Below, in pieces: positions 1 to 64,000 of a stretch of 64,000 bases of DNA. Positions within the stretch are counted from its first letter, which is position 1; each line of letters starts with the position of its first letter. The position numbers were made by a program, and so were the translations under genes. The notes under the pieces were generated by a model. It was given only the letters and a program-made list of their open reading frames with translations, had not been told where the DNA came from and made no database searches. The stretch comes from Solibacillus sp. FSL H8-0538 (GTDB taxonomy: Bacteria > Bacillota > Bacilli > Bacillales_A > Planococcaceae): NCBI RefSeq assembly GCF_038003525.1, contig NZ_JBBOPI010000001.1:1665001-1729000 (forward strand). The letters are read 5' to 3'.

Positions 1-408
1 ACTGTAGTAGCAACATTATTCAATGATTACCGCCAGTTTTATGAGCAGAAAAGTGATCTGGAGGCAGCAGAGGCATTAATTTTGGCGCGTATGGAAAAAA
101 AGGAATCGGTCATTTATGTAGCGATGGAGGATGAGCGACCACTTGGTTTTGTCCAGCTCTATCCGACATTTTCTTCAGTGGGCATGCAACGCGCGTTTAT
201 TTTAAATGATCTCTTTGTCGCTCAGGATGCCCGCAAGCAAGGGGTGGCACATGCATTAATTGAGCAGTGCTATTCATACTGTGAGGAGAACAATGCCCGC
301 TATATTACACTAGAAACAGCGGAAACGAATATTAGTGCACAAAAGCTCTATGAAAAAATGGACATGGAGATGGATCTTAGCGTTAGACATTATAGTAAAT
401 ATTTCTGA
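1..408 (+). CDS. GNAT family N-acetyltransferase (5' truncated by window edge)
   Basis: The reading frame is open from base 1, so the true start lies upstream of the window and only the last 135 codons are seen. GNAT enzymes move an acetyl group from acetyl-CoA to an amine on a small molecule or protein. The visible part has the family's central strand (ILNDLFVAQDARKQGVAHAL), whose R-K-Q-G-V-A matches the acetyl-CoA pyrophosphate loop (Q/R-x-x-G-x-G/A), followed by a C-terminal strand-helix ending in the usual Y-E-K-M-x-M motif. The substrate cannot be inferred. It converges with the membrane protein gene on the other strand, 20 bp away. The family call is firm; the specific role is unknown. 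Confidence 0.9.
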   Translation, partial: TVVATLFNDYRQFYEQKSDLEAAEALILARMEKKESVIYVAMEDERPLGFVQLYPTFSSVGMQRAFILNDLFVAQDARKQGVAHALIEQCYSYCEENNARYITLETAETNISAQKLYEKMDMEMDLSVRHYSKYF

Positions 409-427
409 AAAAAACGCCAAAGTCATA

Positions 428-826
428 TTAAATGATTTTGGCGTATATGATCATGGTTATTGGTAACGAAATCGTAATGACACTCCCAATAACAATGACT
501 GTTTGGAAGGACGTTAAAACAAATCCGATAAATGAAAAATTAAAGCTAATTAATACCAATATCGTTGCAAACAAAACGAAATAATTAATGAACATCGCTT
601 TATAAATAATCGTTTTTGACCGCTCATCTTTCGGAAAAAGATGTGGAGCTAAATAGGCAAACATTAATTGGTTTAGGCCCAATGCAAGTAGCATAATGGA
701 ATGTGGATATCTGCCCGCCATCACATCCGAACTTATTGTATAAATTGCAATGGCTGTGCAAATAATCCCTGAAAATACATAGATAAACCGGTTTGTTTGG
801 GCTTCAGTTGAACGCTTCTTTGTCAT
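428..826 (-). CDS. Small multi-pass membrane protein paired with XRE regulator
   Basis: This 132-residue protein has about four hydrophobic helices: two near residues 15-55 and two in the C-terminal half. I place the start at the internal ATG at 826 rather than the longer frame reaching 877, because GGGAGAG lies just upstream and the regulator's stop codon sits one base before it (TAG-C-ATG), which implies translational coupling. Pairs of a short XRE repressor and a small membrane protein are common in Firmicutes. The membrane partner usually has no known function. No enzymatic motif is visible. Confidence 0.75.
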   Translation of the reverse strand: MTKKRSTEAQTNRFIYVFSGIICTAIAIYTISSDVMAGRYPHSIMLLALGLNQLMFAYLAPHLFPKDERSKTIIYKAMFINYFVLFATILVLISFNFSFIGFVLTSFQTVIVIGSVITISLPITMIIYAKII

Positions 827-827
827 G

Positions 828-1025
828 CTACTCTCCCTCATAAATAAAAATATCTTCAATTGTGCAATGAAAAACAAGCGCTAATTTAAACGCCAGCTGA
901 ATCGACGGATTGTAGCGTCCCTTCTCCAATGAAATGATCGTTTGCCGTGATACCCCGAGGTGTTCCGCAAGTTCATCCTGCGTAAAATCGTACTTCGCGC
1001 GTAAGTCTTTAATATTATTTTTCAA
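828..1025 (-). CDS. XRE-family helix-turn-helix transcriptional regulator
   Basis: This 65-residue protein is almost entirely a HTH_3 domain. The helix-turn-helix spans about residues 10-40 (TQDELAEHLGVSRQTIISLE), followed by the conserved KGRYNPSIQLAFKLA. The size and sequence fit the minimal YgzD/YozG-like regulators of Bacillus. It probably represses itself and the membrane protein translated right after it. An inverted repeat upstream at 1043-1074 is the obvious operator candidate. There is no ligand-binding domain, so any signal must come through oligomerisation or a partner, possibly the membrane protein. The family call is firm and the regulatory model is inferred. Confidence 0.88.
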   Translation of the reverse strand: MKNNIKDLRAKYDFTQDELAEHLGVSRQTIISLEKGRYNPSIQLAFKLALVFHCTIEDIFIYEGE

Positions 1026-1042
1026 TTTATCACCTACTAAAA

Positions 1043-1074
1043 GTAAAGTTAGCTTTACGTGTAGTTAACTTTAC
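1043..1074 (-). promoter_or_regulatory. Inverted-repeat operator candidate for the XRE regulator
   Basis: GTAAAGTTAGCT at 1043-1054 and its near-exact inverted copy at 1063-1074 (GTAAAGTTAACT on the minus strand) are separated by 8 bp, about 18 bp upstream of the regulator start. The left arm also forms a small palindrome with CTTTAC at 1053-1058. The location and symmetry fit an autoregulatory site. Binding is inferred. Confidence 0.5.
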
Positions 1075-1156
1075 ATTGGAAGTGTTTAGGAATCAAGTGT
1101 AATTTACAATTAATTTCCAAAAATCGGTATAATGACAATAAGGGAGTTGTTATTAC

Positions 1157-1867
1157 ATGAAAAAATTCTTTCTCTTTGCATGTATGTTGTTTTTTCTTGT
1201 TGGCTGTTCTGAAAAAATGACGAACGTATTGAAGAGCTGCCCAGATGCAGAAATAGATTGGGTGGATGTGTTAATGATTGGTGAAATCCAGTATGAGCAT
1301 CATTATCCTGACAGAGCGGATGAAGCAGCACCAGTAGTGATAGAAGCGGGGAATGAAATCGGCCGTGTGACATATCGAATGGCGGATCGTGCATGTAGTA
1401 ATCACAAGATGAAAAACGGAGACGCTACGTTTTTAACAGAAGGTACACCAATTTTTGAGGTGAACGGCTACCCAGCAAGTTTACTTGTATCAGCAAATAA
1501 CAAAGTTTATGTAGCTACGCACAATCAGAATGCTGAATCGGCTAGTGACTTATATCCCTTCAAAAACCTTGTAAGTAATATATATTTCCAAAGCTTAGAG
1601 GACGGTAGCCGAATTTTTACATTCCCGGAAAGTGCGAAAGAGCAATTTATAGATGCATGGGATGAATTAGCACTAGAAGACCGTGAAGAGTTAATTAACA
1701 AGGGACAACTCGAAGGAACACGTGTATTTCTAGCGTTTGAGCTACACAACGGAGTGACGTTTAGACAGCTATACTGGGCGGATACGAATACCTTTCACAC
1801 TGGGGTCATTGGTAATAAGCATCTAAAGGATATTATTACGCAAGAATTAAACAACATGAAAAAGTAA
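1157..1867 (+). CDS. Putative lipoprotein of unknown function
   Basis: This 236-residue protein begins with a short charged n-region, a hydrophobic stretch and a lipobox (F-L-V-G-C, Cys17), so it should be lipidated and held on the outer face of the membrane. The mature part is soluble and rich in acidic residues, with no domain I recognise. Cysteines 28, 74 or nearby could form a disulfide, but this is not established. The ribosome binding site is AAGGGAG. The gene lies 49 bp upstream of the serine hydrolase gene in the same direction and may be cotranscribed with it, since I see no terminator between them. Confidence 0.75.
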   Translation: MKKFFLFACMLFFLVGCSEKMTNVLKSCPDAEIDWVDVLMIGEIQYEHHYPDRADEAAPVVIEAGNEIGRVTYRMADRACSNHKMKNGDATFLTEGTPIFEVNGYPASLLVSANNKVYVATHNQNAESASDLYPFKNLVSNIYFQSLEDGSRIFTFPESAKEQFIDAWDELALEDREELINKGQLEGTRVFLAFELHNGVTFRQLYWADTNTFHTGVIGNKHLKDIITQELNNMKK

Positions 1868-1916
1868 AGGCCTGTCAAAACGGTGAATTTTGCTCGAAAT
1901 ATGAGGGAGAGATTAT

Positions 1917-3764
1917 ATGAGAAAAATAACGTTCATTATGTTATTTGTGATGTTGTTTTGCAATGTACCAGCTGTTTTGGCCATGCAGGCAAGGACACCT
2001 TCAGGGATTCCTTATACTGAACTAATAGAGCATGTGGATGAATATGCAGCCAAATATATTGGTACAACAACAGCTGGAGCATCAGTATTGATGGTGAAAG
2101 ATGGAGAAATTATTTTGAATACGTCCTATGGCTATGCGGATGTCGAAAATAAAGTGAAAATTACACCCGAAACAGTTTTTGAATGGGGTTCTGTCACGAA
2201 GCTCCTTGTCTGGACGAGTGTGATGCAGCTTGTCGAGCAAGGGAAACTAGATTTAGAGGAAGATATTCGCGCCTATTTACCAGATGGATTTTTCACAAAA
2301 TTGCACTATGATAAGCCCATTACCATGCTAAACCTCATGCACCACAATGCTGGTTGGGAGGATAAATATACAGACTTATTCTATTTATCAGCGGAGGATT
2401 TAAAACCTTTGGAGGAAATGCTGCATATTGCCGAACCGTATCAGGTACACGAACCAGGAGAGGTTGTCGCCTATTCGAACTATGGGGTGGCACTAGCAGG
2501 GTATATTGTGGAACAGCTCTCGGGTCAACCGTATTATGACTATGTAAATAAACATATATTTAATGTTTTGGAGATGACGGATACAACGATTCATCCTTCA
2601 CAAAAAGATAATATTAAAGTAGCCACCAAAAGAGAAGAAATTTATGGGTATCGTGTCGATAGCAAGGAGGAATTTAGCGTTTCGAAAAATGAACGTGCTT
2701 ATATTGGTTTGTATCCTGCAGGTAGTGCCATCAGTACAATAGAAGATGCGTCAAAATTTATGTTGGCACTAATGCCGGAAGCGGGTACAAAGAGCCCTTT
2801 ATTTCAAAACAAAAGCACCTTAGATGAAATGCTCACTACTAGTGATTTCTACGGGAATGGCTTGCCACGAAATGCGCATGGATTTTGGGAAGGTATGTAT
2901 GCAGTAGATGTGTTAGAACATGCAGGGAATACGGATAGTTTTTCAAGTAACTTTACTTTTTCAGTGGATGAGAATTTGGGCGTTATTGTGATGACAAATC
3001 AAATGGGCGAAGCAGGGTTAAGTTATGGATTACCAACACTTTTGTATGGTGAGTATACAACACCGAATGGCAATCAAGTGCTTCCAGATACGCAGGTGAT
3101 TGAAGGGAATTACAGTGTAGCAAGACAAACATATAAAGGTTTCACAAAGTTGTACGGTTTGCTGACGATGTGGAAAATTCAAGCAGAAGATTCTAATGCT
3201 TTTAATGTTTTTGGGATGACTTTTGAACAAGTCTCCCCTTACATTTATCAATCTTCGAATGAATATAATTTATACCTTCATTTTATAATGAATGACAGTA
3301 AAGCGGAGATGGTATCAATGCCGACAAGTGATCTTCTACCTGTATCAAGGAATACGAGCATCTTTAGCGTTCTTAGTGTAATCGCGTTGTCTATAAGTGT
3401 CCTGTATACTTTAATTACTTTACTAATCATGTTAATAAATGCTATAAAAAATCGGTTCAAAAAAGTTGATATTACTGTGATGAAGGAGTGGCAAATGCTT
3501 TTTACTTTAGCTGGTCTCGTTCCGCTTGTTAATTTCATCATGCTTGCTAACAGAACATTAAATTATGCTTCCTATGCAACGCTTAAAATTCATTTTTGGG
3601 TGAATTACGCTTATATCGCCGTAGTGGTAATTAGTCTTTTTGCGATTATGGTGCAATGGAAGAAAACAAAGACTACGCGTAGACAGAAATTCGGTACTGT
3701 ACTTTCTTGTGTTTCGGCACTACTCCTTGTAGCTTTAATTATCGGTTGGGAGCTTTACTATTAG
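1917..3764 (+). CDS. Membrane-anchored serine hydrolase, beta-lactamase/PBP4*-like
   Basis: This 615-residue protein has an N-terminal signal peptide (about residues 1-22) and a beta-lactamase-type catalytic domain acting outside the cell on peptidoglycan peptides, D-amino-acid esters or similar substrates. Visible motifs are the S-x-x-K nucleophile (Ser92-Val-Thr-Lys95), the Y-x-N equivalent (Tyr186-Ser-Asn188) and an H-x-G motif (His-Ala-Gly, near residue 340). After the hydrolase domain and a linker, residues about 475-615 carry four or five hydrophobic helices, so the enzyme is held in the membrane at its C-terminal end. This layout resembles the FmtA/Pbp-related class C serine hydrolases of Bacillus. 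It is probably not a true beta-lactamase, and the substrate is unknown. Confidence 0.88.
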   Translation: MRKITFIMLFVMLFCNVPAVLAMQARTPSGIPYTELIEHVDEYAAKYIGTTTAGASVLMVKDGEIILNTSYGYADVENKVKITPETVFEWGSVTKLLVWTSVMQLVEQGKLDLEEDIRAYLPDGFFTKLHYDKPITMLNLMHHNAGWEDKYTDLFYLSAEDLKPLEEMLHIAEPYQVHEPGEVVAYSNYGVALAGYIVEQLSGQPYYDYVNKHIFNVLEMTDTTIHPSQKDNIKVATKREEIYGYRVDSKEEFSVSKNERAYIGLYPAGSAISTIEDASKFMLALMPEAGTKSPLFQNKSTLDEMLTTSDFYGNGLPRNAHGFWEGMYAVDVLEHAGNTDSFSSNFTFSVDENLGVIVMTNQMGEAGLSYGLPTLLYGEYTTPNGNQVLPDTQVIEGNYSVARQTYKGFTKLYGLLTMWKIQAEDSNAFNVFGMTFEQVSPYIYQSSNEYNLYLHFIMNDSKAEMVSMPTSDLLPVSRNTSIFSVLSVIALSISVLYTLITLLIMLINAIKNRFKKVDITVMKEWQMLFTLAGLVPLVNFIMLANRTLNYASYATLKIHFWVNYAYIAVVVISLFAIMVQWKKTKTTRRQKFGTVLSCVSALLLVALIIGWELYY

Positions 3765-3862
3765 AGAAGTTTTAGTTGATGATTGGAAATTCCATCAAGG
3801 TGAAAATATATTTACGTTCCGATATAATAACAGTTCTAGGGCAGTAGTAGAAAGGGGACAAA

Positions 3863-4141
3863 ATGGAAGGATTTGAAATTCCCATTTTTATTAGCTTGAT
3901 AGTTGCTGTATTTTTAGTTCTAATTTTGATGCTTTTGGAAAGAAATAAATATGGGAAATACATTAGTAGAGTGATAATTGGGTTATTGTTGTTTAGTATA
4001 GGTACGATTGTTGTTAGCTTATTTATTGGTGGTTGGACTGGAATGGGATATGGCATAATGGGTCTTTTCATCCTTATTGGTACAATTTTAGGTAGTGTCA
4101 TATTTGGTTTAACAAAATGGCTCTTAAAACGAGGGCACTGA
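3863..4141 (+). CDS. Small membrane protein, YesK-like
   Basis: This 92-residue protein has three hydrophobic helices (about residues 5-24, 35-55 and 62-85) and a basic C-terminus (K-W-L-L-K-R-G-H). A good ribosome binding site (AAAGGGGAC) precedes the ATG. The helix spacing and glycine-rich third helix resemble the YesK family of small Bacillus membrane proteins, but I recognise this only loosely. A strong terminator follows at once. No function can be assigned. Confidence 0.6.
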   Translation: MEGFEIPIFISLIVAVFLVLILMLLERNKYGKYISRVIIGLLLFSIGTIVVSLFIGGWTGMGYGIMGLFILIGTILGSVIFGLTKWLLKRGH

Positions 4142-4161
4142 AAAATTCTATTAAGTAGTTT

Positions 4162-4208
4162 AGCCAGTTCTTGGGCGATGTGTCGTTTAAGAACTGGCTT
4201 TTTTTGTT
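4162..4208 (+). terminator. Intrinsic terminator
   Basis: The 10-bp arms AGCCAGTTCT (4162-4171) and AGAACTGGCT (4190-4199) pair perfectly and are followed by a T-run. It ends the small membrane protein transcript. Confidence 0.9.
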
Positions 4209-4315
4209 TTTTGTAGCCCGTTAAAATGCACCATTGAAATTTATTCAATAGCTCAACTTAACTGAACTACAAAACAATGCTCTAATCGGTAATTTTTATG
4301 GGTTATACTAATAAT

Positions 4316-4342
4316 TGGAACTTTTAACCAAGTTATTTCGTA
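4316..4342 (+). promoter_or_regulatory. ECF-sigma-type promoter upstream of amj
   Basis: TGGAAC at 4316-4321 and CGTA at 4339-4342 are separated by 17 bp. This closely resembles the Bacillus SigW/SigM consensus (TGAAAC, about 16 bp, CGTA/CGTC) and lies 45 bp before the amj start. In B. subtilis amj is induced through SigM (established knowledge). Its use here is inferred. Confidence 0.5.
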
Positions 4343-4386
4343 GTAATAAGTACTATTAAAATAAAAATAAAGTAGGTCATGCCATT

Positions 4387-5202
4387 TTGGGATTTTTTAC
4401 AGGTCAATTATTGGTGATTGCATTATTCATACTAATCATACATTCCATTGAAACTCTAGCTTATTCCGTAAGACTATCTGGGGCGCGAGTGAAATTATTA
4501 GCTTCAGCCTTGTCATTGTTTAATTTGATGGTCATGATTTCGAGGCTGGCGAATATGATGCAGCAGCCTTTTACCGGCAGTTTAATTGATAATGCGCCAA
4601 AAGAAAACGCATTGGAATTTGTAGAAAACCAGTATCGAATTTTAATTGGATCAGCTACATTGGGAACAGTGCTTGGGTTACTGTTACTCCCAACTTTTAT
4701 TGCTATTTTTTCGAGGGCGATTATTCATTTATCAGAAGAACGCGGCTCTATTCCTGCATTAGTGAAAAAAGGGTTTACATGGGAATATATAAAACGTGCG
4801 AAGAAGCATATTCATTTGCCGAGACTTTCGTATTTAAAGGATATGAGTTGGAGAGATATACCAGTAAAATTATTCTGCATTAATATACTAATTACAGCTA
4901 TTTATACAATTGGTGTTTTAGCCGCGATCTATGCAGCCTTGTTGGTACCAGAAAGAGCAACAACCGCTGTGATGGCGTCAGGATTAGTGAATGGGATTGC
5001 TACAATATTATTAATTATTTTTATAGATCCTAAGCTCTCAATACTTGCCGATGATGTGATCAATCAAAAGGGGAGCTACTTTAGTCTAAAAAGTGCCTCT
5101 ATTATGATGGTGACGTCGCGTTTGTTGGGAACGCTATTAGCTCAAGCATTATTTATCCCAGGCGCAAAGTATATTGCCTGGCTAACACAATTCATAGTGT
5201 AG
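4387..5202 (+). CDS. amj: Lipid II flippase Amj
   Basis: This 271-residue integral membrane protein matches the Amj (YdaH, DUF2837) family in length and sequence, including the N-terminal helix with H-S-I-E-T-L-A-Y-S-V-R and the conserved Q-Q-P-F-T-G-S-L-I-D segment around residue 58. Amj moves the peptidoglycan precursor lipid II across the membrane and can replace MurJ in B. subtilis. About six to seven hydrophobic helices are visible. The start is TTG at 4387, after AGTAGGT; the nearby ATG at 4379 is out of frame. An ECF-type promoter lies upstream, fitting the known envelope-stress induction of amj. It is a single-gene unit as far as I can see. Confidence 0.9.
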   Translation: MGFFTGQLLVIALFILIIHSIETLAYSVRLSGARVKLLASALSLFNLMVMISRLANMMQQPFTGSLIDNAPKENALEFVENQYRILIGSATLGTVLGLLLLPTFIAIFSRAIIHLSEERGSIPALVKKGFTWEYIKRAKKHIHLPRLSYLKDMSWRDIPVKLFCINILITAIYTIGVLAAIYAALLVPERATTAVMASGLVNGIATILLIIFIDPKLSILADDVINQKGSYFSLKSASIMMVTSRLLGTLLAQALFIPGAKYIAWLTQFIV

Positions 5203-5314
5203 ATATGTAAGGAAATGGAGTTTTAAAATATGGAATGTGTATTTTTAACTTAAGAGCAAGGGCATTTTACTACAATAATAACGTCAAGAAGATTAATATT
5301 TTGGAGGGCATATC

Positions 5315-6091
5315 ATGAAAAGTATTTGGCAAGAAGACAATGATTATTACAAGCTGGAACCGTTATTAAATGCAATGGTAGCTAGTGCAGAAGAAAAACT
5401 GAATGTGAAATTACCTAATTCATACATAAAGATTCTTAAACAACAGAACGGTGGTTGTATTAAATATGATGCTTACCCATCTACAGTTCCAACCTCGTGG
5501 GCGGATGACCATGTTCACATAAATCATAATTTAGGCATAGGTGAAAAAAACAGCATATTAGAAAGCGAGTATCTCATACAAGAATGGGAGTTACCGAGAA
5601 ATATAGTCTTACTATCTGGTGATGGGCATTCATGGATTGCTTTAGATTATCGAAAAACCAATGAAAATCCTCAAGTGATTTACATTGATTGTGAAGCGAA
5701 TCAACAAGTAAAGTTAGCAAACTCTTTTGATGAATTTTTGCAAGGCTTATATGTAGCAGCAGAAATTGTTGAAGAGAATGGCGAAGTTTATGTTGAAAGG
5801 GAATGGACTCAAGAAGAAGTTGAGATAGCATTATCATCAAACGATAATGAAAAGATTATTAGAGCTTTTAACTATCTCTATGCCAATCCAAATATTAATG
5901 ACTATTCACCTGTTGTTGAACACGGCTTACTGGACCTTCTGCAACATGCTGATGAAAAAATAAAAATGATAGCAGCCACATATGCAACTCATTTCAATGA
6001 AAAAAAGCAATTGTCTTCGGAATTTGTTGGAAAAATGATTGCAATCCTTCGAAGTGATGTGGAGTTAGAAGGTTATTTACCAATGTTTTGA
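5315..6091 (+). CDS. SMI1/KNR4 (SUKH) domain protein with helical C-terminal extension
   Basis: The first about 150 residues of this 258-residue protein form a SUKH (SMI1/KNR4) domain: the early E-E-K-L-N-V-K-L-P-N-S-Y segment, the N-G-G turn and the W-I-A-L-D-Y-R strand are typical. SUKH proteins often act as immunity proteins to nuclease and other polymorphic toxins, but housekeeping members exist. The remaining about 100 residues are predicted helical and could be a short HEAT-like repeat unit. No toxin gene is adjacent, so an immunity role is unproven. The ribosome binding site is TTGGAGGGC. The call is firm at domain level only. Confidence 0.82.
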   Translation: MKSIWQEDNDYYKLEPLLNAMVASAEEKLNVKLPNSYIKILKQQNGGCIKYDAYPSTVPTSWADDHVHINHNLGIGEKNSILESEYLIQEWELPRNIVLLSGDGHSWIALDYRKTNENPQVIYIDCEANQQVKLANSFDEFLQGLYVAAEIVEENGEVYVEREWTQEEVEIALSSNDNEKIIRAFNYLYANPNINDYSPVVEHGLLDLLQHADEKIKMIAATYATHFNEKKQLSSEFVGKMIAILRSDVELEGYLPMF

Positions 6092-6200
6092 AGATAAAAA
6101 ATTCGTTAACGCAGAGTTGTATTTCCTGCTGTAATCGCCTAACAATTATAAATTCTGACATCCTATGAAATTATGAATTTTAATTAACTGAAAAAAGTGG

Positions 6201-6229
6201 TTGACTAAATTTTCCTATGCACATATACT
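6201..6229 (+). promoter_or_regulatory. SigA-type promoter of PadR/ABC operon
   Basis: TTGACT at 6201-6206 and TATACT at 6224-6229 are separated by 17 bp. Each element has one mismatch to consensus. The promoter should drive the ABC exporter genes and padR. Confidence 0.7.
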
Positions 6230-6255
6230 CAACGTTAAGTATATAATATTGAGTA
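6226..6255 (+). promoter_or_regulatory. Operator candidate overlapping the -10 element
   Basis: TACTCAA (6226-6232) and TTGAGTA (6249-6255) form a perfect 7-bp inverted repeat covering the -10 box and the likely transcription start. A related sequence in opposite orientation lies at 6311-6338. Both share TCAAT and AACGTTRA blocks at similar spacing. They are the best candidates for binding by the PadR protein encoded at the end of the operon. Confidence 0.5.
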
Positions 6256-6310
6256 AGTGAAGGCTGTTGAAAACATCTCGTATTTAGAGTGTTTTATTTT
6301 TTACACCAAT

Positions 6311-6338
6311 AATCAATGTTGAATATATAACGTTAATC
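6311..6338 (+). promoter_or_regulatory. Second operator-like copy, downstream of the promoter
   Basis: The stretch contains TCAATGTTGAATATATAACG, similar to the reverse complement of the sequence at the promoter. It lies just upstream of the GGGGGTAGG ribosome binding site. A roadblock or looping role is possible but inferred. Confidence 0.35.
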
Positions 6339-6355
6339 AAATAGGGGGTAGGAAA

Positions 6356-7066
6356 TTGAGGAATTGTTTAATTCATGTGAAGGATCTAGAAAAAAGTTTC
6401 GGTGCTAAAAAAGCTGTCGACAATATTTCATTTCAAATTTATGAAGGAGAAGTCGTTGTAATTATTGGTCCGAACGGTGCAGGGAAAACAACTACACTGA
6501 ATATGATTTTAGGATTAGAGCAGAAAACAACAGGTGAAATTAATTTCTGGACTGAACACTACAAATCGTTAATCGGTGTGCAGCTTCAATCTACACCATT
6601 TTTCCCCGATTTAACCGCAAAGGAAAATTTACAACTATTTGCTTGCTTTTATCGGAAAAAATTAACTAAAGAAGAAATAACGGCACTCTTTCAGTTATGT
6701 TCACTAGCGGATGTTCAGAATACGGAAGTAACGAAGCTTTCGGGTGGGCAACAAAAGAGGCTTTCTATCGCTTTAGCAATCGTGCACCAGCCATCGCTTA
6801 TTTTTCTGGATGAACCAACAGCCGCGCTTGATCCACGCTCAAGACAGGAAATTCATCAAACAATAGTAAACATTAAAAACGAAGGGAAAACGGTTGTTTT
6901 AACATCTCATGATATGGATGAGGCAAGTAAACTAGCAGATCGCGTGCTGTTCTTTTATAAAGGAGCCATTATTGCGGAAGGCTCGATTGATGAACTATTC
7001 GACAAATATGACATGAACAATTTAGAGGAGCTGTATATGTTTTTAACGAAGGAGGAATTGAATTGA
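6356..7066 (+). CDS. ABC transporter ATP-binding protein
   Basis: This 236-residue nucleotide-binding subunit has Walker A (GPNGAGKTT, about residues 38-46), the Q-loop, the signature LSGGQQKR (about residues 128-135), Walker B (LIFLDEP) and the H-loop (S-H-D). It should power the permease encoded next, with which it overlaps by 4 bp. The start is TTG, preceded by GGGGGTAGG. The three-gene layout of ATPase, ABC-2 permease and PadR regulator is typical of small drug or peptide exporters in Firmicutes. The substrate is unknown. Confidence 0.92.
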   Translation: MRNCLIHVKDLEKSFGAKKAVDNISFQIYEGEVVVIIGPNGAGKTTTLNMILGLEQKTTGEINFWTEHYKSLIGVQLQSTPFFPDLTAKENLQLFACFYRKKLTKEEITALFQLCSLADVQNTEVTKLSGGQQKRLSIALAIVHQPSLIFLDEPTAALDPRSRQEIHQTIVNIKNEGKTVVLTSHDMDEASKLADRVLFFYKGAIIAEGSIDELFDKYDMNNLEELYMFLTKEELN

Positions 7067-7818
7067 CAACGATTTTTACATTGATGTTGAAGCATACTTT
7101 ATCCGATAAAATCTCGCTTTTTTACGCGATTTTATTTCCTTTAGGAATGATGGCCGGGATTAGCTATTTCGTTGATTCTCAAGACTATTTGCCGTTCCTT
7201 CTAACTGGGATAATAAGTATGAGTATTTTGTTTTGGAGTATGCAAGGTTTAGCTTTTCAAATTTATCGTCAAAAAAGTAAAGGTGTTTATCAGCTATTAA
7301 AAATTACACCGATGAAATTAACTGAATTCATCGCGATTATGATGATTGTTAGAACGCTCGTCGCCTTTGTAATTAACATACTACTTTTAGTAGGAGGATT
7401 CTATTTCTTTAATATTAACTTTACGGCTATGTCCGTCATTCAATGTGCAGGGATTATACTTGCGTCATCTCTATGTTTCTCAGCAATCGGCTTCTTCATA
7501 AGCAACGTTGCGAAAAATGAAGGTCAAATTAATGCATTTAGTAATATTTTATTTCTACCAATGATTTTCTGCACTGAAGCATTTTATTCTCTCCAATCGG
7601 TACCTAACTGGATCAATGCTATTGGAAAGTGCCTCCCATTTCATTACGTTATAACATCATTTCGAGCAGCTATTGGGGTCCAAGATGGTTCAGTATTAAT
7701 AGCTATTACAATTATTTTAGGCTTTACAATATTGTTTTTTATACTTACTTTATTTACCTCGGTAAACAAAAATCCATTTATTCACAGAGAAAAGTTGCTT
7801 TCGAAAAATAACATATGA
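7063..7818 (+). CDS. ABC-2 type transporter permease
   Basis: This 251-residue membrane protein has six hydrophobic helices in the ABC-2 pattern, with the conserved P-x-W-I-N-x-I-x-K-x-L-P-F-H-Y segment before the last helices, as in NatB/YadH-type exporters. The TTG start lies inside the upstream gene's stop (TTGA), so the two subunits are translationally coupled. It should form a homodimeric channel with the ATPase. Export of a toxic compound is likely from the PadR link, but no substrate can be named. Confidence 0.9.
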   Translation: MTTIFTLMLKHTLSDKISLFYAILFPLGMMAGISYFVDSQDYLPFLLTGIISMSILFWSMQGLAFQIYRQKSKGVYQLLKITPMKLTEFIAIMMIVRTLVAFVINILLLVGGFYFFNINFTAMSVIQCAGIILASSLCFSAIGFFISNVAKNEGQINAFSNILFLPMIFCTEAFYSLQSVPNWINAIGKCLPFHYVITSFRAAIGVQDGSVLIAITIILGFTILFFILTLFTSVNKNPFIHREKLLSKNNI

Positions 7819-7867
7819 TACAGTAAATAAATAGTCAAACTTATATGTTCAAAGTTGAGGTAAGCAC

Positions 7868-8416
7868 ATGACAAGATTAATGGTACTAGGGCTATTGCGT
7901 TTAAAACCAATGTCTGGATATGAAATTCAACAAATTCTTCATACGAATCAAAGTGATCAATGGGCGGGTATTCTCCCTGGTTCGATTTATCATGCACTAA
8001 AGAAAATGAATACGGAAGGCTTAGTTAAAATTGCTTCAATTGAGTCAACAGGTAATCGTTCAAAGGCCATCTATGAAATAACAGAGAATGGTGATAAAGA
8101 GTACTATACATTACTTCTTGAATCTTTTTCTACATCTTCAATTATGCTGCCAACAAGTTTATATACGGGGCTTTCGATGCTTAGCTTGCCAAATCCTGAC
8201 TTAAAGAAAAAAGATATTTTGAACAATGTTGTTCTTCAAAGAGAAAATTTAGAAAAGCAATTTGCTAATTTAGTAATAGGTTTGGAAGAAAAACAAAAGC
8301 ATTTAAAGCAAAACAATCCATTTTATAACTTAACGTATAAAAATATTAAGCAACAGTTCACTTTGCAAATGGATTGCTTAAAAGAATTAGAAGAGCTCTT
8401 AAATAACGAATTATAA
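7868..8416 (+). CDS. PadR family transcriptional regulator
   Basis: This 182-residue protein has an N-terminal PadR winged-helix domain (about residues 1-85: L-G-L-L-R-L-K-P-M-S-G-Y-E-I, then G-S-I-Y-H-A-L and the wing Y-E-I-T-E-N-G). A helical C-terminal part follows, likely for dimerisation. PadR proteins normally repress neighbouring transporter genes until a toxic ligand binds. It ends the ABC exporter operon, 49 bp after the permease, and probably controls it through the repeats at 6226-6338. A terminator follows directly. Confidence 0.92.
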   Translation: MTRLMVLGLLRLKPMSGYEIQQILHTNQSDQWAGILPGSIYHALKKMNTEGLVKIASIESTGNRSKAIYEITENGDKEYYTLLLESFSTSSIMLPTSLYTGLSMLSLPNPDLKKKDILNNVVLQRENLEKQFANLVIGLEEKQKHLKQNNPFYNLTYKNIKQQFTLQMDCLKELEELLNNEL

Positions 8417-8418
8417 TA

Positions 8419-8466
8419 TGCAGTAGGGGGATTTATAATTTAATCCTTCTACTGCATTTTGTTTTA
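8419..8466 (+). terminator. Intrinsic terminator of PadR/ABC operon
   Basis: GCAGTAG (8420-8426) pairs with CTACTGC (8448-8454), extended by further A-T pairs across the loop, and is followed by ATTTTGTTTT. Confidence 0.75.
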
Positions 8467-8540
8467 TTTTAAATTTATTTACGCCGAACATACAAATTTT
8501 GGGTGTTCATTCGTCTAATATAGTAAGAGAGGTGAAGGCA

Positions 8541-9059
8541 ATGGACTTTAATGAGCTATATGAAGCGCATTTTCAAAGGATTTATCAATATATCTATTAC
8601 ATGGTGTCGGATGCAGGCTTGGCTGAGGACTTAACACAGGAAACATTTTTACGGGTGTATAAGGGGAAGTTTAGGCAAGAGGCGGCGATGTCTACATATA
8701 TTCGGCAAATTGCACGGAATTTAGTGTATGATCATTATCGCAAAAAAGCACTCATTAAATGGTTGCCGTTTCAGAAAAAGCATGAGGGAAAGGCCGAACA
8801 TTTTGTGCCACATGATTGGATTCTTCAATCTGAGGATCGTCGTCTACTGTATGAAGCGCTGCAATCGTTAAAAACAGAACATCGCGAGGTCCTAATTTAC
8901 CGGAAAATTGAAGAGCTTTCGTTAGAGGAGACATGTGAAATTTTAGGCTGGTCCGCCATGAAAGTAGCGAACACACAGCGCAGTGCAATGAAGGCATTAG
9001 AAAGAATACTGGGAGGTGACGAGTATGGATTTACACAATCGTTTAAAGGATCTAAATAA
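8541..9059 (+). CDS. ECF RNA polymerase sigma factor
   Basis: This 172-residue sigma-70 family protein has only regions 2 and 4. Region 2 includes A-E-D-L-T-Q-E-T-F-L-R-V-Y (core-binding, region 2.2) and R-N-L-V-Y-D-H-Y-R-K (region 2.4). Region 4 carries the helix-turn-helix E-E-L-S-L-E-E-T-C-E-I-L-G-W. The start is the ATG at 8541, after GAGAGGTGAAGG, rather than an in-frame start 42 bp upstream. It overlaps the following anti-sigma gene by 35 bp. ECF factors of this type respond to envelope stress, but the regulon cannot be deduced. Confidence 0.92.
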   Translation: MDFNELYEAHFQRIYQYIYYMVSDAGLAEDLTQETFLRVYKGKFRQEAAMSTYIRQIARNLVYDHYRKKALIKWLPFQKKHEGKAEHFVPHDWILQSEDRRLLYEALQSLKTEHREVLIYRKIEELSLEETCEILGWSAMKVANTQRSAMKALERILGGDEYGFTQSFKGSK

Positions 9060-9891
9060 TTTGCCAGAAGAGAAGGCGTTAAAGGCGCGTATTTATGAAG
9101 GCATTCACCAACCACAGAAGAAGCCCGGATTTACGATGTGGAAGGAAGCTTGCTTATTGATTGCAGTCGCGGTCATTGCGTTATTTTTAGTCATTGTGCC
9201 AGAAAGTGTGCCGAATAACCAGACAGCGAGCGGTCCTTCTGTTCAAGAAATATATCGTTATTTTGGTGGGGAAGAGGGCGAGTTTTCAGCGCGGAGTTCC
9301 AGTCTCTATACTTCTATCGATAAAGTAGAGGATCAAATCGTTTATCATTTCTTTAATAATTTGCCGCAGTACGTGCAAGAGGCGGATGGTAAACTTGGAC
9401 CGTATATTACGGATGTAATTGTCATGCGAGATGGTAAAGAGGAGCGCTACCAAGTGTCAGACGAGGGTATGTTACATGTGGATACGGGGAAATTTTATAG
9501 TAGTGATTCTGACATGTATGAAGAAGTCTTTTCTCGACTGTATTCTTCATCGGGAAGCTCTTGGGGTAGTATTTTGCTACCAATCGTTGTAATTGGAGTC
9601 GGTCTATATTCTTCAATTTTTTATAAGCGTCGCAAGCTAGAACAAGTCAATCCGTTTAAAGGGAATTGGTGGCTATATATATTCATGATTGTGTTCCTTA
9701 TTATTATTGTATGGGGAATCTTCGATGATCCTTTGTATAAGCCACTGCTCGTTATTTTTGCATTACTTTACGGTGCGGCCATATGGATTGCCACAAAGCG
9801 GAGTGTACAGTCCTACGTTGCTTATAAATTTGAAGCGGTGAAGGTCATTATTATAACGATAACGCTTGTGATTTTCCTTCTGTTTTTATAA
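9025..9891 (+). CDS. Membrane anti-sigma factor partner of ECF sigma
   Basis: This 288-residue protein begins with a cytoplasmic segment (about residues 1-35) expected to bind the sigma factor. A transmembrane helix follows (about residues 38-58), then an external domain of roughly 120 residues, then four more hydrophobic helices (about residues 175-288). The start is the ATG at 9025 after GGGAGGTG; a GTG 9 bp earlier would place the start on the ribosome binding site. No zinc-binding HxxxCxxC motif is present, so it is not a ZAS-type anti-sigma. The role is inferred from position, overlap and topology. Sequence family not recognised. Confidence 0.72.
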   Translation: MDLHNRLKDLNNLPEEKALKARIYEGIHQPQKKPGFTMWKEACLLIAVAVIALFLVIVPESVPNNQTASGPSVQEIYRYFGGEEGEFSARSSSLYTSIDKVEDQIVYHFFNNLPQYVQEADGKLGPYITDVIVMRDGKEERYQVSDEGMLHVDTGKFYSSDSDMYEEVFSRLYSSSGSSWGSILLPIVVIGVGLYSSIFYKRRKLEQVNPFKGNWWLYIFMIVFLIIIVWGIFDDPLYKPLLVIFALLYGAAIWIATKRSVQSYVAYKFEAVKVIIITITLVIFLLFL

Positions 9892-10438
9892 TGAAGCAGT
9901 AGCGTGCAATCAAACTAATATAACAAAATGTAGGAAGAATGAATGGATTGAATTTAATAAATTTGCAACAAAATCAAATAACCTTCCAAACAAATTTAAG
10001 TATTTTTTATTTCTTTCTAATTCTTTTGCGAACGCACTAGAACGTAAATAACGCGTGGTAAAATGCCAAAAAAATGAGGGGAATCTTGAATATTTTTGAA
10101 TTCTCCCTCGTTTTAGATTGTAGACAAGCTAGATGAAATTGGCGATTTCCTGGATGTTTTTAAACTCCCCGGAGATTTTTTTAACAGAAATTAATTCGCA
10201 TACGATGCTTTCTGACCACTGACAAATTTTATCATACCGATCCCTTTTGCTAAGAAGTAGCTCGTACCATCAAAAGTAGTAGTCACGACAAAAAAATGTG
10301 AATTAGAAGGTTGCTACAATTTTTATTTTTGGGAAAATATAAAACAGGTTTCATAATGATGAATGAGATCGACAATTAACATTTAACACGATTACCTTCA
10401 TTCATTCGTAAAATATTAGAAAATGTGGTATTATTTTA
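9892..10438. other. 547-bp intergenic region without a recognisable gene
   Basis: No coding frame with a ribosome binding site is visible. A hairpin at 10075-10115 (GAGGGGAAT pairing with ATTCTCCCTC with one bulge, then TTTT) may end the anti-sigma transcript. Inverted octamers ATGAATGA (10359-10366) and TCATTCAT (10398-10405) lie upstream of the chemoreceptor promoter. Confidence 0.6.
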
Positions 10439-10461
10439 AAAATGTATTTTAAATACATCTT
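10429..10461 (+). promoter_or_regulatory. NsrR-like operator and -10 box upstream of chemoreceptor
   Basis: AAAATGTATTT at 10439-10449, a central T and AAATACATCTT at 10451-10461 form an 11-1-11 palindrome with 10 of 11 pairs matching. This is the arrangement and core (ATGyATTT-n-AAATrCAT) known for the nitric-oxide sensor NsrR. TATTAT at 10429-10434 is a plausible -10 element, so a bound repressor would cover the transcription start. I see no good -35. Identity of the binding protein is inferred, and no nsrR gene is in the window. Confidence 0.6.
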
Positions 10462-10487
10462 TAAAATTTAGTAAGGGGTGTCATGCT

Positions 10488-11438
10488 ATGCTAACAATTT
10501 TTCACAATAAAAAAGAAGAGATCGAGCTTTTTAAATTTAAAATTGATGAATTGAACAAGACGCTGGATGAGAAAGATCATGCGTTCCAAATATTTTTAAA
10601 TAATTTACATAAAGAACTGATTTCAACAATTGAACAACACGATAAAGTAAACAATCAGCATACTGTACTTGGCAAAATGGTTACGCAAATATTACAAGAG
10701 TTTCAACATGTAGAGAAAAGTACGATTGCCTCTAACGATATTTCGCAAAATATGTTATCAGAAGGTCAAATACTTATTGAAGCTACTACGCAAGTTGCGG
10801 ACGCTGCACTGGACAACCAAGCTTCTGTGTCAAAACTACAGAGTATTATTAATGACCTTGGTGACCAATCAAATGAAACATCACAAAATATGCATGTTTT
10901 AAATGAAGGTTCAAAACAAATTGAATCCATTGTTAAAGTTATTCATGATATTTCTAATCAAACGAACTTACTGGCATTGAATGCATCAATTGAAGCGGCA
11001 AGAGCAGGGGAACATGGAAAAGGATTTGCTGTCGTTGCAGAAGAAGTACGAAAACTTGCAGAAAATACGAAGACGAGTACAGAGCATATTTCCCGATTAA
11101 CTACCCAAACACAAGAACAAATTCATAAAGTGTATGATAATATTCAGCACAATCAAACACTAGTTGATAATGGAATTATTGTTGGAAATTTAACAAGCAA
11201 AAAAATTGCCTACTTATTATCATTGAGCAAAAATATACAACAAGAAGTAAACCATCTACTCATCAACATTAACAATCAAAAAGTTTCTAGTGAGGATGTC
11301 ATACACAAATTTACCGCGACAACAAAACTATTCGACGAAACAAATACCATTTTAATGAGTCATATTGAAGAATCTGACTTGGTTACAGAAAAATTACTTG
11401 AAGCCGTTGATAAAGTAAAACAATATCCTTTTGGCTAG
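10488..11438 (+). CDS. Soluble methyl-accepting chemotaxis protein
   Basis: This 316-residue chemoreceptor has no transmembrane helix, no HAMP domain and no recognised sensor domain. Residues 1-60 are a charged coiled coil; about residues 80-300 are the MCP signalling domain. The hairpin tip that contacts CheA and CheW is clear: [20 protein letters not shown], then [14 protein letters not shown]. It is similar in size and layout to B. subtilis YfmS, a cytoplasmic receptor. It lies under an NsrR-like operator matching the one at hmp and is convergent with hmp, suggesting a chemotaxis or signalling response tied to nitric oxide or low-oxygen respiration. The input signal is unknown. Confidence 0.92.
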
Positions 11439-11497
11439 TAGCTGTATTTTATCTATGAATAGCGTCTCAACTGACTAAAAAGCTTATTGATTATTGA

Positions 11498-11530
11498 AAC
11501 CTCCTCTTAATAGTTCGTGGAGGTTTTTTC
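11498..11530 (+). terminator. Intrinsic terminator of chemoreceptor gene
   Basis: AAACCTCC (11498-11505) pairs with GGAGGTTT and runs into six T residues. Confidence 0.8.
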
Positions 11531-11576
11531 ACGTTTTTTCTTGTAATGATCAGAATGCTAAAGTCCGTAGAAATAG

Positions 11577-11608
11577 AAAATCCCCGTAAAAAGCTCACGA
11601 GGATTTTA
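11577..11608 (-). terminator. Intrinsic terminator of hmp
   Basis: AAAATCC (11577-11583) and GGATTTT (11601-11607) form the outer stem, with inner CGT/ACG pairing. On the minus strand it lies just after the hmp stop codon. Confidence 0.7.
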
Positions 11609-11617
11609 ATAGCTAGT

Positions 11618-12826
11618 TTATTTTGTACCAAGTTGTAATGCTGGACCGAAAAATTCGTAATGAATTTGGCTATTAGGAATATTTAACTCACGTAATTCGT
11701 TCACTGCTGCTTCCATAAATGGCGTTGGACCACAAATATATACTTGTGTATCGGCAAATACCAATGAACGTAACACCTCAGCGTTTACATATACATTTTG
11801 ATCAGAGAAAAGTACTTTATGATTCGGGTTTTTATCTTTTTTGAATGAAGATAATAATTTATTAAATCCTTTAGGTGGATTTAACTCGTCCATTTTTTTA
11901 GCAATTGCTTCACGGAATGCGAGTACTTTTTCATTACGTGCGCATTGAATAAATGTTACGTTTTCTTTATTTTTTATTGATTGCAGCATTGTGTTAAGTG
12001 GTGTAACACCAATACCACCGCTAATGAATAATACTGGCGCTGTTGTTGGTTCATAAGTAAACACACCCGCTGGCGCACTGACTTCGATTAATGTACCTTC
12101 TGCTGCATCATGTAAGAAGTTTGATACGGCACCATTTACTACGCTTCCATTTTCGCGTTTCACTGAAATACGGAATTCGTTTGAATTACTTGGTTGAGAT
12201 AATGTGTATTGACGGTTTAATAAGTATTCAGATTCTGGTGATGAAACGCGAACGGATACATATTGACCAGGTTTGTAGGTTGGTAAATTACTACCATCTA
12301 CTGGTGTTAAGTAAAATGAAGTAACTAAGTCACTTTCTACTACTTTACGTGAGATTTTAAATGATTTAAATGAGCGCCATCCACCATTTGACTCTGTTGC
12401 TTTATATAAATCTTCTTCTACTTGGATGAAGATATCCGCAATGACTCCGTAAGCTTTGCCCCATGCATCAAGAATTTCATCTGTTGCTGCATCGCCTAAT
12501 ACTTCTTTAATTGCTGCTAATAAGTATTGACCTACAATTGGATAGTGCTCAGGTAAAATACCTAGGCTACGGTGTTTGTGTGCAATTTGTACCACAACTG
12601 GTACGATTGGTTCTAAGTTGTCAATATGTTTAGCTGCTGCGTATACAGTATTTGCTAAGGCGTTTTGTTGACGTCCTTGTTCTTGGTTTGTGTGGTTAAA
12701 AATATTTAATAAGGATGGATTATCTTTGAATAAATTGCTGTAAAAAGTTTTAGTAATTGCTAAGCCATGAACCTCTAATACTGGTACTGTTGATTTAATA
12801 ACGTCAATTGTATGTTGATCTAACAT
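11618..12826 (-). CDS. hmp: Flavohemoglobin, nitric oxide dioxygenase
   Basis: This 402-residue cytoplasmic enzyme oxidises nitric oxide to nitrate using O2 and NAD(P)H. The globin domain (about residues 1-140) has Tyr29 (B10), Gln53 (E7) and proximal His85, the same positions as in E. coli Hmp. The reductase part has the FAD motif R-Q-Y-T-L-S near residue 205, the NAD(P)-binding G-G-I-G-V-T-P-L and a C-terminal C-G-P-T-P-F-M. Length matches B. subtilis Hmp. I chose the ATG at 12826 over a GTG 9 bp upstream because AAAGGA is correctly spaced only to the ATG. The promoter is overlapped by NsrR-like palindromes, so induction by nitric oxide is likely. Confidence 0.96.
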
Positions 12827-12850
12827 GCTGAACACGTCCTTTCAAAACAC

Positions 12851-12896
12851 AATATACGCCTCAGAACAATTAAAAGCAATATTAAAAATACATCTT
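12851..12896 (-). promoter_or_regulatory. hmp promoter with NsrR-like site over the -35
   Basis: On the minus strand TTGCTT (12879-12874) and TATATT (12856-12851) are spaced by 17 bp. A partial 11-1-11 palindrome at 12874-12896, with a perfect half-site AAATACATCTT at 12886-12896 and 7 of 11 matches in the other half, covers the -35. This arrangement would block RNA polymerase when occupied. Confidence 0.55.
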
Positions 12897-12912
12897 TAAT
12901 AATTTGGACATA

Positions 12913-12935
12913 AATATGTATTTTATATACATCTT
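12913..12935 (-). promoter_or_regulatory. Second NsrR-like palindrome upstream of hmp
   Basis: AATATGTATTT, a central T and ATATACATCTT form an 11-1-11 palindrome of the same type as the one upstream of the chemoreceptor gene. It lies 34 bp upstream of the hmp -35. Confidence 0.55.
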
Positions 12936-12952
12936 TTCTAATTGCTATTTAA

Positions 12953-12991
12953 AAGGTGTATTTGATACACTACTACTATCTAGTTTATACC
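12953..12991 (+). promoter_or_regulatory. Promoter with dyad upstream of FMN split-barrel gene
   Basis: TTGATA (12962-12967) and TATACC (12986-12991) form a weak promoter with 18-bp spacing. GTGTAT-ttg-ATACAC at 12956-12970 is a perfect dyad over the -35. AAGGTGTATTT at 12953-12963 matches the NsrR half-site at 10 of 11 positions, but the other half is poor, so a different regulator is possible. Confidence 0.4.
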
Positions 12992-13028
12992 AATTTTTTC
13001 TAAAATAATCGATGGGAGAGTGATGTAA

Positions 13029-13529
13029 ATGAAAGGGGTTATCCAAAACAAGCGTGTAGAAATCACACAGGATGAAGCGTACCAATTTCTTAAAACAGCG
13101 AAAGTTGCTCACGTCGCAACAGTTAGTGCAGATGGCTATCCATATGTAATCCCGTTTGTTTACGTTTATGAAGGGGAAGAAAAATTGTATCTTCATATTG
13201 GAAATATTCGTGAAAGTCATTTTTGGGAGAATATTAAGCAAAATCCAAAAGTGAGTATTGAAATAAGCGAAATGGGCGATTTACTGCCTGGGAAAAAATA
13301 TGCCTGTCAATCAGCTCTTGTTTATACAAGTGTTGTTCTATTCGGAACAATTACGCGAATTGAAGGAGATGCGAGGAAAGAATGGTTCTTCGATCGTTTG
13401 CTTGAAAAATACGGAAATCCTGATTGGAAATTCGAACGAGAAGGATACCCGGTTCTTCCAAAGATTGAGTTATTCGAAGTCCAAATCGAAAATATTACTG
13501 GAAAATTAAATGACGGCATGATGCACTAA
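13029..13529 (+). CDS. Pyridoxamine 5'-phosphate oxidase-like FMN split-barrel protein
   Basis: This 166-residue protein has the split-barrel fold (PNPOx/NimA type): the N-terminal helix A-Y-Q-F-L-K-T-A-K-V-A-H-V-A-T-V, the strand Y-P-Y-V-I-P-F-V-Y-V-Y and the H-I-G-N-I-R-E-S-H-F flavin-phosphate region. Such proteins bind FMN, heme or F420 and catalyse small reductions or oxidations; some reduce nitroimidazoles. It is divergent from hmp with shared upstream regulatory DNA, so a role in reactive-nitrogen defence or flavin chemistry is plausible but inferred. The ATG follows GGGAG. Confidence 0.85.
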   Translation: MKGVIQNKRVEITQDEAYQFLKTAKVAHVATVSADGYPYVIPFVYVYEGEEKLYLHIGNIRESHFWENIKQNPKVSIEISEMGDLLPGKKYACQSALVYTSVVLFGTITRIEGDARKEWFFDRLLEKYGNPDWKFEREGYPVLPKIELFEVQIENITGKLNDGMMH

Positions 13530-13583
13530 AAATAAGTGGCTGCTTTTCTGAAATTACTACGAAAATAGAACGAAGGAACAACT

Positions 13584-13909
13584 TTGCAACTGACACAAGT
13601 TTCACCCCTAATTAACGATAAATAAAAATCGATTGATAAATTATTGACAGGGACTAATGTAGAAATTCTAGGTATTCATTTAAATGCACAAGAGACGGTT
13701 CTAGAGCATATCACACCATTTGAAGCAGTGGTAATTTGTCGTAAAGGGACAGTTAAATTCTAGGTAGAAGGGGTAGAACAACTAGTAAATGAACAGTCGA
13801 TTTTAGTCATGGAACCTAGTGAAGCACATAGCTTAGAAGCAGTGACAGATTGTGAATTGGTGTTGTAGAAAAACTCGAATCTGCTTCACCAACTATTAAA
13901 GCACTCTGA
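13584..13909 (+). pseudogene. Decayed cupin-domain protein gene
   Basis: A frame starting at TTG 13584 encodes a single-cupin protein of about 108 residues (segments such as N-V-E-I-L-G-I-H-L-N-A-Q-E-T, then P-S-E-A-H-S-L-E-A-V). It is broken by TAA at 13623-13625 and TAG at 13761-13763, and a frameshift near 13858-13866 is needed to reach the natural end (K-L-E-S-A-S-P-T-I-K-A-L, stop at 13907-13909). The protein sequence stays coherent across all lesions, so decay is recent. It follows the FMN protein and may once have belonged to the hmp neighbourhood. The natural terminator is still intact. Confidence 0.8.
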
Positions 13910-13931
13910 TCAAAAATCAGAGTGCTTTAAT
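13896..13931 (+). terminator. Perfect bidirectional terminator hairpin
   Basis: ATTAAAGCACTCTGAT (13896-13911 region) pairs perfectly with its inverted copy across a CAAAA loop, flanked by A and T runs. It still marks the end of the decayed cupin gene. Confidence 0.75.
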
Positions 13932-14027
13932 AAATTTGTTGAACTTCCGAATAAGTCACTAGAACTTCCAGACAAACAGAGCAGATCTTAGCTCCTATTT
14001 TTTATACAAATTCACCCAACCACTAGC

Positions 14028-14948
14028 TTAACTCTCACTTGATAAAACCAATTCTTCCTTCTTCAAAGCCAAGTAAATCATCATAAGCAAGATCAATCCT
14101 GCACCAAACCACTGAAACGTCCCGAACGGCTCTTTTAGCCAAATAACGGTTGCCAAAACAGCTGTTAGCGGCTCAATATTGCCGAGCAGACTTGCTTCTT
14201 TAGCAGTTAATGTTTGCAGGCTCTCGATATAAAACCAAAAAGATAGCATTGTCCCGAAAATGACGACAATAACTAAATAGAAAACCGTCATTCCGGTCCA
14301 GGTACTTACATCCACATCCCACGGTGCGTGGAAGAAGCTCATCGTAATCCCTGCAACAACCATTGCCCAACCGACAATTACGAGCGAGTCGTAAAGTTTC
14401 AAGAGTGGTATTGCATAAATTGTGTAAAACGCGAGCGTCACACCGGATAGGAGACCCCAAATAATGGAGGGCATTGGAACAGCAAGTGCGGATAGCGAGC
14501 CATTTGTTAGTAAGAAAAAACTTCCGCTTAGTGCGAGTATGACAGTTACCGCATCTCGCGGTGTAAAGCGTGATTGACCACGAAGTACAACATAAATAAT
14601 AATCATGACAGGAGCTAAGTATTGCAGTAATGTAGCAACCGCAGCATTTCCAGTCTCAATTGATGCCATATATGTGTATTGAACTGCCAGCATCCCTACC
14701 AATGCGAAAATAATTAAACGAGTAGCAGTGAATTTATGCTTCCAAACGTCTAATATTTGTTCCTTATCTTTAAATAAAAACTGTGCCAGTAGCAGCAGTA
14801 TCCCAGCAATTAATAGGCGAACGGATACGAGCCAACCAACTTCAATCCCTTCATTTTGGAAGAGTTGCTGCGAAACGGTACCGCCAATGCCCCAAAAGAA
14901 GCAGCCGGAAATAACAAGTAATAAACCTTTGAAACGATCATTTTTCAT
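14028..14948 (-). CDS. EamA (DMT superfamily) transporter
   Basis: This 306-residue membrane protein has ten hydrophobic helices arranged as two EamA repeats. Typical markers are the opening G-C-F-F-W-G-I-G-G-T, the Y-T-Y-M-A-S-I-E-T-G-N-A-A-V-A-T-L-L-Q-Y segment and the second-repeat E-P-L-T-A-V. Members export amino acids, metabolites or drugs. It is divergent from an AraC-type regulator 102 bp away, which probably controls it. The substrate cannot be inferred. Confidence 0.93.
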   Translation of the reverse strand: MKNDRFKGLLLVISGCFFWGIGGTVSQQLFQNEGIEVGWLVSVRLLIAGILLLLAQFLFKDKEQILDVWKHKFTATRLIIFALVGMLAVQYTYMASIETGNAAVATLLQYLAPVMIIIYVVLRGQSRFTPRDAVTVILALSGSFFLLTNGSLSALAVPMPSIIWGLLSGVTLAFYTIYAIPLLKLYDSLVIVGWAMVVAGITMSFFHAPWDVDVSTWTGMTVFYLVIVVIFGTMLSFWFYIESLQTLTAKEASLLGNIEPLTAVLATVIWLKEPFGTFQWFGAGLILLMMIYLALKKEELVLSSES

Positions 14949-15050
14949 ATTAGCCCTCTTAAAATATTGTGATAGTATTATTGTAACGAAAGAAACTGTT
15001 AAAAACTACCGAATTTTTGCTTAAAAATATAACAATATTGAGGTGAGGTC

Positions 15051-15935
15051 ATGCAAATATATGAAATTTCTCTAACCCCGTCACTCCAAGAGGCGAGGAA
15101 ACATGGTAGTCCTGAATTCCCACTTGCTTGTTACCGGACGGATGTGCGCAAAAATATTCATGGTCATATCCCACTTCATTGGCATGAGGAAATTCAGTTT
15201 ATGCTTGTCGTAGAAGGTGAGGTGGCGCTGCAAATTAATGGTCGGCCATGTTTGCTAAAAGAAGGGGACGGGCTTTTTATTAATTCTGGCGCGCTTCATA
15301 TTACAAGAGCCGTCGAACATAACCGGAGTGTGTATATTTGTATAAATGTTGGCAAGGAATTACTCGCACCCGCACCGTTACAGCTGAAATTTGTAATACC
15401 GCTCATTCATTCGGCCACTGCGTATGTCCACTGGGAGAAGTCCGCGGAGCATATGGTGCAATTACAAAGGATTACACAAATCTATACATTGTACGAACAG
15501 TGTACAGAGTTACATATGCTCGAAATTGCACAACTTGTTCAGCAGTGCTGGCAGTATGTCGTGCACAGTGAACAGCCGGCTGAAAAAGTGTTACACATAC
15601 AACCAAATGATCGCATGAAGGCCATGCTCTTGTTTATTCAAGCGCATGCGCACGAAAAAATATTGCTCGAGGAGATTGCGCAGGCAGGCCATATAAGTCG
15701 TGCGGAATGCTGTCGTTACTTTAGAAAATGGCTACAGCAAACACCGATTCAGTACGTTACGGCTTATCGTCTAGACCAAAGTATTCGACTGCTCCAGCAT
15801 AGTGAGTTGTCCGTCACGGAAATCGCACTACAAGTTGGCTTTGGTAGCACGAGTTATTTTATTGAAAAATTTGCGGCTCAGTACGAACAAACCCCGCATC
15901 AATTTCGGAAAAATCTTGTTGACCATATTAAGTAA
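15051..15935 (+). CDS. AraC family transcriptional regulator with N-terminal cupin
   Basis: This 294-residue protein has a cupin sensor domain (about residues 25-110, with H-W-H-E-E-I-Q-F and the G-D-G-L-F-I-N-S-G strand) and a C-terminal AraC domain with two helix-turn-helix motifs (about residues 190-290). The second ends with the family signature G-F-G-S-T-S-Y-F-I-E-K-F and P-H-Q-F-R. It is probably an activator of the divergent EamA transporter. In the 102-bp gap AATATTGT (14963-14970) and ACATATT-like ACAATATT (15032-15039) form a wide inverted repeat that could be binding half-sites. The ligand is unknown. Confidence 0.94.
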   Translation: MQIYEISLTPSLQEARKHGSPEFPLACYRTDVRKNIHGHIPLHWHEEIQFMLVVEGEVALQINGRPCLLKEGDGLFINSGALHITRAVEHNRSVYICINVGKELLAPAPLQLKFVIPLIHSATAYVHWEKSAEHMVQLQRITQIYTLYEQCTELHMLEIAQLVQQCWQYVVHSEQPAEKVLHIQPNDRMKAMLLFIQAHAHEKILLEEIAQAGHISRAECCRYFRKWLQQTPIQYVTAYRLDQSIRLLQHSELSVTEIALQVGFGSTSYFIEKFAAQYEQTPHQFRKNLVDHIK

Positions 15936-15990
15936 AGCAACTAGAGGCGGGATCGGAGTAGACAGGAATTAACAACTCAAATGCAAAAAT

Positions 15991-16035
15991 AGCTGTTCGC
16001 TAAGTGAATTACTCACGTGAGAAGCGGCTTTTTTT
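15991..16035 (+). terminator. Intrinsic terminator after AraC regulator
   Basis: An imperfect stem from AGCTGTTCGC to GAAGCGGCT, with an inner TGA/TCA pairing, is followed by seven T residues. Confidence 0.6.
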
Positions 16036-16127
16036 GTCGGGAAATTTAATAATGCGATTTCTATTTTGCTTTTCAAAACAATTTTTTGGGATTTTTTAAG
16101 AATATTTTTCTCTTTTTACCAAAATAG

Positions 16128-16153
16128 TGTAACCTTTTTGGGCTTCATACGAC
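16128..16153 (+). promoter_or_regulatory. ECF-sigma promoter of stalk-domain protein gene
   Basis: TGTAAC at 16128-16133 and CGAC at 16150-16153 with exactly 16 bp between them match the B. subtilis SigX/SigM-type consensus (TGtAAC-N16-CGwC). The start codon is 34 bp downstream. It is the best ECF promoter in the window, but which sigma factor uses it is inferred. Confidence 0.6.
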
Positions 16154-16187
16154 TAATTAACGATTTCAACTAGAGAGGAATGGTTTT

Positions 16188-17087
16188 ATGAAGATGTCAA
16201 AAATCGCACCATTAGCAATGACAGCACTTTTAATGGGTGGCACTGCTGCTTTTGCAGAAGGCCCAGCAACAATCGTAGCTACAAAAGAAAAGGAAGTACA
16301 ACCGGTTTTTATTAAAGTAACAGGTACGGTTGAAAATGTAGAAGTGCGTGACAACATCACTTACTATGAAATGAAACAAGAAAACAATCCGCATTTCTTA
16401 GTCGTAACGGATGAAACGCTCGTTTTTGACAATACAGGGAAAAAGGTTGAGCTGAAAAAAGGGGATGAAGTAACATCCTATATGTATGCGAATAAACCTA
16501 TGATCCTCATCTATCCGCCAAGATATAATCCAGAAGTGGTCATAGTACAAACAGATGCAGTGGGTACTGCTGCTGTAGGAACATTTGATGAGGAACTACT
16601 AGATGCCTCGTTATCTCTGAAACTTAATCTTTGGGACAAGACTGAGCTTGTAAATGTAGCAGGAGAAACAGTGACAGCGGGAGATCTTGCGGGGAACAAT
16701 GCAGTTGTTTTCTACACAATTACAACAATGAGTATTCCAGCGCAAACAACACCTTCAAAAGTAGTGCTGCTTCCTCAAGAGCAAAGTGCATCAACAACAG
16801 ATGAACCGATGATTGACAAAATTATTGGTACAGATTTTAAAGATGTGAATGGTACTAAAATGGTTCCGCTACGTGTAATCGCAGAGGAACTTGGCTATAA
16901 AGTCACGACAACAGGGAAAGGTGCAATCCTATCAAAAGGAGCGCTATCTTATACAATTACGCGCGGGGAAAAAACATACGGCTATAATAAAGCACTAGGC
17001 CAGTTCGTAGAGGCACCAGCATTATTAGAGACAAATAAAACCTATGTACCGTACGAATTCGCTTTACAACTACTAGAAAACAAATAA
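16188..17087 (+). CDS. Secreted stalk-domain (copper amine oxidase N-terminal-like) protein
   Basis: This 299-residue protein has a cleavable signal peptide (cut near A-F-A-E, residue 24), an external beta-rich domain (about residues 35-200), then a C-terminal stalk domain of the copper amine oxidase N1 type (about residues 205-298: M-V-P-L-R-V-I-A-E-E-L-G-Y and Y-V-P-Y-E-F-A). Stalk domains are non-catalytic wall-associated modules common in Bacillales. The start follows AGAGGA. The ECF-type promoter upstream suggests induction under envelope stress. No enzymatic function is implied by the copper name. Confidence 0.85.
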   Translation: MKMSKIAPLAMTALLMGGTAAFAEGPATIVATKEKEVQPVFIKVTGTVENVEVRDNITYYEMKQENNPHFLVVTDETLVFDNTGKKVELKKGDEVTSYMYANKPMILIYPPRYNPEVVIVQTDAVGTAAVGTFDEELLDASLSLKLNLWDKTELVNVAGETVTAGDLAGNNAVVFYTITTMSIPAQTTPSKVVLLPQEQSASTTDEPMIDKIIGTDFKDVNGTKMVPLRVIAEELGYKVTTTGKGAILSKGALSYTITRGEKTYGYNKALGQFVEAPALLETNKTYVPYEFALQLLENK

Positions 17088-17094
17088 CATCGAA

Positions 17095-17139
17095 AGACTT
17101 GAGTCCGGTATTGTACGGGGCTCAAGCCTTTTATTTTTG
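17095..17139 (+). terminator. Intrinsic terminator after stalk-domain gene
   Basis: GACTTGAGTCC (17096-17106) pairs with GGGCTCAAGCC with G-U pairs, followed by TTTTATTTTTG. Confidence 0.8.
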
Positions 17140-17429
17140 TTAAGGAAATTTTAAAAATACAGAGTTGAGTTCGATTCTGAACCCGGACACTTGCTATATA
17201 TTGTGAAATTTTAAGGGGAATGATTCGAAGAAATTTGTAGTGATGGCGAGAGTGTGTGCTTCCCCTGGGTTGGCAGGATGACGGTAAGTGAGCTAGCATG
17301 GAGAAATTGAATAAATCGGATAATAAACACACATGATATTTAACGAGTATGGATATTCCGTCAAGCGTAACGCTTTGTTACATAGTATTGATGAAAAAAT
17401 AGGTATTAACAGTAAAAGGAGTGATCCTG
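17140..17429. other. Intergenic region with no visible gene
   Basis: I see no frame with a credible start and composition. A short GCGTAACGC dyad near 17370 is the only notable symmetry. The ribosome binding site AAAGGAG of the next gene is at 17415-17421. Confidence 0.5.
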
Positions 17430-17675
17430 ATGGCTATTTGTCCTTTATGTAATTCGCTAAAAGAAGTAGAAATCTATTGCCCTAAATGTAGTACACGATT
17501 AAATGATTCAGGCAAGGTATCCGATTATTTAGACCCATATGGACATTATAATGACGAAGAAACAGTAAAAATGGGAGATGGCTATCCCTTTACAGCGAAA
17601 GATCAAATTTGTCCTCATTTAATGATTTGTAATCAGTGCGGTCATGATGAGGTGAAATTTGTGCAAGAAGAATAG
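17430..17675 (+). CDS. Small zinc-ribbon protein
   Basis: This 81-residue cytoplasmic protein has three cysteine pairs: C-P-L-C near residue 4, C-P-K-C near residue 18, and a C-terminal C-P-H followed by C-N-Q-C-G. This pattern could hold one or two zinc ions in ribbon folds. I chose the ATG at 17430, eight bases after AAAGGAG, over a GTG at 17421 that overlaps the ribosome binding site. No partner gene is adjacent, and a terminator follows. Function is unknown. Confidence 0.72.
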   Translation: MAICPLCNSLKEVEIYCPKCSTRLNDSGKVSDYLDPYGHYNDEETVKMGDGYPFTAKDQICPHLMICNQCGHDEVKFVQEE

Positions 17676-17713
17676 CGGACGAATATGGCTAGTTACTATT
17701 CTATAAGGAAAGT

Positions 17714-17748
17714 AGCGTTAATCCGCATATGATTAGCGCTTTTTATTT
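17714..17748 (+). terminator. Intrinsic terminator after zinc-ribbon gene
   Basis: AGCGTTAATC (17714-17723) pairs with GATTAGCGCT (17731-17740), then TTTTATTTG. Confidence 0.75.
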
Positions 17749-17750
17749 GT

Positions 17751-17827
17751 AGAAAAGAAAGCATAACTTTCTTATCTACATAAGTAAGGACATCATCTCG
17801 CCCCATATTGGGCGAGATGTGTCTTTC
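17751..17827 (+). repeat. Dispersed repeat, copy A
   Basis: This is one of three copies of a roughly 77-bp element (others at 42831-42907 and 43184-43262). It begins with a small palindrome (GAAAGCATAACTTTC) and ends with a hairpin (ATCTCGCCC pairing with GGGCGAGAT) followed by a T-rich stretch. Between them lies the conserved block ACATAAGTAA-GACAT. It lies in an intergenic gap and overlaps no gene. Confidence 0.7.
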
Positions 17828-17857
17828 TAATATTAATTACGATAGGTATGGAATAAA

Positions 17858-17885
17858 TAAAACCCGTCTCCTAAGAAAGAGACGG
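17858..17885 (-). terminator. Intrinsic terminator of YhgE-like gene
   Basis: On the minus strand CCGTCTC and GAGACGG (17885-17863) form the stem, followed by GTTTTATTTATT. Confidence 0.8.
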
Positions 17886-17896
17886 ACTAAATAACG

Positions 17897-19036
17897 TTAA
17901 ATTTCAGATACTTCTTGCTTCGTTGGAACCAATGCTTTTGCCAAATGAATGAAACTACTAACAACAGCAATCCAAAATAGCACAATAGCAGCACCATTCC
18001 ACATTGCTCCGTTGTAAAACAGTATTTCACGCACACCATCAAACAGAAAGCGCATAGGAAGCCAAGGATAAATCCAATCTCTATAAAAATCAGGAAGCAT
18101 TTCCGGTGCTAACTGAAGTAAAGGCAATCCAAAGAACATTAATAAAACGAATACAGTAATTGATGCAATCCCAATCCATGATAGGAAGGCAGAGATTAAT
18201 AAGATAAAGCTTATGCAAGCAATGGCTAAGAATATGGCTATTGTAACAAAGCTTGTATATTCATAATCTAGTATGAACGTTGTATACCATGTTAAGCTAA
18301 ATCCAGCTACAAAACCGAGAGCAATGGCAACTAGTATTTGTACAAGTTTAAATTTTAATTTTTCAGCTAGTGTTGTGAAAACTCGGTTTTTACCTGCAAG
18401 CCATAACATAACAGCACTAGCAATACTAGCTATCCATAATGGCTGGAATAATGATAATGGTGCATTGCCTAATGTACCTGTTTCATGCAGCATTGTTGTC
18501 GTGCTTTTAATCGGAGCTGCATAAATGCGTGCTTGTTCAACTGTTAATGGTACCTTATTTTGCTCCATCGTCGATAATAGTTGGTTACTGATCACATGAT
18601 TCATTTGCGTAACTATACTAGATAAAGTTTGACTGACAACAGTTGCAACAGTTGAATTTTTTCCTTGATTAATAGTTACCTGTAATTCAGGAGAAGATGG
18701 TGTTGTTGTCTGTAAAGATAAATACTTCTCTGTAAAATCTGCAGGAATGACAATTGCCCCGTATAAATTTTGGTTTGCCATCTCCTTTTTCATCTCTTGT
18801 TGACTATTTAATATAATCCATTTAATCATTGGCTCATCGCCGGCTTGCATTGCTTTTGAATTTTCCTGAACAGTTTTAACAAATGAGTTGCTCATTTCTC
18901 CATTATCCTCGATTACAAAGGCTATTGGGAGGTTTTTAACTGATTGGTGAGCACCTGGAATTTGAGTGGAAACAAAAATAAATAATAAGACAAGTACAGC
19001 AACAAAAGGAATCATTAAAAATTTATTCTTTTTCAT
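17897..19036 (-). CDS. YhgE/ABC-2-type membrane transport protein
   Basis: This 379-residue protein has one N-terminal helix (about residues 8-26), a large external domain (about residues 30-205) and a C-terminal block of five to six hydrophobic helices, as in the ABC-2/YhgE (Pip) group. In the external domain A-N-Q-N-L-Y-G-A-I-V-I-P-A-D-F is a typical family motif. It is shorter than B. subtilis YhgE. It probably works as an exporter or in envelope homeostasis without its own ATPase gene. It is divergent from a TetR regulator, the same arrangement as yhgD/yhgE. The function is inferred only at family level. Confidence 0.82.
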   Translation of the reverse strand: MKKNKFLMIPFVAVLVLLFIFVSTQIPGAHQSVKNLPIAFVIEDNGEMSNSFVKTVQENSKAMQAGDEPMIKWIILNSQQEMKKEMANQNLYGAIVIPADFTEKYLSLQTTTPSSPELQVTINQGKNSTVATVVSQTLSSIVTQMNHVISNQLLSTMEQNKVPLTVEQARIYAAPIKSTTTMLHETGTLGNAPLSLFQPLWIASIASAVMLWLAGKNRVFTTLAEKLKFKLVQILVAIALGFVAGFSLTWYTTFILDYEYTSFVTIAIFLAIACISFILLISAFLSWIGIASITVFVLLMFFGLPLLQLAPEMLPDFYRDWIYPWLPMRFLFDGVREILFYNGAMWNGAAIVLFWIAVVSSFIHLAKALVPTKQEVSEI

Positions 19037-19137
19037 TCTATTTCCCCCTTATTAAAATTTGACATCGTGTTGATTTTTGATTCGTTTTTATTATATGTTA
19101 TAAGAAAAATAGCTTCGATAATCAATATCTTTAATAA

Positions 19138-19153
19138 TGTTGAATTTTCAACA
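19138..19153. promoter_or_regulatory. Palindromic operator candidate between yhgE-like and tetR-like genes
   Basis: TGTTGAA-tt-TTCAACA is a perfect 7-2-7 palindrome in the divergent intergenic region, 45 bp before the TetR start. Such sites are typical of TetR autorepression. Confidence 0.5.
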
Positions 19154-19197
19154 AATTAAAATCGAATGTTCAGTTTTTAACGTAAAGGGGGAATTGA

Positions 19198-19833
19198 GTG
19201 TTGGAAAAAGGCAAATATGAGAGAAAAACAATGCATACAAAAAAAGAGATTAAGGAAGCTTTTACGGAATTATTAGATGAAAAAGGCTTTACTGCCATTA
19301 CAATTCGGGATATTACAACGCGAGCTAATTTAAATCGAGGTACGTTTTATCTACATTATTTGGATAAATATGATTTACTCGAGAAATGTGAAGAAGAAAT
19401 ATTTCAAAAGCTGCAGGAAATGGCTAAAAATATGAATCCATCAAATTTGACACAGTTATACATAACTGGCCGGCCACATCCATTTATAGTAAATATATTT
19501 GAATATTTCAAAGAGAACGCGTCATTTTTAAGAGCTGTATTAGGACCGAATGGGGATCCAGCTTTTGAAGAGAAAGTAAGAAAAGTTCTCATTGAGACTA
19601 TATTTAAAAATGCATCTAACATCGTACATTTATCTAACCTTACGATACCAATAGAAGTGGTAACTCAATTTATTTCTTCTGCACAAATTGGTGTAGTGCG
19701 ATATTGGTTAAATTCAAACATGCAACAAACGCCAGAGGAAATCGCAACGATGATGTTTCAAATGTTGACAAAGGGTCCATTTGCAGCGAGTGGGTTGAAA
19801 AAGCATTTAATAAACGATGAGGGAAATGTTTAG
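19198..19833 (+). CDS. TetR/AcrR family transcriptional regulator
   Basis: This 211-residue protein has the TetR helix-turn-helix at about residues 20-60 (F-T-A-I-T-I-R-D-I-T-T-R-A-N-L-N-R-G-T-F and Y-L-H-Y), followed by a helical ligand domain of the YhgD/TetR_C_8 type with N-P-S-N-L-T and a final W-L-N motif. It starts at GTG 19198 after AAAGGGGGA. It most likely represses the divergent YhgE-like transporter and itself through the palindrome at 19138-19153. Confidence 0.92.
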   Translation: MLEKGKYERKTMHTKKEIKEAFTELLDEKGFTAITIRDITTRANLNRGTFYLHYLDKYDLLEKCEEEIFQKLQEMAKNMNPSNLTQLYITGRPHPFIVNIFEYFKENASFLRAVLGPNGDPAFEEKVRKVLIETIFKNASNIVHLSNLTIPIEVVTQFISSAQIGVVRYWLNSNMQQTPEEIATMMFQMLTKGPFAASGLKKHLINDEGNV

Positions 19834-19965
19834 GAAATCATAATAAAGTTGCAACAACCAAATTAAGATTACAAATTAAAATACGTGATAAAATAGGGAA
19901 TAGTGAAGAAAACTGAACGGAATTAAAATATATAGTGCAAAAATAAAAAGGAGGGAGCGGGATAC

Positions 19966-22900
19966 ATGAATATCAAAGTCAACCATAAAATCATCAAAGA
20001 AATGTGTGGTACCGTCTCCTTCAAAAGAGGAGACTCTTTTTTTCGGGCAAATAAAGTAACATTTGAACAGTATGAATCTGATATTTGCGTCGCTACGGTT
20101 AACGGAACTGAAGACTTCCATGTCACAATTAAAAAAGATATGGTAGGGCGTATTCAGACGACTTGTAGCTGTTCTGCACTTCTAGATTTCAGTAAGTGTT
20201 GCCAACATGTTGCGGCTGTATTAATCGCAGTTTATGAACGCCAACGACTAGACGATTTTCCATCTGAACAATCCAAACAATCGAATGATCGAGAACTATC
20301 AGAAGACTTCATGGCACTCTTCCAGGACAGACCGACTCGAACAAGCAGACATCAACTTCATTTTGAAAAAAGACAGGTATTGGATGTTCACTTTACGCTT
20401 AAACCGTTTTCAATTGGGGAAGGGCAGTACTTACTTGGAGTAGAAGTAGACATTGATCAAATTAAGCTATCAAATATTCGAGAATTTTTACAAAGTGTAA
20501 AGATGGGGAGAGCTAGTAAATTATCTTCTTCATTTTACTTTGATCCGAATTTGCATTGCTTTGTTAACGAAGTAGACGCGATCCTTCATCAACTTATCCG
20601 AGTTGCCAGTGATGAGAAGGCATTTATAGAAGCTTTACCACAAGACACTAACTACCCAGTCAGAAATGAAGTATTACTCATTCAACCATCTGCTTGGGGA
20701 GTGCTCATGCCTTTACTTGCACAAGTTCCATTCATAACGCTTGCACAGGATAGACATGTATATCAGACCTTACGCATTGTAGAGGGAGCGCCACCTTTAC
20801 AGTTTACATTAGAAGATATCGAAAACAATTATCAATTGACGATTAAGGGTTTTGAACGAATGCTGCTTTTAAATGCTTATAATTCCGTGTTATGTGACGG
20901 AAAAGTATTTCAGTTAGAAGGACAGGACTGTGAACGATTATTTGAACTAAAACAAATGCTTGTCTCGCCAAGTACGAATCTCGTGCCCATTCCAGCTGGG
21001 AAAATTGATTTTTTCCTAAAAAACGTAGTACCAGGTTTGAGAAAAATAGGCGATGTTAAGCTGTCTAAAAGATTAACTGAGGAAATGTTGAAAACACCAC
21101 TTGTAGTCAAGCTTTACTTGGATCGTTTGAAAAATAGACTGCTTGCAGGTCTAGAGTTCCATTATGAACATGTTGTGATTCAACCATTGGAAAGTCGAGA
21201 TCCGAAAGCAGGCCAGGTGATTATAAGGGATATTGAGAAAGAAGAGGAAATCCTTGAGCTTATGGAGGAGAGCGGATTTACGATAACAGAAGGCGGTTAT
21301 TTTATGCAAAATGAAGAATTGGAGTATGACTTTTTAACTTATGTCGTTCCTAAGATTCAACAAGTTGCACAAATATATGCGACTACATCTGTTCGAAATC
21401 GCATCGTAAGAAATAATGCATTTCCTAAAATTAGAGTGAAGGTTCAAAAAGAACGTACGAATTGGTTGGAATTTAAATTTGAGATGGACGGTATTGCAGA
21501 TAAACAAATTAAGGGAATTTTAGAAGCACTGGAAGTAAAGCAGAAATATTATCGCCTTCCGAATGGGTCACTGCTATCGTTGGAAACAAAGGAAATGGAA
21601 GAAATTCGCCATTTTCTACATGCGGGGCCAGTTCAAGATGATCATTTTGAAGCGACATTAAATATGCCCATCCTGCAAAGCCTGAAATTTCTTGATTTGA
21701 TTGATGATAGTCTATTGTTTACCCCAGAGGAATCGTTTCGTCAGTTTCTAGATCAATTACTCCATCCCGAGCAGTTGGATTTTGAAGTACCACAAACTTT
21801 AGATGGCATATTAAGAGACTACCAAAAGCAAGGATTTAAGTGGTTGAAAGCATTAGCAAGTTACGGATTTGGTGGTGTTTTAGCCGATGATATGGGACTA
21901 GGGAAGACAGTGCAAAGTATTACGTTCATTGTTTCGGAACTATCAAACATTCGAGCTAGGAAGCAGCCAGTTCTCATTGTTTGCCCCTCGTCTGTAACCT
22001 ATAACTGGTTACATGAAATGATGACATTTGCTCCTGAACTTCAAGCAATTGTAATAGATGGGGATAAAGCGGAGCGAAAAGAGCTACATCAGGATCTCCA
22101 AAATATAGACGTCATCATTACCTCTTATCCGTTACTTCGCCGTGATATTACGTGGTACGAAAACCAAACATTTCATACGGTTTTCTTTGATGAGGCACAG
22201 GCGTTTAAAAATCCAGTGACCCAAACGGCACGGGCTGTTAAAAAGATCAAAGCAGATACCCGTTTTGGACTTACAGGAACACCTGTAGAAAATAGTGTGG
22301 AAGAGCTTTGGTCCATATATCATGTTGTTTTCCCGCAACTATTCCAAGGATTACAGGAATACAGCCATTTAACAAGAAAAGCAATTGCTCGCAGGGTTCG
22401 TCCATTTTTACTCCGTCGAATAAAAGAAGATGTGCTTTCCGAGTTACCTGATAAAAACGAAACACTTGAATCATCAGAATTACTACCTGAACAAAAACAA
22501 CTTTATACAGCTTACTTAGCGAAGCTTCGCCATGATACATTTAAGCATCTCGACAAAAAGACCTTTCGGAAAAATCGTATTCGAATTTTAGCGGGCTTGA
22601 CGAGATTGCGCCAAATTTGTTGCCATCCTGCTTTGTTTGTTGAAGGCTACAAGGGTAGTTCAGCAAAATTTGAGCAGTTGCTCCTGATACTAGAGGAATC
22701 AAGACTCTCTGGCAGAAGAGTGTTGATTTTTTCTCAATTCACGAAAATGCTTGATCTAATTGGGCGAGCGATTACAATGCGAGGGCAAACGTATTTCTAT
22801 CTGGATGGACAAACCCCTTCAGAGGAACGAGTAGATCTATGCAATCGATTTAATGAAGGCGAGCGAGAGGTGTTTTTGATTTCATTAAAAGCAGGTGGAA

Positions 22901-23172
22901 CAGGGCTAAACTTAACAGGTGCAGACACGGTCATCTTATACGATCTTTGGTGGAATCCGGCGGTCGAGGAACAAGCGGCAGGTCGTGCACATCGAATGGG
23001 TCAGAAAAACGTTGTACAGATTATTAAGCTCATTTCTCGTGGGACTATAGAGGAGAAAATGAATGAGCTCCAAGAAAAAAAGAGAGATCTCATTGCAGAC
23101 ATTATCCAATCTGAAGATAAAGTTTCGACTACTTTATCGGAAGAAGATATACGTGAAATATTGATGATTTAA
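19966..23172 (+). CDS. SNF2/RapA-type helicase with SWIM zinc finger
   Basis: This 1068-residue protein has an N-terminal SWIM zinc finger (Cys67-x-Cys69 and Cys79-x-His81), a middle domain of the bacterial SNF2 associated type (about residues 110-560) and a two-lobed SNF2 motor. The first lobe has A-D-D-M-G-L-G-K-T (Walker A, near residue 640), D-E-A-Q (near residue 741) and L-T-G-T-P. The second has G-G-T-G-L-N-L-T-G-A-D and Q-A-A-G-R-A-H-R-M-G-Q. Related B. subtilis YwqA acts in DNA handling. It likely remodels protein-DNA complexes in repair or replication. It is monocistronic, with a strong ribosome binding site (AGGAGGGAG). Confidence 0.93.
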   Translation: MNIKVNHKIIKEMCGTVSFKRGDSFFRANKVTFEQYESDICVATVNGTEDFHVTIKKDMVGRIQTTCSCSALLDFSKCCQHVAAVLIAVYERQRLDDFPSEQSKQSNDRELSEDFMALFQDRPTRTSRHQLHFEKRQVLDVHFTLKPFSIGEGQYLLGVEVDIDQIKLSNIREFLQSVKMGRASKLSSSFYFDPNLHCFVNEVDAILHQLIRVASDEKAFIEALPQDTNYPVRNEVLLIQPSAWGVLMPLLAQVPFITLAQDRHVYQTLRIVEGAPPLQFTLEDIENNYQLTIKGFERMLLLNAYNSVLCDGKVFQLEGQDCERLFELKQMLVSPSTNLVPIPAGKIDFFLKNVVPGLRKIGDVKLSKRLTEEMLKTPLVVKLYLDRLKNRLLAGLEFHYEHVVIQPLESRDPKAGQVIIRDIEKEEEILELMEESGFTITEGGYFMQNEELEYDFLTYVVPKIQQVAQIYATTSVRNRIVRNNAFPKIRVKVQKERTNWLEFKFEMDGIADKQIKGILEALEVKQKYYRLPNGSLLSLETKEMEEIRHFLHAGPVQDDHFEATLNMPILQSLKFLDLIDDSLLFTPEESFRQFLDQLLHPEQLDFEVPQTLDGILRDYQKQGFKWLKALASYGFGGVLADDMGLGKTVQSITFIVSELSNIRARKQPVLIVCPSSVTYNWLHEMMTFAPELQAIVIDGDKAERKELHQDLQNIDVIITSYPLLRRDITWYENQTFHTVFFDEAQAFKNPVTQTARAVKKIKADTRFGLTGTPVENSVEELWSIYHVVFPQLFQGLQEYSHLTRKAIARRVRPFLLRRIKEDVLSELPDKNETLESSELLPEQKQLYTAYLAKLRHDTFKHLDKKTFRKNRIRILAGLTRLRQICCHPALFVEGYKGSSAKFEQLLLILEESRLSGRRVLIFSQFTKMLDLIGRAITMRGQTYFYLDGQTPSEERVDLCNRFNEGEREVFLISLKAGGTGLNLTGADTVILYDLWWNPAVEEQAAGRAHRMGQKNVVQIIKLISRGTIEEKMNELQEKKRDLIADIIQSEDKVSTTLSEEDIREILMI

Positions 23173-23300
23173 AGAATGCATATGTACGATATTTTGAGGG
23201 TTGTCCTCTAAAAGTAAAGAACAGATAGCGAATAAAATACCTAATCATTTATTCAAAAACACCCGGATAAGCGCACAAAGCAACGGGTATCTTCATGTGA

Positions 23301-23341
23301 AAAGCAATGTGAGAATGAAATTTACTCATATTGCTTTTTTT
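23301..23341 (+). terminator. Intrinsic terminator downstream of helicase
   Basis: AAAGCAATGTGAG pairs with CTCATATTGCTT and is followed by a T-run. A weaker ACCCG/CGGGT hairpin lies at 23262-23288. The rest of the gap to 23593 holds no gene and no T-box or S-box elements that I can see. Confidence 0.8.
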
Positions 23342-23593
23342 ATTGAAGCAGATAGATAATACTCTATAATAATACGGCTTTTTTTTTGTATAACCAATTG
23401 TTTAGTTTGTTAGGTAATGGGTTGGAGAGTTACTATGAAGAAGGGGTAGAGTGTTTTTGTTTACATAGACAGAAGGCTCATCATTGTAATAAACTATTAA
23501 ATATAAATAATAGAATCTGATTGTATTGAACGATCCTTGAAATAATTTGATTCAGGGAGAAAAGAAACTGACTAAAAGGGGTAATCAAAAATT

Positions 23594-24535
23594 ATGAAAT
23601 TAAATGATTGGTTAAACAATGAAATTCCGAATATTGCAAATTCCCTAAACGAAATTAATCAGCAGCATTTTGATATAGAAAATTCGATTGGCTTTTCAGG
23701 GAAAGATACGATTTACAAAATTCTTCATCAATTCCAAGCTATTTTATTTCCTGGTATATATGAAGGCAAGCCGATAGATGATACGCGTTTGAATGTTGAA
23801 ACGAGCAATGACTTACGCGCTTCTGCGTTAGATTTACGAGACATTATTGAAAAGGTGTTAATTTATCATCAAAATACATCGGATTGTGGCTGTGATGCAG
23901 AAGCGTGCCGCGAACAAGCAGATGGCATGGTCATGGCGCTCATTAATCTGTTCCCAACGATTCGTAAAATCATTCAAACAGATATTCAAGCAGCGTATGA
24001 TGGGGACCCAGCAGCACTTTCAAACGAAGAAATTTTACTAAGCTACCCGTCAATTATAGCAGTATGCATTCATAGAATTGCCCATGAACTCTATAAATTG
24101 GATGTGAAAATTATTCCGCGAATTATGTCAGAATATGCGCATCAAATGACAGGCATTGACATTCACCCAGGTGCGTCTATTGGCGAGTCGTTCTTCATCG
24201 ACCACGGTACGGGCGTAGTAATCGGTGAGACATGTACAATCGGAAAAAACGTAAAAATCTATCAAGGAGTGACATTAGGTGCGTTAAGCTTCCCGTTGGA
24301 TGAAAATGGGAAACCGATTAAAGGTATTAAACGTCACCCTGATATTGAGGACAATGTAGTCATTTATGCCGGCGCGACCATTTTAGGCGGAAAAACGAAA
24401 ATTGGGCACGATACCGTACTCGGTAGTAATATCTGGCTAACAGAATCAGTACCACCGTATTCACGCGTCTACAATTCACCACCATCGCCGAAAATTAGTA
24501 ATAGCCAGCAAAAAAATATGGATTTTCAAATATAA
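23594..24535 (+). CDS. epsC: Serine O-acetyltransferase, EpsC/long type
   Basis: This 313-residue cytoplasmic enzyme acetylates L-serine to O-acetylserine, the precursor for cysteine. The C-terminal half is a left-handed beta-helix with hexapeptide repeats: H-P-G-A-S-I-G, D-H-G-T-G-V-V-I-G-E-T, G-K-N-V-K-I-Y-Q-G-V-T-L-G-A. The long N-terminal helical domain (about 150 residues, containing C-G-C and a second Cys) marks the longer EpsC-like group rather than the B. subtilis CysE type. It ends with a terminator and has no cysteine synthase gene beside it. The symbol follows common annotation usage for this group. Confidence 0.88.
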   Translation: MKLNDWLNNEIPNIANSLNEINQQHFDIENSIGFSGKDTIYKILHQFQAILFPGIYEGKPIDDTRLNVETSNDLRASALDLRDIIEKVLIYHQNTSDCGCDAEACREQADGMVMALINLFPTIRKIIQTDIQAAYDGDPAALSNEEILLSYPSIIAVCIHRIAHELYKLDVKIIPRIMSEYAHQMTGIDIHPGASIGESFFIDHGTGVVIGETCTIGKNVKIYQGVTLGALSFPLDENGKPIKGIKRHPDIEDNVVIYAGATILGGKTKIGHDTVLGSNIWLTESVPPYSRVYNSPPSPKISNSQQKNMDFQI

Positions 24536-24546
24536 ATGACAAACAG

Positions 24547-24575
24547 CTCGTCTCTATTGTGGAGACGGGTTTTTA
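24547..24575 (+). terminator. Intrinsic terminator of serine acetyltransferase gene
   Basis: CTCGTCTC and GAGACGGG pair across a TATTGTG loop, followed by TTTTTATT. Confidence 0.8.
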
Positions 24576-24703
24576 TTATGTAAATTTCATTGGGGAAAAA
24601 GCATGTTCCTGTCATGGTAGAGAAATGTTGGAATTGGAGGAAGTTCGTAATTCGTGAAGTAATTAAAAAGGCTTGGTTTTCAAGTAGTGGGATTATTATT
24701 TTT

Positions 24704-24732
24704 TTGACATCACAGAACATTTGGCCTATATG
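24704..24732 (+). promoter_or_regulatory. Promoter candidate for amidase gene
   Basis: TTGACA at 24704-24709 is a perfect -35 element; TATATG at 24727-24732, 17 bp on, is a weak -10. The start codon is 60 bp downstream. Confidence 0.4.
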
Positions 24733-24791
24733 TTTTTTGTCGTATTTTGTTAAAATATACAAGGTACAGTAAAAGAAAGGGCATGAATACA

Positions 24792-26438
24792 ATGAATCAA
24801 AAAATTATTGGCTTCTTTGCCGCTCTCCTGCTAATGTTCACACTCGCAACGGAGCCCGCTTCGGCTAGTGTTACATTTGCAGATGTATCGGCAAAGGACG
24901 ACACGTACAAAGAAATACAGTACTTAATTAGCCTCGGAGCTATTAAAGGTTACACAGAAAATGGCAAAACATATTACAAACCAAATGCAACGGTCACAAG
25001 AGGACAGGCAGCAAAAATGGTCGTTATCTCCTCTGGTAACACACCTTTAAAAGTCAGCACATCTTCATTTACAGATGTAGCGATAAATACCGAATTATCA
25101 ACGTATGTTGAACGTGCAGTGCAGCTTGGGTTTTTTAAAAAAACATCAAACAAGTTTTCACCGAACACACCGTTATCTCGTGAGGAAATGAGTTATGTAA
25201 TCACGAAAGCATTTAACTTAAATCCAAGCAAATACAGCAATGCTAAAATGGTTTTCCCGGATGTCTCAAATTCTAATACATATGCCTCTTACATTAAGGC
25301 AATTTATTATAACGGCATTACAAAAGGCAACAATGGCAATTTTATGCCGAAAAGTTCAGTAACCCGTGCACAGTTTGCTTCATTCGTAGCGCGTGGGAAA
25401 AGTGATACATATCGTCTACCTCTTCCACCAGTTGAAGAAGAAATAGATGAAACGCAAATAATTGGTATCGGGACTGTGACGACAAATGGCTTAAATATAC
25501 GTTCAACGCCAGATGCATCGAGCAGTAGTAATATTGTTAGTCAAGTAAACAAAGGTGAGAAATTATCTGTTTATGCCGTTGAAGGAAACTGGCTAAAAAT
25601 TTCGTATCAAGGTGCCTATGCGTATGTCAGTAAATCCTATGTCCAGTTTTCAGATGAGAACGATAATCCAACAACAACAGGGATACTTGCACGCGTAACC
25701 GTGGACAACTTAACAATCCGTTCAACAGCAAGTGGTTCTTCTTCATCGCTTGGCTCCTTAAAAATAGGTGCGTCAATTAAAGTGCAGTCCATTTCCGGCT
25801 ACTGGGTAAAAATGAGCTATAACGGTATTTCTGGTTATGTGCATAAGTCCTATATTAAGCTATTAAATCAAGGTGGCAGCGTTGTAAAAAACCGTGTCAT
25901 TATTCTTGATCCAGGACACGGGGGGAAAGACCCAGGAGCGATGAGTGAAAGTGCGACTGAAAAAAGTATTACGTTAAAAGTCTCGACGTTGGTAAAGAAA
26001 AAACTTGAAGCGGCAGGTGCAACCGTTCATATGACACGTACGGGTGATACGTATCCGACACTTGAGGAGCGCGTAGCTTTTACGAAAAATAATTACGGTG
26101 AGATTAATGTCAGTGTCCATGTGAATTCTGCGACATCTTCATCTGCCTCTGGTACAGAGACATATTATAATGTATCGATAGGTGACCAATACTTAGAAGA
26201 TAAGGATTTAGCCACATTTATTAATACTGAAATCGTGAAAAATGCTTCGATGAAAAACCGTGGCGTAAAAACAGCAAATTATTATGTTATAAAAAATATG
26301 ATGATTCCTTCAGTTCTTATAGAGCTTGGCTTTATTTCAAACTCAGAGGATCGCAACAAAATGACAGCGGATAAGTACGTGGAAATCTTCGCACAGTCGA
26401 TCTATAATGGAATAGTAGATTATTATTCAAAACAATAA
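24792..26438 (+). CDS. S-layer-anchored N-acetylmuramoyl-L-alanine amidase
   Basis: This 548-residue secreted protein cuts the bond between N-acetylmuramic acid and L-alanine in peptidoglycan. It has a signal peptide (about residues 1-26), three SLH repeats (about 28-80, 92-145, 155-203) that bind secondary wall polymer, two SH3b domains (about 228-285 and 300-357) and a C-terminal Amidase_3 domain (about 367-545). The zinc and catalytic residues are visible: His376 in D-P-G-H-G-G-K-D-P-G-A, Glu390, His443 in S-V-H-V-N and Glu511 in E-L-G-F-I-S-N. I chose the ATG at 24792, which is well spaced from AAAGAAAGGG. It is a likely autolysin for growth or daughter-cell separation, with its own promoter and terminator. 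Confidence 0.95.
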   Translation: MNQKIIGFFAALLLMFTLATEPASASVTFADVSAKDDTYKEIQYLISLGAIKGYTENGKTYYKPNATVTRGQAAKMVVISSGNTPLKVSTSSFTDVAINTELSTYVERAVQLGFFKKTSNKFSPNTPLSREEMSYVITKAFNLNPSKYSNAKMVFPDVSNSNTYASYIKAIYYNGITKGNNGNFMPKSSVTRAQFASFVARGKSDTYRLPLPPVEEEIDETQIIGIGTVTTNGLNIRSTPDASSSSNIVSQVNKGEKLSVYAVEGNWLKISYQGAYAYVSKSYVQFSDENDNPTTTGILARVTVDNLTIRSTASGSSSSLGSLKIGASIKVQSISGYWVKMSYNGISGYVHKSYIKLLNQGGSVVKNRVIILDPGHGGKDPGAMSESATEKSITLKVSTLVKKKLEAAGATVHMTRTGDTYPTLEERVAFTKNNYGEINVSVHVNSATSSSASGTETYYNVSIGDQYLEDKDLATFINTEIVKNASMKNRGVKTANYYVIKNMMIPSVLIELGFISNSEDRNKMTADKYVEIFAQSIYNGIVDYYSKQ

Positions 26439-26442
26439 TAGT

Positions 26443-26480
26443 AACACGAGAAATCATCACGGTTTCTCGTGTTTTTTTTT
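26443..26480 (+). terminator. Strong bidirectional terminator
   Basis: AACACGAGAAA pairs with TTTCTCGTGTT, followed by nine T residues. It separates the amidase gene from the convergent GNAT gene. Confidence 0.9.
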
Positions 26481-26496
26481 CGCAAGTAAAGCTGGT

Positions 26497-27036
26497 CTAC
26501 AATTTTAAAAAATCATTTTTCCGAATGACATGTAATACGCAGGGGGCCTTTACTTGGTGCTCTAATTTTTTTAGTTCAAGCGGGAACTCATCCTCAACAT
26601 GTAACGATATGTAAGGGAGCTTTTCTTGAGCTTTTCTTGAGCGAATATTGATATGATTAGCACCGGCGAACACATAGTACATGCCCAGTTCTGTAAAGGC
26701 TGTATGTAAAATTTTCACCTTTGCCAGTTCATTATAGCCTAGCCCCCAATAGTTATGACCGATCCATGTCCCGATATGACAAGTTTTATGTGTGTAATTA
26801 ATGTCCTTCAAAGTAATGACCCCAATTAACTGACCTTCCTCATTTAATATGACACGTGAATAGGACTTTCCTTGCCTTTCTTGAACAATAATAAATTTAA
26901 TGTAGCTAATTGTTCCTTCTAGTGAGGCTTGTTCATCAGTTAGGGCAATCGCGTCTTTTACTTGAGGGGCAGATGATAGCTGTGACATTCTCTCCGCATA
27001 TTTTAAGTCGTGTGGAACTAACATAACATGTACCAT
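26497..27036 (-). CDS. GNAT family N-acetyltransferase
   Basis: This 179-residue protein resembles the RimJ/RimL-type GNAT branch: E-E-G-Q-L-I-G-V-I-T-L-K-D, G-T-W-I-G and Y-W-G-L-G-Y, which replaces the usual G-x-G-x-G/A acetyl-CoA loop, then A-F-T-E-L-G-M-Y-Y-V-F-A-G-A-N-H-I-N-I-R-S. It probably acetylates an amino group on a protein terminus or small molecule. The ribosome binding site is AAGGAGG. It stands alone between a terminator and a stretch of decayed DNA. Confidence 0.87.
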   Translation of the reverse strand: MVHVMLVPHDLKYAERMSQLSSAPQVKDAIALTDEQASLEGTISYIKFIIVQERQGKSYSRVILNEEGQLIGVITLKDINYTHKTCHIGTWIGHNYWGLGYNELAKVKILHTAFTELGMYYVFAGANHINIRSRKAQEKLPYISLHVEDEFPLELKKLEHQVKAPCVLHVIRKNDFLKL

Positions 27037-27098
27037 ATGAATCCTCCTTTTTTTCCTTGTAGTTAATTATGCTGTTATAACTAATATAATACATTTAA

Positions 27099-27317
27099 TT
27101 CTCAAATATTTACAAATTACATCGACATACGATAGAGAGAAGAGTACTAAAGACGTTTCAGGATAAAGGTTGGATCGCTGTGTTAGACGGTAATGCCCGA
27201 AAAAATGAATACCTAACTACGAAGCAAAGTAAAGAAGTAGTCAAATACAAAATTAATGGATTCCACGAGCTTTATGAAAATGGGTGGAATAAATCTTTAA
27301 ATATTTGGAAATTTTGA
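27099..27317 (+). pseudogene. Remnant coding frame without a start codon
   Basis: A frame of 72 codons is open from 27099 to TGA at 27315-27317 and has coding-like composition (for example G-W-I-A-V-L-D-G-N-A and G-F-H-E-L-Y-E-N-G-W-N-K). No ATG, GTG or TTG with a ribosome binding site begins it. I do not recognise the family. It looks like the 3' end of a lost gene. Confidence 0.4.
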
Positions 27318-27436
27318 AACCTTTTTGGTAAAGCATTCGTAGAAAGAGAGGGTATAGAAATGAAAAAATACTATTTATTATTGGGGTCTTTACCAAAACA
27401 TGTGCTTTACTTTAAAAGAAAGTGTACTACTTTATA

Positions 27437-27625
27437 GGCACATGGAACGGAAGGCGGCGACTCCTGCGGGAAGAGCGTGAGCCTTGAGACCCCGCACGAA
27501 GCGTTTAGGAACGAAGGCTAAGAACGCCACGTCCTGTGGCAACGCCTTCGTGACCAACATCGTGTTGGCCCGAGGAGGCTCAAGCCACGCCCGCGGAAAG
27601 CGTCCGCCTGGAGTGGAATGTGCTG
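27437..27625. repeat. GC-rich Bacillaceae-type palindromic repeat element
   Basis: A 189-bp GC-rich island lies in AT-rich DNA, bounded by GGCACAT (27437) and the inverted ATGTGC (27618-27623). Inner arms are GGCGGcgactcctGCGGG near the left end and CCCGCggaaagcgtCCGCC near the right. The centre adds CACGTCCTGTGG and AACATCGTGTTGG hairpins. I know very similar GC-rich hairpin repeats from many Bacillaceae genomes, but no protein is encoded and I can give no agreed name. It abuts gene fragments on both sides. Confidence 0.7.
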
Positions 27626-27673
27626 TCAAGTACAGATTTTGGTGTAGAGCCTATTATTGCAGAGATGAAATAA

Positions 27674-27832
27674 GAGAAATGGATTAATGCTAGGGCAGTA
27701 ATTTTGAACATAAGCCTCTACTTTGATGATGAATCAGTAAAATTGAAAGGTGTTATTTCAATATTGATTGTCATAGCATGTATATTGCTTGGCTTCATGT
27801 TAGTACGCTATCAAAAACGTGGAAAGCGCTAA
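27674..27832 (+). pseudogene. Remnant of a membrane protein C-terminus
   Basis: A frame open from 27674 to TAA at 27830-27832 ends in a clear transmembrane helix (V-I-S-I-L-I-V-I-A-C-I-L-L-G-F-M-L-V) and a basic tail (R-Y-Q-K-R-G-K-R). There is no plausible start. Upstream a 25-codon frame with a good ribosome binding site (27360-27437) stops exactly where the GC-rich repeat begins, so the two may be ends of one interrupted gene. Confidence 0.4.
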
Positions 27833-27871
27833 AACAATAACTTCATATTTTCGGAAATTAGGAGGCAAACG

Positions 27872-28771
27872 ATGACATTAACATTACAAAAAGTAACAAA
27901 GCGTTATAAAGATTTTACCGCGGTTCAAGATTTGAATTTCACGATTGATAAGGGTGAAATATTCGGACTCATTGGCCAAAATGGCGCGGGTAAAACGACG
28001 ACATTCCGCATGATTTTAGATTTGCAGGAAACGACGAGCGGAACAATTACATGGGACGGCATGCCAGTGAATAAGTTAAATCGTGATTTGCTCGGCTATT
28101 TACCGGAGGAGCGTGGGATCTTTCCACAAATGAAGGTAGAAGAGCAACTAATTTTTTTCGGCGAATTACGTGGTATGAAGCATGACGTACTAAAACGCGA
28201 AATTGATTTTTGGATTGAACGCTTTGACCTAGAGGAAAAGCGCCAACAAAAAGCGGAAACATTATCAAAAGGAAATCAACAAAAAGTTCAGCTTATTGCT
28301 AGCTTCCTGCACCTTCCGCAATTTCTTATTTTAGATGAGCCATTTAGCGGGTTGGACCCGGTGAATATGGAATTACTAAAAAATGCGATATTACTATTAA
28401 AAGAGCAGGGCATGACAATTTTATTCTCCAGTCACCAAATGGACAATGTGGAGGAGCTTTGTGATCATCTATGTTTATTAAAACGAGGTGTATCTTTATT
28501 TTCGGGGTCACTCCTTGATCTAAAAAAACAATACGGTAAAATAAAGCTCACGTTGCGAACTCATTTACCTCTTGAAGTGTTAGAACGCTTGGAAGGGGTG
28601 AAGCAAGTGCGTGAGGAGCGCGACCAGTTCGTGTTAACGCTACAAGACGAATCCTACGCACGCAAAATTTTCGAGCGAGTTAGTAATGGCGAGTATATTG
28701 AAAAATTTAGCCTTGATTATTTGTCGCTGGATGAAATTTTCAAGGATCAGGTAGGTGGTAGCCATGTCTAA
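27872..28771 (+). CDS. yhaQ: ABC transporter ATP-binding protein, YhaQ/NatA type
   Basis: This 299-residue subunit has Walker A (G-Q-N-G-A-G-K-T-T, about residues 40-48), the signature in the form L-S-K-G-N-Q-Q-K, Walker B (F-L-I-L-D-E-P) and H-loop (S-S-H-Q-M). A C-terminal extension of about 85 residues (DUF4162 type) is typical of YhaQ/NatA exporters. The L-S-K-G signature is the normal variant in this group. It pairs with the permease encoded by the overlapping gene. Sodium or toxic compound export is the family's usual guess. Confidence 0.9.
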   Translation: MTLTLQKVTKRYKDFTAVQDLNFTIDKGEIFGLIGQNGAGKTTTFRMILDLQETTSGTITWDGMPVNKLNRDLLGYLPEERGIFPQMKVEEQLIFFGELRGMKHDVLKREIDFWIERFDLEEKRQQKAETLSKGNQQKVQLIASFLHLPQFLILDEPFSGLDPVNMELLKNAILLLKEQGMTILFSSHQMDNVEELCDHLCLLKRGVSLFSGSLLDLKKQYGKIKLTLRTHLPLEVLERLEGVKQVREERDQFVLTLQDESYARKIFERVSNGEYIEKFSLDYLSLDEIFKDQVGGSHV

Positions 28772-30002
28772 ATTTATGATTTTAGTTAAACAATTATATA
28801 AACAGAAAATCCGTTCAAAACCTTTCCTATTAATGCTAGGATTATATATTGTAATTATTAGTGCAATTGTTTTCTGGTCAGATATTAAGGAAGTTTTTGT
28901 AAATAGTGAACAAACTGAAATTGCGCTTATTAACAAAACAGACTATGACATGCAGTCGGTTTTTGTTTCGGGTGATGAAACGAAATGGGTGTTTTTAGAG
29001 GCTGCGGACGAGGAACTGGATCAGAAGCTAGAGGACGGCTCGTATTTAGCGGCCATTACCCTAACGGAAGCCGGCCCGAAGCTTGCGGCTGACATTCAAT
29101 CGTATGACCCGCTACAGCTAAATGATCAGCAAATGCTGTATCAAGAAATTAATAATGCTGGACAATTTTATGCGATGGGGAAACTGGATTTAACTGATGA
29201 ACAGGCATCAACTTTACTCGATTCGGAGCCTATCGTAACGACAATGACATTAAATACTGAAGCGAAAGATGGCAAAACAACCGATGAAAAACAAGCGGGA
29301 ATTTTAATTTCATACGGTGTTGGATTTTTAATTTATCTCTTTATTAATACGTTTTTATCCATGATTACGACGGATGTAGCCTCTGAAAAAGGCTCGCGTG
29401 CACTAGAAATGCTTCTTGTTAGTGTAAAGCCAGAAACGCATTTCCGTTCGAAGCTTGTCGGTGTATTATTATTAGCAATTACGCAGTTTACCGTGTTGCT
29501 TGGCTTCCTTTTTGTCTTACTAAGATTCACGAAAGGCGGAGAGAAGTGGGAAATGGTGTCAGAAGTTTTCACGACCATTTCGCTTTCTTATTTTTCTTAT
29601 GTCTTAGCTTTCTTGTTCGGTACATTGTTCTTGTTTTTAATAATTGGGGCATTTTTTGGCTCCCTTGTATCAAAGGTAGAGGAAGCATCGCAAGTAATGA
29701 TGCCAGCAATCTTAATTACGATTGTCGGCTTCTATGTGTTGGTTACGGGTATGTCCAATCCGGATACGATGCTTATTAAAGTATTCTCCTATATCCCATT
29801 TACGTCCGGTATGGTCATGCCACTGCGTATTGGTGCGACGGATATTAGTCCCTTGGAGCCGCTGGTATCATTAGCTATTTTGGTTGCGACAGTACTCATA
29901 CTATATAAACTGAGCTTATCGTTTTATAAACGAAGTGTGCTAACGTATTCATCTGGCGGCATTATTAGTAAAATCAAAACAGTTTTCAAAGTAACGACTT
30001 AA
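28764..30002 (+). CDS. yhaP: ABC transporter permease, YhaP/NatB type
   Basis: This 412-residue membrane protein has one N-terminal helix (about residues 18-40), an external domain (about 45-175) and five or six C-terminal helices, the layout of NatB/YhaP ABC-2 permeases. The conserved E-K-G-S-R-A-L-E-M-L-L-V-S segment lies near residue 210. I chose the ATG at 28764, after GGTAGGTGG, which overlaps the ATPase gene's stop by 8 bp. Both subunits should be translated together. A strong terminator follows. Confidence 0.9.
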   Translation: MSKFMILVKQLYKQKIRSKPFLLMLGLYIVIISAIVFWSDIKEVFVNSEQTEIALINKTDYDMQSVFVSGDETKWVFLEAADEELDQKLEDGSYLAAITLTEAGPKLAADIQSYDPLQLNDQQMLYQEINNAGQFYAMGKLDLTDEQASTLLDSEPIVTTMTLNTEAKDGKTTDEKQAGILISYGVGFLIYLFINTFLSMITTDVASEKGSRALEMLLVSVKPETHFRSKLVGVLLLAITQFTVLLGFLFVLLRFTKGGEKWEMVSEVFTTISLSYFSYVLAFLFGTLFLFLIIGAFFGSLVSKVEEASQVMMPAILITIVGFYVLVTGMSNPDTMLIKVFSYIPFTSGMVMPLRIGATDISPLEPLVSLAILVATVLILYKLSLSFYKRSVLTYSSGGIISKIKTVFKVTT

Positions 30003-30004
30003 AC

Positions 30005-30043
30005 GGCGAACCGCTAATTTCTATAATTAGCGGTTCGTTTTTT
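30005..30043 (+). terminator. Strong intrinsic terminator
   Basis: GCGAACCGCTAATT pairs perfectly with AATTAGCGGTTCG across a short loop, then six T residues. Confidence 0.92.
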
Positions 30044-30108
30044 GACTATTTGAGCTTAGCCCACTGAATGTACTTCATTCAATTTTATGGATAAATTTCT
30101 ATATTTTA

Positions 30109-30137
30109 TTCACTCGATTCCTAAAGTTTGCTAAAAT
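30109..30137 (+). promoter_or_regulatory. Promoter candidate for BmrCD-like operon
   Basis: TTCACT (30109-30114) and TAAAAT (30132-30137) are separated by 17 bp. The start codon is 33 bp downstream, too near for a bmrB-like attenuator leader. Confidence 0.4.
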
Positions 30138-30169
30138 AGGCAGACGTGAATAGAAAAGAAGGTGAACAA

Positions 30170-31930
30170 ATGAAGGTGTTTATTAAACTTGCTTGGTTTT
30201 TTAACGAGCGAAAACGTGAATATTTTTTTGGGCTAACAATGCTGACAATGGTTGCCATGCTACAACTTATTCCCCCTAAAATAATTGGCTATACAATTGA
30301 TGAAATTGGAGCGGGTACATTAACGAAGGGCTCGCTCTTAAAATGGCTCGGTGTAATTGCCGGAGTAGCAATACTGATGTATATTTTACGTTATTTTTGG
30401 CGCCAAATGATTTTCGGCTCGTCAAACTATTTAGCACGTGCACTACGTGAAAAATTATTCCGCCATTTTACAAAAATGTCACCTTCCTTTTATCAGCAGC
30501 GCCGTGTGGGGGATTTAATGGCGCACGCTACGAATGATGTGAATGCCGTACAGCAAACTGCAGGGTTCGGGGTGCTAACATTATTTGACTCCATTACGAC
30601 GGGAAGTTTCGTCATGCTCGCAATGGCCATTACCATTGACTGGCGCCTGACACTTATTGCCCTTATTCCGATGCCGATTATGGCACTAATCACGAGTTAT
30701 TATGGCAAGCTACTGCACCAGCGCTTCGGTCGTGCCCAGGCGGCATTTTCGGATTTAAACGATAAAACGCAGGAAAGCATTACCGGCATGAAAGTCATTA
30801 AAACTTTCGGTCAGCAGCAAGATGATGTGGAGGATTTCACAAAGCTTTCTAATCAAGTCGTTGAAAAAAATATGCATGTGGCGAAAGTAGATTCATTATT
30901 TGATCCAACGATTAGCTTAGTTATTGGGGTAAGTTTCCTTCTTAGTATGGCATTTGGTGCGAAGTTTATTGTGGAAGGTGCGATGACGATTGGTGATTTA
31001 GTTGCCTTTAATACATTTTTGGGACTGCTCATATGGCCAATGCTCGCAATTGGGATGCTCTTTAATATTGTGGAGCGCGGCTCGGCATCCTATGACCGCA
31101 TAGAAGCCTTGCTCAATGTACCTCTTGAAATTGACGACAAGTTTGGCGCGCTTAATGAACGTCCGGAAGGTGATTTACATGTCAATATCCGTGAATTCAA
31201 ATTCCCAGGAGATGACAAGGTGGCATTACAAAATGTAGCGTTTCAATTAAAACGTGGCGAGACGCTCGGCATTGTAGGGAAAACAGGTGCTGGAAAAACA
31301 GCTATTTTGAAATTATTACTACGTGAGTTTGAAGGCTATGATGGAAAAATTACGTACGGTGGGAAAGCAATTGATCATTTCCAAAAGCTACGTCTACGGG
31401 AGGCAATTGGCTATGTACCACAAGACCACTTCCTATTCTCGGCTTCGATTTATTCGAATATTGCTTTTACGAATCCTAGTGCTACGCGAGAGCAAGTGGA
31501 GCAAGCTGCTAAATTAGCGCAGATTAATGACGATATTTGTAGATTTACAAATGGGTATCAAACAATTGTAGGCGAACGTGGTGTGTCATTATCGGGTGGA
31601 CAAAAGCAGAGAATTTCTATTGCGCGTGCACTCATGATGAAGCCCGAGTTGCTTATATTAGATGATTCCTTGTCTGCTGTTGATGCAAAAACGGAGGAAG
31701 CCATTTTGCAGTCGTTAAAGGATGCACGCCGTGATGCGACAACGATTATTACGTCACATCGCCTGAGTGCCATTCAGCATGCACACATCATTTTAGTGCT
31801 ACAGGAAGGAACGATTGTAGAAAAGGGCTCGCATGAGGAGCTTATGGCCTTGCGTGGTCGTTATTATGAAATGTATGAATTGCAGCAATTGGAGCAGCTG
31901 GTTGAAAAGGGAGGCGAGACAAATGAGTAA
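30170..31930 (+). CDS. bmrC: Heterodimeric ABC multidrug exporter subunit, BmrC (YheI) type
   Basis: This 586-residue subunit has six N-terminal transmembrane helices (about residues 15-310) and a nucleotide-binding domain (about 340-580) with Walker A (G-K-T-G-A-G-K-T), canonical signature (L-S-G-G-Q-K-Q-R) and Walker B ending L-I-L-D-D, with Asp where Glu is usual. This loss of the catalytic Glu is characteristic of the BmrC half of BmrC/BmrD exporters. The ATG at 30170 follows AAGAAGGTGA. It overlaps the partner gene by 8 bp. It should export drugs or lipids out of the cytoplasm or inner leaflet. Confidence 0.9.
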   Translation: MKVFIKLAWFFNERKREYFFGLTMLTMVAMLQLIPPKIIGYTIDEIGAGTLTKGSLLKWLGVIAGVAILMYILRYFWRQMIFGSSNYLARALREKLFRHFTKMSPSFYQQRRVGDLMAHATNDVNAVQQTAGFGVLTLFDSITTGSFVMLAMAITIDWRLTLIALIPMPIMALITSYYGKLLHQRFGRAQAAFSDLNDKTQESITGMKVIKTFGQQQDDVEDFTKLSNQVVEKNMHVAKVDSLFDPTISLVIGVSFLLSMAFGAKFIVEGAMTIGDLVAFNTFLGLLIWPMLAIGMLFNIVERGSASYDRIEALLNVPLEIDDKFGALNERPEGDLHVNIREFKFPGDDKVALQNVAFQLKRGETLGIVGKTGAGKTAILKLLLREFEGYDGKITYGGKAIDHFQKLRLREAIGYVPQDHFLFSASIYSNIAFTNPSATREQVEQAAKLAQINDDICRFTNGYQTIVGERGVSLSGGQKQRISIARALMMKPELLILDDSLSAVDAKTEEAILQSLKDARRDATTIITSHRLSAIQHAHIILVLQEGTIVEKGSHEELMALRGRYYEMYELQQLEQLVEKGGETNE

Positions 31931-33695
31931 GCAACCCACCTTTTCACAACAACAGCAACGACAAGTACTAAAGCGTCTATTTATGTATTTAGTCCCGCAT
32001 AAAAGGGCAGTTATCGTTGCACTTTTTCTACTCGTGTTAACCGTCACGGGAGATGTGCTCGGTCCGTATTTAATTAAACTATTTATAGATGATCATTTAG
32101 CAGTCGGTAATTTTGACCAGGAGCCAATCATTTTTCTTGCAGTGACGTATATGACAATTCAAGTGCTAAATGTTGTCATTAGCTATTTCCAACAGCTAAA
32201 GTTCCAGGAAATCGCACTGAAAATCATTCAGCAGCTACGCATAGATGTATTTTCAAAAATTCATCAGCTTGGCATGCGTTATTTTGATAAAGTACCTGCG
32301 GGATCAATCGTCTCACGTGCAACGAATGATACAGAGGCGATTAAGGATATGTTTGTTAGTGTATTAATTAGCTTTGTACAGGCGGCATTCCTAATTCTTG
32401 GGGTATATGTGGCGATGTTTTTGCTAAATCCGGTGCTTGCGATGTTTGCGCTCGCATTGCTACCAATTATCATTTACATCATTTATTTATACCGAAAGCT
32501 AAGCTCCACTGTTTATATGGAAATGCGTGAGAAATTAAGTGAGCTTAATGCGAAGCTTGCGGAATCTTTATCTGGTATGAGTATTATTCAAGTATTCCGC
32601 CAAGAAAAACGTTTTAATGATGAGTTTGATGAGATTAACGAGCAGCATTATAGGGCAATGATGAATAATACGAAGCTTAATAGTTTACTACTACGTCCTG
32701 TAATTGATCTAGTATACTTTACTGCTATTATTTTATTACTATTCTATTTTGGGCAAACGTCACTAGAGGCTGCAGTTGAAGTCGGTGTTGTCTATGCATT
32801 TATTACGTATATAAACCGCTTCTTTGAGCCAATTAATCAAATGATGGAAAGTCTTGCGCTATTCCAGCAGGCGACTGTTGCGGCTTCTCGCGTATTTGCG
32901 CTACTTGATGAGGAAGAGTTAGAGCCAGAGCAGGCGAACCATTCGCTGGAAATTAACGAGGGGCGTATTGAATTTAAAGACGTGTCGTTTAGTTATGACG
33001 GAGAAAAGGACGTGCTGAAAAATATTTCGTTTGCCGTGAACCCAGGGGAGACGGTTGCACTTGTTGGGCATACGGGAAGCGGGAAAAGCTCGATTATTAA
33101 CTTACTTATGCGTTTTTACGAGTTTAAACACGGTGATATTTTCATAGACGCGGAGTCGATTAAAGCTTATAGCCAAACGGAGCTCCGCCGAAAGCTAGGA
33201 CTCGTGCTACAGGATCCGTTTTTATTCTACGGTACGATTGCATCCAATATTCGTTTAAACAATCAGGAGTTAACGGATGTGGATGTGCGTGAGGCGGCTA
33301 AGTTTGTGCAAGCGGACGACTTTATTAATACGTTGCCAGATCAGTATGCGCACAAGGTTTCCGAACGCGGCTCTACGTTTTCTAGTGGCCAGCGCCAGCT
33401 TATTGCATTTGCGCGGACTATAGCGACAAATCCTAAAGTGCTCGTTTTAGACGAGGCAACGGCTGCAATTGATACAGAAACGGAAGTGGCGATTCAAGGT
33501 TCGCTTGAGAAAATGAGAAAAGGGCGTACCACGATTGCGATAGCTCACCGACTCTCAACAATTCAGGACGCAGAGCTAATTTTAGTACTACACCAGGGGG
33601 AAATTATAGAGCGTGGTACACATCAGGCGCTACTTGCACAAAAAGGGCTATATCATAAAATGTATTTACTACAAAATGGTATTGTTGAAGAATGA
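31923..33695 (+). CDS. bmrD: Heterodimeric ABC multidrug exporter subunit, BmrD (YheH) type
   Basis: This 590-residue partner subunit has six transmembrane helices followed by a nucleotide-binding domain with Walker A (G-H-T-G-S-G-K-S-S), a non-canonical signature (F-S-S-G-Q-R-Q-L) and canonical Walker B with Glu (V-L-V-L-D-E-A). Together with the upstream subunit it gives one active and one degenerate ATP site, as established for BmrCD. It is somewhat shorter than B. subtilis BmrD. The ATG at 31923 follows GGGAGGCG and overlaps the end of the previous gene. Confidence 0.9.
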   Translation: MSKQPTFSQQQQRQVLKRLFMYLVPHKRAVIVALFLLVLTVTGDVLGPYLIKLFIDDHLAVGNFDQEPIIFLAVTYMTIQVLNVVISYFQQLKFQEIALKIIQQLRIDVFSKIHQLGMRYFDKVPAGSIVSRATNDTEAIKDMFVSVLISFVQAAFLILGVYVAMFLLNPVLAMFALALLPIIIYIIYLYRKLSSTVYMEMREKLSELNAKLAESLSGMSIIQVFRQEKRFNDEFDEINEQHYRAMMNNTKLNSLLLRPVIDLVYFTAIILLLFYFGQTSLEAAVEVGVVYAFITYINRFFEPINQMMESLALFQQATVAASRVFALLDEEELEPEQANHSLEINEGRIEFKDVSFSYDGEKDVLKNISFAVNPGETVALVGHTGSGKSSIINLLMRFYEFKHGDIFIDAESIKAYSQTELRRKLGLVLQDPFLFYGTIASNIRLNNQELTDVDVREAAKFVQADDFINTLPDQYAHKVSERGSTFSSGQRQLIAFARTIATNPKVLVLDEATAAIDTETEVAIQGSLEKMRKGRTTIAIAHRLSTIQDAELILVLHQGEIIERGTHQALLAQKGLYHKMYLLQNGIVEE

Positions 33696-33698
33696 AAT

Positions 33699-33729
33699 TG
33701 GTCTCGCACAATAGCGAGGCCTTTTTTTT
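33699..33729 (+). terminator. Intrinsic terminator of BmrCD-like operon
   Basis: GGTCTCG and CGAGGCC pair across CACAATAG, followed by eight T residues. Confidence 0.88.
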
Positions 33730-33881
33730 GGCACTTCCATGTGAAAATGATGTTCTTTTGCAATAATAAACATGATAAACGACGATAAAATTATATTTAA
33801 ATAAAATTGTATAATATTACCATTATAATTATAATAGAGTTAGGTTCAAATTTTTTACATATCAACAAAGGGGGCTTGGAA

Positions 33882-34304
33882 ATGGATTCATTCGTAGCAA
33901 CAAATAGTTTGCAGGTAAATGTTGGGTTGATCGTTCTTATTTTCACAGTGTTTACGCTACTACAGCACCTTATTTTCGGTTTAATTTACAGCAAGCTTGT
34001 TGATGGGCTCGGCATGGAAGGAAAGAAACTTTGGGCTTGGCTTCCTGGGCTTAACCTATTGCTATTTTATGTACTCGTAAAAGAGGATAAAGGCTCACAG
34101 AATGCAAAAACATTATTGATAGTCGCGTCTCTATTTCTAGCTATTTTACCGGCTGTGCCACTTATTTATTTATATCAGGGAAATGTGGAGTCGGGCATTA
34201 TTTTCGGAGCAGTCAATATGATTATTTTACAAGTGTTCTTCTACGGTTACGGGGTAACAAGATTTAACCGGGTCTTTGATCGCCGTTTTGGAAGTTATAA
34301 TTAG
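33882..34304 (+). CDS. Multi-pass membrane protein of unknown function
   Basis: This 140-residue protein has three to four hydrophobic helices (about residues 13-38, 50-66, 78-98, 103-125). The start is the ATG at 33882 after AAAGGGGGC; a longer in-frame start at 33807 lacks a ribosome binding site. The W-A-W-L-P-G-L-N-L-L-L-F-Y segment is reminiscent of DUF5684-like small membrane proteins, but I do not assign it. A terminator follows. Confidence 0.65.
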   Translation: MDSFVATNSLQVNVGLIVLIFTVFTLLQHLIFGLIYSKLVDGLGMEGKKLWAWLPGLNLLLFYVLVKEDKGSQNAKTLLIVASLFLAILPAVPLIYLYQGNVESGIIFGAVNMIILQVFFYGYGVTRFNRVFDRRFGSYN

Positions 34305-34312
34305 TATTTTAG

Positions 34313-34338
34313 GGATGTGCTATGGCATGTCCCTTTTT
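34313..34338 (+). terminator. Intrinsic terminator
   Basis: GGGATGTGC and GCATGTCCC pair and are followed by TTTTTC. Confidence 0.7.
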
Positions 34339-34398
34339 CATTTACCGAATTTAGGCTTATAATAAATTGACTAATTTTTTGTTCAGAAAGGGAGAATT

Positions 34399-35055
34399 AT
34401 GGATTATTATAATTTATTTGTCGCTCTAGAGAATAGTAGGGACAATGAACAAGCAATGAAAATGAGTGCGTATATGCGTGACCAATTTTCATTTTTGGGA
34501 ACACCATCACCAAAGCGTAAAGCGATATACAAGGATTTTTTCAAAGAGGCAAAAAAAGAACCACTAGTAGATTGGTCATTTGTCCATGATTGTTGGAAGC
34601 AAGAATATAGAGAATATCAATATGTAGCGACAGATTATTTATTGCTTAAGAAAAAGTGTTTAACCGTTTCAGATGTTGCTAAAATTAAGGAATTAGTTAT
34701 TTCTAAATCATGGTGGGATACGGTTGACGGACTGGACGGGGTTGTTGGAGAAATTGCATTGTCTTATCCAGAAGTAAACGAAATGATGTTAGCATGGAGC
34801 ACAGACGAGAACTTTTGGGTGAGAAGGATGGCGATTGACCATCAGCTTTCACGAAAAGCAAAAACGAACACAGACTTACTAGAAGCGATTATTAAAAACA
34901 ATTTAGGGCAAACAGAATTTTTCATCAACAAAGCAATTGGCTGGAGTTTACGAGATTATAGTAAAACCAATCCACAATGGGTGACGGATTTTATAGAAAG
35001 ATACCGCGAAAAACTTGCTCCTTTAAGTATTAGAGAGGCGAGTAAATATCTATAG
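34399..35055 (+). CDS. DNA alkylation repair protein, AlkD-type glycosylase
   Basis: This 218-residue all-helical protein belongs to the AlkD family of HEAT-like-repeat DNA glycosylases, which remove N3- and N7-alkylated purines. The family marker S-W-W-D-T-V-D (about residues 103-109) holds the Trp and Asp used for base excision, and F-W-V-R-R-M-A-I lies just downstream, with W-S-L-R-D-Y near the end. Length and order agree with B. cereus AlkD-like proteins. The gene has a ribosome binding site AAAGGGAG and its own terminator. Confidence 0.93.
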   Translation: MDYYNLFVALENSRDNEQAMKMSAYMRDQFSFLGTPSPKRKAIYKDFFKEAKKEPLVDWSFVHDCWKQEYREYQYVATDYLLLKKKCLTVSDVAKIKELVISKSWWDTVDGLDGVVGEIALSYPEVNEMMLAWSTDENFWVRRMAIDHQLSRKAKTNTDLLEAIIKNNLGQTEFFINKAIGWSLRDYSKTNPQWVTDFIERYREKLAPLSIREASKYL

Positions 35056-35078
35056 TATTAAACAATTAATCTCGTAAA

Positions 35079-35127
35079 AAGGCTACGTCAAAAGTGAATT
35101 TTTCCTTTTGACGTAGCCTTATTTATT
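35079..35127 (+). terminator. Strong intrinsic terminator after alkD-like gene
   Basis: AAGGCTACGTCAAAA (35079-35093) pairs perfectly with TTTTGACGTAGCCTT (35106-35120), then ATTTATT. Confidence 0.9.
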
Positions 35128-35160
35128 AGATAGGAAGTATAACTTTTTGATAATGTCTAG

Positions 35161-35272
35161 GCATTCGCGCCGCACGCTCGAGGTCGCTTCGATTCCTCTG
35201 GCGAAAGTGGTGGAGCGTTTACTTTCGCTTCGGGCTCTCCAGTGCTTGTCGCGTGCAAACGGGCGCGAATGC
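35161..35272. repeat. GC-rich cruciform-forming repeat element
   Basis: Perfect 11-bp arms GCATTCGCGCC (35161-35171) and GGCGCGAATGC (35262-35272) flank second arms GCACGC (35172-35177) and GCGTGC (35251-35256), with an inner GCGAAAG/CTTTCGC hairpin. The GC content is far above the surroundings. No gene is encoded. It ends 7 bp from the AhpD-fold gene's stop codon and could act as its terminator-like barrier. It is different in sequence from the element at 27437. Confidence 0.65.
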
Positions 35273-35279
35273 GCTTTTC

Positions 35280-35870
35280 TTATCGATTATTCGAATGATG
35301 CCCCGGATTGGCAATGGCGCCAATTGTACTCACCCAACGATTTGTGTAGTTGAAAAAGCCAACGACATACGCGGCTTCAAGAATTTCGTGATCATTAAAA
35401 CCCGCTTCACGGAGTAAATCGACTTCCTTTGTAGAAAGCTCATCAGGTTTTTTCGTTGCGCGGAACGCATACTCACAAAGAGCGAGCTGCTTTAATGATA
35501 GTTTTGCCGAGCGGTAATTGTATGTCAGGCGATCCACCCAAACGGGGTCTTTTGTCAGACCACGTAGTACATCACTATGCGTCGTTAAGCAGTAGTTGCA
35601 CATATTTGTAGAAGAGACGACTAAACCAATCATTTCTTTATCAATGATTGATAAATAAGTATGTTCCTCGTTGAAAAGTGAATTTTTAAAGTCTAAAAAA
35701 CCTTTATGCTCATGTGGGTTGAGTGGCAGCACATGTAGGAGTGCATTGGAAAAACCTTGCTTAGCTTCTTGTTCGGCAATCATTGTATCAAGCGTAGCCT
35801 GGAATTCCACAGGCACTTCATCGCGGTTAGGTGGTTGTAAATACGATAATGCTTGTTTCGAAGCGGTCAT
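35280..35870 (-). CDS. AhpD-fold peroxidase-related protein (carboxymuconolactone decarboxylase family)
   Basis: This 196-residue protein has the AhpD-like fold with the redox motif Cys91-Asn-Tyr-Cys94 followed by His98. AhpD-type proteins use this pair to reduce peroxides or act as thiol-disulfide partners. The peroxidase-related subgroup is typically about 190 residues with the N-terminal Y-L-Q-P-P segment seen here. It starts at ATG 35870 after AGGGAGG. No peroxiredoxin gene is adjacent, so a dedicated partner is not evident. Confidence 0.88.
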   Translation of the reverse strand: MTASKQALSYLQPPNRDEVPVEFQATLDTMIAEQEAKQGFSNALLHVLPLNPHEHKGFLDFKNSLFNEEHTYLSIIDKEMIGLVVSSTNMCNYCLTTHSDVLRGLTKDPVWVDRLTYNYRSAKLSLKQLALCEYAFRATKKPDELSTKEVDLLREAGFNDHEILEAAYVVGFFNYTNRWVSTIGAIANPGHHSNNR

Positions 35871-36029
35871 TTATAAGTTCCTCCCTTTATTTTTTGTGTT
35901 AATTAGTTTTGGGGTATTTTAACAAACTGTCTTTATATTGTTATTTGCGTGTTACATAAGTTATGCGTATTTTGGCTAATAAATGCACCAGTAGCGGTTA
36001 AATGAGTAACGGAAAGATCGGAAAAAAGA

Positions 36030-36064
36030 AAGAAGCAGATGAAATCATACCGGATTTCGCCTGC
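36030..36064 (-). terminator. Intrinsic terminator of SDR gene
   Basis: On the minus strand GCAGGCGAAATC pairs with GATTTCATCTGC with a small mismatch, followed by TTCTTTCTTTTTT. Confidence 0.7.
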
Positions 36065-36083
36065 TTATTTTTAGATGTGAAAA

Positions 36084-36866
36084 TTACAATGTGCCGCCCG
36101 AGCCACCATCAATATTGAGTGCTGTACCTGTAATGTAAGAAGCAGCTTCAGATGCTAAGAAGACAATTGCATTAGCGGCTTCTTCTGTTTCACCTATACG
36201 ACCTAGTGGAATGTTTCTGCCGATTTCTTTAGAATATGTTTCCCATGGTTCGTTTGGCATCGCTGTTTGCCAGCGTGCTTCAATTTGACTGCTTCGGATT
36301 AGGCCGATGCATACTGCGTTCACGCGGATATTATATTTGCCTAAATCATTGCTCATCGCTTTTGTAAGTGCAAGCCCTGCAGAGCGGCTAACTGTTGTCG
36401 GCAAACTTCCTGCAGGTGGTGTTTTCGCAAGTACAGCTGATAAGTTCACAATCGCGCCTCCACCTTGTGCTTTTAAATGAGGGAGGGCCTGTTTCGAACA
36501 GTTAATGGCACCGAATAGTTTTAAATCTAAATCCGATTGCCAAAGTGCGCTATCCACGTCTTCGAACGAATTAGCTGAAGATGTTCCCGCATTATTAATG
36601 ACAATATTTAATTTTCCGTAATGCGCTACTGTCTCCTCTACGATACGTCTGCATTCGTCCTCTTTTGATACGTCCGCTGCAAGTGTTAGTACTTCAACAC
36701 CTGTTTGTTCTTTAATAAACACTTTTGCTACAGCTAAGCTTTCCTCACCACGCGCTGCAATGGCAACTTGAGCGCCTTCTTTTACAAATTGTATGGCTGT
36801 ATATAAGCCGATTCCTTTACTTGCACCTGTAATAAGTGCCACTTTTTGTTGTAATCCTAAATCCAT
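36084..36866 (-). CDS. Short-chain dehydrogenase/reductase lacking the YxxxK motif
   Basis: This 260-residue protein has a full classical SDR scaffold: T-G-A-S-K-G-I-G for NAD(P) (about residues 12-19), N-N-A-G, and the C-terminal Y-I-T-G-T-A-L-N-I-D-G-G-S. At the catalytic site, however, the usual Y-x-x-x-K is replaced: the aligned segment reads T-T-V-S-R-S-A-G-L-A-L-T-K, putting Thr for Tyr and Arg for Lys. It may use different chemistry, or bind ligand without reduction. Related sequences with V-S-R-A/S-A-G exist in my memory of the family. The start is ATG 36866 after AGAGGT. Confidence 0.85.
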   Translation of the reverse strand: MDLGLQQKVALITGASKGIGLYTAIQFVKEGAQVAIAARGEESLAVAKVFIKEQTGVEVLTLAADVSKEDECRRIVEETVAHYGKLNIVINNAGTSSANSFEDVDSALWQSDLDLKLFGAINCSKQALPHLKAQGGGAIVNLSAVLAKTPPAGSLPTTVSRSAGLALTKAMSNDLGKYNIRVNAVCIGLIRSSQIEARWQTAMPNEPWETYSKEIGRNIPLGRIGETEEAANAIVFLASEAASYITGTALNIDGGSGGTL

Positions 36867-37020
36867 TATTAAGACCTCTTTTTCAAATAGAATAGCTTTA
36901 TTATAAAGCATAATTAGAGAATTAGTTTGAATTTTTAGAAAAAAATACCGGTCGTCTTTTGTGTGTGGAAATTTGCTTGCTAACTACAACTGGGAGCGAA
37001 GTTTCTGAAATCGAAGTATT

Positions 37021-37049
37021 TTGACAAGTTGTGTATTTACAAGTAAAAT
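37021..37049 (+). promoter_or_regulatory. Strong SigA-type promoter of rarD
   Basis: TTGACA (37021-37026), 17 bp, then TAAAAT (37044-37049). It lies 96 bp before the rarD start, leaving a long leader. Confidence 0.7.
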
Positions 37050-37144
37050 TTCGACCTCTATAATTGGTGTAACTTTATACAGCAGGCGTCCAAATATGCC
37101 GAGGTGTATTTGGTCTTTACGCAAACTTACTAAGAGGTGGATTC

Positions 37145-38059
37145 ATGAACGAAGAGAAAAAAGGGATACTAAATGCTGTAGGAGCATACGTCATTTGGGG
37201 TATCTTCCCGTTGTATTGGAAAATGCTTGAGCATGTAAACAGCATGGAAGTCCTACTGGGCCGTGTTATTTGGTCGTTTGTCTTTACGACAATATTCATT
37301 GTACTCATAGGGCAACGCAAAAATTTAATAGCTGATTTAAAATTTTTATGGAGCAATAAATTGCAGTTTTGGTCACTAGCCGGGGCATCTGTAGTTATTA
37401 CAATGAATTGGTATGTTTATATTTGGGCTGTAATGAATAATCATGTACTGCAGTCAAGCTTAGGCTACTATATTAATCCGTTAATTTCCGTATTATTTGG
37501 AATGATGTTTTTTAAAGAAAAGCTATCGCGTGCGACGATTGTATCGGTGTGTATTGCAGCATTCGGTGTAGCTGTACTCACATTTAGTTCTGGCTCGATC
37601 CCGTGGGTGGCATTACTACTCGCGCTATCGTTCGCGGTTTATGGCGTATTGAAAAAGAAAATTCAGCTTGATGCAACGAGAGGCTTAGCAATTGAAACAT
37701 TATTTATTCTTCCTTTTGCACTAAGCTACTATATGTATATACTGACAAAAGGCAATATGTCCTTTCTTCATGTCAGTACAAAAACGGACATGCTCTTAAT
37801 AGTAAGTGGTATTGTTACAGCAATTCCGCTTGTGTTGTTCGCGAAAGGGGCACAGCGTATTCCGTTATATTTAATGGGCTTTATCCAGTATTTATCGCCA
37901 ACAATCGTGTTATTCCTAGGCATCTTACTATATAAAGAGCCATTTACACAGGTTGAGTTTATTGCATTTAGCTTCATTTGGATGGCGTTAGTTATTTTCT
38001 CCGTATCAAAAGTAGTAGAAACAAGAAGGCGTCATCATATTGCGTCAGTTCAGCATTAG
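37145..38059 (+). CDS. rarD: RarD protein, DMT superfamily transporter
   Basis: This 304-residue protein has ten hydrophobic helices and the characteristic RarD start (K-G-I-L-N-A-V-G-A-Y-V-I-W-G-I-F-P-L-Y-W-K) and middle (N-W-Y-V-Y-I-W-A-V-N-type, then Q-S-S-L-G-Y-Y-I-N-P-L). RarD proteins are predicted exporters linked in some bacteria to chloramphenicol sensitivity, but the physiological substrate is unknown. It has its own promoter and terminator, and a ribosome binding site AAGAGGTGG. Confidence 0.93.
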   Translation: MNEEKKGILNAVGAYVIWGIFPLYWKMLEHVNSMEVLLGRVIWSFVFTTIFIVLIGQRKNLIADLKFLWSNKLQFWSLAGASVVITMNWYVYIWAVMNNHVLQSSLGYYINPLISVLFGMMFFKEKLSRATIVSVCIAAFGVAVLTFSSGSIPWVALLLALSFAVYGVLKKKIQLDATRGLAIETLFILPFALSYYMYILTKGNMSFLHVSTKTDMLLIVSGIVTAIPLVLFAKGAQRIPLYLMGFIQYLSPTIVLFLGILLYKEPFTQVEFIAFSFIWMALVIFSVSKVVETRRRHHIASVQH

Positions 38060-38066
38060 AAATTGG

Positions 38067-38098
38067 TAAGTTGTACTAGTACAACTTACTTTTTTTTG
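38067..38098 (+). terminator. Intrinsic terminator of rarD
   Basis: GTAAGTTGTA and TACAACTTAC pair across CTAG, followed by eight T residues. Confidence 0.9.
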
Positions 38099-38164
38099 GC
38101 TGTTTGAAGGGATTATCGACATTATAGAGAATATTATACATAGAACGACAAAGGGGGAAACTGA

Positions 38165-38797
38165 ATGTTTGTTACAATCGGGGGAAATCGGTTTGATTTT
38201 AGTAAAATTGATGTTGACGTTCAAGAGTCAGGGATTGAAAATGCATTCGCAAAATTTGATAAAATGACACTTGCACAACTTATTACGCAAAAGAAGTACG
38301 AGCATTTAAAAATTGATACCGAAACTTTGCACCCGCAGCTACTCGACAAAGCTGCTGGACAAGCTGTACAAATAATGAAGGACATGGGAGATCCATATTA
38401 CAAACAGTTTTTGAATAACTATGGGGATATGAAGTATTCGAAATTTGTGGTAAGAGGGAATGAAGAGCTTCTTCAGAAAAATGGTGTTTACATTATCATT
38501 GTAGGAAATGAACTTGTATTTTCGGGTGTTTGTGCAAGGTCTTTCCGCGAGCGCTTTAATCAGCACATCGGCAATATTTCTGCAAAAGGCTGTTTTAGGG
38601 ATGGGACAGCTACGCACTGCCATATTAATGCGCAAATTACGAAAAAAATCGATACATGTAAAGTGTATTTTTCTATTTGTCCAATGAATGATAAGAAAGA
38701 GATGAATCGCTTAAAAAATGCGATTATTAAGCGGTTTGAGCCGGAATGGAATTTACGTACAAGTAAAGATAAGATGGAATATTTGAGCAACTATTAA
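38165..38797 (+). CDS. GIY-YIG superfamily domain protein
   Basis: The C-terminal half of this 210-residue protein (about residues 105-197) fits a GIY-YIG nuclease-like fold: G-V-Y-I-I-I at 107-112, a degenerate F-S-G-V (119-122) in place of Y-I-G, the R-x-x-x-R-F-N-Q-H segment with Arg, and the final F-E-P-E-W-N that usually closes the domain. The N-terminal about 100 residues are not recognised. Because the second motif is altered, cleavage activity is uncertain. It stands alone. Confidence 0.7.
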   Translation: MFVTIGGNRFDFSKIDVDVQESGIENAFAKFDKMTLAQLITQKKYEHLKIDTETLHPQLLDKAAGQAVQIMKDMGDPYYKQFLNNYGDMKYSKFVVRGNEELLQKNGVYIIIVGNELVFSGVCARSFRERFNQHIGNISAKGCFRDGTATHCHINAQITKKIDTCKVYFSICPMNDKKEMNRLKNAIIKRFEPEWNLRTSKDKMEYLSNY

Positions 38798-38957
38798 ACT
38801 CTCTTTCAATTAGGCTATGTAAATAACATTGTTGTTTTTGATAAAAACAAAGATTAGTAGCTAATAAAATAACAGTAGCGTTTAACAGCGCCTTCAATTT
38901 AATAAAACGATGCGATTTAGGCTTTTTGTTGTTGGTAAAACCTGTCGTATCTTTAGT

Positions 38958-38993
38958 GGTGTCTCAAAGCTTGATGAGACACCTACTTTTTAT
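38958..38993 (+). terminator. Hairpin with T-rich tail
   Basis: GGTGTCTCA (38958-38966) and TGAGACACC (38975-38983) pair perfectly, followed by TACTTTTTATTT. It lies 160 bp after the GIY-YIG gene. Confidence 0.75.
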
Positions 38994-39058
38994 TTGAAAA
39001 GGTTTTAATTCACCTATTACGGGAATAATCTGAGGTAATACGTAAGTAGGTGAATTGA

Positions 39059-39436
39059 ATGAGAGCAGCGTTTAAATATTACGGACAAATACATCGTGAA
39101 TATTTGTGGTTACATGCCATTTTTACGACCGTTCTTGCTGTTACATCTGTGTTTTGGTTTATTTTGCCGTTTTTTATTTTTAACTATGGCTATTACACTC
39201 CAATCTTTCCATTGCAGCTGTTTTTCGTGTTGGTATTATTTGTATTTCCATCACTTTTTGTTACACTTCATTGCTGGTTTATTAGCTTTCGGGCCGCAAA
39301 AAAATGGTTGGAGCAGCACCCACATGAAAGTTTGTGGAAGTGGTTTCTTTGCTTTCAGTCTATGGCGTTTTTTGTCGTCATTATTTTTACATCCATTATC
39401 TACACGCTACTACTCATAATTGACTATATTCGATAA
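39059..39436 (+). CDS. Small membrane protein of unknown function
   Basis: This 125-residue protein has three hydrophobic helices (about residues 16-42, 50-75, 98-122) with a charged link (F-R-A-A-K-K-W-L-E-Q-H-P-H-E-S). The ATG follows TAGGTGAATTG. Another long frame covers the same DNA from 39096 but lacks a ribosome binding site and is cysteine/phenylalanine-rich, so I prefer this one. No family recognised. Confidence 0.6.
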   Translation: MRAAFKYYGQIHREYLWLHAIFTTVLAVTSVFWFILPFFIFNYGYYTPIFPLQLFFVLVLFVFPSLFVTLHCWFISFRAAKKWLEQHPHESLWKWFLCFQSMAFFVVIIFTSIIYTLLLIIDYIR

Positions 39437-39601
39437 TGGTTTGTATGCGTGTTTTCGCTACAATATGTAGAGTTCATCTAATTTACGCACTTCACATTTA
39501 TTACACAGCTTCGCCACGAAATGTTCACAGATGAATTCTGCACATTGTTACCCGAAATTTGGTACGATGGAAACATTAATGTGAAGGAGCGAACAGACAT
39601 C

Positions 39602-40312
39602 ATGACTAATGATATTAATGTCTTCTTAGCGTTTGGTGCAGGCTTTTTAAGCTTTATCTCGCCTTGTACACTACCGCTATTTCCAGCGTTCCTGTCGTAT
39701 ATTACAGGAATGACGTTAGATGAACTTAAAACAGAAAAGGGAATGTTACAAAAGCGAGCTATTATACATACGTTATGTTTCCTTCTAGGTTTTTCGATTA
39801 TCTTTATTGCGATTGGCTTTAGCACGTCGCTTGCAAAAGATTTTTTCATACAATACCAAGACCTGCTACGCCAAGTTGGTGCGATTTTAATTGTAGTATT
39901 TGGTTTAATGATCGTCGGGTTATTACAAATCGACTTCTTAATGAAGGATCGTAAATTCCAATTTAAAAATCGTCCAAGCGGGTATTTCGGGTCTGTATTG
40001 ATTGGGATCGCATTTGCAGCAGGTTGGACACCTTGTACAGGGCCAATTTTAATGTCGATTATTGCCTTAGGTGGAACAAATCCAGATTCTGCGATGTTGT
40101 ATATGTTTGCTTACTTCCTTGGCTTTGCGATTCCGTTCTTTGTGCTGTCCTTCTTTGTTTCCAGAATGGGTTGGATTCGTAGAAACAGCCAAAAAATCGT
40201 CAAAATTGGCGGTTATATTATGATTGGTGTCGGTGTTTTATTATTCTTTGACGGTTTAGATTATATTATTCGTTTACTTTCCCCGATTTTTGGTGGATTT
40301 ACGGGCTTCTAG
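39602..40312 (+). CDS. ccdA: Cytochrome c biogenesis protein CcdA
   Basis: This 236-residue membrane protein carries reducing power across the membrane to reduce apocytochrome c (and in spore formers, spore-coat thiol proteins). It has six hydrophobic helices and the two conserved Cys motifs S-P-C-T-L-P-L-F-P (helix 1) and G-W-T-P-C-T-G-P (helix 4). The ATG at 39602 is preceded by GAAGGAG at a somewhat long 12-bp spacing. It is followed by ccdB and ccdC homologues in the same order as B. subtilis ccdA-yneI-yneJ. Confidence 0.95.
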
Positions 40313-40315
40313 TAG

Positions 40316-40343
40316 TTACACTAAATCTATTGCATGCTATAAT
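40316..40343 (+). promoter_or_regulatory. Promoter candidate between ccdA and ccdB
   Basis: TTACAC (40316-40321), 16 bp, perfect TATAAT (40338-40343). It would let ccdB and ccdC be transcribed without ccdA. Confidence 0.45.
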
Positions 40344-40368
40344 TTGTGGATAGTGAAGGAGTTTTGTT

Positions 40369-40740
40369 ATGCCAACAGTATTAGTCGTTGATGACGCGCT
40401 TTTTATGCGTGTTGCGATAGGAAATATGTTTAAAGAGTGGGGATTTAATGTTGTTGCAGAGGCTGCCAATGGGCGTGAAGCGATAGCTCTATATAAAGAG
40501 CATCAACCAGATATCGTTACGATGGATTTAACAATGCCAGTTATGTCAGGCTTAGATGCGGTAAAGAAAATTATTCCCGAATATCCGGCAGCGAAAATCG
40601 TAATGATTACAGCCCTAGGACAACAACGTATTATTGTTGATGCGATTGAAAGCGGTGCAAAAGACTTTATTACAAAGCCTTTTCAGCCCTATAAGCTGAA
40701 GGAAGTAGTGTATAATGTTTTAGGTATTGAAGTAGAGTAG
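40369..40740 (+). CDS. ccdB: Single-domain response regulator CcdB (YneI-like)
   Basis: This 123-residue CheY-like receiver has no output domain. The acidic pocket (Asp8, Asp9), phosphorylation site Asp53 (V-T-M-D-L-T-M-P), conserved Thr (M-I-T-A-L) and Lys (T-K-P-F) are all present. Its position between ccdA and ccdC matches B. subtilis yneI (ccdB), whose exact role in cytochrome c formation is unclear. It closely resembles CheY by sequence, so a signalling role is also possible. Confidence 0.9.
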   Translation: MPTVLVVDDALFMRVAIGNMFKEWGFNVVAEAANGREAIALYKEHQPDIVTMDLTMPVMSGLDAVKKIIPEYPAAKIVMITALGQQRIIVDAIESGAKDFITKPFQPYKLKEVVYNVLGIEVE

Positions 40741-40761
40741 TCAACGAAGAGGAGGGGTTCG

Positions 40762-41253
40762 ATGTTTGACGCAATACCTTCTCAGTATTTATTAATTGGC
40801 TCGACAGTGATGGCCATTGTCATGGGTTCATTTGTCATGGTAATGCGTATGCGTTCGCAAAAAAAGCCTGTTAGTGCAAAGAAGATTATCATTCCTCCTG
40901 TGGCGATGTCAACGGGAGCACTGATGTTTATTTTTGAAGAGTTTCGTGTTGCACCGATGCAAATTTTGGAGGCAACCGCTTTAGGTTTATTGTTCTCAAC
41001 CTTATTAATTGCTACTTCTAAATTTGAGATTCGTGAAAATGATATTTATATGAAAGCCTCAAAAGCATTTCCATTTATTTTAGTTGGCTTGCTTGTGTTT
41101 CGTATTATTTTAAAATTAGTATTCTCAAATAGTTTAGATGTTGGTGAACTGGGTGGTATGTTCTGGATTTTAGCATTCTCCATGCTTGGCCCGTGGCGTA
41201 TTGCAATGCTCATCCAATATCAAAAAATTAAAAAAGCCCATTTAACGAGTTAA
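40762..41253 (+). CDS. ccdC: Cytochrome c biogenesis-associated membrane protein CcdC (YneJ-like)
   Basis: This 163-residue protein has about four hydrophobic helices (near residues 8-26, 42-62, 70-85, 105-125) and the family segments M-R-M-R-S-Q-K-K-P and I-P-P-V-A-M-S-T-G-A-L-M-F. The order ccdA-ccdB-ccdC is conserved in Bacillus, where the operon is needed for c-type cytochromes; CcdC's own activity is unknown. The ribosome binding site is GAGGAGGGG, 21 bp after ccdB. A strong terminator follows. Confidence 0.9.
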   Translation: MFDAIPSQYLLIGSTVMAIVMGSFVMVMRMRSQKKPVSAKKIIIPPVAMSTGALMFIFEEFRVAPMQILEATALGLLFSTLLIATSKFEIRENDIYMKASKAFPFILVGLLVFRIILKLVFSNSLDVGELGGMFWILAFSMLGPWRIAMLIQYQKIKKAHLTS

Positions 41254-41256
41254 AAA

Positions 41257-41301
41257 AGAAAAGGAATTAGACAAAATATCTAATTCCTTTTCTCTTTTTT
41301 A
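41257..41301 (+). terminator. Strong intrinsic terminator of ccd operon
   Basis: AGAAAAGGAATTAGA (41257-41271) pairs perfectly with TCTAATTCCTTTTCT (41279-41293), followed by CTTTTTT. Confidence 0.93.
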
Positions 41302-41430
41302 TTGTCAAGGAAATTATATAATTTCTCCATAATGTAGCTGTTAAAAATGGATAGATCATTCTCAAATTAGTAGGGGAGGGATAATAAGGTTTATTGTAAA
41401 ATAACAAGTGAACCGTTTCTTATTACCGAT

Positions 41431-41467
41431 AAAAAAAAGAGAGACTCCATTTTTAATAGAATCTCTC
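41431..41467 (-). terminator. Intrinsic terminator of yneK-like gene
   Basis: On the minus strand GAGAGATTC pairs with GAGTCTCTC (one G-U pair), followed by a long T-run (complement of the eight A residues at 41431-41438). Confidence 0.85.
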
Positions 41468-41482
41468 CAAATATAAACTAGT

Positions 41483-41914
41483 TTAGTCAAACAAATGCTC
41501 ATATGGTGTTACATCGATTTGCATTTGCTCTAGCTTTTTACGTAAAAATTTATGATCGCGCTTCGGAGTTGCTTGAATATAGCCACGAATAATTAAGTCA
41601 TTATCAATTGCTGTTGCATGTTCTTCCAAGGCAATTTCGCCAATTTTCCCCGCGATTTTCTCCTTCGCTACTTGACGAAAAAGCTCCGGAACAGGACTCA
41701 CAAGCTCGCCCAATAATGACTTGGCATCCTCGCCCCACAGATGAATCGTTTTATCTAAATAAATGTTCTGCCAGTCCAAATCCGACTTACCGTCACTTTT
41801 CGGAAGGGATTTTAAAAACTTGCGGAACATGAAAAATCCACCAATGCCCATTAATACAACTAAAACTACTACCCAAAATAAAATAAACCATAAAAACCAA
41901 CCTTCTAAGTCCAC
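41483..41914 (-). CDS. yneK: DUF2621 family membrane protein, YneK-like
   Basis: This protein of about 143 residues has one N-terminal transmembrane helix (W-F-L-W-F-I-L-F-W-V-V-V-L) and a cytoplasmic part resembling YneK (DUF2621), with K-S-D-L-D-W-Q-N-I-Y-L-D. In B. subtilis yneK lies right next to ccdC, the same order seen here. I prefer the GTG at 41914, eight bases after AAAGAGG; a GTG at 41923 overlaps the ribosome binding site. Role unknown, presumably linked to respiration or redox by context. Confidence 0.82.
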   Translation of the reverse strand: MDLEGWFLWFILFWVVVLVVLMGIGGFFMFRKFLKSLPKSDGKSDLDWQNIYLDKTIHLWGEDAKSLLGELVSPVPELFRQVAKEKIAGKIGEIALEEHATAIDNDLIIRGYIQATPKRDHKFLRKKLEQMQIDVTPYEHLFD

Positions 41915-42174
41915 TACATTCACCTCTTTACTCTCTCTCTGTCTTATTATAAAAGGTTTTCGAATTTATTTCATTAGGAATGTCCCTTTTTGGTGGCACA
42001 AGTTTTGCAGCTAGTCATAAAAGTAAGTGTCGTTAAGGACTGGTAGACGAGTAATAAATTGTGAAGAGTATGTTTCACAAATTTGTCAGAAAGCTTTCAT
42101 AAAACATGCTATTGTATTCATCCGTTCAATTCGATAAGATGAAGGGAACGTTGTAAAGAGTGGGAGAGAGAAAA

Positions 42175-42789
42175 ATGAGAAAAAAATCTGTGGGGCTCAT
42201 TGTGCTTATGCTAATGGCCATTGTACTAAGTGCGTGTAGCAATTATCAATTTAAGCCTACTACTTCATATGAAATTCAAGATTTTACGGTTACAGATCAT
42301 CGTGGTGAGGAAGTTTCCCTGGAGAGTTTAAAGGGCAAACCTTGGCTGGCGATGTTTATTTTCACAAATTGTACAACAATCTGCTCACCGATGACGTACA
42401 ATATGACGGAAATTCAAAAGGAACTAATCGACCGTGATGTTGAGGACTACAATATTGTTGCGTTCTCAGTTGACCCAGCAAACGATACGCCTGAAGTGTT
42501 AACAGAGTATTTAAGCCGCTATACAGTGCCAGATGAGTCAAAATGGCATTTACTAACGGGCTATGACCAAAAATTTATTGAGCAATTCTCTGTTAAATCA
42601 TTCAAATCCCTTGTCAGAGCGATCGAAGGGGACGACCAAGTGATGCATGCCAATACATTTTTTTTAGTAGATGAGCAAGGCGTCGCTGTGAAAAACTACA
42701 CAGGCTATTCTCAAACAGATGACGGCGTACCATTTGATACAATTGCTGTTGATATGGAATCATTAATTGAAGAACGTTTAGGTAAATAA
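42175..42789 (+). CDS. Sco-family copper/thiol lipoprotein
   Basis: This 204-residue lipoprotein (lipobox L-S-A-C, Cys21) belongs to the SCO1/SenC family, which supplies copper or reducing power for the CuA centre of cytochrome c oxidase outside the membrane (B. subtilis homologue YpmQ). The thioredoxin fold and metal ligands are visible: Cys66-x-x-x-Cys70 in F-T-N-C-T-T-I-C-S-P and His158 in V-M-H-A-N-T-F. The start is ATG 42175 after GGGAGAGAG. Lying near ccdABC, it adds to a block devoted to cytochrome maturation. Confidence 0.93.
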   Translation: MRKKSVGLIVLMLMAIVLSACSNYQFKPTTSYEIQDFTVTDHRGEEVSLESLKGKPWLAMFIFTNCTTICSPMTYNMTEIQKELIDRDVEDYNIVAFSVDPANDTPEVLTEYLSRYTVPDESKWHLLTGYDQKFIEQFSVKSFKSLVRAIEGDDQVMHANTFFLVDEQGVAVKNYTGYSQTDDGVPFDTIAVDMESLIEERLGK

Positions 42790-42795
42790 TATGTA

Positions 42796-42829
42796 AAGAG
42801 CACTCCGGACTGGGGTGCTCTTTTATTTT
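42796..42829 (+). terminator. Intrinsic terminator of sco gene
   Basis: AGAGCACTCC pairs with GGGTGCTCT with one mismatch, then TTTATTTTT. Confidence 0.85.
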
Positions 42830-42830
42830 T

Positions 42831-42907
42831 GATACGAAAGAATAACTTTCCCGTCCATATAAGTAAAGACATCAACTCGCCCTATTTTGAGCGAGCTGAT
42901 TCTTTCT
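42831..42907 (+). repeat. Dispersed repeat, copy B
   Basis: The sequence is closely similar to 17751-17827. It shares GAAAG-AATAACTTTC, CCGTCCAyATAAGTAA, GACATCAACTCGCCC and the closing GAGCGAG hairpin arm. It starts directly after the sco terminator. Confidence 0.7.
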
Positions 42908-43101
42908 TGTGGATGTCCTTAATTAATATTCTGAATTGTGGAACTAATTTTACTTTGAATCGTATAGATTATATGGTGTTTGTTAAAAACCGAATGCTCA
43001 AGATAAAAAAGGTCAGATTAAAAAATTCTATTAATATTTGGCTTTTATAAATTTGATTTTGTATTTTTTAAACTCGATTTGTCTCATTTGTCGAAATGGA
43101 C

Positions 43102-43156
43102 ATACAACTTATTAGAAATTAAGTGCCAATGACACTTATTTGCGGATAAGTTGTAT
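43102..43156. repeat. Nested inverted repeat
   Basis: Perfect 11-bp arms ATACAACTTAT (43102-43112) and ATAAGTTGTAT (43146-43156) enclose a second hairpin AAGTG/CACTT (43121-43137 region). There is no T-run, so it is not a standard terminator. Part of the inner sequence (TTAGAAATTAAGT) recurs at 43362-43374. Confidence 0.6.
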
Positions 43157-43183
43157 CTTAAAGTCTCTATTTTAGCTTTTCAG

Positions 43184-43262
43184 AGGGAAATAAAGTAGTA
43201 CTTTCCCGTCCACATAAGTAACAATATTAACTCGTCCTATTTTTTGTGGGTTGTGTCTTGCT
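43184..43262 (+). repeat. Dispersed repeat, copy C
   Basis: This is a more diverged copy of the 17751 and 42831 element, about 350 bp after copy B. It shares ACTTTCCCGTCCACATAAGTAA and the ACTCGTCCTAT block, but the closing hairpin is degraded. From 43263 to 43479 I see no gene. Confidence 0.6.
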
Positions 43263-43479
43263 AAACAAAAAATATTCGTCATTAATAAAAAATCTATTAA
43301 AAATAAAGGTACTAGTTTTTAAGGGGGATTGTTGAATCGAGAAGTTAAGGGTTCAAACTTTTTAGAAATTAAGTAACGATGAATTTAATACTGATCTATA
43401 TACTTTTTCAGATGAAGATTAATGAACCTAGGATCATAATATTAAATGGGCAGTAAAATGCCGGGGAGGGAGATTTGAA

Positions 43480-43659
43480 ATGAAATTTGTTCATAGCTTA
43501 TATGCGAGTATGGTGTTAATCATAGTTATAAATTTAATTAGTGAAACGATTTTGGATGGTGAATACTCTGGGATTGCACTGTGGATTTCATTAGTGATTT
43601 TTACATTAGGCACTGCCTTTTATATTAATGCGAAATATTATCTTTCTGGTAAGACATAA
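43480..43659 (+). CDS. Small two-helix membrane protein
   Basis: A 59-codon frame has a good ribosome binding site (GGGGAGGGAG) 7-8 bases before its ATG. The protein has two hydrophobic helices (about residues 8-22 and 31-49) and a basic end (A-K-Y-Y-L-S-G-K-T). It is below common length cut-offs. I recognise no family. It lies between repeat copy C and an interrupted gene. Confidence 0.6.
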   Translation: MKFVHSLYASMVLIIVINLISETILDGEYSGIALWISLVIFTLGTAFYINAKYYLSGKT

Positions 43660-43756
43660 CATGGCGCGTGATAGTTGAGAAAGAAAAGGGAAATAGTAAA
43701 AAAATCTAGGCAGCTTTATACTGTAGATGCGCCTTAACGGATGAGGGGTGAGAATT

Positions 43757-44413
43757 TTGTTTGACTGGATTATTGAAATAAAAGAACCACAATTCTCTTT
43801 AAATGATGAAGATGGGCAATTAAAAATTGAAAGAATCGAGTCGGCAACTGCTTTAAATAAAATGAGTGTAGTTTGCCAATTTTTTGCTTCAATAGATGCG
43901 ATTACTGGAAATGACGGTCTAACAAGTTTCCCAACGCCAACTGAAGATTCACTTACTACGATTATGAATGAAATCGCACCTCATTACGAAGATGTAAAGA
44001 AGATTTTTATCAATGGCGAACTGAAAGAAATTAATGTTAGATGCCTGTAAAAAGACTCTAAAGAAATGGTGGCGGAGATTCTTTTAGACCGTGTTTATCC
44101 TGTTATTCCTGATATCTATCGCTCAAAAAATATAAATTTAGCGACTGAACCAAGAGAATTGAAATATTATTTAGTAAATCAAGATTTGGTTAATCCATTA
44201 CATATAGAAGGGACAGAGGAGATACGACAATTTTTTGAAAGTTCCTTTTTTGCTGACAATGGGTCAATCTTACTCCAACCAACAGGATGGAAGTTAGAAG
44301 ATGAATTACAAAATTCAATAACAATTCGTACTTTTATAACATTCGCAAAACAAATCATCTTATTTGTTGACGATAAAGATAAAAATGTTGTTTTACTAGG
44401 TATTTATGGATAA
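43757..44413 (+). pseudogene. Gene of unknown family interrupted by an in-frame TAA
   Basis: Two coding stretches, 43757-44050 and 44066-44413, are in the same frame and are separated only by TAA at 44048-44050 and five sense codons. The second stretch has an ATG but no convincing ribosome binding site. The first begins at TTG 43757 after GAGGGG. Joined, they would make a soluble protein of about 218 residues with acidic composition. I do not recognise the family. Either this is a recently broken gene or the TAA splits it into two pieces that still function; the former seems more likely. Confidence 0.6.
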
Positions 44414-44482
44414 ATCAAAAGGATTGCCGATGTTAGTTTATGTTACTTATTAAATGACAAAAAAGAAACGAGGAGGCCACTG

Positions 44483-45358
44483 ATGAACGCATTGCAGCTT
44501 ATAACGGACTACCGAGATCAAGATCATTACAGAACGAGTTTTTTCCAACTAGCAAAGGAAACATTTGGACTGCAATTTGAGGAATGGTATGAAAAAGGCT
44601 ATTGGGGAGACCGCTATAAATGTTTTTCCGTTGTAGATCAAAACAAAATCGTCGCAAATGTAAGTGTAACGGAGCTGGATTTAGTCATTGAAGGGAAGCA
44701 ATATACTGCACTTCAAATCGGCACAGTGATGACGAATCCTCAGTATCAAGGACGAGGTTTATCCAAGCAGTTGATGAATGAAGTGCTCGCTACTTACGCG
44801 GAAACAATTGATATTTATTATTTATTTGCCAATAAATCCGTGCTTTCGTTTTATCCGAAGTTTGGCTTTACAACAGTTTCGCAAAGTGCTTATTCGTTAG
44901 CTACAAGTTCAATTGAGCGAAAGCCGTTAGAACAAAGACAGCTGCATATAGATAATGTAGCAGACCGTTTATTAATCGAACAAACGATCAAAAATCGTCA
45001 TATGCGGCAAACGTTTTCGACGAAGTATGCGGATGATTTGACGTTATTTCATTGCCTCGTCAACTATCGTCAAAATATGTATTTTATTGAGGCATTGCAA
45101 ACGATAGTTTTTTACCGTATCGAAGGGGAAACAATAGTTATTTATGATGTCATTCATGAGCAGCCATTGCCGTTACAAACGGTTTTAGCTGCAATCATGC
45201 CAGAAGAAGTTAAAACCATTTCAATTTGCTTCACACCAGATGATGAATCAAAATACGAGAAATCACCGTTTTATGATGAAGGTGCGTTATTCGTGAAATG
45301 CAAAGAGGGTATACACTATCCAGCAAATGTTCTATACCCTTATACATCGCTTGCATAA
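44483..45358 (+). CDS. GNAT family N-acetyltransferase with C-terminal extension
   Basis: This 291-residue protein has a GNAT domain in residues about 1-140, including the acetyl-CoA loop Q-Y-Q-G-R-G-L-S-K-Q-L-M and the following I-Y-Y-L-F-A-N-K-S-V-L-S-F-Y-P-K-F-G-F motif. A second unit of about 150 residues follows, with the size and place of a degenerate GNAT or sterol-carrier-like domain, as in Eis-like or YkkB-type proteins. The substrate is unknown. The ribosome binding site is GAGGAGG. A strong terminator follows. Confidence 0.88.
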   Translation: MNALQLITDYRDQDHYRTSFFQLAKETFGLQFEEWYEKGYWGDRYKCFSVVDQNKIVANVSVTELDLVIEGKQYTALQIGTVMTNPQYQGRGLSKQLMNEVLATYAETIDIYYLFANKSVLSFYPKFGFTTVSQSAYSLATSSIERKPLEQRQLHIDNVADRLLIEQTIKNRHMRQTFSTKYADDLTLFHCLVNYRQNMYFIEALQTIVFYRIEGETIVIYDVIHEQPLPLQTVLAAIMPEEVKTISICFTPDDESKYEKSPFYDEGALFVKCKEGIHYPANVLYPYTSLA

Positions 45359-45360
45359 AA

Positions 45361-45400
45361 AAAGGAGATGTCTCGAAAGTTTTGAGACATCTCCTTTTAA
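45361..45400 (+). terminator. Strong intrinsic terminator
   Basis: GGAGATGTCTC and GAGACATCTCC pair perfectly across a short loop, then TTTTAAG, with an A-run on the other side. Confidence 0.88.
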
Positions 45401-45515
45401 GTATACCAACTTAATTGGATTTCTTTTAAATCGAAAGTGAAATATTTATAAATTCTTAAAAATAAATGAACGATTAGCCAATGCCGGCAGTCTAATCAAT
45501 AAAGGGGGGGCATGA

Positions 45516-46019
45516 ATGGTAGAACTCGATTTAGCAAAGCGGGCGATTCAAGGGAATGAAGAGGCGCTATTAGCATTATTAGCTTTTTATGAAGATGCTT
45601 ATTATCGTACAGCATTTGCCTATATGAAAAATGAACACGATGCAATTGAAGCAATACAAGAAATGACGTATCGCTGTTTGAAAAAAATACATACCGTAAA
45701 AGAGCCAGCCTTTATACAAACATGGCTTATGCGTGTTCTACTAAATGTGTGCCATAATATGCGCAAAAAACAGGTAAACATAGAGTTAAAAGAATCAGTT
45801 GAAATAGAGTGCACGACTATTCCGCAGCTTGAAATAGCAGACATCATTGCCGAACTGCCACGAGCGCAACAAGAACTCATTTATTTAAAGTTTTTTAAGG
45901 ACTTAAAAAATAGTGAAATCGCACAAATACAGCAAATACCTGAGGGAACAGTGAAGTCAAGACTACACACTACATTACGGAAGCTACGTGGACTAATGGG
46001 CGAAAGGGGTGGCATGTAA
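45516..46019 (+). CDS. ECF RNA polymerase sigma factor
   Basis: This 167-residue sigma factor has region 2 (Y-E-D-A-Y-Y-R-T-A-F-A-Y, then A-I-E-A-I-Q-E-M-T-Y-R and W-L-M-R-V-L-L-N-V-C) and region 4 with the helix-turn-helix L-K-N-S-E-I-A-Q-I-Q-Q-I-P-E-G-T-V-K-S-R-L-H. This K-S-R-L-H-T ending is close to SigV/SigM-like factors. The next gene starts directly after its stop codon. A weak self-promoter (TGAAC at 45467, AGTCTAA at 45489) is possible. It likely answers envelope stress under control of the downstream anti-sigma. Confidence 0.93.
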   Translation: MVELDLAKRAIQGNEEALLALLAFYEDAYYRTAFAYMKNEHDAIEAIQEMTYRCLKKIHTVKEPAFIQTWLMRVLLNVCHNMRKKQVNIELKESVEIECTTIPQLEIADIIAELPRAQQELIYLKFFKDLKNSEIAQIQQIPEGTVKSRLHTTLRKLRGLMGERGGM

Positions 46020-47303
46020 ATGGAAAAGGAATTATTTGAACAACTAGAACAACTACCTGTACCAAAACAAGCACTTCATGAGGCGCGAATAAAAGCACTC
46101 CAGCAAAAACGATTAGAAGAAAAAAAACGTCATCGCAAGATTAAAACCGTAGCCCTTATAGCTATTATGCTCGCGTTATTTGTAACATCTGTTCGCATGT
46201 CACCTACAGTTGCTAGCGCGATTGCAAAAATCCCAGGTTTAGCCCCGCTTGTCGATATGATTGCCTATGATAAAGGGGTAGAAGATATTTTACAAAATGA
46301 CTATTACGAAAAGCTTGGAGTCACTGTGACGGAAAATAACATTACAATTATCATTGACCATGTCATAGCCGACGAATCCGGCATGATTATAGCTTATACA
46401 GTCGAGGCACCTTTTGATATATCGAATTTAGAAACAAGGCAAATCGAAATTTTTCAACACGGAGAGCCAGTAGAAGCGAGTTATACGTATAGCTGGTTTT
46501 CCACAGAGCCAACAAATCGCGTAGAAGATAAGATTGAAGTAAGGGCATGGAAGGAAATGGATTACACACATTCTGATTTTGAAGTGCGTTTTCATTTTAG
46601 CGAGGAGGAAGTCATTGTCGTTCCATTTACTGTTACGCAGGAAATTGTGAAAACGAAAGATTATGTTGTAAATGAAGAAATCGAAATAGACGGGCAAAAA
46701 TTAACGGTTAAGTCTGTTCATATTTCACCGCTTCGTGTCGAAGTGAGGGTGGCATTTGCCCCGAATAATCCGAAGCGTATTTTAACAATTGGTTCGCTAC
46801 AGCTACTCGATGAAAACGGTGAGGAATGGAGCCGCATCACGAATGGTATAAGTGGTTTTGGCTCTGAAATTGAAGGAGAGATGTCGTACTTTTTACAAAG
46901 TAATTATTTTAGGGAGCCAAAAGCATTAACGTTAGTCATTAGTGAAGTGGAAGCTCTCGAAAAAGGGCAGGATTATATTGAAGTTGATTTTGAAAAAGGC
47001 AAAGTGCTCTACATGCCAGACTTACCGAATTTAAAAGTAACGGCAGTTCGAGCGGATGAAGTAGATATTACGTATTTACCGGATACCCCAAATTTTCACC
47101 GCCAAGTGCTTGGTGAAGGAATCGATGCAAACGGTAATAAGGTGGAAGGGAACGGTGGGAATTTCTCTGGAGGTGACGGTTATTTTGAAACGAATTCGAA
47201 ATATGACGTGCAAAGTATTAAGAATCCAGTAAAGTTATATATCAATAGTTTCCCGAACTTTTTAAAGGGGTCAGCGCAAGTAAACATTCAGTTAGATGAA
47301 TAG
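46020..47303 (+). CDS. Membrane anti-sigma factor, DUF4179 type
   Basis: This 427-residue protein has an N-terminal cytoplasmic region (about 40 residues, helical, without zinc ligands), one transmembrane helix (about residues 42-60) and a large external domain. The external part begins with the DUF4179 pattern (K-I-P-G-L-A-P-L-V, D-K-G-V-E-D, then V-T-V-T-E-N-N-I-T-I-I-I-D) and is followed by beta-rich segments to the end. It starts at the base after the sigma stop codon, so the pair is tightly coupled. It presumably holds the sigma factor until an external signal releases it. Confidence 0.87.
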   Translation: MEKELFEQLEQLPVPKQALHEARIKALQQKRLEEKKRHRKIKTVALIAIMLALFVTSVRMSPTVASAIAKIPGLAPLVDMIAYDKGVEDILQNDYYEKLGVTVTENNITIIIDHVIADESGMIIAYTVEAPFDISNLETRQIEIFQHGEPVEASYTYSWFSTEPTNRVEDKIEVRAWKEMDYTHSDFEVRFHFSEEEVIVVPFTVTQEIVKTKDYVVNEEIEIDGQKLTVKSVHISPLRVEVRVAFAPNNPKRILTIGSLQLLDENGEEWSRITNGISGFGSEIEGEMSYFLQSNYFREPKALTLVISEVEALEKGQDYIEVDFEKGKVLYMPDLPNLKVTAVRADEVDITYLPDTPNFHRQVLGEGIDANGNKVEGNGGNFSGGDGYFETNSKYDVQSIKNPVKLYINSFPNFLKGSAQVNIQLDE

Positions 47304-47347
47304 GCGAATCTGAAAAGTAAAAGCAATAGTTGAATAAAGGATTTATA

Positions 47348-47383
47348 ACAAAAGACTTGCTCAAATCTGAACAAGTCTTTTGT
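47348..47383. terminator. Bidirectional terminator
   Basis: ACAAAAGACTTG (47348-47359) and CAAGTCTTTTGT (47372-47383) pair perfectly, with A-rich and T-rich flanks serving the convergent sigma/anti-sigma and hydrolase operons. Confidence 0.88.
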
Positions 47384-47391
47384 CTTTCAAA

Positions 47392-48321
47392 TTATGCACC
47401 ATATTGTTCAAAAAAAGCGCTTAATGCACCAAGCCACTGCTGTTTCGCACGCTTCGAAACGGGAACACTCTGCTCCAGATCAAAGCCATGATAGCAGCCA
47501 GCATATAAATGAAACTCTACTGGTACATTTGCGGCAGTAAGGTGAGTTACATAACTAAGTGTCTCATCACGAAATAAATCGAGCGTTCCGACATACGTAT
47601 ACGTCGGTGGCAACTGATGGAAATCCGTAGCAAGCAGTGACGAAGCATACGAAGAAACCGGCTCCATCCCATTTAAATAATATGCCCAACTCGCCACATT
47701 TTTCTCTCGGTTCCATACAAAAGGGGAAGTAATCGCGTGAGATGAAGGGGAATCATTCCGATAATCAAGCATGGGATAAAGCGGTGATTGAAATAAAATC
47801 GGTGGCCCCCCGTGATCGCGTGTATACAAACTTACTGCTGCACATAATCCTCCTCCAGCACTCGCCCCACCAATGGCAATTAGTTTTTCGTCAATATCAA
47901 TTTTTCCCGCCTGTTCATAGGCCCAGCACAATGTATCGTAGCAATCATGCATAGCTGCCGGAAAAGGATGCTCTGGTGCCAGACGATATTGTGGCAAAAT
48001 GACTGAACATCCCGTTTCAAGAACAACATCCGTTAAAAAGGGCAAGCTCGCATCTGGACAACCAAGCACCATCCCGCCCCCGTGATAAAAAATGAAGCAA
48101 CGTTTGCTGTGCTTTACGACAGGTCGCATAATGACTAAGCGCAGTGCATCATTATGAGGCGTCTTAATGAATTGTTCTTCCACCTGCACGGATGTTGGCA
48201 ATGAAAGCTCAGAATAGTGAACAAGCTGCCGATTTTTTACAAGCGTTTCGATAGAAGGTGACGGCGTAACATCATCAAATACTTTTACTAAATCTGGATG
48301 TAATGCCTGCAAAAAATTCAT
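47392..48321 (-). CDS. Alpha/beta hydrolase, hormone-sensitive-lipase type esterase
   Basis: This 309-residue cytoplasmic enzyme belongs to the HSL (esterase family IV) group. The oxyanion-hole H-G-G-G is near residue 79, the nucleophile elbow G-G-A-S-A-G-G near 152, the acid in G-T-L-D-L-F near 245 and the histidine in Y-H-G-F-D near 279. It should hydrolyse short-chain esters. Its start overlaps the end of the DUF624 gene by 4 bp and its ribosome binding site AAGGAGGTG is strong, so the two form an operon lying beside the sugar-import locus. It may deacylate an imported sugar ester; that link is only inferred. Confidence 0.9.
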   Translation of the reverse strand: MNFLQALHPDLVKVFDDVTPSPSIETLVKNRQLVHYSELSLPTSVQVEEQFIKTPHNDALRLVIMRPVVKHSKRCFIFYHGGGMVLGCPDASLPFLTDVVLETGCSVILPQYRLAPEHPFPAAMHDCYDTLCWAYEQAGKIDIDEKLIAIGGASAGGGLCAAVSLYTRDHGGPPILFQSPLYPMLDYRNDSPSSHAITSPFVWNREKNVASWAYYLNGMEPVSSYASSLLATDFHQLPPTYTYVGTLDLFRDETLSYVTHLTAANVPVEFHLYAGCYHGFDLEQSVPVSKRAKQQWLGALSAFFEQYGA

Positions 48322-48938
48322 TCTGTCGCGGCACCTCCTTTTTTTCGTTCAATTCGATTAAAGGCACGGATACTAAGTGCTGTCATTACGTACGCAAAAA
48401 TACTTCCAGCAAATAAAGGAATCGCTCCCGGGAAGACATTATATACCCCGTACATGCACACCAAGATAACCCCCATAGCAAATAATTCTAGTGGCGATTT
48501 CATTCCAATAAAAAATGCCTGTTTAAAATATTGAAGAAATTTTAAATTGAAATGTACATATACCGGAAAGAAAAATGCTATCACAACAGCTGCTGCAATT
48601 AAGAGAAACACAAAAACAGGGAATAGCCATTCCAATGGACCACCCACTTGAATAACGAAATAAAAATCTACATACAAAATCAATAAAAACAATACAATTA
48701 CGGCCGCAAAACGGTTCGCTTTTAAAAATTCAGACTTGTAACTTTGCCAGAATACACGTGAGATTTTAATGTCTTCTCTCAAATGAATTTTGCGAATAAC
48801 GGTAAACATCGCTGTCGTCGCTGGAAATAAACCGAAAACTCCTAGCCCAACCAATGTGAAAAATAGCCATAAAAAATTTATGTAAATGAGCTGTACCATT
48901 TTCGTCGTTAGTTGGTTAAAACCTTCCCAATAATTCAC
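48318..48938 (-). CDS. DUF624 (YesL-like) membrane protein
   Basis: This protein of about 206 residues has five hydrophobic helices and the family opening W-E-G-F-N-Q-L-T-T-K-M-V-Q-L-I-Y-I-N-F-L-W-L, then G-L-F-P-A-T-T-A-M-F. YesL-type proteins occur in carbohydrate-utilisation clusters (for example beside pectin-derived sugar ABC importers in B. subtilis). I prefer the GTG at 48938, spaced from AAGGTGG; an ATG at 48959 lacks a ribosome binding site. Its place beside the CUT1 importer supports a role in sugar uptake, though its molecular function is unknown. Confidence 0.87.
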   Translation of the reverse strand: MNYWEGFNQLTTKMVQLIYINFLWLFFTLVGLGVFGLFPATTAMFTVIRKIHLREDIKISRVFWQSYKSEFLKANRFAAVIVLFLLILYVDFYFVIQVGGPLEWLFPVFVFLLIAAAVVIAFFFPVYVHFNLKFLQYFKQAFFIGMKSPLELFAMGVILVCMYGVYNVFPGAIPLFAGSIFAYVMTALSIRAFNRIERKKGGAATE

Positions 48939-49058
48939 CCGCAACACCACCTTCTTCATTCCATTATAACAATACCAATGAAATATTTTCTTACTATTCT
49001 AATTAAAGACAGTTAATAGACTTGAGTAACAATTTGAATTATTATAAGCTGAAAGAAC

Positions 49059-49092
49059 AATAGTTGCAATATTTAGTTAATTTACAACTATT
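49059..49092 (+). promoter_or_regulatory. Inverted-repeat operator candidate upstream of sugar importer
   Basis: AATAGTTG (49059-49066) and CAACTATT (49085-49092) form a perfect 8-bp inverted repeat 84 bp before the binding-protein gene. A further TTTTACAACT directly follows it. I see no convincing SigA promoter of good spacing. It could be the target of the regulator at 52456-53799. Confidence 0.4.
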
Positions 49093-49175
49093 TTACAACT
49101 TCTTGATTACAGTCAAGAAGGGGCAATGGGCAGAAAAATGAGCACGTCAATCATTTCATGAAAGGGGTTCGAAAA

Positions 49176-50468
49176 ATGAAGAAAATTAGCTGGTTTATGT
49201 TAGTTTTATTAATTAGTGTCATGATGGCAGCGTGTAGCGAAACGGATGATACGACAACTCAAGTTGACAAACCTTCAACAGAAACAACAGATGAGGGGAC
49301 TGCTGAAGAATCTGGAAGTGAATTATCGGGCGAAATTACTGTGTGGGCACATCCATTTACACAAAATGCTGAAACTGAAAAAGCCATGTGGGATGAAATA
49401 ATTAAAAATTACGAGGCTGAAACAGGGGTAAAAGTTACGTTTGAGCAAATTCCTTGGGCAAACCGTGACCAAAAAATCTTAACAGCATTAGTTGCAAATA
49501 ATGGTCCGGACGTATTCTATGTAATTCCTGACCAAATGCCACAATATGCAAACGAAGGAATGCTTCTGGAGCTAAATCAATACGTTGATACTGCCGATCT
49601 AGAAGATTTCGTTGATACCGCTTTAGTGTCAACAACTTGGAGAGATAAATTATACGGATTACCAATTTTACAGGAAGCTTACACAATGATTTATAACGTA
49701 GATGTCATCAATGCGATTGGTGAGAGTGTAGATAACTTGCCAAAAACATGGGAAGATTTCACAGCTTGGTCTGCTAAAGCAAAAGAAAAGGGCTACACAG
49801 CATTTAGCTTTGCAGGTGGCGGTTCAATGAACGGAACATTATATCCATTCATCTGGCAAGCAGGCGGGCAAGTTGTAACAGAGTCAAACGAAGTATTAAT
49901 TAATAACGAAGCGGGTGTAGAAGCATTTACGTACATTAATGAGATGTACAAAAATGGTTATATTCCACAAGATGCAATTACAGCGCTTGATCATGATGCT
50001 TTATGGGATAGTGGTAAAATGCTAGCCGTGTTAGGTTCTGGTATTTCAGTGAGCCGTATGCTAGATGCAGGCCAATTCGAATTCGTATTATCTGAACCAT
50101 TAAAAAATAAAGAGCAATTAACGTATGGAACAACAGGTATGTTCGTTTCACCAATTAACACAGATAACCCAGCAGGAGCGGCAGAGTTTATCAAATTTGT
50201 AACAAATACAGATAGCCAACGTGCGTTCAATGGGCTAACGCAATACGTACCAACACGTGAGTCTGCGAAAGACATTTTCAAAGACCAGCCGTATTTAGCG
50301 CAAATCGCTAGCTACACACAATATGCCCTACCTGGTGTTATTCACCCAGAAGGTCGTAACATCATGCCATTAATTCAAGCTGAAATGCAATCAATGCTTG
50401 AAGGTAACCAAACGCCACAAGAAGCAGCGGATAAAGCTGCAGAAGCAATTAAGGGCAAGGTTCAATAA
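49176..50468 (+). CDS. Sugar ABC transporter substrate-binding lipoprotein (CUT1 type)
   Basis: This 430-residue protein has a lipobox (M-M-A-A-C, near residue 20) and a low-complexity Asp/Thr/Glu linker, then a family 1 solute-binding fold. Typical features are I-T-V-W-A-H-P-F, V-K-V-T-F-E-Q-I-P-W and N-G-P-D-V-F-Y-V-I-P-D-Q near the start and P-A-G-A-A-E-F-I-K-F in the second lobe. It captures a sugar or oligosaccharide outside the membrane. The start is ATG 49176, after AAAGGGG. It heads a gene set with two permeases but no ATPase, so it should rely on a shared MsmX-like ATPase elsewhere. Confidence 0.93.
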   Translation: MKKISWFMLVLLISVMMAACSETDDTTTQVDKPSTETTDEGTAEESGSELSGEITVWAHPFTQNAETEKAMWDEIIKNYEAETGVKVTFEQIPWANRDQKILTALVANNGPDVFYVIPDQMPQYANEGMLLELNQYVDTADLEDFVDTALVSTTWRDKLYGLPILQEAYTMIYNVDVINAIGESVDNLPKTWEDFTAWSAKAKEKGYTAFSFAGGGSMNGTLYPFIWQAGGQVVTESNEVLINNEAGVEAFTYINEMYKNGYIPQDAITALDHDALWDSGKMLAVLGSGISVSRMLDAGQFEFVLSEPLKNKEQLTYGTTGMFVSPINTDNPAGAAEFIKFVTNTDSQRAFNGLTQYVPTRESAKDIFKDQPYLAQIASYTQYALPGVIHPEGRNIMPLIQAEMQSMLEGNQTPQEAADKAAEAIKGKVQ

Positions 50469-50477
50469 CAACTGCAA

Positions 50478-50508
50478 AGAGAGTTTGGTCAATTAGATCA
50501 GACTCTCT
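50478..50508 (+). other. Intercistronic hairpin after binding-protein gene
   Basis: AGAGAGT (50478-50484) and ACTCTCT (50502-50508) pair with an extended GGTC/GATC stem. There is no strong T-run. Such hairpins often stabilise the more abundant binding-protein mRNA relative to the permease mRNA. Confidence 0.5.
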
Positions 50509-50531
50509 CTCTATTATCCCGTGATGAAAGG

Positions 50532-51470
50532 GTGATTAATCTGAGTAACACACTTGCTACAGGCAAAAAGAAATTGCCTTTATCCGAGCGTATGAAGCGT
50601 GAATTTAATAAAAACTTTTTAGTATATGTCGTATTAATACCTGTTCTAATTCATTTTATTGTGTTTCAAGTATATCCATTTGTATTAAGCTTTTATTTAA
50701 CGTTTATGGACTGGAAGATTATTGGGGATCCGGAATTTGTCGGACTGAAACATTGGAAGTATTTTTTCGAGGATAAAGTTGCGTGGAAAGCAATATGGAA
50801 TACAGTTAAGTTTTCCATCTATTATATAGTGCCGACGATGGCTTTAGGTCTTATTCTTGCCTTAATTATTAATTCGGGCATTAAGTTTGCAGTATTTTTT
50901 AAAGGGCTTTTCTTCTTACCGGTTGTGACGTCATTCGTCATTATTGCAGGGATTTGGGGCTGGGTATTCCGTGGTACAGAAGACGGATTAATTAATTATC
51001 TTATTGGTTTTGTTGGAATTAATCCGCAACTGTTTTTATCGAGCTCTAGCCAAGCATTACTTGTACTTGCGGGGCTTAGTATTTTCAAGGTAGCGGGTAG
51101 TACGATGATTTACTACTATGCGGGACTGCAGTCAGTTGATAAACAGCTTTATGAGGCAGCACGTATTGACGGGGCTTCTTCTTGGAAGATTTTCTGGAAG
51201 GTGACGTTCCCGTTACTAAAACCAATTCACTTTTATGTAGCGATTACAACGACGATCGGTTCATTCCAAATTTTCGATTCTGCGTACCTTTTAACAGCCG
51301 GTGGACCGAATTACGCCACTACAACAATCGTGTACTACCTATATTATACAGGCTTTACCGGGTTGAATTTAAGCTATGCAGCTGTTTTATCGTATATTTT
51401 ATTCTTTATTATTTTGGCGATTTCCCTTGTTCAGCGTAAATATATTGGACAAGAGTCAAACCATTACTAG
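50532..51470 (+). CDS. Sugar ABC transporter permease 1 (MalF-like)
   Basis: This 312-residue membrane protein has six hydrophobic helices and the CUT1 EAA loop (Y-E-A-A-R-I-D-G-A-S-S-W-K-I-F-W-K-V-T-F-P-L) that contacts the ATPase. The start codon is ambiguous: GTG at 50532 overlaps the AAAGGGTG sequence, whereas a well-spaced alternative would be the rarely used CTG at 50541. It forms a heterodimeric channel with the next permease. Confidence 0.92.
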   Translation: MINLSNTLATGKKKLPLSERMKREFNKNFLVYVVLIPVLIHFIVFQVYPFVLSFYLTFMDWKIIGDPEFVGLKHWKYFFEDKVAWKAIWNTVKFSIYYIVPTMALGLILALIINSGIKFAVFFKGLFFLPVVTSFVIIAGIWGWVFRGTEDGLINYLIGFVGINPQLFLSSSSQALLVLAGLSIFKVAGSTMIYYYAGLQSVDKQLYEAARIDGASSWKIFWKVTFPLLKPIHFYVAITTTIGSFQIFDSAYLLTAGGPNYATTTIVYYLYYTGFTGLNLSYAAVLSYILFFIILAISLVQRKYIGQESNHY

Positions 51471-51501
51471 TCGCTGCTTGCGAGGAAGGAGCTCAACTAT
51501 A

Positions 51502-52305
51502 GTGAAAAAAATCATCTCGTATTCAGCTTTGATTATTTTAAGTTTTTGCTTCGTCTTACCCTTTACCATTATGATTTTAGGTTCGTTAAAAGTCGTGGAA
51601 TATGCACAAATCGATCCGTTATTTTGGATTCCAACCGATCCATCGATTCAAAACTTCGTGAAAATCTTTAATAATGGTATTTTCGTACGTTGGATTTTTA
51701 ACTCTGTCGTCATCACAGTCATTCCGGTTATTACTCAAATGCTCATTTGTGCAGTACTCGGCTATATTTTTGCGAAAAAGCAGTTTCTCGGCAAAGAGGT
51801 TATTTTCTGGACATTTATGGCGGTCATTATGGTTCCGCAACAATTATTAATTATTCCAAAATACATTATGTTTGTGGATTTTGGTTGGATTAATACCTAC
51901 TGGGCGCTTATTGTTCCAGAACTTTGGGGCATTATGGGAGTATTTTTAGTACGTCAGTTTTTACAAGGCATTCCAAATGATCTAGAGGAAGCAGCTTATA
52001 TTGACGGAGCGAATGATGTACAAATCTTCTTTAAAATCATGTTGCCACTATCTTTCCCAGTTATTGCGACAGTCGGTACATTTTCATTCATTTCGAACTG
52101 GAATGATTTGTTCCAGCCGTTAATTTATTTAACGAATGAAAAAATGTACCCGGTAACGCTTGGGTTAGCATCGATGCTCGGCAAGGAGGGGAACTTCGGA
52201 TTAGAAATGGCCGGTTCCGCAATTTCGTTCGTACCAACATTCTTAATTTTCTTGTTCTTCCAACGTTATTTTACAGAAGGAATTCAAATGTCAGGTATTA
52301 AATAA
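51502..52305 (+). CDS. Sugar ABC transporter permease 2 (MalG-like)
   Basis: This 267-residue membrane protein has six hydrophobic helices and the EAA loop E-E-A-A-Y-I-D-G-A-N-D-V-Q-I-F-F-K-I-M-L-P-L, typical of MalG/CUT1 permeases. I chose the GTG at 51502, nine bases after GAAGGAGC, rather than a longer frame that runs back into the first permease. The conserved F-x-S-N-W-N-D-L-F-Q-P-L segment follows. No ATPase gene is next to it. Confidence 0.92.
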   Translation: MKKIISYSALIILSFCFVLPFTIMILGSLKVVEYAQIDPLFWIPTDPSIQNFVKIFNNGIFVRWIFNSVVITVIPVITQMLICAVLGYIFAKKQFLGKEVIFWTFMAVIMVPQQLLIIPKYIMFVDFGWINTYWALIVPELWGIMGVFLVRQFLQGIPNDLEEAAYIDGANDVQIFFKIMLPLSFPVIATVGTFSFISNWNDLFQPLIYLTNEKMYPVTLGLASMLGKEGNFGLEMAGSAISFVPTFLIFLFFQRYFTEGIQMSGIK

Positions 52306-52320
52306 AGAGGTGACAGAAAA

Positions 52321-52459
52321 TTGCTGAAAATTGGAATTATCGGTGTTGATACATCGGACGCATCAGTCATCAATAGAAATAGAAGAAACGCTCGAAATAA
52401 TCAAGTTCATGGAAGCGATTCAGACAAGTAAAAAACAAGGACGAGCAGTCGCACTTTAA
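52321..52459 (+). pseudogene. Internally deleted Gfo/Idh/MocA oxidoreductase gene
   Basis: The sequence begins at TTG 52321, after GAGGTGACAG, with the coding start of a Gfo/Idh/MocA enzyme (L-K-I-G-I-I-G-V-D-T-S-D-A-S-V, the Rossmann start). After about 50 bp it passes, in another frame, straight into the typical C-terminus of the same family (I-E-E-T-L-E-I-I-K-F-M-E-A-I-Q-T-S-K-K) and stops at TAA 52457-52459. About 900 bp of the middle is missing. It occupies the slot after the permease genes where a dehydrogenase would be expected. The stop overlaps the converging regulator stop by 4 bp. Confidence 0.75.
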
Positions 52460-53799
52460 TGCGTACTGAACTCCTCCTCACAAAAATTCAAATGAAAAAT
52501 CCGGCGTGGGCGTCCTTTATAGGAAACTTTTTCTTCGCCCACAATTGTTACAAGACCCGCATCTGTCCATTTCAGGAGAATGCGATTGGCACTTCGTAGT
52601 GTAATGTTTAAAGTAGTGGCGAGCTCTTGTGCAGTGTAATCCATTTTATTATGCTTCGCAATCCGTGCCATTAGCTTAGACATATAAGATGCGGACATAC
52701 CGGCTTTTTCAGCCCGGTGCAAAATGTCGCGATCGGTGACAACGAGCTGGTAACACTCATAATTCGTCTGCATCGCTAAATCAACGGGACCAATGACACT
52801 TTGATCTTCACGCACAATATAGCATACATCATCGTTCAGCTCCATCGATTGGTGAAGTGCTTGGATTGCGTGCCCACCAGATTCGGCAGCAGTTCGCCCG
52901 AAGCCCACGCCCAGGCTTGTTGTAAGGTGGAAGTTTTCTTTTAGTATTTTTAACAGTGGGATAAATTTATAGCCCCTTGTTTCGCGCTCAAAAATACCAC
53001 GTGTCGTCATAAAAGCATACTGATTGTTCACTAAATGGATACCATGCCCATCAAGCGACTGTACGTATTGCGCAAAAGCTTGTTCAATTTTTTGCTTTAG
53101 TAAATGTGGGGAAGAAGACTTTGCCATAATGTCCTCGATATTATGGCAGTGTAGTAAGCCGTACACAATTTGCGTTTCTTTATTGCGCCGAGAAGTGGTG
53201 GACAGCAATGACCGTTCAAATGCGACCGACATATCTTGCTTTGTTGGTGTGACCAGTTCAAAAGGGATAGCACGTGCAACAAGATGGGTTGCCACTTGTG
53301 GAATACACGTAATGATGGCAGCACCGTCATAATAGTTGATAGTGTGAAATTCAATAATATCCTCAATCGGCGGCACGGATTTGTTTAACTCGAACAATTG
53401 AAGTTCGCAACTATGCTCGAGCTCATTTAATAGTTTGTTTAAATACTTTTCTTCAATTGTATCGACAGACAGTTTAGCGGGTTTTAATGTTTGGCAAACA
53501 AGAAAAAGTGATCGATACAAACCTGTTGTCAGCCCCGGCATATGATGAACTGGAATTGTAAACGTACAATGCTGTTGTGCTTGTAAGTAACTGAACGAAT
53601 CCGTAAACATCATCACTTCAACATGGGTCATTAACGTTTCAATGGCTTCAATGAAATTGTGTTGTTTATCTATTATATGGAAAAACGGTTTGAAATTGGG
53701 GAAAGCAAGGATAACTTCTTTTAGTTGTTGCACTACAGATGTGGTCGTAATTATTGCGATATGAATTTCTGGGATGTTTTGATTTAGTTGCTTGCTCAT
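52456..53799 (-). CDS. Transcriptional regulator with nucleotide-cyclase-like domain and winged helix
   Basis: This 447-residue protein has no transmembrane helix. Residues about 1-200 form an alpha/beta region of the kind seen in response-regulator or periplasmic-binding-like sensors; about 215-350 resemble a degenerate GGDEF/GTP cyclohydrolase III-type nucleotide-binding fold (Q-I-V-Y-G-L-L-H-C, then T-S-L-G-V-G-F-G-R-T-A-A-E-S). Residues about 375-430 are a winged helix-turn-helix (T-A-Q-E-L-A-T-T-L-N-I-T-L-R-S-A-N-R-I-L). It sits between the importer and catabolic operons and is probably their regulator. The ligand is unknown. The ribosome binding site is AGGAGG. Confidence 0.75.
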   Translation of the reverse strand: MSKQLNQNIPEIHIAIITTTSVVQQLKEVILAFPNFKPFFHIIDKQHNFIEAIETLMTHVEVMMFTDSFSYLQAQQHCTFTIPVHHMPGLTTGLYRSLFLVCQTLKPAKLSVDTIEEKYLNKLLNELEHSCELQLFELNKSVPPIEDIIEFHTINYYDGAAIITCIPQVATHLVARAIPFELVTPTKQDMSVAFERSLLSTTSRRNKETQIVYGLLHCHNIEDIMAKSSSPHLLKQKIEQAFAQYVQSLDGHGIHLVNNQYAFMTTRGIFERETRGYKFIPLLKILKENFHLTTSLGVGFGRTAAESGGHAIQALHQSMELNDDVCYIVREDQSVIGPVDLAMQTNYECYQLVVTDRDILHRAEKAGMSASYMSKLMARIAKHNKMDYTAQELATTLNITLRSANRILLKWTDAGLVTIVGEEKVSYKGRPRRIFHLNFCEEEFSTH

Positions 53800-53886
53800 A
53801 TGAAACCTCCTACAACCGAAAATACGTTAAATCTACTATTATAGTAAACTAGTTATCGAGATAATGTCAAAATATTCAATAAATGT

Positions 53887-53898
53887 TTGTAAATACAA
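53887..53898 (+). promoter_or_regulatory. Palindrome upstream of catabolic operon
   Basis: TTGTA-aa-TACAA is a perfect 5-2-5 palindrome 17 bp before the epimerase start. TACAA(C) half-sites also occur upstream of the importer (49084 and 49094), so a shared regulator site is possible. Confidence 0.3.
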
Positions 53899-53915
53899 TT
53901 CGAGGAGTGGTCGCA

Positions 53916-54932
53916 ATGAATCGCGTGGCGCAATTAGAACAATTCATGACAAAGCCGTCATCAGCATTAATAGAAGATCTAAAACAGATTGACGGTGATA
54001 TTTTAATATTAGGCATTGGCGGGAAAATGGGGCCGACACTCGCAAAGATGACAAAGCGTGCCATTGATGAAGCAGGGCTACAGAAGCGTGTAATTGGTGT
54101 ATCGCGTTTTTCAGCTGGTGCATTGCAGCAAGAACTAGAGGATGCCGGTATTGAAACGATCGCAGCAGATTTATTAAATGAAGACCAACTACAGGGGCTA
54201 CCCGATGTGAAAAACGTTATTTTCATGGCGGGAAATAAATTTGGAACGACGGGTAATGAACATTTCACATGGGCAATGAATGCGTATTTACCTGGCCGTG
54301 TTGCAGAGAAATATAAAAATTCGCGTATTGTCGCCTTTTCATCGGGCAATATTTATCCCTTTTCAGAAGTGACAAAGGGCAATTGCTCAGAGGATATCGT
54401 GCCTAGTCCGATTGGGGAGTATGCACAGTCTTGCTTAGGGCGTGAGCGCGTGCTTACGAATTTTTCGATTCGCAATCATACACCGCTTGTTTTATTCCGC
54501 CTAAATTATGCAATTGATATGCGCTACGGTGTATTACTTGAAGTGGCAAAGGCGGTACACGAAGAACGTGCGATTGATTTAACGACAGGTAGTGTGAACG
54601 TTATTTGGCAAGGAGATGCGAATGAATATGCACTGCGCTCACTGCTACTTTGTTCGTCACCACCGAAAATTTTAAATGTGACAGGACCGGAAACGATTTC
54701 GGTGCGCTGGTTAGCAAAAGAATTCGGCAACCGCTTCGATAAGCAGCCCGTTTTTGAAGGGAATGAGCAAACAACCGCACTACTCAATACAGCGTCACAG
54801 GCACATCAATTATTTGGCTATCCGTCTGTCACATTGCAAGAAATGATTGATCGAACAGTATCTTGGATTCGTGAAGGTGGCGAAACATACAATAAGCCAA
54901 CCCATTTCCAAGAACGAAAAGGGGCGTTTTAA
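53916..54932 (+). CDS. NAD(P)-dependent epimerase/dehydratase family protein with YxxxC motif
   Basis: This 338-residue extended-SDR enzyme has the NAD(P)-binding G-I-G-G-K-M-G-P loop (residues 33-40) and a Ser-Gly-Asn segment (F-S-S-G-N-I-Y-P, about 141-148). The expected catalytic Y-x-x-x-K reads Tyr169-Ala-Gln-Ser-Cys173, so Lys is replaced by Cys. This suggests altered chemistry rather than a typical sugar epimerase. The start is ATG 53916, after GAGGAGTGG. It is the first gene of the long coupled operon, with its stop overlapping the next start (TAATG). Confidence 0.86.
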   Translation: MNRVAQLEQFMTKPSSALIEDLKQIDGDILILGIGGKMGPTLAKMTKRAIDEAGLQKRVIGVSRFSAGALQQELEDAGIETIAADLLNEDQLQGLPDVKNVIFMAGNKFGTTGNEHFTWAMNAYLPGRVAEKYKNSRIVAFSSGNIYPFSEVTKGNCSEDIVPSPIGEYAQSCLGRERVLTNFSIRNHTPLVLFRLNYAIDMRYGVLLEVAKAVHEERAIDLTTGSVNVIWQGDANEYALRSLLLCSSPPKILNVTGPETISVRWLAKEFGNRFDKQPVFEGNEQTTALLNTASQAHQLFGYPSVTLQEMIDRTVSWIREGGETYNKPTHFQERKGAF

Positions 54933-55993
54933 TGTTGCAGCCAACAGTGAAGAAAAGCTTGTTTGACGGCGCATTTATCCCTGCGCACCCATTAGCATTA
55001 AACGAGGACCGTACATTAGATGAATTAAGTCAGCGTGCATTAACGCGCTATTATATTGAGGCGGGTGTTGGCGGACTTGCAGTAGGTGTCCATACGACGC
55101 AGTTTGAAATTCGCAATCCGCAGTTCAATTTATATGAGCGTGTTCTTACGCTTGCTATGGAAGAAATGAAACGTGCACATGTTGGCGAGGACTTTATAAA
55201 AATTGGCGGTGTTTGTGGGCCAACAGAGCAAGCAGTGAAGGAAGCGCAGTTTTTAAAGGACACTGGATATAATCTAGCCCTTTTAAGTATGGGTGGTTTA
55301 GATTATTCAGAGGCGCAGCTACTTGAGCGTACGCGTGTAGTAGCTGCCGTTATTCCGGTCGTAGGATTTTACTTACAAACATCCGTCGGCGGTCGCAAGC
55401 TATCTTATGAATTTTGGTGTGAGCTAGCTGATATCGAAAATGTTTACGCCATTAAAGTAGCGCCGTTTAATCGTTACCAAACATTCGATGTTGTGCGTGC
55501 TGTTTGTCAATCTAGTCGCAATGAGGAAATCGCTATCTATACAGGCAATGATGATAATATTGTCGCGGATTTATTATCCACGTATAAAGTACGTGTTGGT
55601 GATAAAACCGTGCACAAGCAAATTATTGGCGGATTACTCGGACACTGGTCTGTTTGGGTGAAAACGGCTGTAGCGTACTTTGAAGATATAAAGCGCGTGC
55701 GGAATGGTCGGCTCATCCCGACAGAATTATTAACACGAGGGCTTGAAATTACCGATGCGAATGCGGCATTTTTTGATCCCCAGCATGATTTTAAAGGGAG
55801 TATTGCGGGCATTAACGAAGTACTCGCACGTCAAGGGCTGCTTCAGGGCAATTGGTGCTTAATGGATCATGAAAAACTTAGTCCAAATCAAGCAGAGGAA
55901 ATTACGCGTGTGTATGAAAGCTATCCACATCTTCATGATGATGTATTCGTTGCAGCGAATTTAGGGAAATGGAAGTCGGGTGATCAGTTATGA
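54932..55993 (+). CDS. DHDPS/N-acetylneuraminate-lyase family aldolase or dehydratase
   Basis: This 353-residue TIM-barrel enzyme of the dihydrodipicolinate synthase superfamily forms a Schiff base with a keto acid. The candidate catalytic Lys175 (Y-A-I-K-V-A-P-F-N) and Tyr147 (V-G-F-Y-L-Q-T) are at the usual spacing. The G-x-G-G-L-A-V-G motif near residue 46 is also present, but the customary T-T-G-E after it reads V-H-T-T-Q, so it is not DapA. It is more likely a lyase or dehydratase of a 2-keto-deoxy sugar acid. It overlaps both neighbours. Confidence 0.9.
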   Translation: MLQPTVKKSLFDGAFIPAHPLALNEDRTLDELSQRALTRYYIEAGVGGLAVGVHTTQFEIRNPQFNLYERVLTLAMEEMKRAHVGEDFIKIGGVCGPTEQAVKEAQFLKDTGYNLALLSMGGLDYSEAQLLERTRVVAAVIPVVGFYLQTSVGGRKLSYEFWCELADIENVYAIKVAPFNRYQTFDVVRAVCQSSRNEEIAIYTGNDDNIVADLLSTYKVRVGDKTVHKQIIGGLLGHWSVWVKTAVAYFEDIKRVRNGRLIPTELLTRGLEITDANAAFFDPQHDFKGSIAGINEVLARQGLLQGNWCLMDHEKLSPNQAEEITRVYESYPHLHDDVFVAANLGKWKSGDQL

Positions 55994-56985
55994 AATCGTT
56001 AATGGCGATTGATGGTATGGCGCAAGTTGTGGAGCTGGAAGTACCTGAATTACTTCCACAACATGTGCGTGTAAAAACACATTTTACGGCTGTTTCACCA
56101 GGAACAGAACGCTTACTAATTGGTAGCAGTGCAAGTGGTGACCGCCGATTAGGCTATAGTGCAGTGGGTGAAATTATTGAGCTCGGAGAAGGTGTTAACA
56201 ACTACTCGGTAGGAGATATCGTGGCGTGCTACGGTGCACCTTATGTGAGCCATTCAAGTGAATTAGTTGTACCAAAAACGCTCATTTCCAAAGTGCCTTC
56301 GCATGTTCCAACAATTCATGCGTCGTTTGCAGCGCATGGGGCCATTGCTATACATGCAATTCGCAAGGCACATTTGCAGTTCGGCGAAACCGTCATCATT
56401 GTTGGCTTAGGTGTACTTGGCCAAATGATTGCGAAAATTTGTAGTGCGGCAGCGTATGAAGTGATTGCCTATGAGCCTATAGAAGCGCGCGCCAACATGA
56501 TTAACGGCGAAGGCTCGATTCATGCATTTTCATCTTTATCAAAGATGGCGCATTTTTTAGATCAGATGACAGAGGGACATGGTGCAGATGCTGTACTCCT
56601 TTGTACAGGTGGGAAGCATTCTGAAACAACGGCGCAAAGTTTAGATTGGGTTCGTAAGCAGGGGAAAATCGTGATTGTTGGAGACGTGGAGCCTGTTTTT
56701 CCGCGTGAGAAAATGTTCGGGAAAGAAGCCGCAATCCTTATTTCACGTGCAGGGGGGCCTGGTCGTTATGACCCACTTTATGAAAAAATGGCGGTGGATT
56801 ACCCATATGGCTATGTACGCTGGACGGAAGGACGGAATGTGAAGGAGTTTATCCGTTTACTTGCACAAAATCGCATCGATATCACGCCGTTTATTAAAAG
56901 TATTGTGGATATTAAGGATGCGGCAACGATTTATGATGACTTGCTAAAACAACCTGAGGAATTGACGAAAATTATTCGTTTTTAG
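55990..56985 (+). CDS. Medium-chain (MDR) zinc-type dehydrogenase family protein
   Basis: This 331-residue MDR-superfamily protein has the N-terminal GroES-like region (V-R-V-K-T-H-F-T-A-V-S-P-G-T-E) and a Rossmann domain with G-L-G-V-L-G (about residues 138-143). The usual catalytic-zinc Cys/His ligands and the four-Cys structural zinc site are absent, so it is probably zinc-free. Similar proteins sit beside Gfo/Idh genes and act on sugar derivatives. It overlaps the previous gene by 4 bp. Substrate unknown. Confidence 0.88.
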   Translation: MKSLMAIDGMAQVVELEVPELLPQHVRVKTHFTAVSPGTERLLIGSSASGDRRLGYSAVGEIIELGEGVNNYSVGDIVACYGAPYVSHSSELVVPKTLISKVPSHVPTIHASFAAHGAIAIHAIRKAHLQFGETVIIVGLGVLGQMIAKICSAAAYEVIAYEPIEARANMINGEGSIHAFSSLSKMAHFLDQMTEGHGADAVLLCTGGKHSETTAQSLDWVRKQGKIVIVGDVEPVFPREKMFGKEAAILISRAGGPGRYDPLYEKMAVDYPYGYVRWTEGRNVKEFIRLLAQNRIDITPFIKSIVDIKDAATIYDDLLKQPEELTKIIRF

Positions 56986-57003
56986 CTAAAGGAGAGAACA
57001 GTG

Positions 57004-58056
57004 ATGTTAAAAGTAGGGGTAATTGGTGGGGGCTCGATTTCGGAATTTCATATTAAACCATATTTGGCAAATGATCAGGTGCAACTTATTGCGTTATGCG
57101 ACCGAAACGAGGTACGTCTAGCAAAAATGGGCGAGGAGTACGGGGTGACGAATTTATATACAGCGTACAAGGATCTTCTTGCTAATCCGGACGTGGATGC
57201 CGTCAGTATTTGTACGTGGAATAATACGCATGCAGAGATTGCGATTCAGGCGCTCAATGCGGGCAAGCATGTGTTACTTGAGAAGCCACTTAGCATGACA
57301 GTTGAGGAAGCGCTTGCGGTGGAACAAGCAGTACAGCGTTCAGGCAAGCTATTACAAGTTGGCTATGTACGTCGCCATGCATCGAATATTCACGTGCTTA
57401 AGAAGTTTATTGATGCGGGAGATCTGGGCGAGATTTATTACGCAAAAGCGTCATGTCTCCGTCGCTTGGGAAATCCTGGAGGTTGGTTTAGTGATATCGC
57501 AAAATCAGGCGGTGGTCCATTAATGGATTTAGGCGTCCATATGATTGATATTTGCTGGTATTTGATGGGCAAGCCAAAGCCGGTTTCTGTTAGTGGCAAT
57601 ACATATACAAGACTTGGCAATCGCAAGCACATCGAAAAGTTATCCTTTTATAAGGCAGCAGATTATGATGCACAGCACAATGACGTAGAAGATTTAGCGA
57701 ATGCGTTAATACGTTTTGACAATGGGGCTTCATTATTTGTTGACGTAAGTTTTACATTACAAGCTAAGCAAGATGAGGTTAGTGTGAAACTATACGGTGA
57801 AAAAGGAGGTGCCGAAGTGGAACCAGCGCTTGCAATTGTTGGCGAAAAGCATAATACAGTCATCAATATGACGCCGCAAATTGATGACTTAGCTTTTGAT
57901 TTTGCCGGTGCCTTTGCGAATGAAATTAATCATTTTGTAGCGTGTTGCTTAACAGGTAAAGAAAGCCTAGCACCGGTTGCAGACGGTGTGGCGGTCATGA
58001 AAATGTTATGTGCAGTATACGAATCCGCTAATACAGGTAAGGAAATTATCTTATAA
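57004..58056 (+). CDS. Gfo/Idh/MocA family oxidoreductase 1
   Basis: This 350-residue NAD(P)-dependent enzyme oxidises or reduces a sugar or sugar-derivative carbonyl. The Rossmann domain has V-G-V-I-G-G-G-S-I-S-E-F-H, and the conserved E-K-P motif (L-L-E-K-P-L-S-M) follows near residue 94. The catalytic region reads D-L-G-V-H-M-I-D-I-C-W-Y-L, holding the usual Asp and His. The start is ATG 57004, after AAAGGAGAG. It lies between the MDR gene and a gene of unknown function. Confidence 0.94.
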   Translation: MLKVGVIGGGSISEFHIKPYLANDQVQLIALCDRNEVRLAKMGEEYGVTNLYTAYKDLLANPDVDAVSICTWNNTHAEIAIQALNAGKHVLLEKPLSMTVEEALAVEQAVQRSGKLLQVGYVRRHASNIHVLKKFIDAGDLGEIYYAKASCLRRLGNPGGWFSDIAKSGGGPLMDLGVHMIDICWYLMGKPKPVSVSGNTYTRLGNRKHIEKLSFYKAADYDAQHNDVEDLANALIRFDNGASLFVDVSFTLQAKQDEVSVKLYGEKGGAEVEPALAIVGEKHNTVINMTPQIDDLAFDFAGAFANEINHFVACCLTGKESLAPVADGVAVMKMLCAVYESANTGKEIIL

Positions 58057-58070
58057 AAGGGGTGTCATGG

Positions 58071-58742
58071 ATGCCGAAATTCGTGATCGCAAACATCGAT
58101 AAAGTAAATAGCGCACAAACATTTCAACCTCATCGGATTGGTGTTGATGAGACGCCAATTGATCCTAATGCAGAGTTAACCTATGTTGCTCAGGTTTTTT
58201 TTTCAGCGGGGGATGAATTGGACTTATATGTGCCTGCTGAAATACTTAACGAAGCACGAGCGAAATACGTGTATTTTGATTTAGCGCTATATCCGTTTTT
58301 TGCCGGAGTGAAGAATGCTGTGGGAGATCAGGAAAAGAGCGGAGTTGTACGATTCCGTCGCACAGGTTTGGAAAGTAAATTAGTCGGGGACATTTATGTA
58401 CTTTCGAAATTATTCGGAAAGCCGAGTCAAACACATGTAAAGATACGTGAGATTGAACGAAAAGCACATATCATCGTGTTATTAAAATTTGGGCAATCGA
58501 TTATGGCACATATCGAATTCACGACAGGTGGTAATGAACGTCTGGAGTTCGAATACAGCAGTCCGCAACAAATTATTGAATTTGATAGTGATGAGATGCG
58601 ACCAGTGCTACCAACAACAAAAACGAAGCTACCGCTAATGTATACCGTTGATGCAATAACAGAAACAGCTGTGGAAATTACGGACGAGCTAAAGCAAGAA
58701 TTACAAGCAATTGAACAGTTACTGGGAGGTGTGGTTATATGA
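58071..58742 (+). CDS. Protein of unknown function between two Gfo/Idh/MocA genes
   Basis: This 223-residue soluble protein matches no family I know. The middle (about residues 128-170: H-I-I-V-L-L-K-F-G-Q-S-I-M-A-H-I-E-F, then R-L-E-F-E-Y and I-I-E-F-D-S) is reminiscent of the C-terminal beta domain of Gfo/Idh/MocA enzymes, but no Rossmann domain is present. It might act as a substrate-binding or assembly partner of a neighbouring dehydrogenase. The start is ATG 58071, after AAAAGGGG; it overlaps the next gene by 4 bp (ATGA). Confidence 0.7.
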   Translation: MPKFVIANIDKVNSAQTFQPHRIGVDETPIDPNAELTYVAQVFFSAGDELDLYVPAEILNEARAKYVYFDLALYPFFAGVKNAVGDQEKSGVVRFRRTGLESKLVGDIYVLSKLFGKPSQTHVKIREIERKAHIIVLLKFGQSIMAHIEFTTGGNERLEFEYSSPQQIIEFDSDEMRPVLPTTKTKLPLMYTVDAITETAVEITDELKQELQAIEQLLGGVVI

Positions 58743-59713
58743 ACATTGGCATTATGAGTTTTGCACATATTCACGCGACAAGTTATGCAACTGCGATTCG
58801 CCGCATCCCAGGGGTGACATTAACAGCTATTTATGATACAGACGTGGAACGGGGAAAAGAGGCGGCTGCTCAGTTTGGTGCGACGTTTTACAATAGTGAA
58901 GCTTCCTTTTTACAAACAGATATTGAGGCGGTAGTAATTTGTAGTGAAAATGTGCTACATAAACAGATGGCCGTTGCCGCTGCGAACGCAAAAAAGCATA
59001 TTTTATGTGAAAAGCCGATTGCGACAACGCTAGCAGATGCGGAAGAAATGATTCGTAGTTGTGAGATAAACGGGGTTATGCTACAAATTGCCTACCCGGT
59101 TCGTTATAGCCAGCCGATCATCGAGCTAAAAAAAGCGATAGATAATAGGGAGCTCGGTGAAATTGTTGCCATTCGTACAACAAATCGTGGGCAAAATCCA
59201 GGCGGGTGGTTTATTGATGCTAACTTATCTGGAGGTGGTGCAGTCCTTGATCATACCGTGCATATGGTTGATATTATGCGTTGGTATTTAAGTGATGAAG
59301 TTGTTGAAGTGACAGCATTTGCAGATCGCTACTTTACGGATATTCATACAGATGATGCGGGAATTATGACACTACAATTTGGGGGTGGGGTGATTGCCTC
59401 ACATGATGCGAGCTGGTCTCGTTTCCCGCAATTTCCTACTTGGGGCGACGTCATGATTGAAGTAATCGGCACGAAGGACACCCGGAAAGTGGATGTGTTT
59501 AAGGAGCAGTTCCGTTTGTATGGCAAAGAAGAGCGTTCGCTAACCCATATGTACTGCGGCAATGATACGGATTTTGATTTAATTATCGATTTTCTAAAAA
59601 GCGTGCAGCAAAATAAAGCACCGGCAATTACTGGTTATGATGGCTTGAAATCTTTAGAAGTTGCTTTAGCTGCCTACGAATCTAGCAAAAAGAAACAACC
59701 AATACCTTTATAA
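58739..59713 (+). CDS. Gfo/Idh/MocA family oxidoreductase 2
   Basis: This 324-residue NAD(P)-dependent oxidoreductase has I-G-I-M-S-F-A-H-I-H-A at its start, C-E-K-P-I-A-T-T (about residues 92-99) and the catalytic D-H-T-V-H-M-V-D-I-M-R-W-Y-L. Its opening differs from the G-x-G-x-x-G norm (M-S-F-A-H-I-H), as in some divergent members. It differs clearly from the other Gfo/Idh enzyme, suggesting sequential steps such as oxidation and later re-reduction. Its start overlaps the preceding stop. Confidence 0.93.
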   Translation: MNIGIMSFAHIHATSYATAIRRIPGVTLTAIYDTDVERGKEAAAQFGATFYNSEASFLQTDIEAVVICSENVLHKQMAVAAANAKKHILCEKPIATTLADAEEMIRSCEINGVMLQIAYPVRYSQPIIELKKAIDNRELGEIVAIRTTNRGQNPGGWFIDANLSGGGAVLDHTVHMVDIMRWYLSDEVVEVTAFADRYFTDIHTDDAGIMTLQFGGGVIASHDASWSRFPQFPTWGDVMIEVIGTKDTRKVDVFKEQFRLYGKEERSLTHMYCGNDTDFDLIIDFLKSVQQNKAPAITGYDGLKSLEVALAAYESSKKKQPIPL

Positions 59714-59718
59714 ACGAC

Positions 59719-59745
59719 AGGGTACTCCAATTGAGTGCCCTTTTC
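59719..59745 (+). other. Intra-operon hairpin
   Basis: AGGGTACTC and GAGTGCCCT pair with two mismatches and are followed by TTTTC. It could be a weak or partial terminator within the operon; the next gene starts 27 bp later. Confidence 0.4.
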
Positions 59746-59771
59746 ATTTCAAGTGAGGGGGGATAAATGAT

Positions 59772-61475
59772 ATGAAAACGATTTATTATACTTCGCGCGA
59801 TCCAGTAGTGGTGTTTGCGGTCAACGAATTGGCAAGTCAGCTGCAACAAGAACGTATTGTGCCACTTGAGCAATGGGGAAAGGTGCAGGAAACAGAACAT
59901 ACAGAAATCTTTTTACTAACGATGAAGGAGTATGTAGCATATTTTGCAGGAGAGCCAATCACGCTTTCAGTTGATGAATATACAATTATTCAAGAAAATC
60001 ATCGCTATTATATTACCGGCAATACACCGCGCGCGCTACTATACGGGGTGTACGGTTTTTGGCAACATGTGTTAGGGGTTGTGGCACTTTATTATGATGA
60101 GCTAGCTATAAAAGTAGGCGACAATACACTTGAAGTAGCTACTCGACGTGTCATTACACAAAAACCTAAATTTCGACGCCGCGGCAACGTACTTGAAACA
60201 TTAAATGATGTCGAATTTTTACAACATTTAGTTGATTGGGGTGTGAAAAATGGTCATAACGAGTATTTCTTTACCTTTTTCCTATGGGACGAGGTCAAAG
60301 ATGTTCTGGAGCCGGAACTTGCAAAGCGCGGCGTCAACGTTACATTAGGTGGCCATAGCTTGCGTTATTTGCTTGCGAAACTGGAGAACGAGCAGCGTTT
60401 AAGCAGTCAGGCAATTGACGGAGCAGTTGGCGATTTAGTTGGGGAAAAAACTGCGTTTACACAACAGTTTACTATCGAAAATGGTCAATTTTTTACACCG
60501 AATAATCCACTGCAACAGCGTGTCATTAAAGATATTGTGGCCATTTGTCAGGATGCACCAATGATCACGCGCATTTCACTTTGGCCGGAAGATATCGGCA
60601 TTGATGCAGAGCAAAGTGAGCAGTTTTTAACGCAGTATATTGCGTTTACGGATCAGTTGAAACTTGCACTCTTAGATAAGGGATTGTCTGTTGAGGTAGA
60701 GCATATCGTCTATAATGCAGGATTGGCGTGGCATATGTTAGAGCGGGCAGACCACAAGCCGTCAGAGCAATCCGATATATTATTTGCCTATTGGGGTCGT
60801 GATTATAGTAGGGGTCTTGCGGATAGCGGGAACGCTGGACAACGAGCATTATCAGCGCTGCAACACTGGAAAGCGTCATCTACTAAAGAGGTAACAATTT
60901 TTGAATATTACAGCGATCATTTTATGTTGAGTGAATTATTCCCGCCACTGCATAATCGTATTGCACAAGATATCGCACAGTACGAACAGCTACAATGTGA
61001 GGGGATTTTAAACTTAATCGTGCCTTTGCATAAACAAACGGCAGCGGAACCACATATGTCGTCTTACAATTATCAATGGAATCAGCACTGGAATAATGCG
61101 TTTTATTCGCGCCTGGCATGGGGAGAGGACTTTGCTGTCATTGAGCAGCAAATGTTCGCGCAATTTAACGACGCTGTACGCTATAAACAATTACTAGATA
61201 CGTTAGAGACGGAGCTAGCGCGTCATACGAACTGGAATTTCCCGCTATTTCCGTCGCGTGTTGTGGATGTTAAAAAGATTGATAGTAGTGAGTATGCAGC
61301 AATCATCTCACAGCAACTTCACCGTGCACATGAAGTAGTGAAGGATTTTACAGAAGAACCCCTTCATCCACAAACGGTTCAGGAAAAGATGGATTCCTAC
61401 TTCTTTATAATGCAAAGGCTGACGAAGCTTTATGCAGAGGCCTGGGCACAAAAGGTAGGTGAAGCGAGTGTTTGA
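59772..61475 (+). CDS. Glycoside-hydrolase-like protein (GH67/GH20 N-terminal-type domain)
   Basis: This 567-residue protein has no signal peptide, so it acts in the cytoplasm. Residues about 1-125 match the N-terminal non-catalytic domain shared by GH20, GH67 and DUF4838 proteins (Y-Y-I-T-G-N-T-P-R-A-L-L-Y-G-V-Y-G-F-W-Q-H). A larger region follows with likely barrel strands (N-E-Y-F-F-T-F-F-L-W-D, S-L-W-P-E-D-I-G, I-L-F-A-Y-W-G-R-D). Acidic residues E and D after W-P could be catalytic but this is guesswork. It may release a sugar from an imported oligosaccharide. It overlaps the next gene by 8 bp. Confidence 0.68.
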   Translation: MKTIYYTSRDPVVVFAVNELASQLQQERIVPLEQWGKVQETEHTEIFLLTMKEYVAYFAGEPITLSVDEYTIIQENHRYYITGNTPRALLYGVYGFWQHVLGVVALYYDELAIKVGDNTLEVATRRVITQKPKFRRRGNVLETLNDVEFLQHLVDWGVKNGHNEYFFTFFLWDEVKDVLEPELAKRGVNVTLGGHSLRYLLAKLENEQRLSSQAIDGAVGDLVGEKTAFTQQFTIENGQFFTPNNPLQQRVIKDIVAICQDAPMITRISLWPEDIGIDAEQSEQFLTQYIAFTDQLKLALLDKGLSVEVEHIVYNAGLAWHMLERADHKPSEQSDILFAYWGRDYSRGLADSGNAGQRALSALQHWKASSTKEVTIFEYYSDHFMLSELFPPLHNRIAQDIAQYEQLQCEGILNLIVPLHKQTAAEPHMSSYNYQWNQHWNNAFYSRLAWGEDFAVIEQQMFAQFNDAVRYKQLLDTLETELARHTNWNFPLFPSRVVDVKKIDSSEYAAIISQQLHRAHEVVKDFTEEPLHPQTVQEKMDSYFFIMQRLTKLYAEAWAQKVGEASV

Positions 61476-63054
61476 GTCGCTTTATTATTACAAGAAAAGT
61501 AAAGCAGTGAATCCGAGGACGGTGCAAGCTGATGCTGTAGTTTATGGTGCTACACCAGCAGGCATTACAGCGGCATTGCAACTGAAAAGCCGGGGATACG
61601 CCGTCATTATCGCAGAGTTTAGCCGACATATTGGCGGGATAAGTGCGAGCGGACTTGGTGCAACGGATTTAGGCGCAGAGCCAGCTGTAGGTGGATACGC
61701 AAGGCAGTTTTACAAAGAGGTGGCGGGACATTACGGCGTAGAAAAGCAGTTTACTTTTGAACCGCATGTTGCGCAGCGCATTTTCACAAAGTGGTTAACC
61801 GAAGCCGATATTCCGGTCTACACCGAGCAACATTTACAACAGGTATATACTAATAGTGGCGTTATTACAGCTATTTCTATGGAAGACGGCACACGTTTCG
61901 AAGCGAAAGTATGGTTAGATTGTAGCTATGAAGGCGATTTAATGGCGATGGCGGGCGTTTCGTACAAAGTAGGGCGCGAAGCTAATTCGACGTATAAAGA
62001 AATATATAACGGCATTCAGTTTGGTGCCCCACATCATAAGTTTGAAAAGTGGATTGATCCGTATGTAATTGAAGGAGATACGAGCAGTGGTTTACTTCAT
62101 GGCATTACAGAAGATAGCTCGCAGCAGCTCGGCTTTCAAGGGCAAGGTGATCACCGCATTCAAGCGTATAATTTCCGTATTTGTTTAACGACTGTACCAA
62201 ATAAGCTAGCATTTCCGAAGCCGCCAAATTACGATGCAACAAAATATGAATTGCTTCTGCGATATATCCAGTCTGGAGTGTGGGATGCATTGAAGCTCCA
62301 TACGCCATTACCGAATGACAAAACAGATTTAAATAATTACGGAGCGTTTTCAACGGATTACATCGGCATGAATTATGACTGGCCGGACGGAAGCTACCGT
62401 CGCCGTGAAGAAATTTTCCAAGCACATTTATCATATGTAATGGGGCTGTTGTACTTTTTAACGAATGATAACCGTGTCCCCCTATTTATTCGCCAACAAG
62501 TGAGTAAATACGGGTTACCACTGGATGAATTTAAAGATACGCATCACTGGCCACATCAACTGTATATACGTGAAGCACGTCGCATGATTTCCGATGTTAT
62601 CATGACGGATCACTACCCATTACAGCAGAAATTTGTTCACGATTCTATTGGGTTAGCTTCATTTCATATGGATTCCCATAATTGCCGCCGCATGGTAGTA
62701 GATGGACGTGTGGTAAATGAAGGGGATGTACAAGTAGCAGTAAGTCCATTTGCCATTTCTTATCAAGCGATTCGTCCGAAACGGGAAGAATGCGAAAACT
62801 TACTTGTCCCAGTTTGCCTTTCTGCTTCTCATATTGCGTACGGTTCGATTCGCATGGAGCCTGTCTTTATGATTATTGGGCAATCAGCGGGTATGGCGGC
62901 AGCACTTGCACTAGACAATAACTGTGCGGTTCAACAAGTTTCGTATGCCCGTTTGCGCGCACTGCTCGAACAGGCAGGGCAAGTGCTTGACTGGGACACG
63001 TCCATACAAGATGACCCACTAGCCCGTATGAAAGAAACGTTTGGCAAAGTATAA
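61468..63054 (+). CDS. FAD-dependent oxidoreductase (FAD_oxidored family)
   Basis: This 528-residue protein begins with an FAD-binding Rossmann segment (D-A-V-V-Y-G-A-T-P-A-G-I-T-A-A-L-Q-L) and continues with R-H-I-G-G-I-S-A-S-G-L-G and the distal V-G-Q-S-A-G-M-A-A-A-L-A end typical of the FAD_oxidored (PF12831-like) group. These are frequent in polysaccharide- and sugar-utilisation loci, where substrates are rarely known. I prefer GTG 61468, spaced from AAAGGTAGGTG. No signal peptide is present. It probably performs a flavin-dependent step in the pathway. Confidence 0.9.
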   Translation: MFESLYYYKKSKAVNPRTVQADAVVYGATPAGITAALQLKSRGYAVIIAEFSRHIGGISASGLGATDLGAEPAVGGYARQFYKEVAGHYGVEKQFTFEPHVAQRIFTKWLTEADIPVYTEQHLQQVYTNSGVITAISMEDGTRFEAKVWLDCSYEGDLMAMAGVSYKVGREANSTYKEIYNGIQFGAPHHKFEKWIDPYVIEGDTSSGLLHGITEDSSQQLGFQGQGDHRIQAYNFRICLTTVPNKLAFPKPPNYDATKYELLLRYIQSGVWDALKLHTPLPNDKTDLNNYGAFSTDYIGMNYDWPDGSYRRREEIFQAHLSYVMGLLYFLTNDNRVPLFIRQQVSKYGLPLDEFKDTHHWPHQLYIREARRMISDVIMTDHYPLQQKFVHDSIGLASFHMDSHNCRRMVVDGRVVNEGDVQVAVSPFAISYQAIRPKREECENLLVPVCLSASHIAYGSIRMEPVFMIIGQSAGMAAALALDNNCAVQQVSYARLRALLEQAGQVLDWDTSIQDDPLARMKETFGKV

Positions 63055-63069
63055 GGGGGAATGAAGAAT

Positions 63070-64000
63070 ATGCAATTTCAACCATGGTCTATTGATTATA
63101 TTGATGGGCTTGTTACGTTATGGAATGCGGAATTAGATACAGAATTTCCAATGCGCAAGGAATTATTTCTACAAAATAGTTTTTACGACGTCAATGTTTT
63201 TGAAGAAGGTAGCTTTATTGCGCTAGATGACAATGGCCAAGTAATCGGGTTTGTTGTGAGTAAAACGTGGCAAGAGAAAATGGACGTCGCAATGGACAAA
63301 AGACGCGGCTGGATTCAAACGCTACTTGTATGTAGTGATGCCCGTCACAATGGGCTTGGGACAATGCTTTTAAAAAAGGCAGAGCAGGCGCTAACTAATG
63401 TAGGTATTAAAGAAATTCAACTAGGCGGTGATCCATTTCATTATTTATGCGGGATTCCGCTAAATCAGCTGGAAACAATAAAGCTAGCAGAAAAGCATGG
63501 CTATGTGAAGCGAATTGATACGTATGACTTAGTGAATGAGCTTGCAAAAGACTATGTAATGCCCGCGCATCCGAATGTTGAATACGTACTATTGAAACAA
63601 GAAGAAGCACCGCAGTTAATTGCCTTTTTACAGCGCTGTTTCCCTGGCCGCTGGGAGTACGAGGCGATGAAATATTTTGAAATGGGTGGTACGGGCCGAG
63701 AATTCGTTGTGCTGAAAAAAGAAGGGGAAATTATTGGGTTTTGTCGAATTAATGACGACCAATCCCCGATGATTGCCCAAAATATGTACTGGCGCCAGCT
63801 AATTGATGGGGAAGTAGGTGGTATTGGTCCGCTCGGGGTTGATCAAAACGAGCAAAAGCAAGGATACGGCCTTGGAATTGTGCAAGCAGGCATGGCGTAT
63901 TTACAGCAGCGTAGCGTGGAGACAATCATTATTGACTGGACGTTTTTAGTCGAGTTTTATGAAAAGCTCGACTTTAATGTGTGGAAATCATACGGCATTT
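63070..64000 (+). CDS. Tandem-GNAT acetyltransferase (3' truncated by window edge)
   Basis: The frame is open from ATG 63070 to the end of the window (310 codons). The ATG is nine bases after GGGGGA; an earlier in-frame ATG at 63061 is too close to it. Two GNAT domains are visible. The first (about residues 1-140) has V-C-S-D-A-R-H-N-G-L-G-T-M-L-L; the second (about 185-310) has G-V-D-Q-N-E-Q-K-Q-G-Y-G-L-G. It could acylate an amino-sugar or a pathway intermediate. It continues the operon past the window, 15 bp after the FAD enzyme gene. Confidence 0.88.
   Translation, partial: MQFQPWSIDYIDGLVTLWNAELDTEFPMRKELFLQNSFYDVNVFEEGSFIALDDNGQVIGFVVSKTWQEKMDVAMDKRRGWIQTLLVCSDARHNGLGTMLLKKAEQALTNVGIKEIQLGGDPFHYLCGIPLNQLETIKLAEKHGYVKRIDTYDLVNELAKDYVMPAHPNVEYVLLKQEEAPQLIAFLQRCFPGRWEYEAMKYFEMGGTGREFVVLKKEGEIIGFCRINDDQSPMIAQNMYWRQLIDGEVGGIGPLGVDQNEQKQGYGLGIVQAGMAYLQQRSVETIIIDWTFLVEFYEKLDFNVWKSYGI

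Follow-up and report, generated by a model that had tools for sequence, protein, structure and literature searches.

The window analysed here is a stretch of 64,000 nucleotides from Solibacillus sp. FSL H8-0538. It carries a gene for a small protein, which we call SHORT, between the genes of two Gfo/Idh/MocA dehydrogenases, the upstream enzyme GfoA and the downstream enzyme GfoB. The features of the locus are:

53883–56985, + strand: SDR/epimerase-like, DHDPS-family and zinc-type alcohol dehydrogenase-like genes of the same cluster as SHORT
57001–58056, + strand: GfoA, second Gfo/Idh/MocA dehydrogenase of the cluster (Pfam match); not a fixed neighbour of SHORT
58071–58742, + strand: SHORT, 223 aa, very probably a degenerate Gfo/Idh/MocA homologue that kept the C-terminal domain and lost the NAD site and the active site
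58071–58262, + strand: N-terminal remnant of SHORT (residues 1 to about 64), without GxGxxG, too short for a Rossmann domain and aligned with low confidence
58263–58742, + strand: C-terminal region of SHORT (about residue 65 to the end), very probably homologous to the Gfo/Idh/MocA C-terminal beta-sheet domain (hhalign alignment)
58739–58742, + strand: ATGA, in which the stop of SHORT overlaps the start of GfoB
58739–59713, + strand: GfoB, intact Gfo/Idh/MocA dehydrogenase (Pfam match), proposed partner of SHORT
59772–63054, + strand: GH67N-like 567-aa protein (weak match) and FAD-dependent oxidoreductase (PF12831) of the SHORT cluster

Translation of 58071–58742 gave 223 residues followed by a stop, in agreement with the initial annotation; a GTG at 58062 is an alternative start that would add three residues (226 aa). 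The placement between two Gfo/Idh/MocA genes also held, since the flanking ORFs match Pfam models of this family, as did the 4-bp overlap with the second of them. SHORT also contains, ahead of the GfoB start, a GGGAGGTG stretch. The presence of ABC transporter, SDR, DHDPS-family, MDR, FAD oxidoreductase and GNAT genes suggests that the cluster may serve to import a sugar derivative and degrade it oxidatively. The 567-aa protein (59772–61475) had as its sole match a weak one to the GH67 N-terminal domain (E 0.005, under the cut-off). On the − strand, at 52456–53799, lies the gene for a divergent putative regulator of 447 aa, with a weak C-terminal HTH match only (PF13545, E 5e-4, under the cut-off); it is conserved beside many SHORT-related clusters.

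SHORT had been described as a protein of no recognised family, and indeed neither Pfam nor NCBIfam gave a match at E ≤ 1. A phmmer search of the PDB with SHORT reached only E ≥ 0.6 at best, and tblastn against plasmids gave no match. The window's own genome contains one SHORT copy; a second row (E 0.17) was not credible. Single-sequence searches found SHORT in 2 of 61 relatives and in 4 of 398 genomes of the class, the window's genome being counted in both, and at one locus in the named genome collection (Rossellomorea vietnamensis). For both order-wide searches we used a profile of six sequences (A1). It detected SHORT in 27 of the 261 genomes of the window's order and gave matches in 34 of 299 genomes of the order to which genome G407 belongs; the 36 rows from the latter comprised 15 SHORT proteins, three less decayed short proteins (G728, G678 and G733) and 18 full-length proteins. 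With repeats removed and the window included, there were 43 distinct SHORT loci, spanning 14 genera by our count from the two order-wide searches. The alignment and profile called A3 contain 37 of these 43. A3 found no Gfo structure in the PDB, and a Pfam scan of the 37 members taken singly yielded a weak C-domain match in four (best E 0.027) and no match to PF01408.

The full-length rows showed what occupies the SHORT slot elsewhere. Fourteen of the 18 come with a locus (L052–L065), and in 14/14 the protein has EKP and a GfoB homologue is encoded directly downstream; the other four rows from this order are without a locus and stand outside that count. L036, from the search of the window's order, likewise has a full-length Gfo directly upstream of a GfoB-like gene. 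These full-length slot-mates match solved Gfo/Idh/MocA structures (3ezy, E 2.2e-57). A search of 348 genomes of the phylum with A3 returned 14 rows outside the window's genome. All 14 were Gfo/Idh/MocA proteins with a Gfo gene directly downstream, and the S[FILM]AH of GfoB was visible in 13; among these rows, the start of L142 is masked and L145 is cut by a contig end. Within the window's order, G590 and G290 have a full-length protein in the SHORT slot, and their GfoB is only 45–46% identical. In the L124 cluster (genome G877), the regulator, SDR, DHDPS, MDR and GH67N-like genes known from the window recur, and a full-length protein takes the place of SHORT. Two sequences, L066 and L131, are transitional: they start part-way into the Rossmann domain and are without EKP, and their C-domain is recognisable, with weak Pfam matches (E 2.7e-5 and 5e-5) that both fall under the curated cut-off.

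Part of SHORT had initially been thought to resemble the Gfo/Idh C-terminal domain, and a profile–profile search had been proposed as a check. Comparison of A3 with the full-length slot-mates by hhalign covered the C-terminal domain with a probability of 98.6 (E 1.2e-15, score 111.4; the E-values refer to single comparisons). Against 16 other family profiles of the same loci, the best value was 24.9, for GfoC, itself a Gfo; GfoB gave 21.7 and GfoA 18.1. The similarity is therefore to one Gfo subfamily and not to the family as a whole. In 200 column shuffles of the trimmed alignment the maximum score was 25.3, compared with a true score of 105.9. Sixty shuffles of the untrimmed alignment included one that scored 134.1 over seven columns, above the true score; we attribute this outlier to gap-rich columns and regard it as an artefact. 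The second-highest score in this set was 22.4.

A tree of 73 C-domain sequences, with GfoA and GfoC as outgroup, was in line with the profile match. SHORT, transitional and full-length slot-mates formed one clade (support 99/99), the sister of which was the GfoB clade (100/99), with GfoA and GfoC outside. Within it, SHORT grouped with the transitional sequences (98/98). Several SHORT branches were long and were flagged by a program warning. The tree is compatible with descent of SHORT either from within the full-length rows or beside them, the branching among those rows being poorly resolved. The initial resemblance was thus borne out by both profile match and tree, and SHORT is almost certainly homologous to the Gfo/Idh/MocA C-terminal domain.

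The rest of the enzyme is largely gone. The dinucleotide motif GxGxxG was found in 0/37 SHORT proteins versus 15/15 full-length slot-mates, and the same counts were obtained for D-x3-H and for EKP at the aligned place (the EKP string occurs elsewhere in 2/37 SHORT proteins). An excerpt of PMC5969746 gives the catalytic residues of the family as Lys106, Asp191 and His195. In the profile alignment, S102 and G106 of the window protein stand, by our reading, at the positions of the catalytic Asp and His, and SHORT has a shortened loop ahead of the catalytic helix. The first 60 or so residues could be aligned with low confidence only. AlphaFold2, run on a two-row alignment, gave a pLDDT of 31.7 for SHORT. 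Compared with Gfo/Idh/MocA oxidoreductases (PF01408 plus PF02894/PF22725), SHORT thus shares a homologous C-domain and has its nearest full-length relatives in its own slot, but it is about 100 residues shorter and without the dinucleotide motif, the EKP lysine and Asp-x3-His. The suggestion that SHORT might be a split subunit was not supported: the sequences show a paralogue in which the Rossmann half and the active site have decayed, and a complete Gfo/Idh/MocA protein stands in the same slot elsewhere. By this comparison SHORT is a decayed paralogue and not half of a split gene.

We then asked to which dehydrogenase SHORT is tied. GfoB is encoded directly downstream at 43/43 loci, with an overlap of 4 bp at 41 and of 1 bp at two. 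Upstream, 27 loci have an unrelated PF01261 isomerase as the neighbour, 14 have GfoA and one has another gene; none was found at the remaining locus. In the window's order, the 27 genomes with SHORT, of 261, are the same 27 that have a GfoB of at least 60% identity. Since GfoB is fixed downstream and GfoA is not fixed upstream, SHORT is tied to GfoB and not, as had been supposed initially, to both dehydrogenases. Gene overlap is also common where the products do not touch.

GfoB itself may bear a trace of the change of partner. We compared 44 GfoB homologues encoded beside SHORT (43) or a transitional protein (1) with 30 encoded beside a full-length partner. The groups differ at 12 positions, six of which lie in residues 221–256 of the C-domain. 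Residue 256 is E in 44/44 versus Q in 30/30, and residue 222 is H in 44/44 versus L, I or V in 30/30. The diagnostic residues count as one evolutionary event, because the 44 cluster together, and other GfoB clades also have several private positions; we regard the pattern as a suggestive hint. At its start (58739–58790), GfoB of the window reads SFAHIH (S-x-A-x-x-H) in place of GxGxxG, and EKP and GGGxxxDHxVHxxD are kept. S[FILM]AH is present in all 74 GfoB homologues of the set, to which only sequences with the motif were admitted (the start of L142 is masked).

In Gfo/Idh/MocA oligomers the subunits make contact mainly through the C-terminal eight-stranded sheet, and the solved structures summarised in the same source are homo-dimers or homo-tetramers (PMC5969746, in extract). 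SHORT keeps the oligomerisation domain and has lost the rest, so that the best reading is of a subunit with a structural or regulatory role in a heteromer with GfoB. We consider it reasonably probable that SHORT is a non-catalytic subunit that joins GfoB via the retained C-terminal beta-sheet. The ancestor would have been a full-length Gfo/Idh/MocA dehydrogenase like those whose genes immediately precede GfoB homologues in other genomes. This first partner would, in one lineage of Bacilli, have lost its NAD-binding half and its catalytic residues and kept the C-terminal beta-sheet domain. SHORT would then pair with GfoB through the sheet, at a ratio fixed by translational coupling, and, like a "prozyme", would stabilise GfoB, activate it or tune its specificity.

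More tentatively, SHORT and GfoB might together make up a dehydrogenase that is an obligate heteromer and goes back to an older full-length pair found across Bacillota. SHORT would have shed its NAD domain and active site stepwise and GfoB would work with its unusual SFAHxH loop, neither chain having a standard dinucleotide motif; we regard this fuller version as possible but doubtful. If it were true, SHORT–GfoB would be, to our knowledge, the first Gfo/Idh/MocA heteromer in which a pseudo-subunit has no Rossmann domain. Dead paralogues that serve as subunits are of an already known kind; for Gfo/Idh/MocA, the limited literature that we searched, covering few subscription journals, described no Rossmann-less or heteromeric enzyme. 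A "heterotetramer" in PMC11489326 was rejected as a candidate, as the passage in question concerns another enzyme.

The nearest precedents are the trypanosomatid dead paralogues of deoxyhypusine synthase (PMC3663545) and of AdoMet decarboxylase, the prozyme (PMC6221367), both as described in excerpts of these papers. As proposed for SHORT, a dead paralogue is kept with a live enzyme, and SHORT is a catalytically dead paralogue of its partner, since its clade is sister to GfoB and its catalytic motifs are lost. The trypanosomatid proteins form activating heteromers, and their activation was measured, whereas we infer the fold of SHORT, its physical complex and its effect on GfoB from sequence. 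The precedents also belong to other enzyme families, and SHORT has in addition lost much of the cofactor domain. A conserved partner with the oligomerisation domain only would show the transition from a catalytic to a regulatory subunit, all stages of which (full-length, transitional and short) are present in living genomes. The unannotated SHORT gains a family identity, and GfoB expressed alone is predicted to be possibly misassembled or inactive.

We also considered that SHORT might be a stand-alone sugar-binding or carrier protein, not a stable subunit, that takes over an oxidised (keto) sugar made by GfoB and delivers it to the following enzyme. The Gfo C-domain is described as the substrate-binding domain in a portion of PMC5969746, and a PF01261 TIM-barrel isomerase is encoded directly upstream of SHORT at 27/43 loci, which would suit such a role. 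However, the catalytic loop and the Asp and His that line the sugar site are deleted or replaced in SHORT, and in the window no PF01261 isomerase adjoins it. We consider this function unlikely.

A further possibility is that SHORT is a decaying relic of little function, retained because its end holds the ribosome-binding site of GfoB. SHORT does evolve fast relative to GfoB: in the 17 informative of 18 close pairs its dN/dS was 0.10–0.38 as against 0 to 0.10 for GfoB, and it was the higher in 17/17, as would be expected of a loosely constrained protein too. The GGGAGGTG stretch before the GfoB start also sits inside SHORT. Against a relic, dN/dS is well below 1 in all 17 pairs, the frame is intact at 43/43 loci in 14 genera, and there are conserved residues specific to SHORT, such as a near-invariant Trp in E-W-S; moreover, 200 codons would not persist as a mere spacer. 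The SHORT gene is under purifying selection and, with homologous genes at 43 loci and dN/dS of 0.10–0.38, is more than a chance ORF. That it is a relic seems to us quite improbable.

Even less probable is that SHORT corresponds to the beta subunit found in C-glycoside deglycosidases, with the PF01261 isomerase as its partner. According to the available text of PMC8563793, these enzymes consist of a PF01261-like alpha subunit and a small beta-rich subunit (DgpB/CarC) and are encoded beside a Gfo dehydrogenase; SHORT is likewise a small protein whose clusters include a Gfo dehydrogenase and a TIM barrel of PF01261, the isomerase adjoining it at 27/43 loci. But the isomerase does not adjoin SHORT in the window, and at 16/43 loci it was not found next to it; the homology of SHORT is to Gfo proteins, and its origin would lie in the dehydrogenase family itself. 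We dropped this identity after the Pfam scan, in which 0/37 members matched at E ≤ 1 the family of the beta subunit, which we take to be DUF6379. Finally, the missing Pfam hit of SHORT itself, the low identity and the unconfident two-row AlphaFold2 model might be taken to mean that its fold is unrelated and similar to the Gfo C-domain through convergence only, but this is hardly credible given a profile score far above shuffles and other families, a slot common to SHORT and full-length Gfo proteins, and the existence of transitional sequences.

Two further arrangements were noted among related loci. Widespread in Bacillota is a unit of two genes, the first for a canonical Gfo and the second for an SFAH-type Gfo, which often overlap by a few bases (L133–L146, L094 and L095); this unit may itself encode a heteromer. 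A related cluster of genome G013 encodes a 279-aa protein (L097, positions 2651–3487) with a Gfo Rossmann match only (PF01408, residues 2–121).
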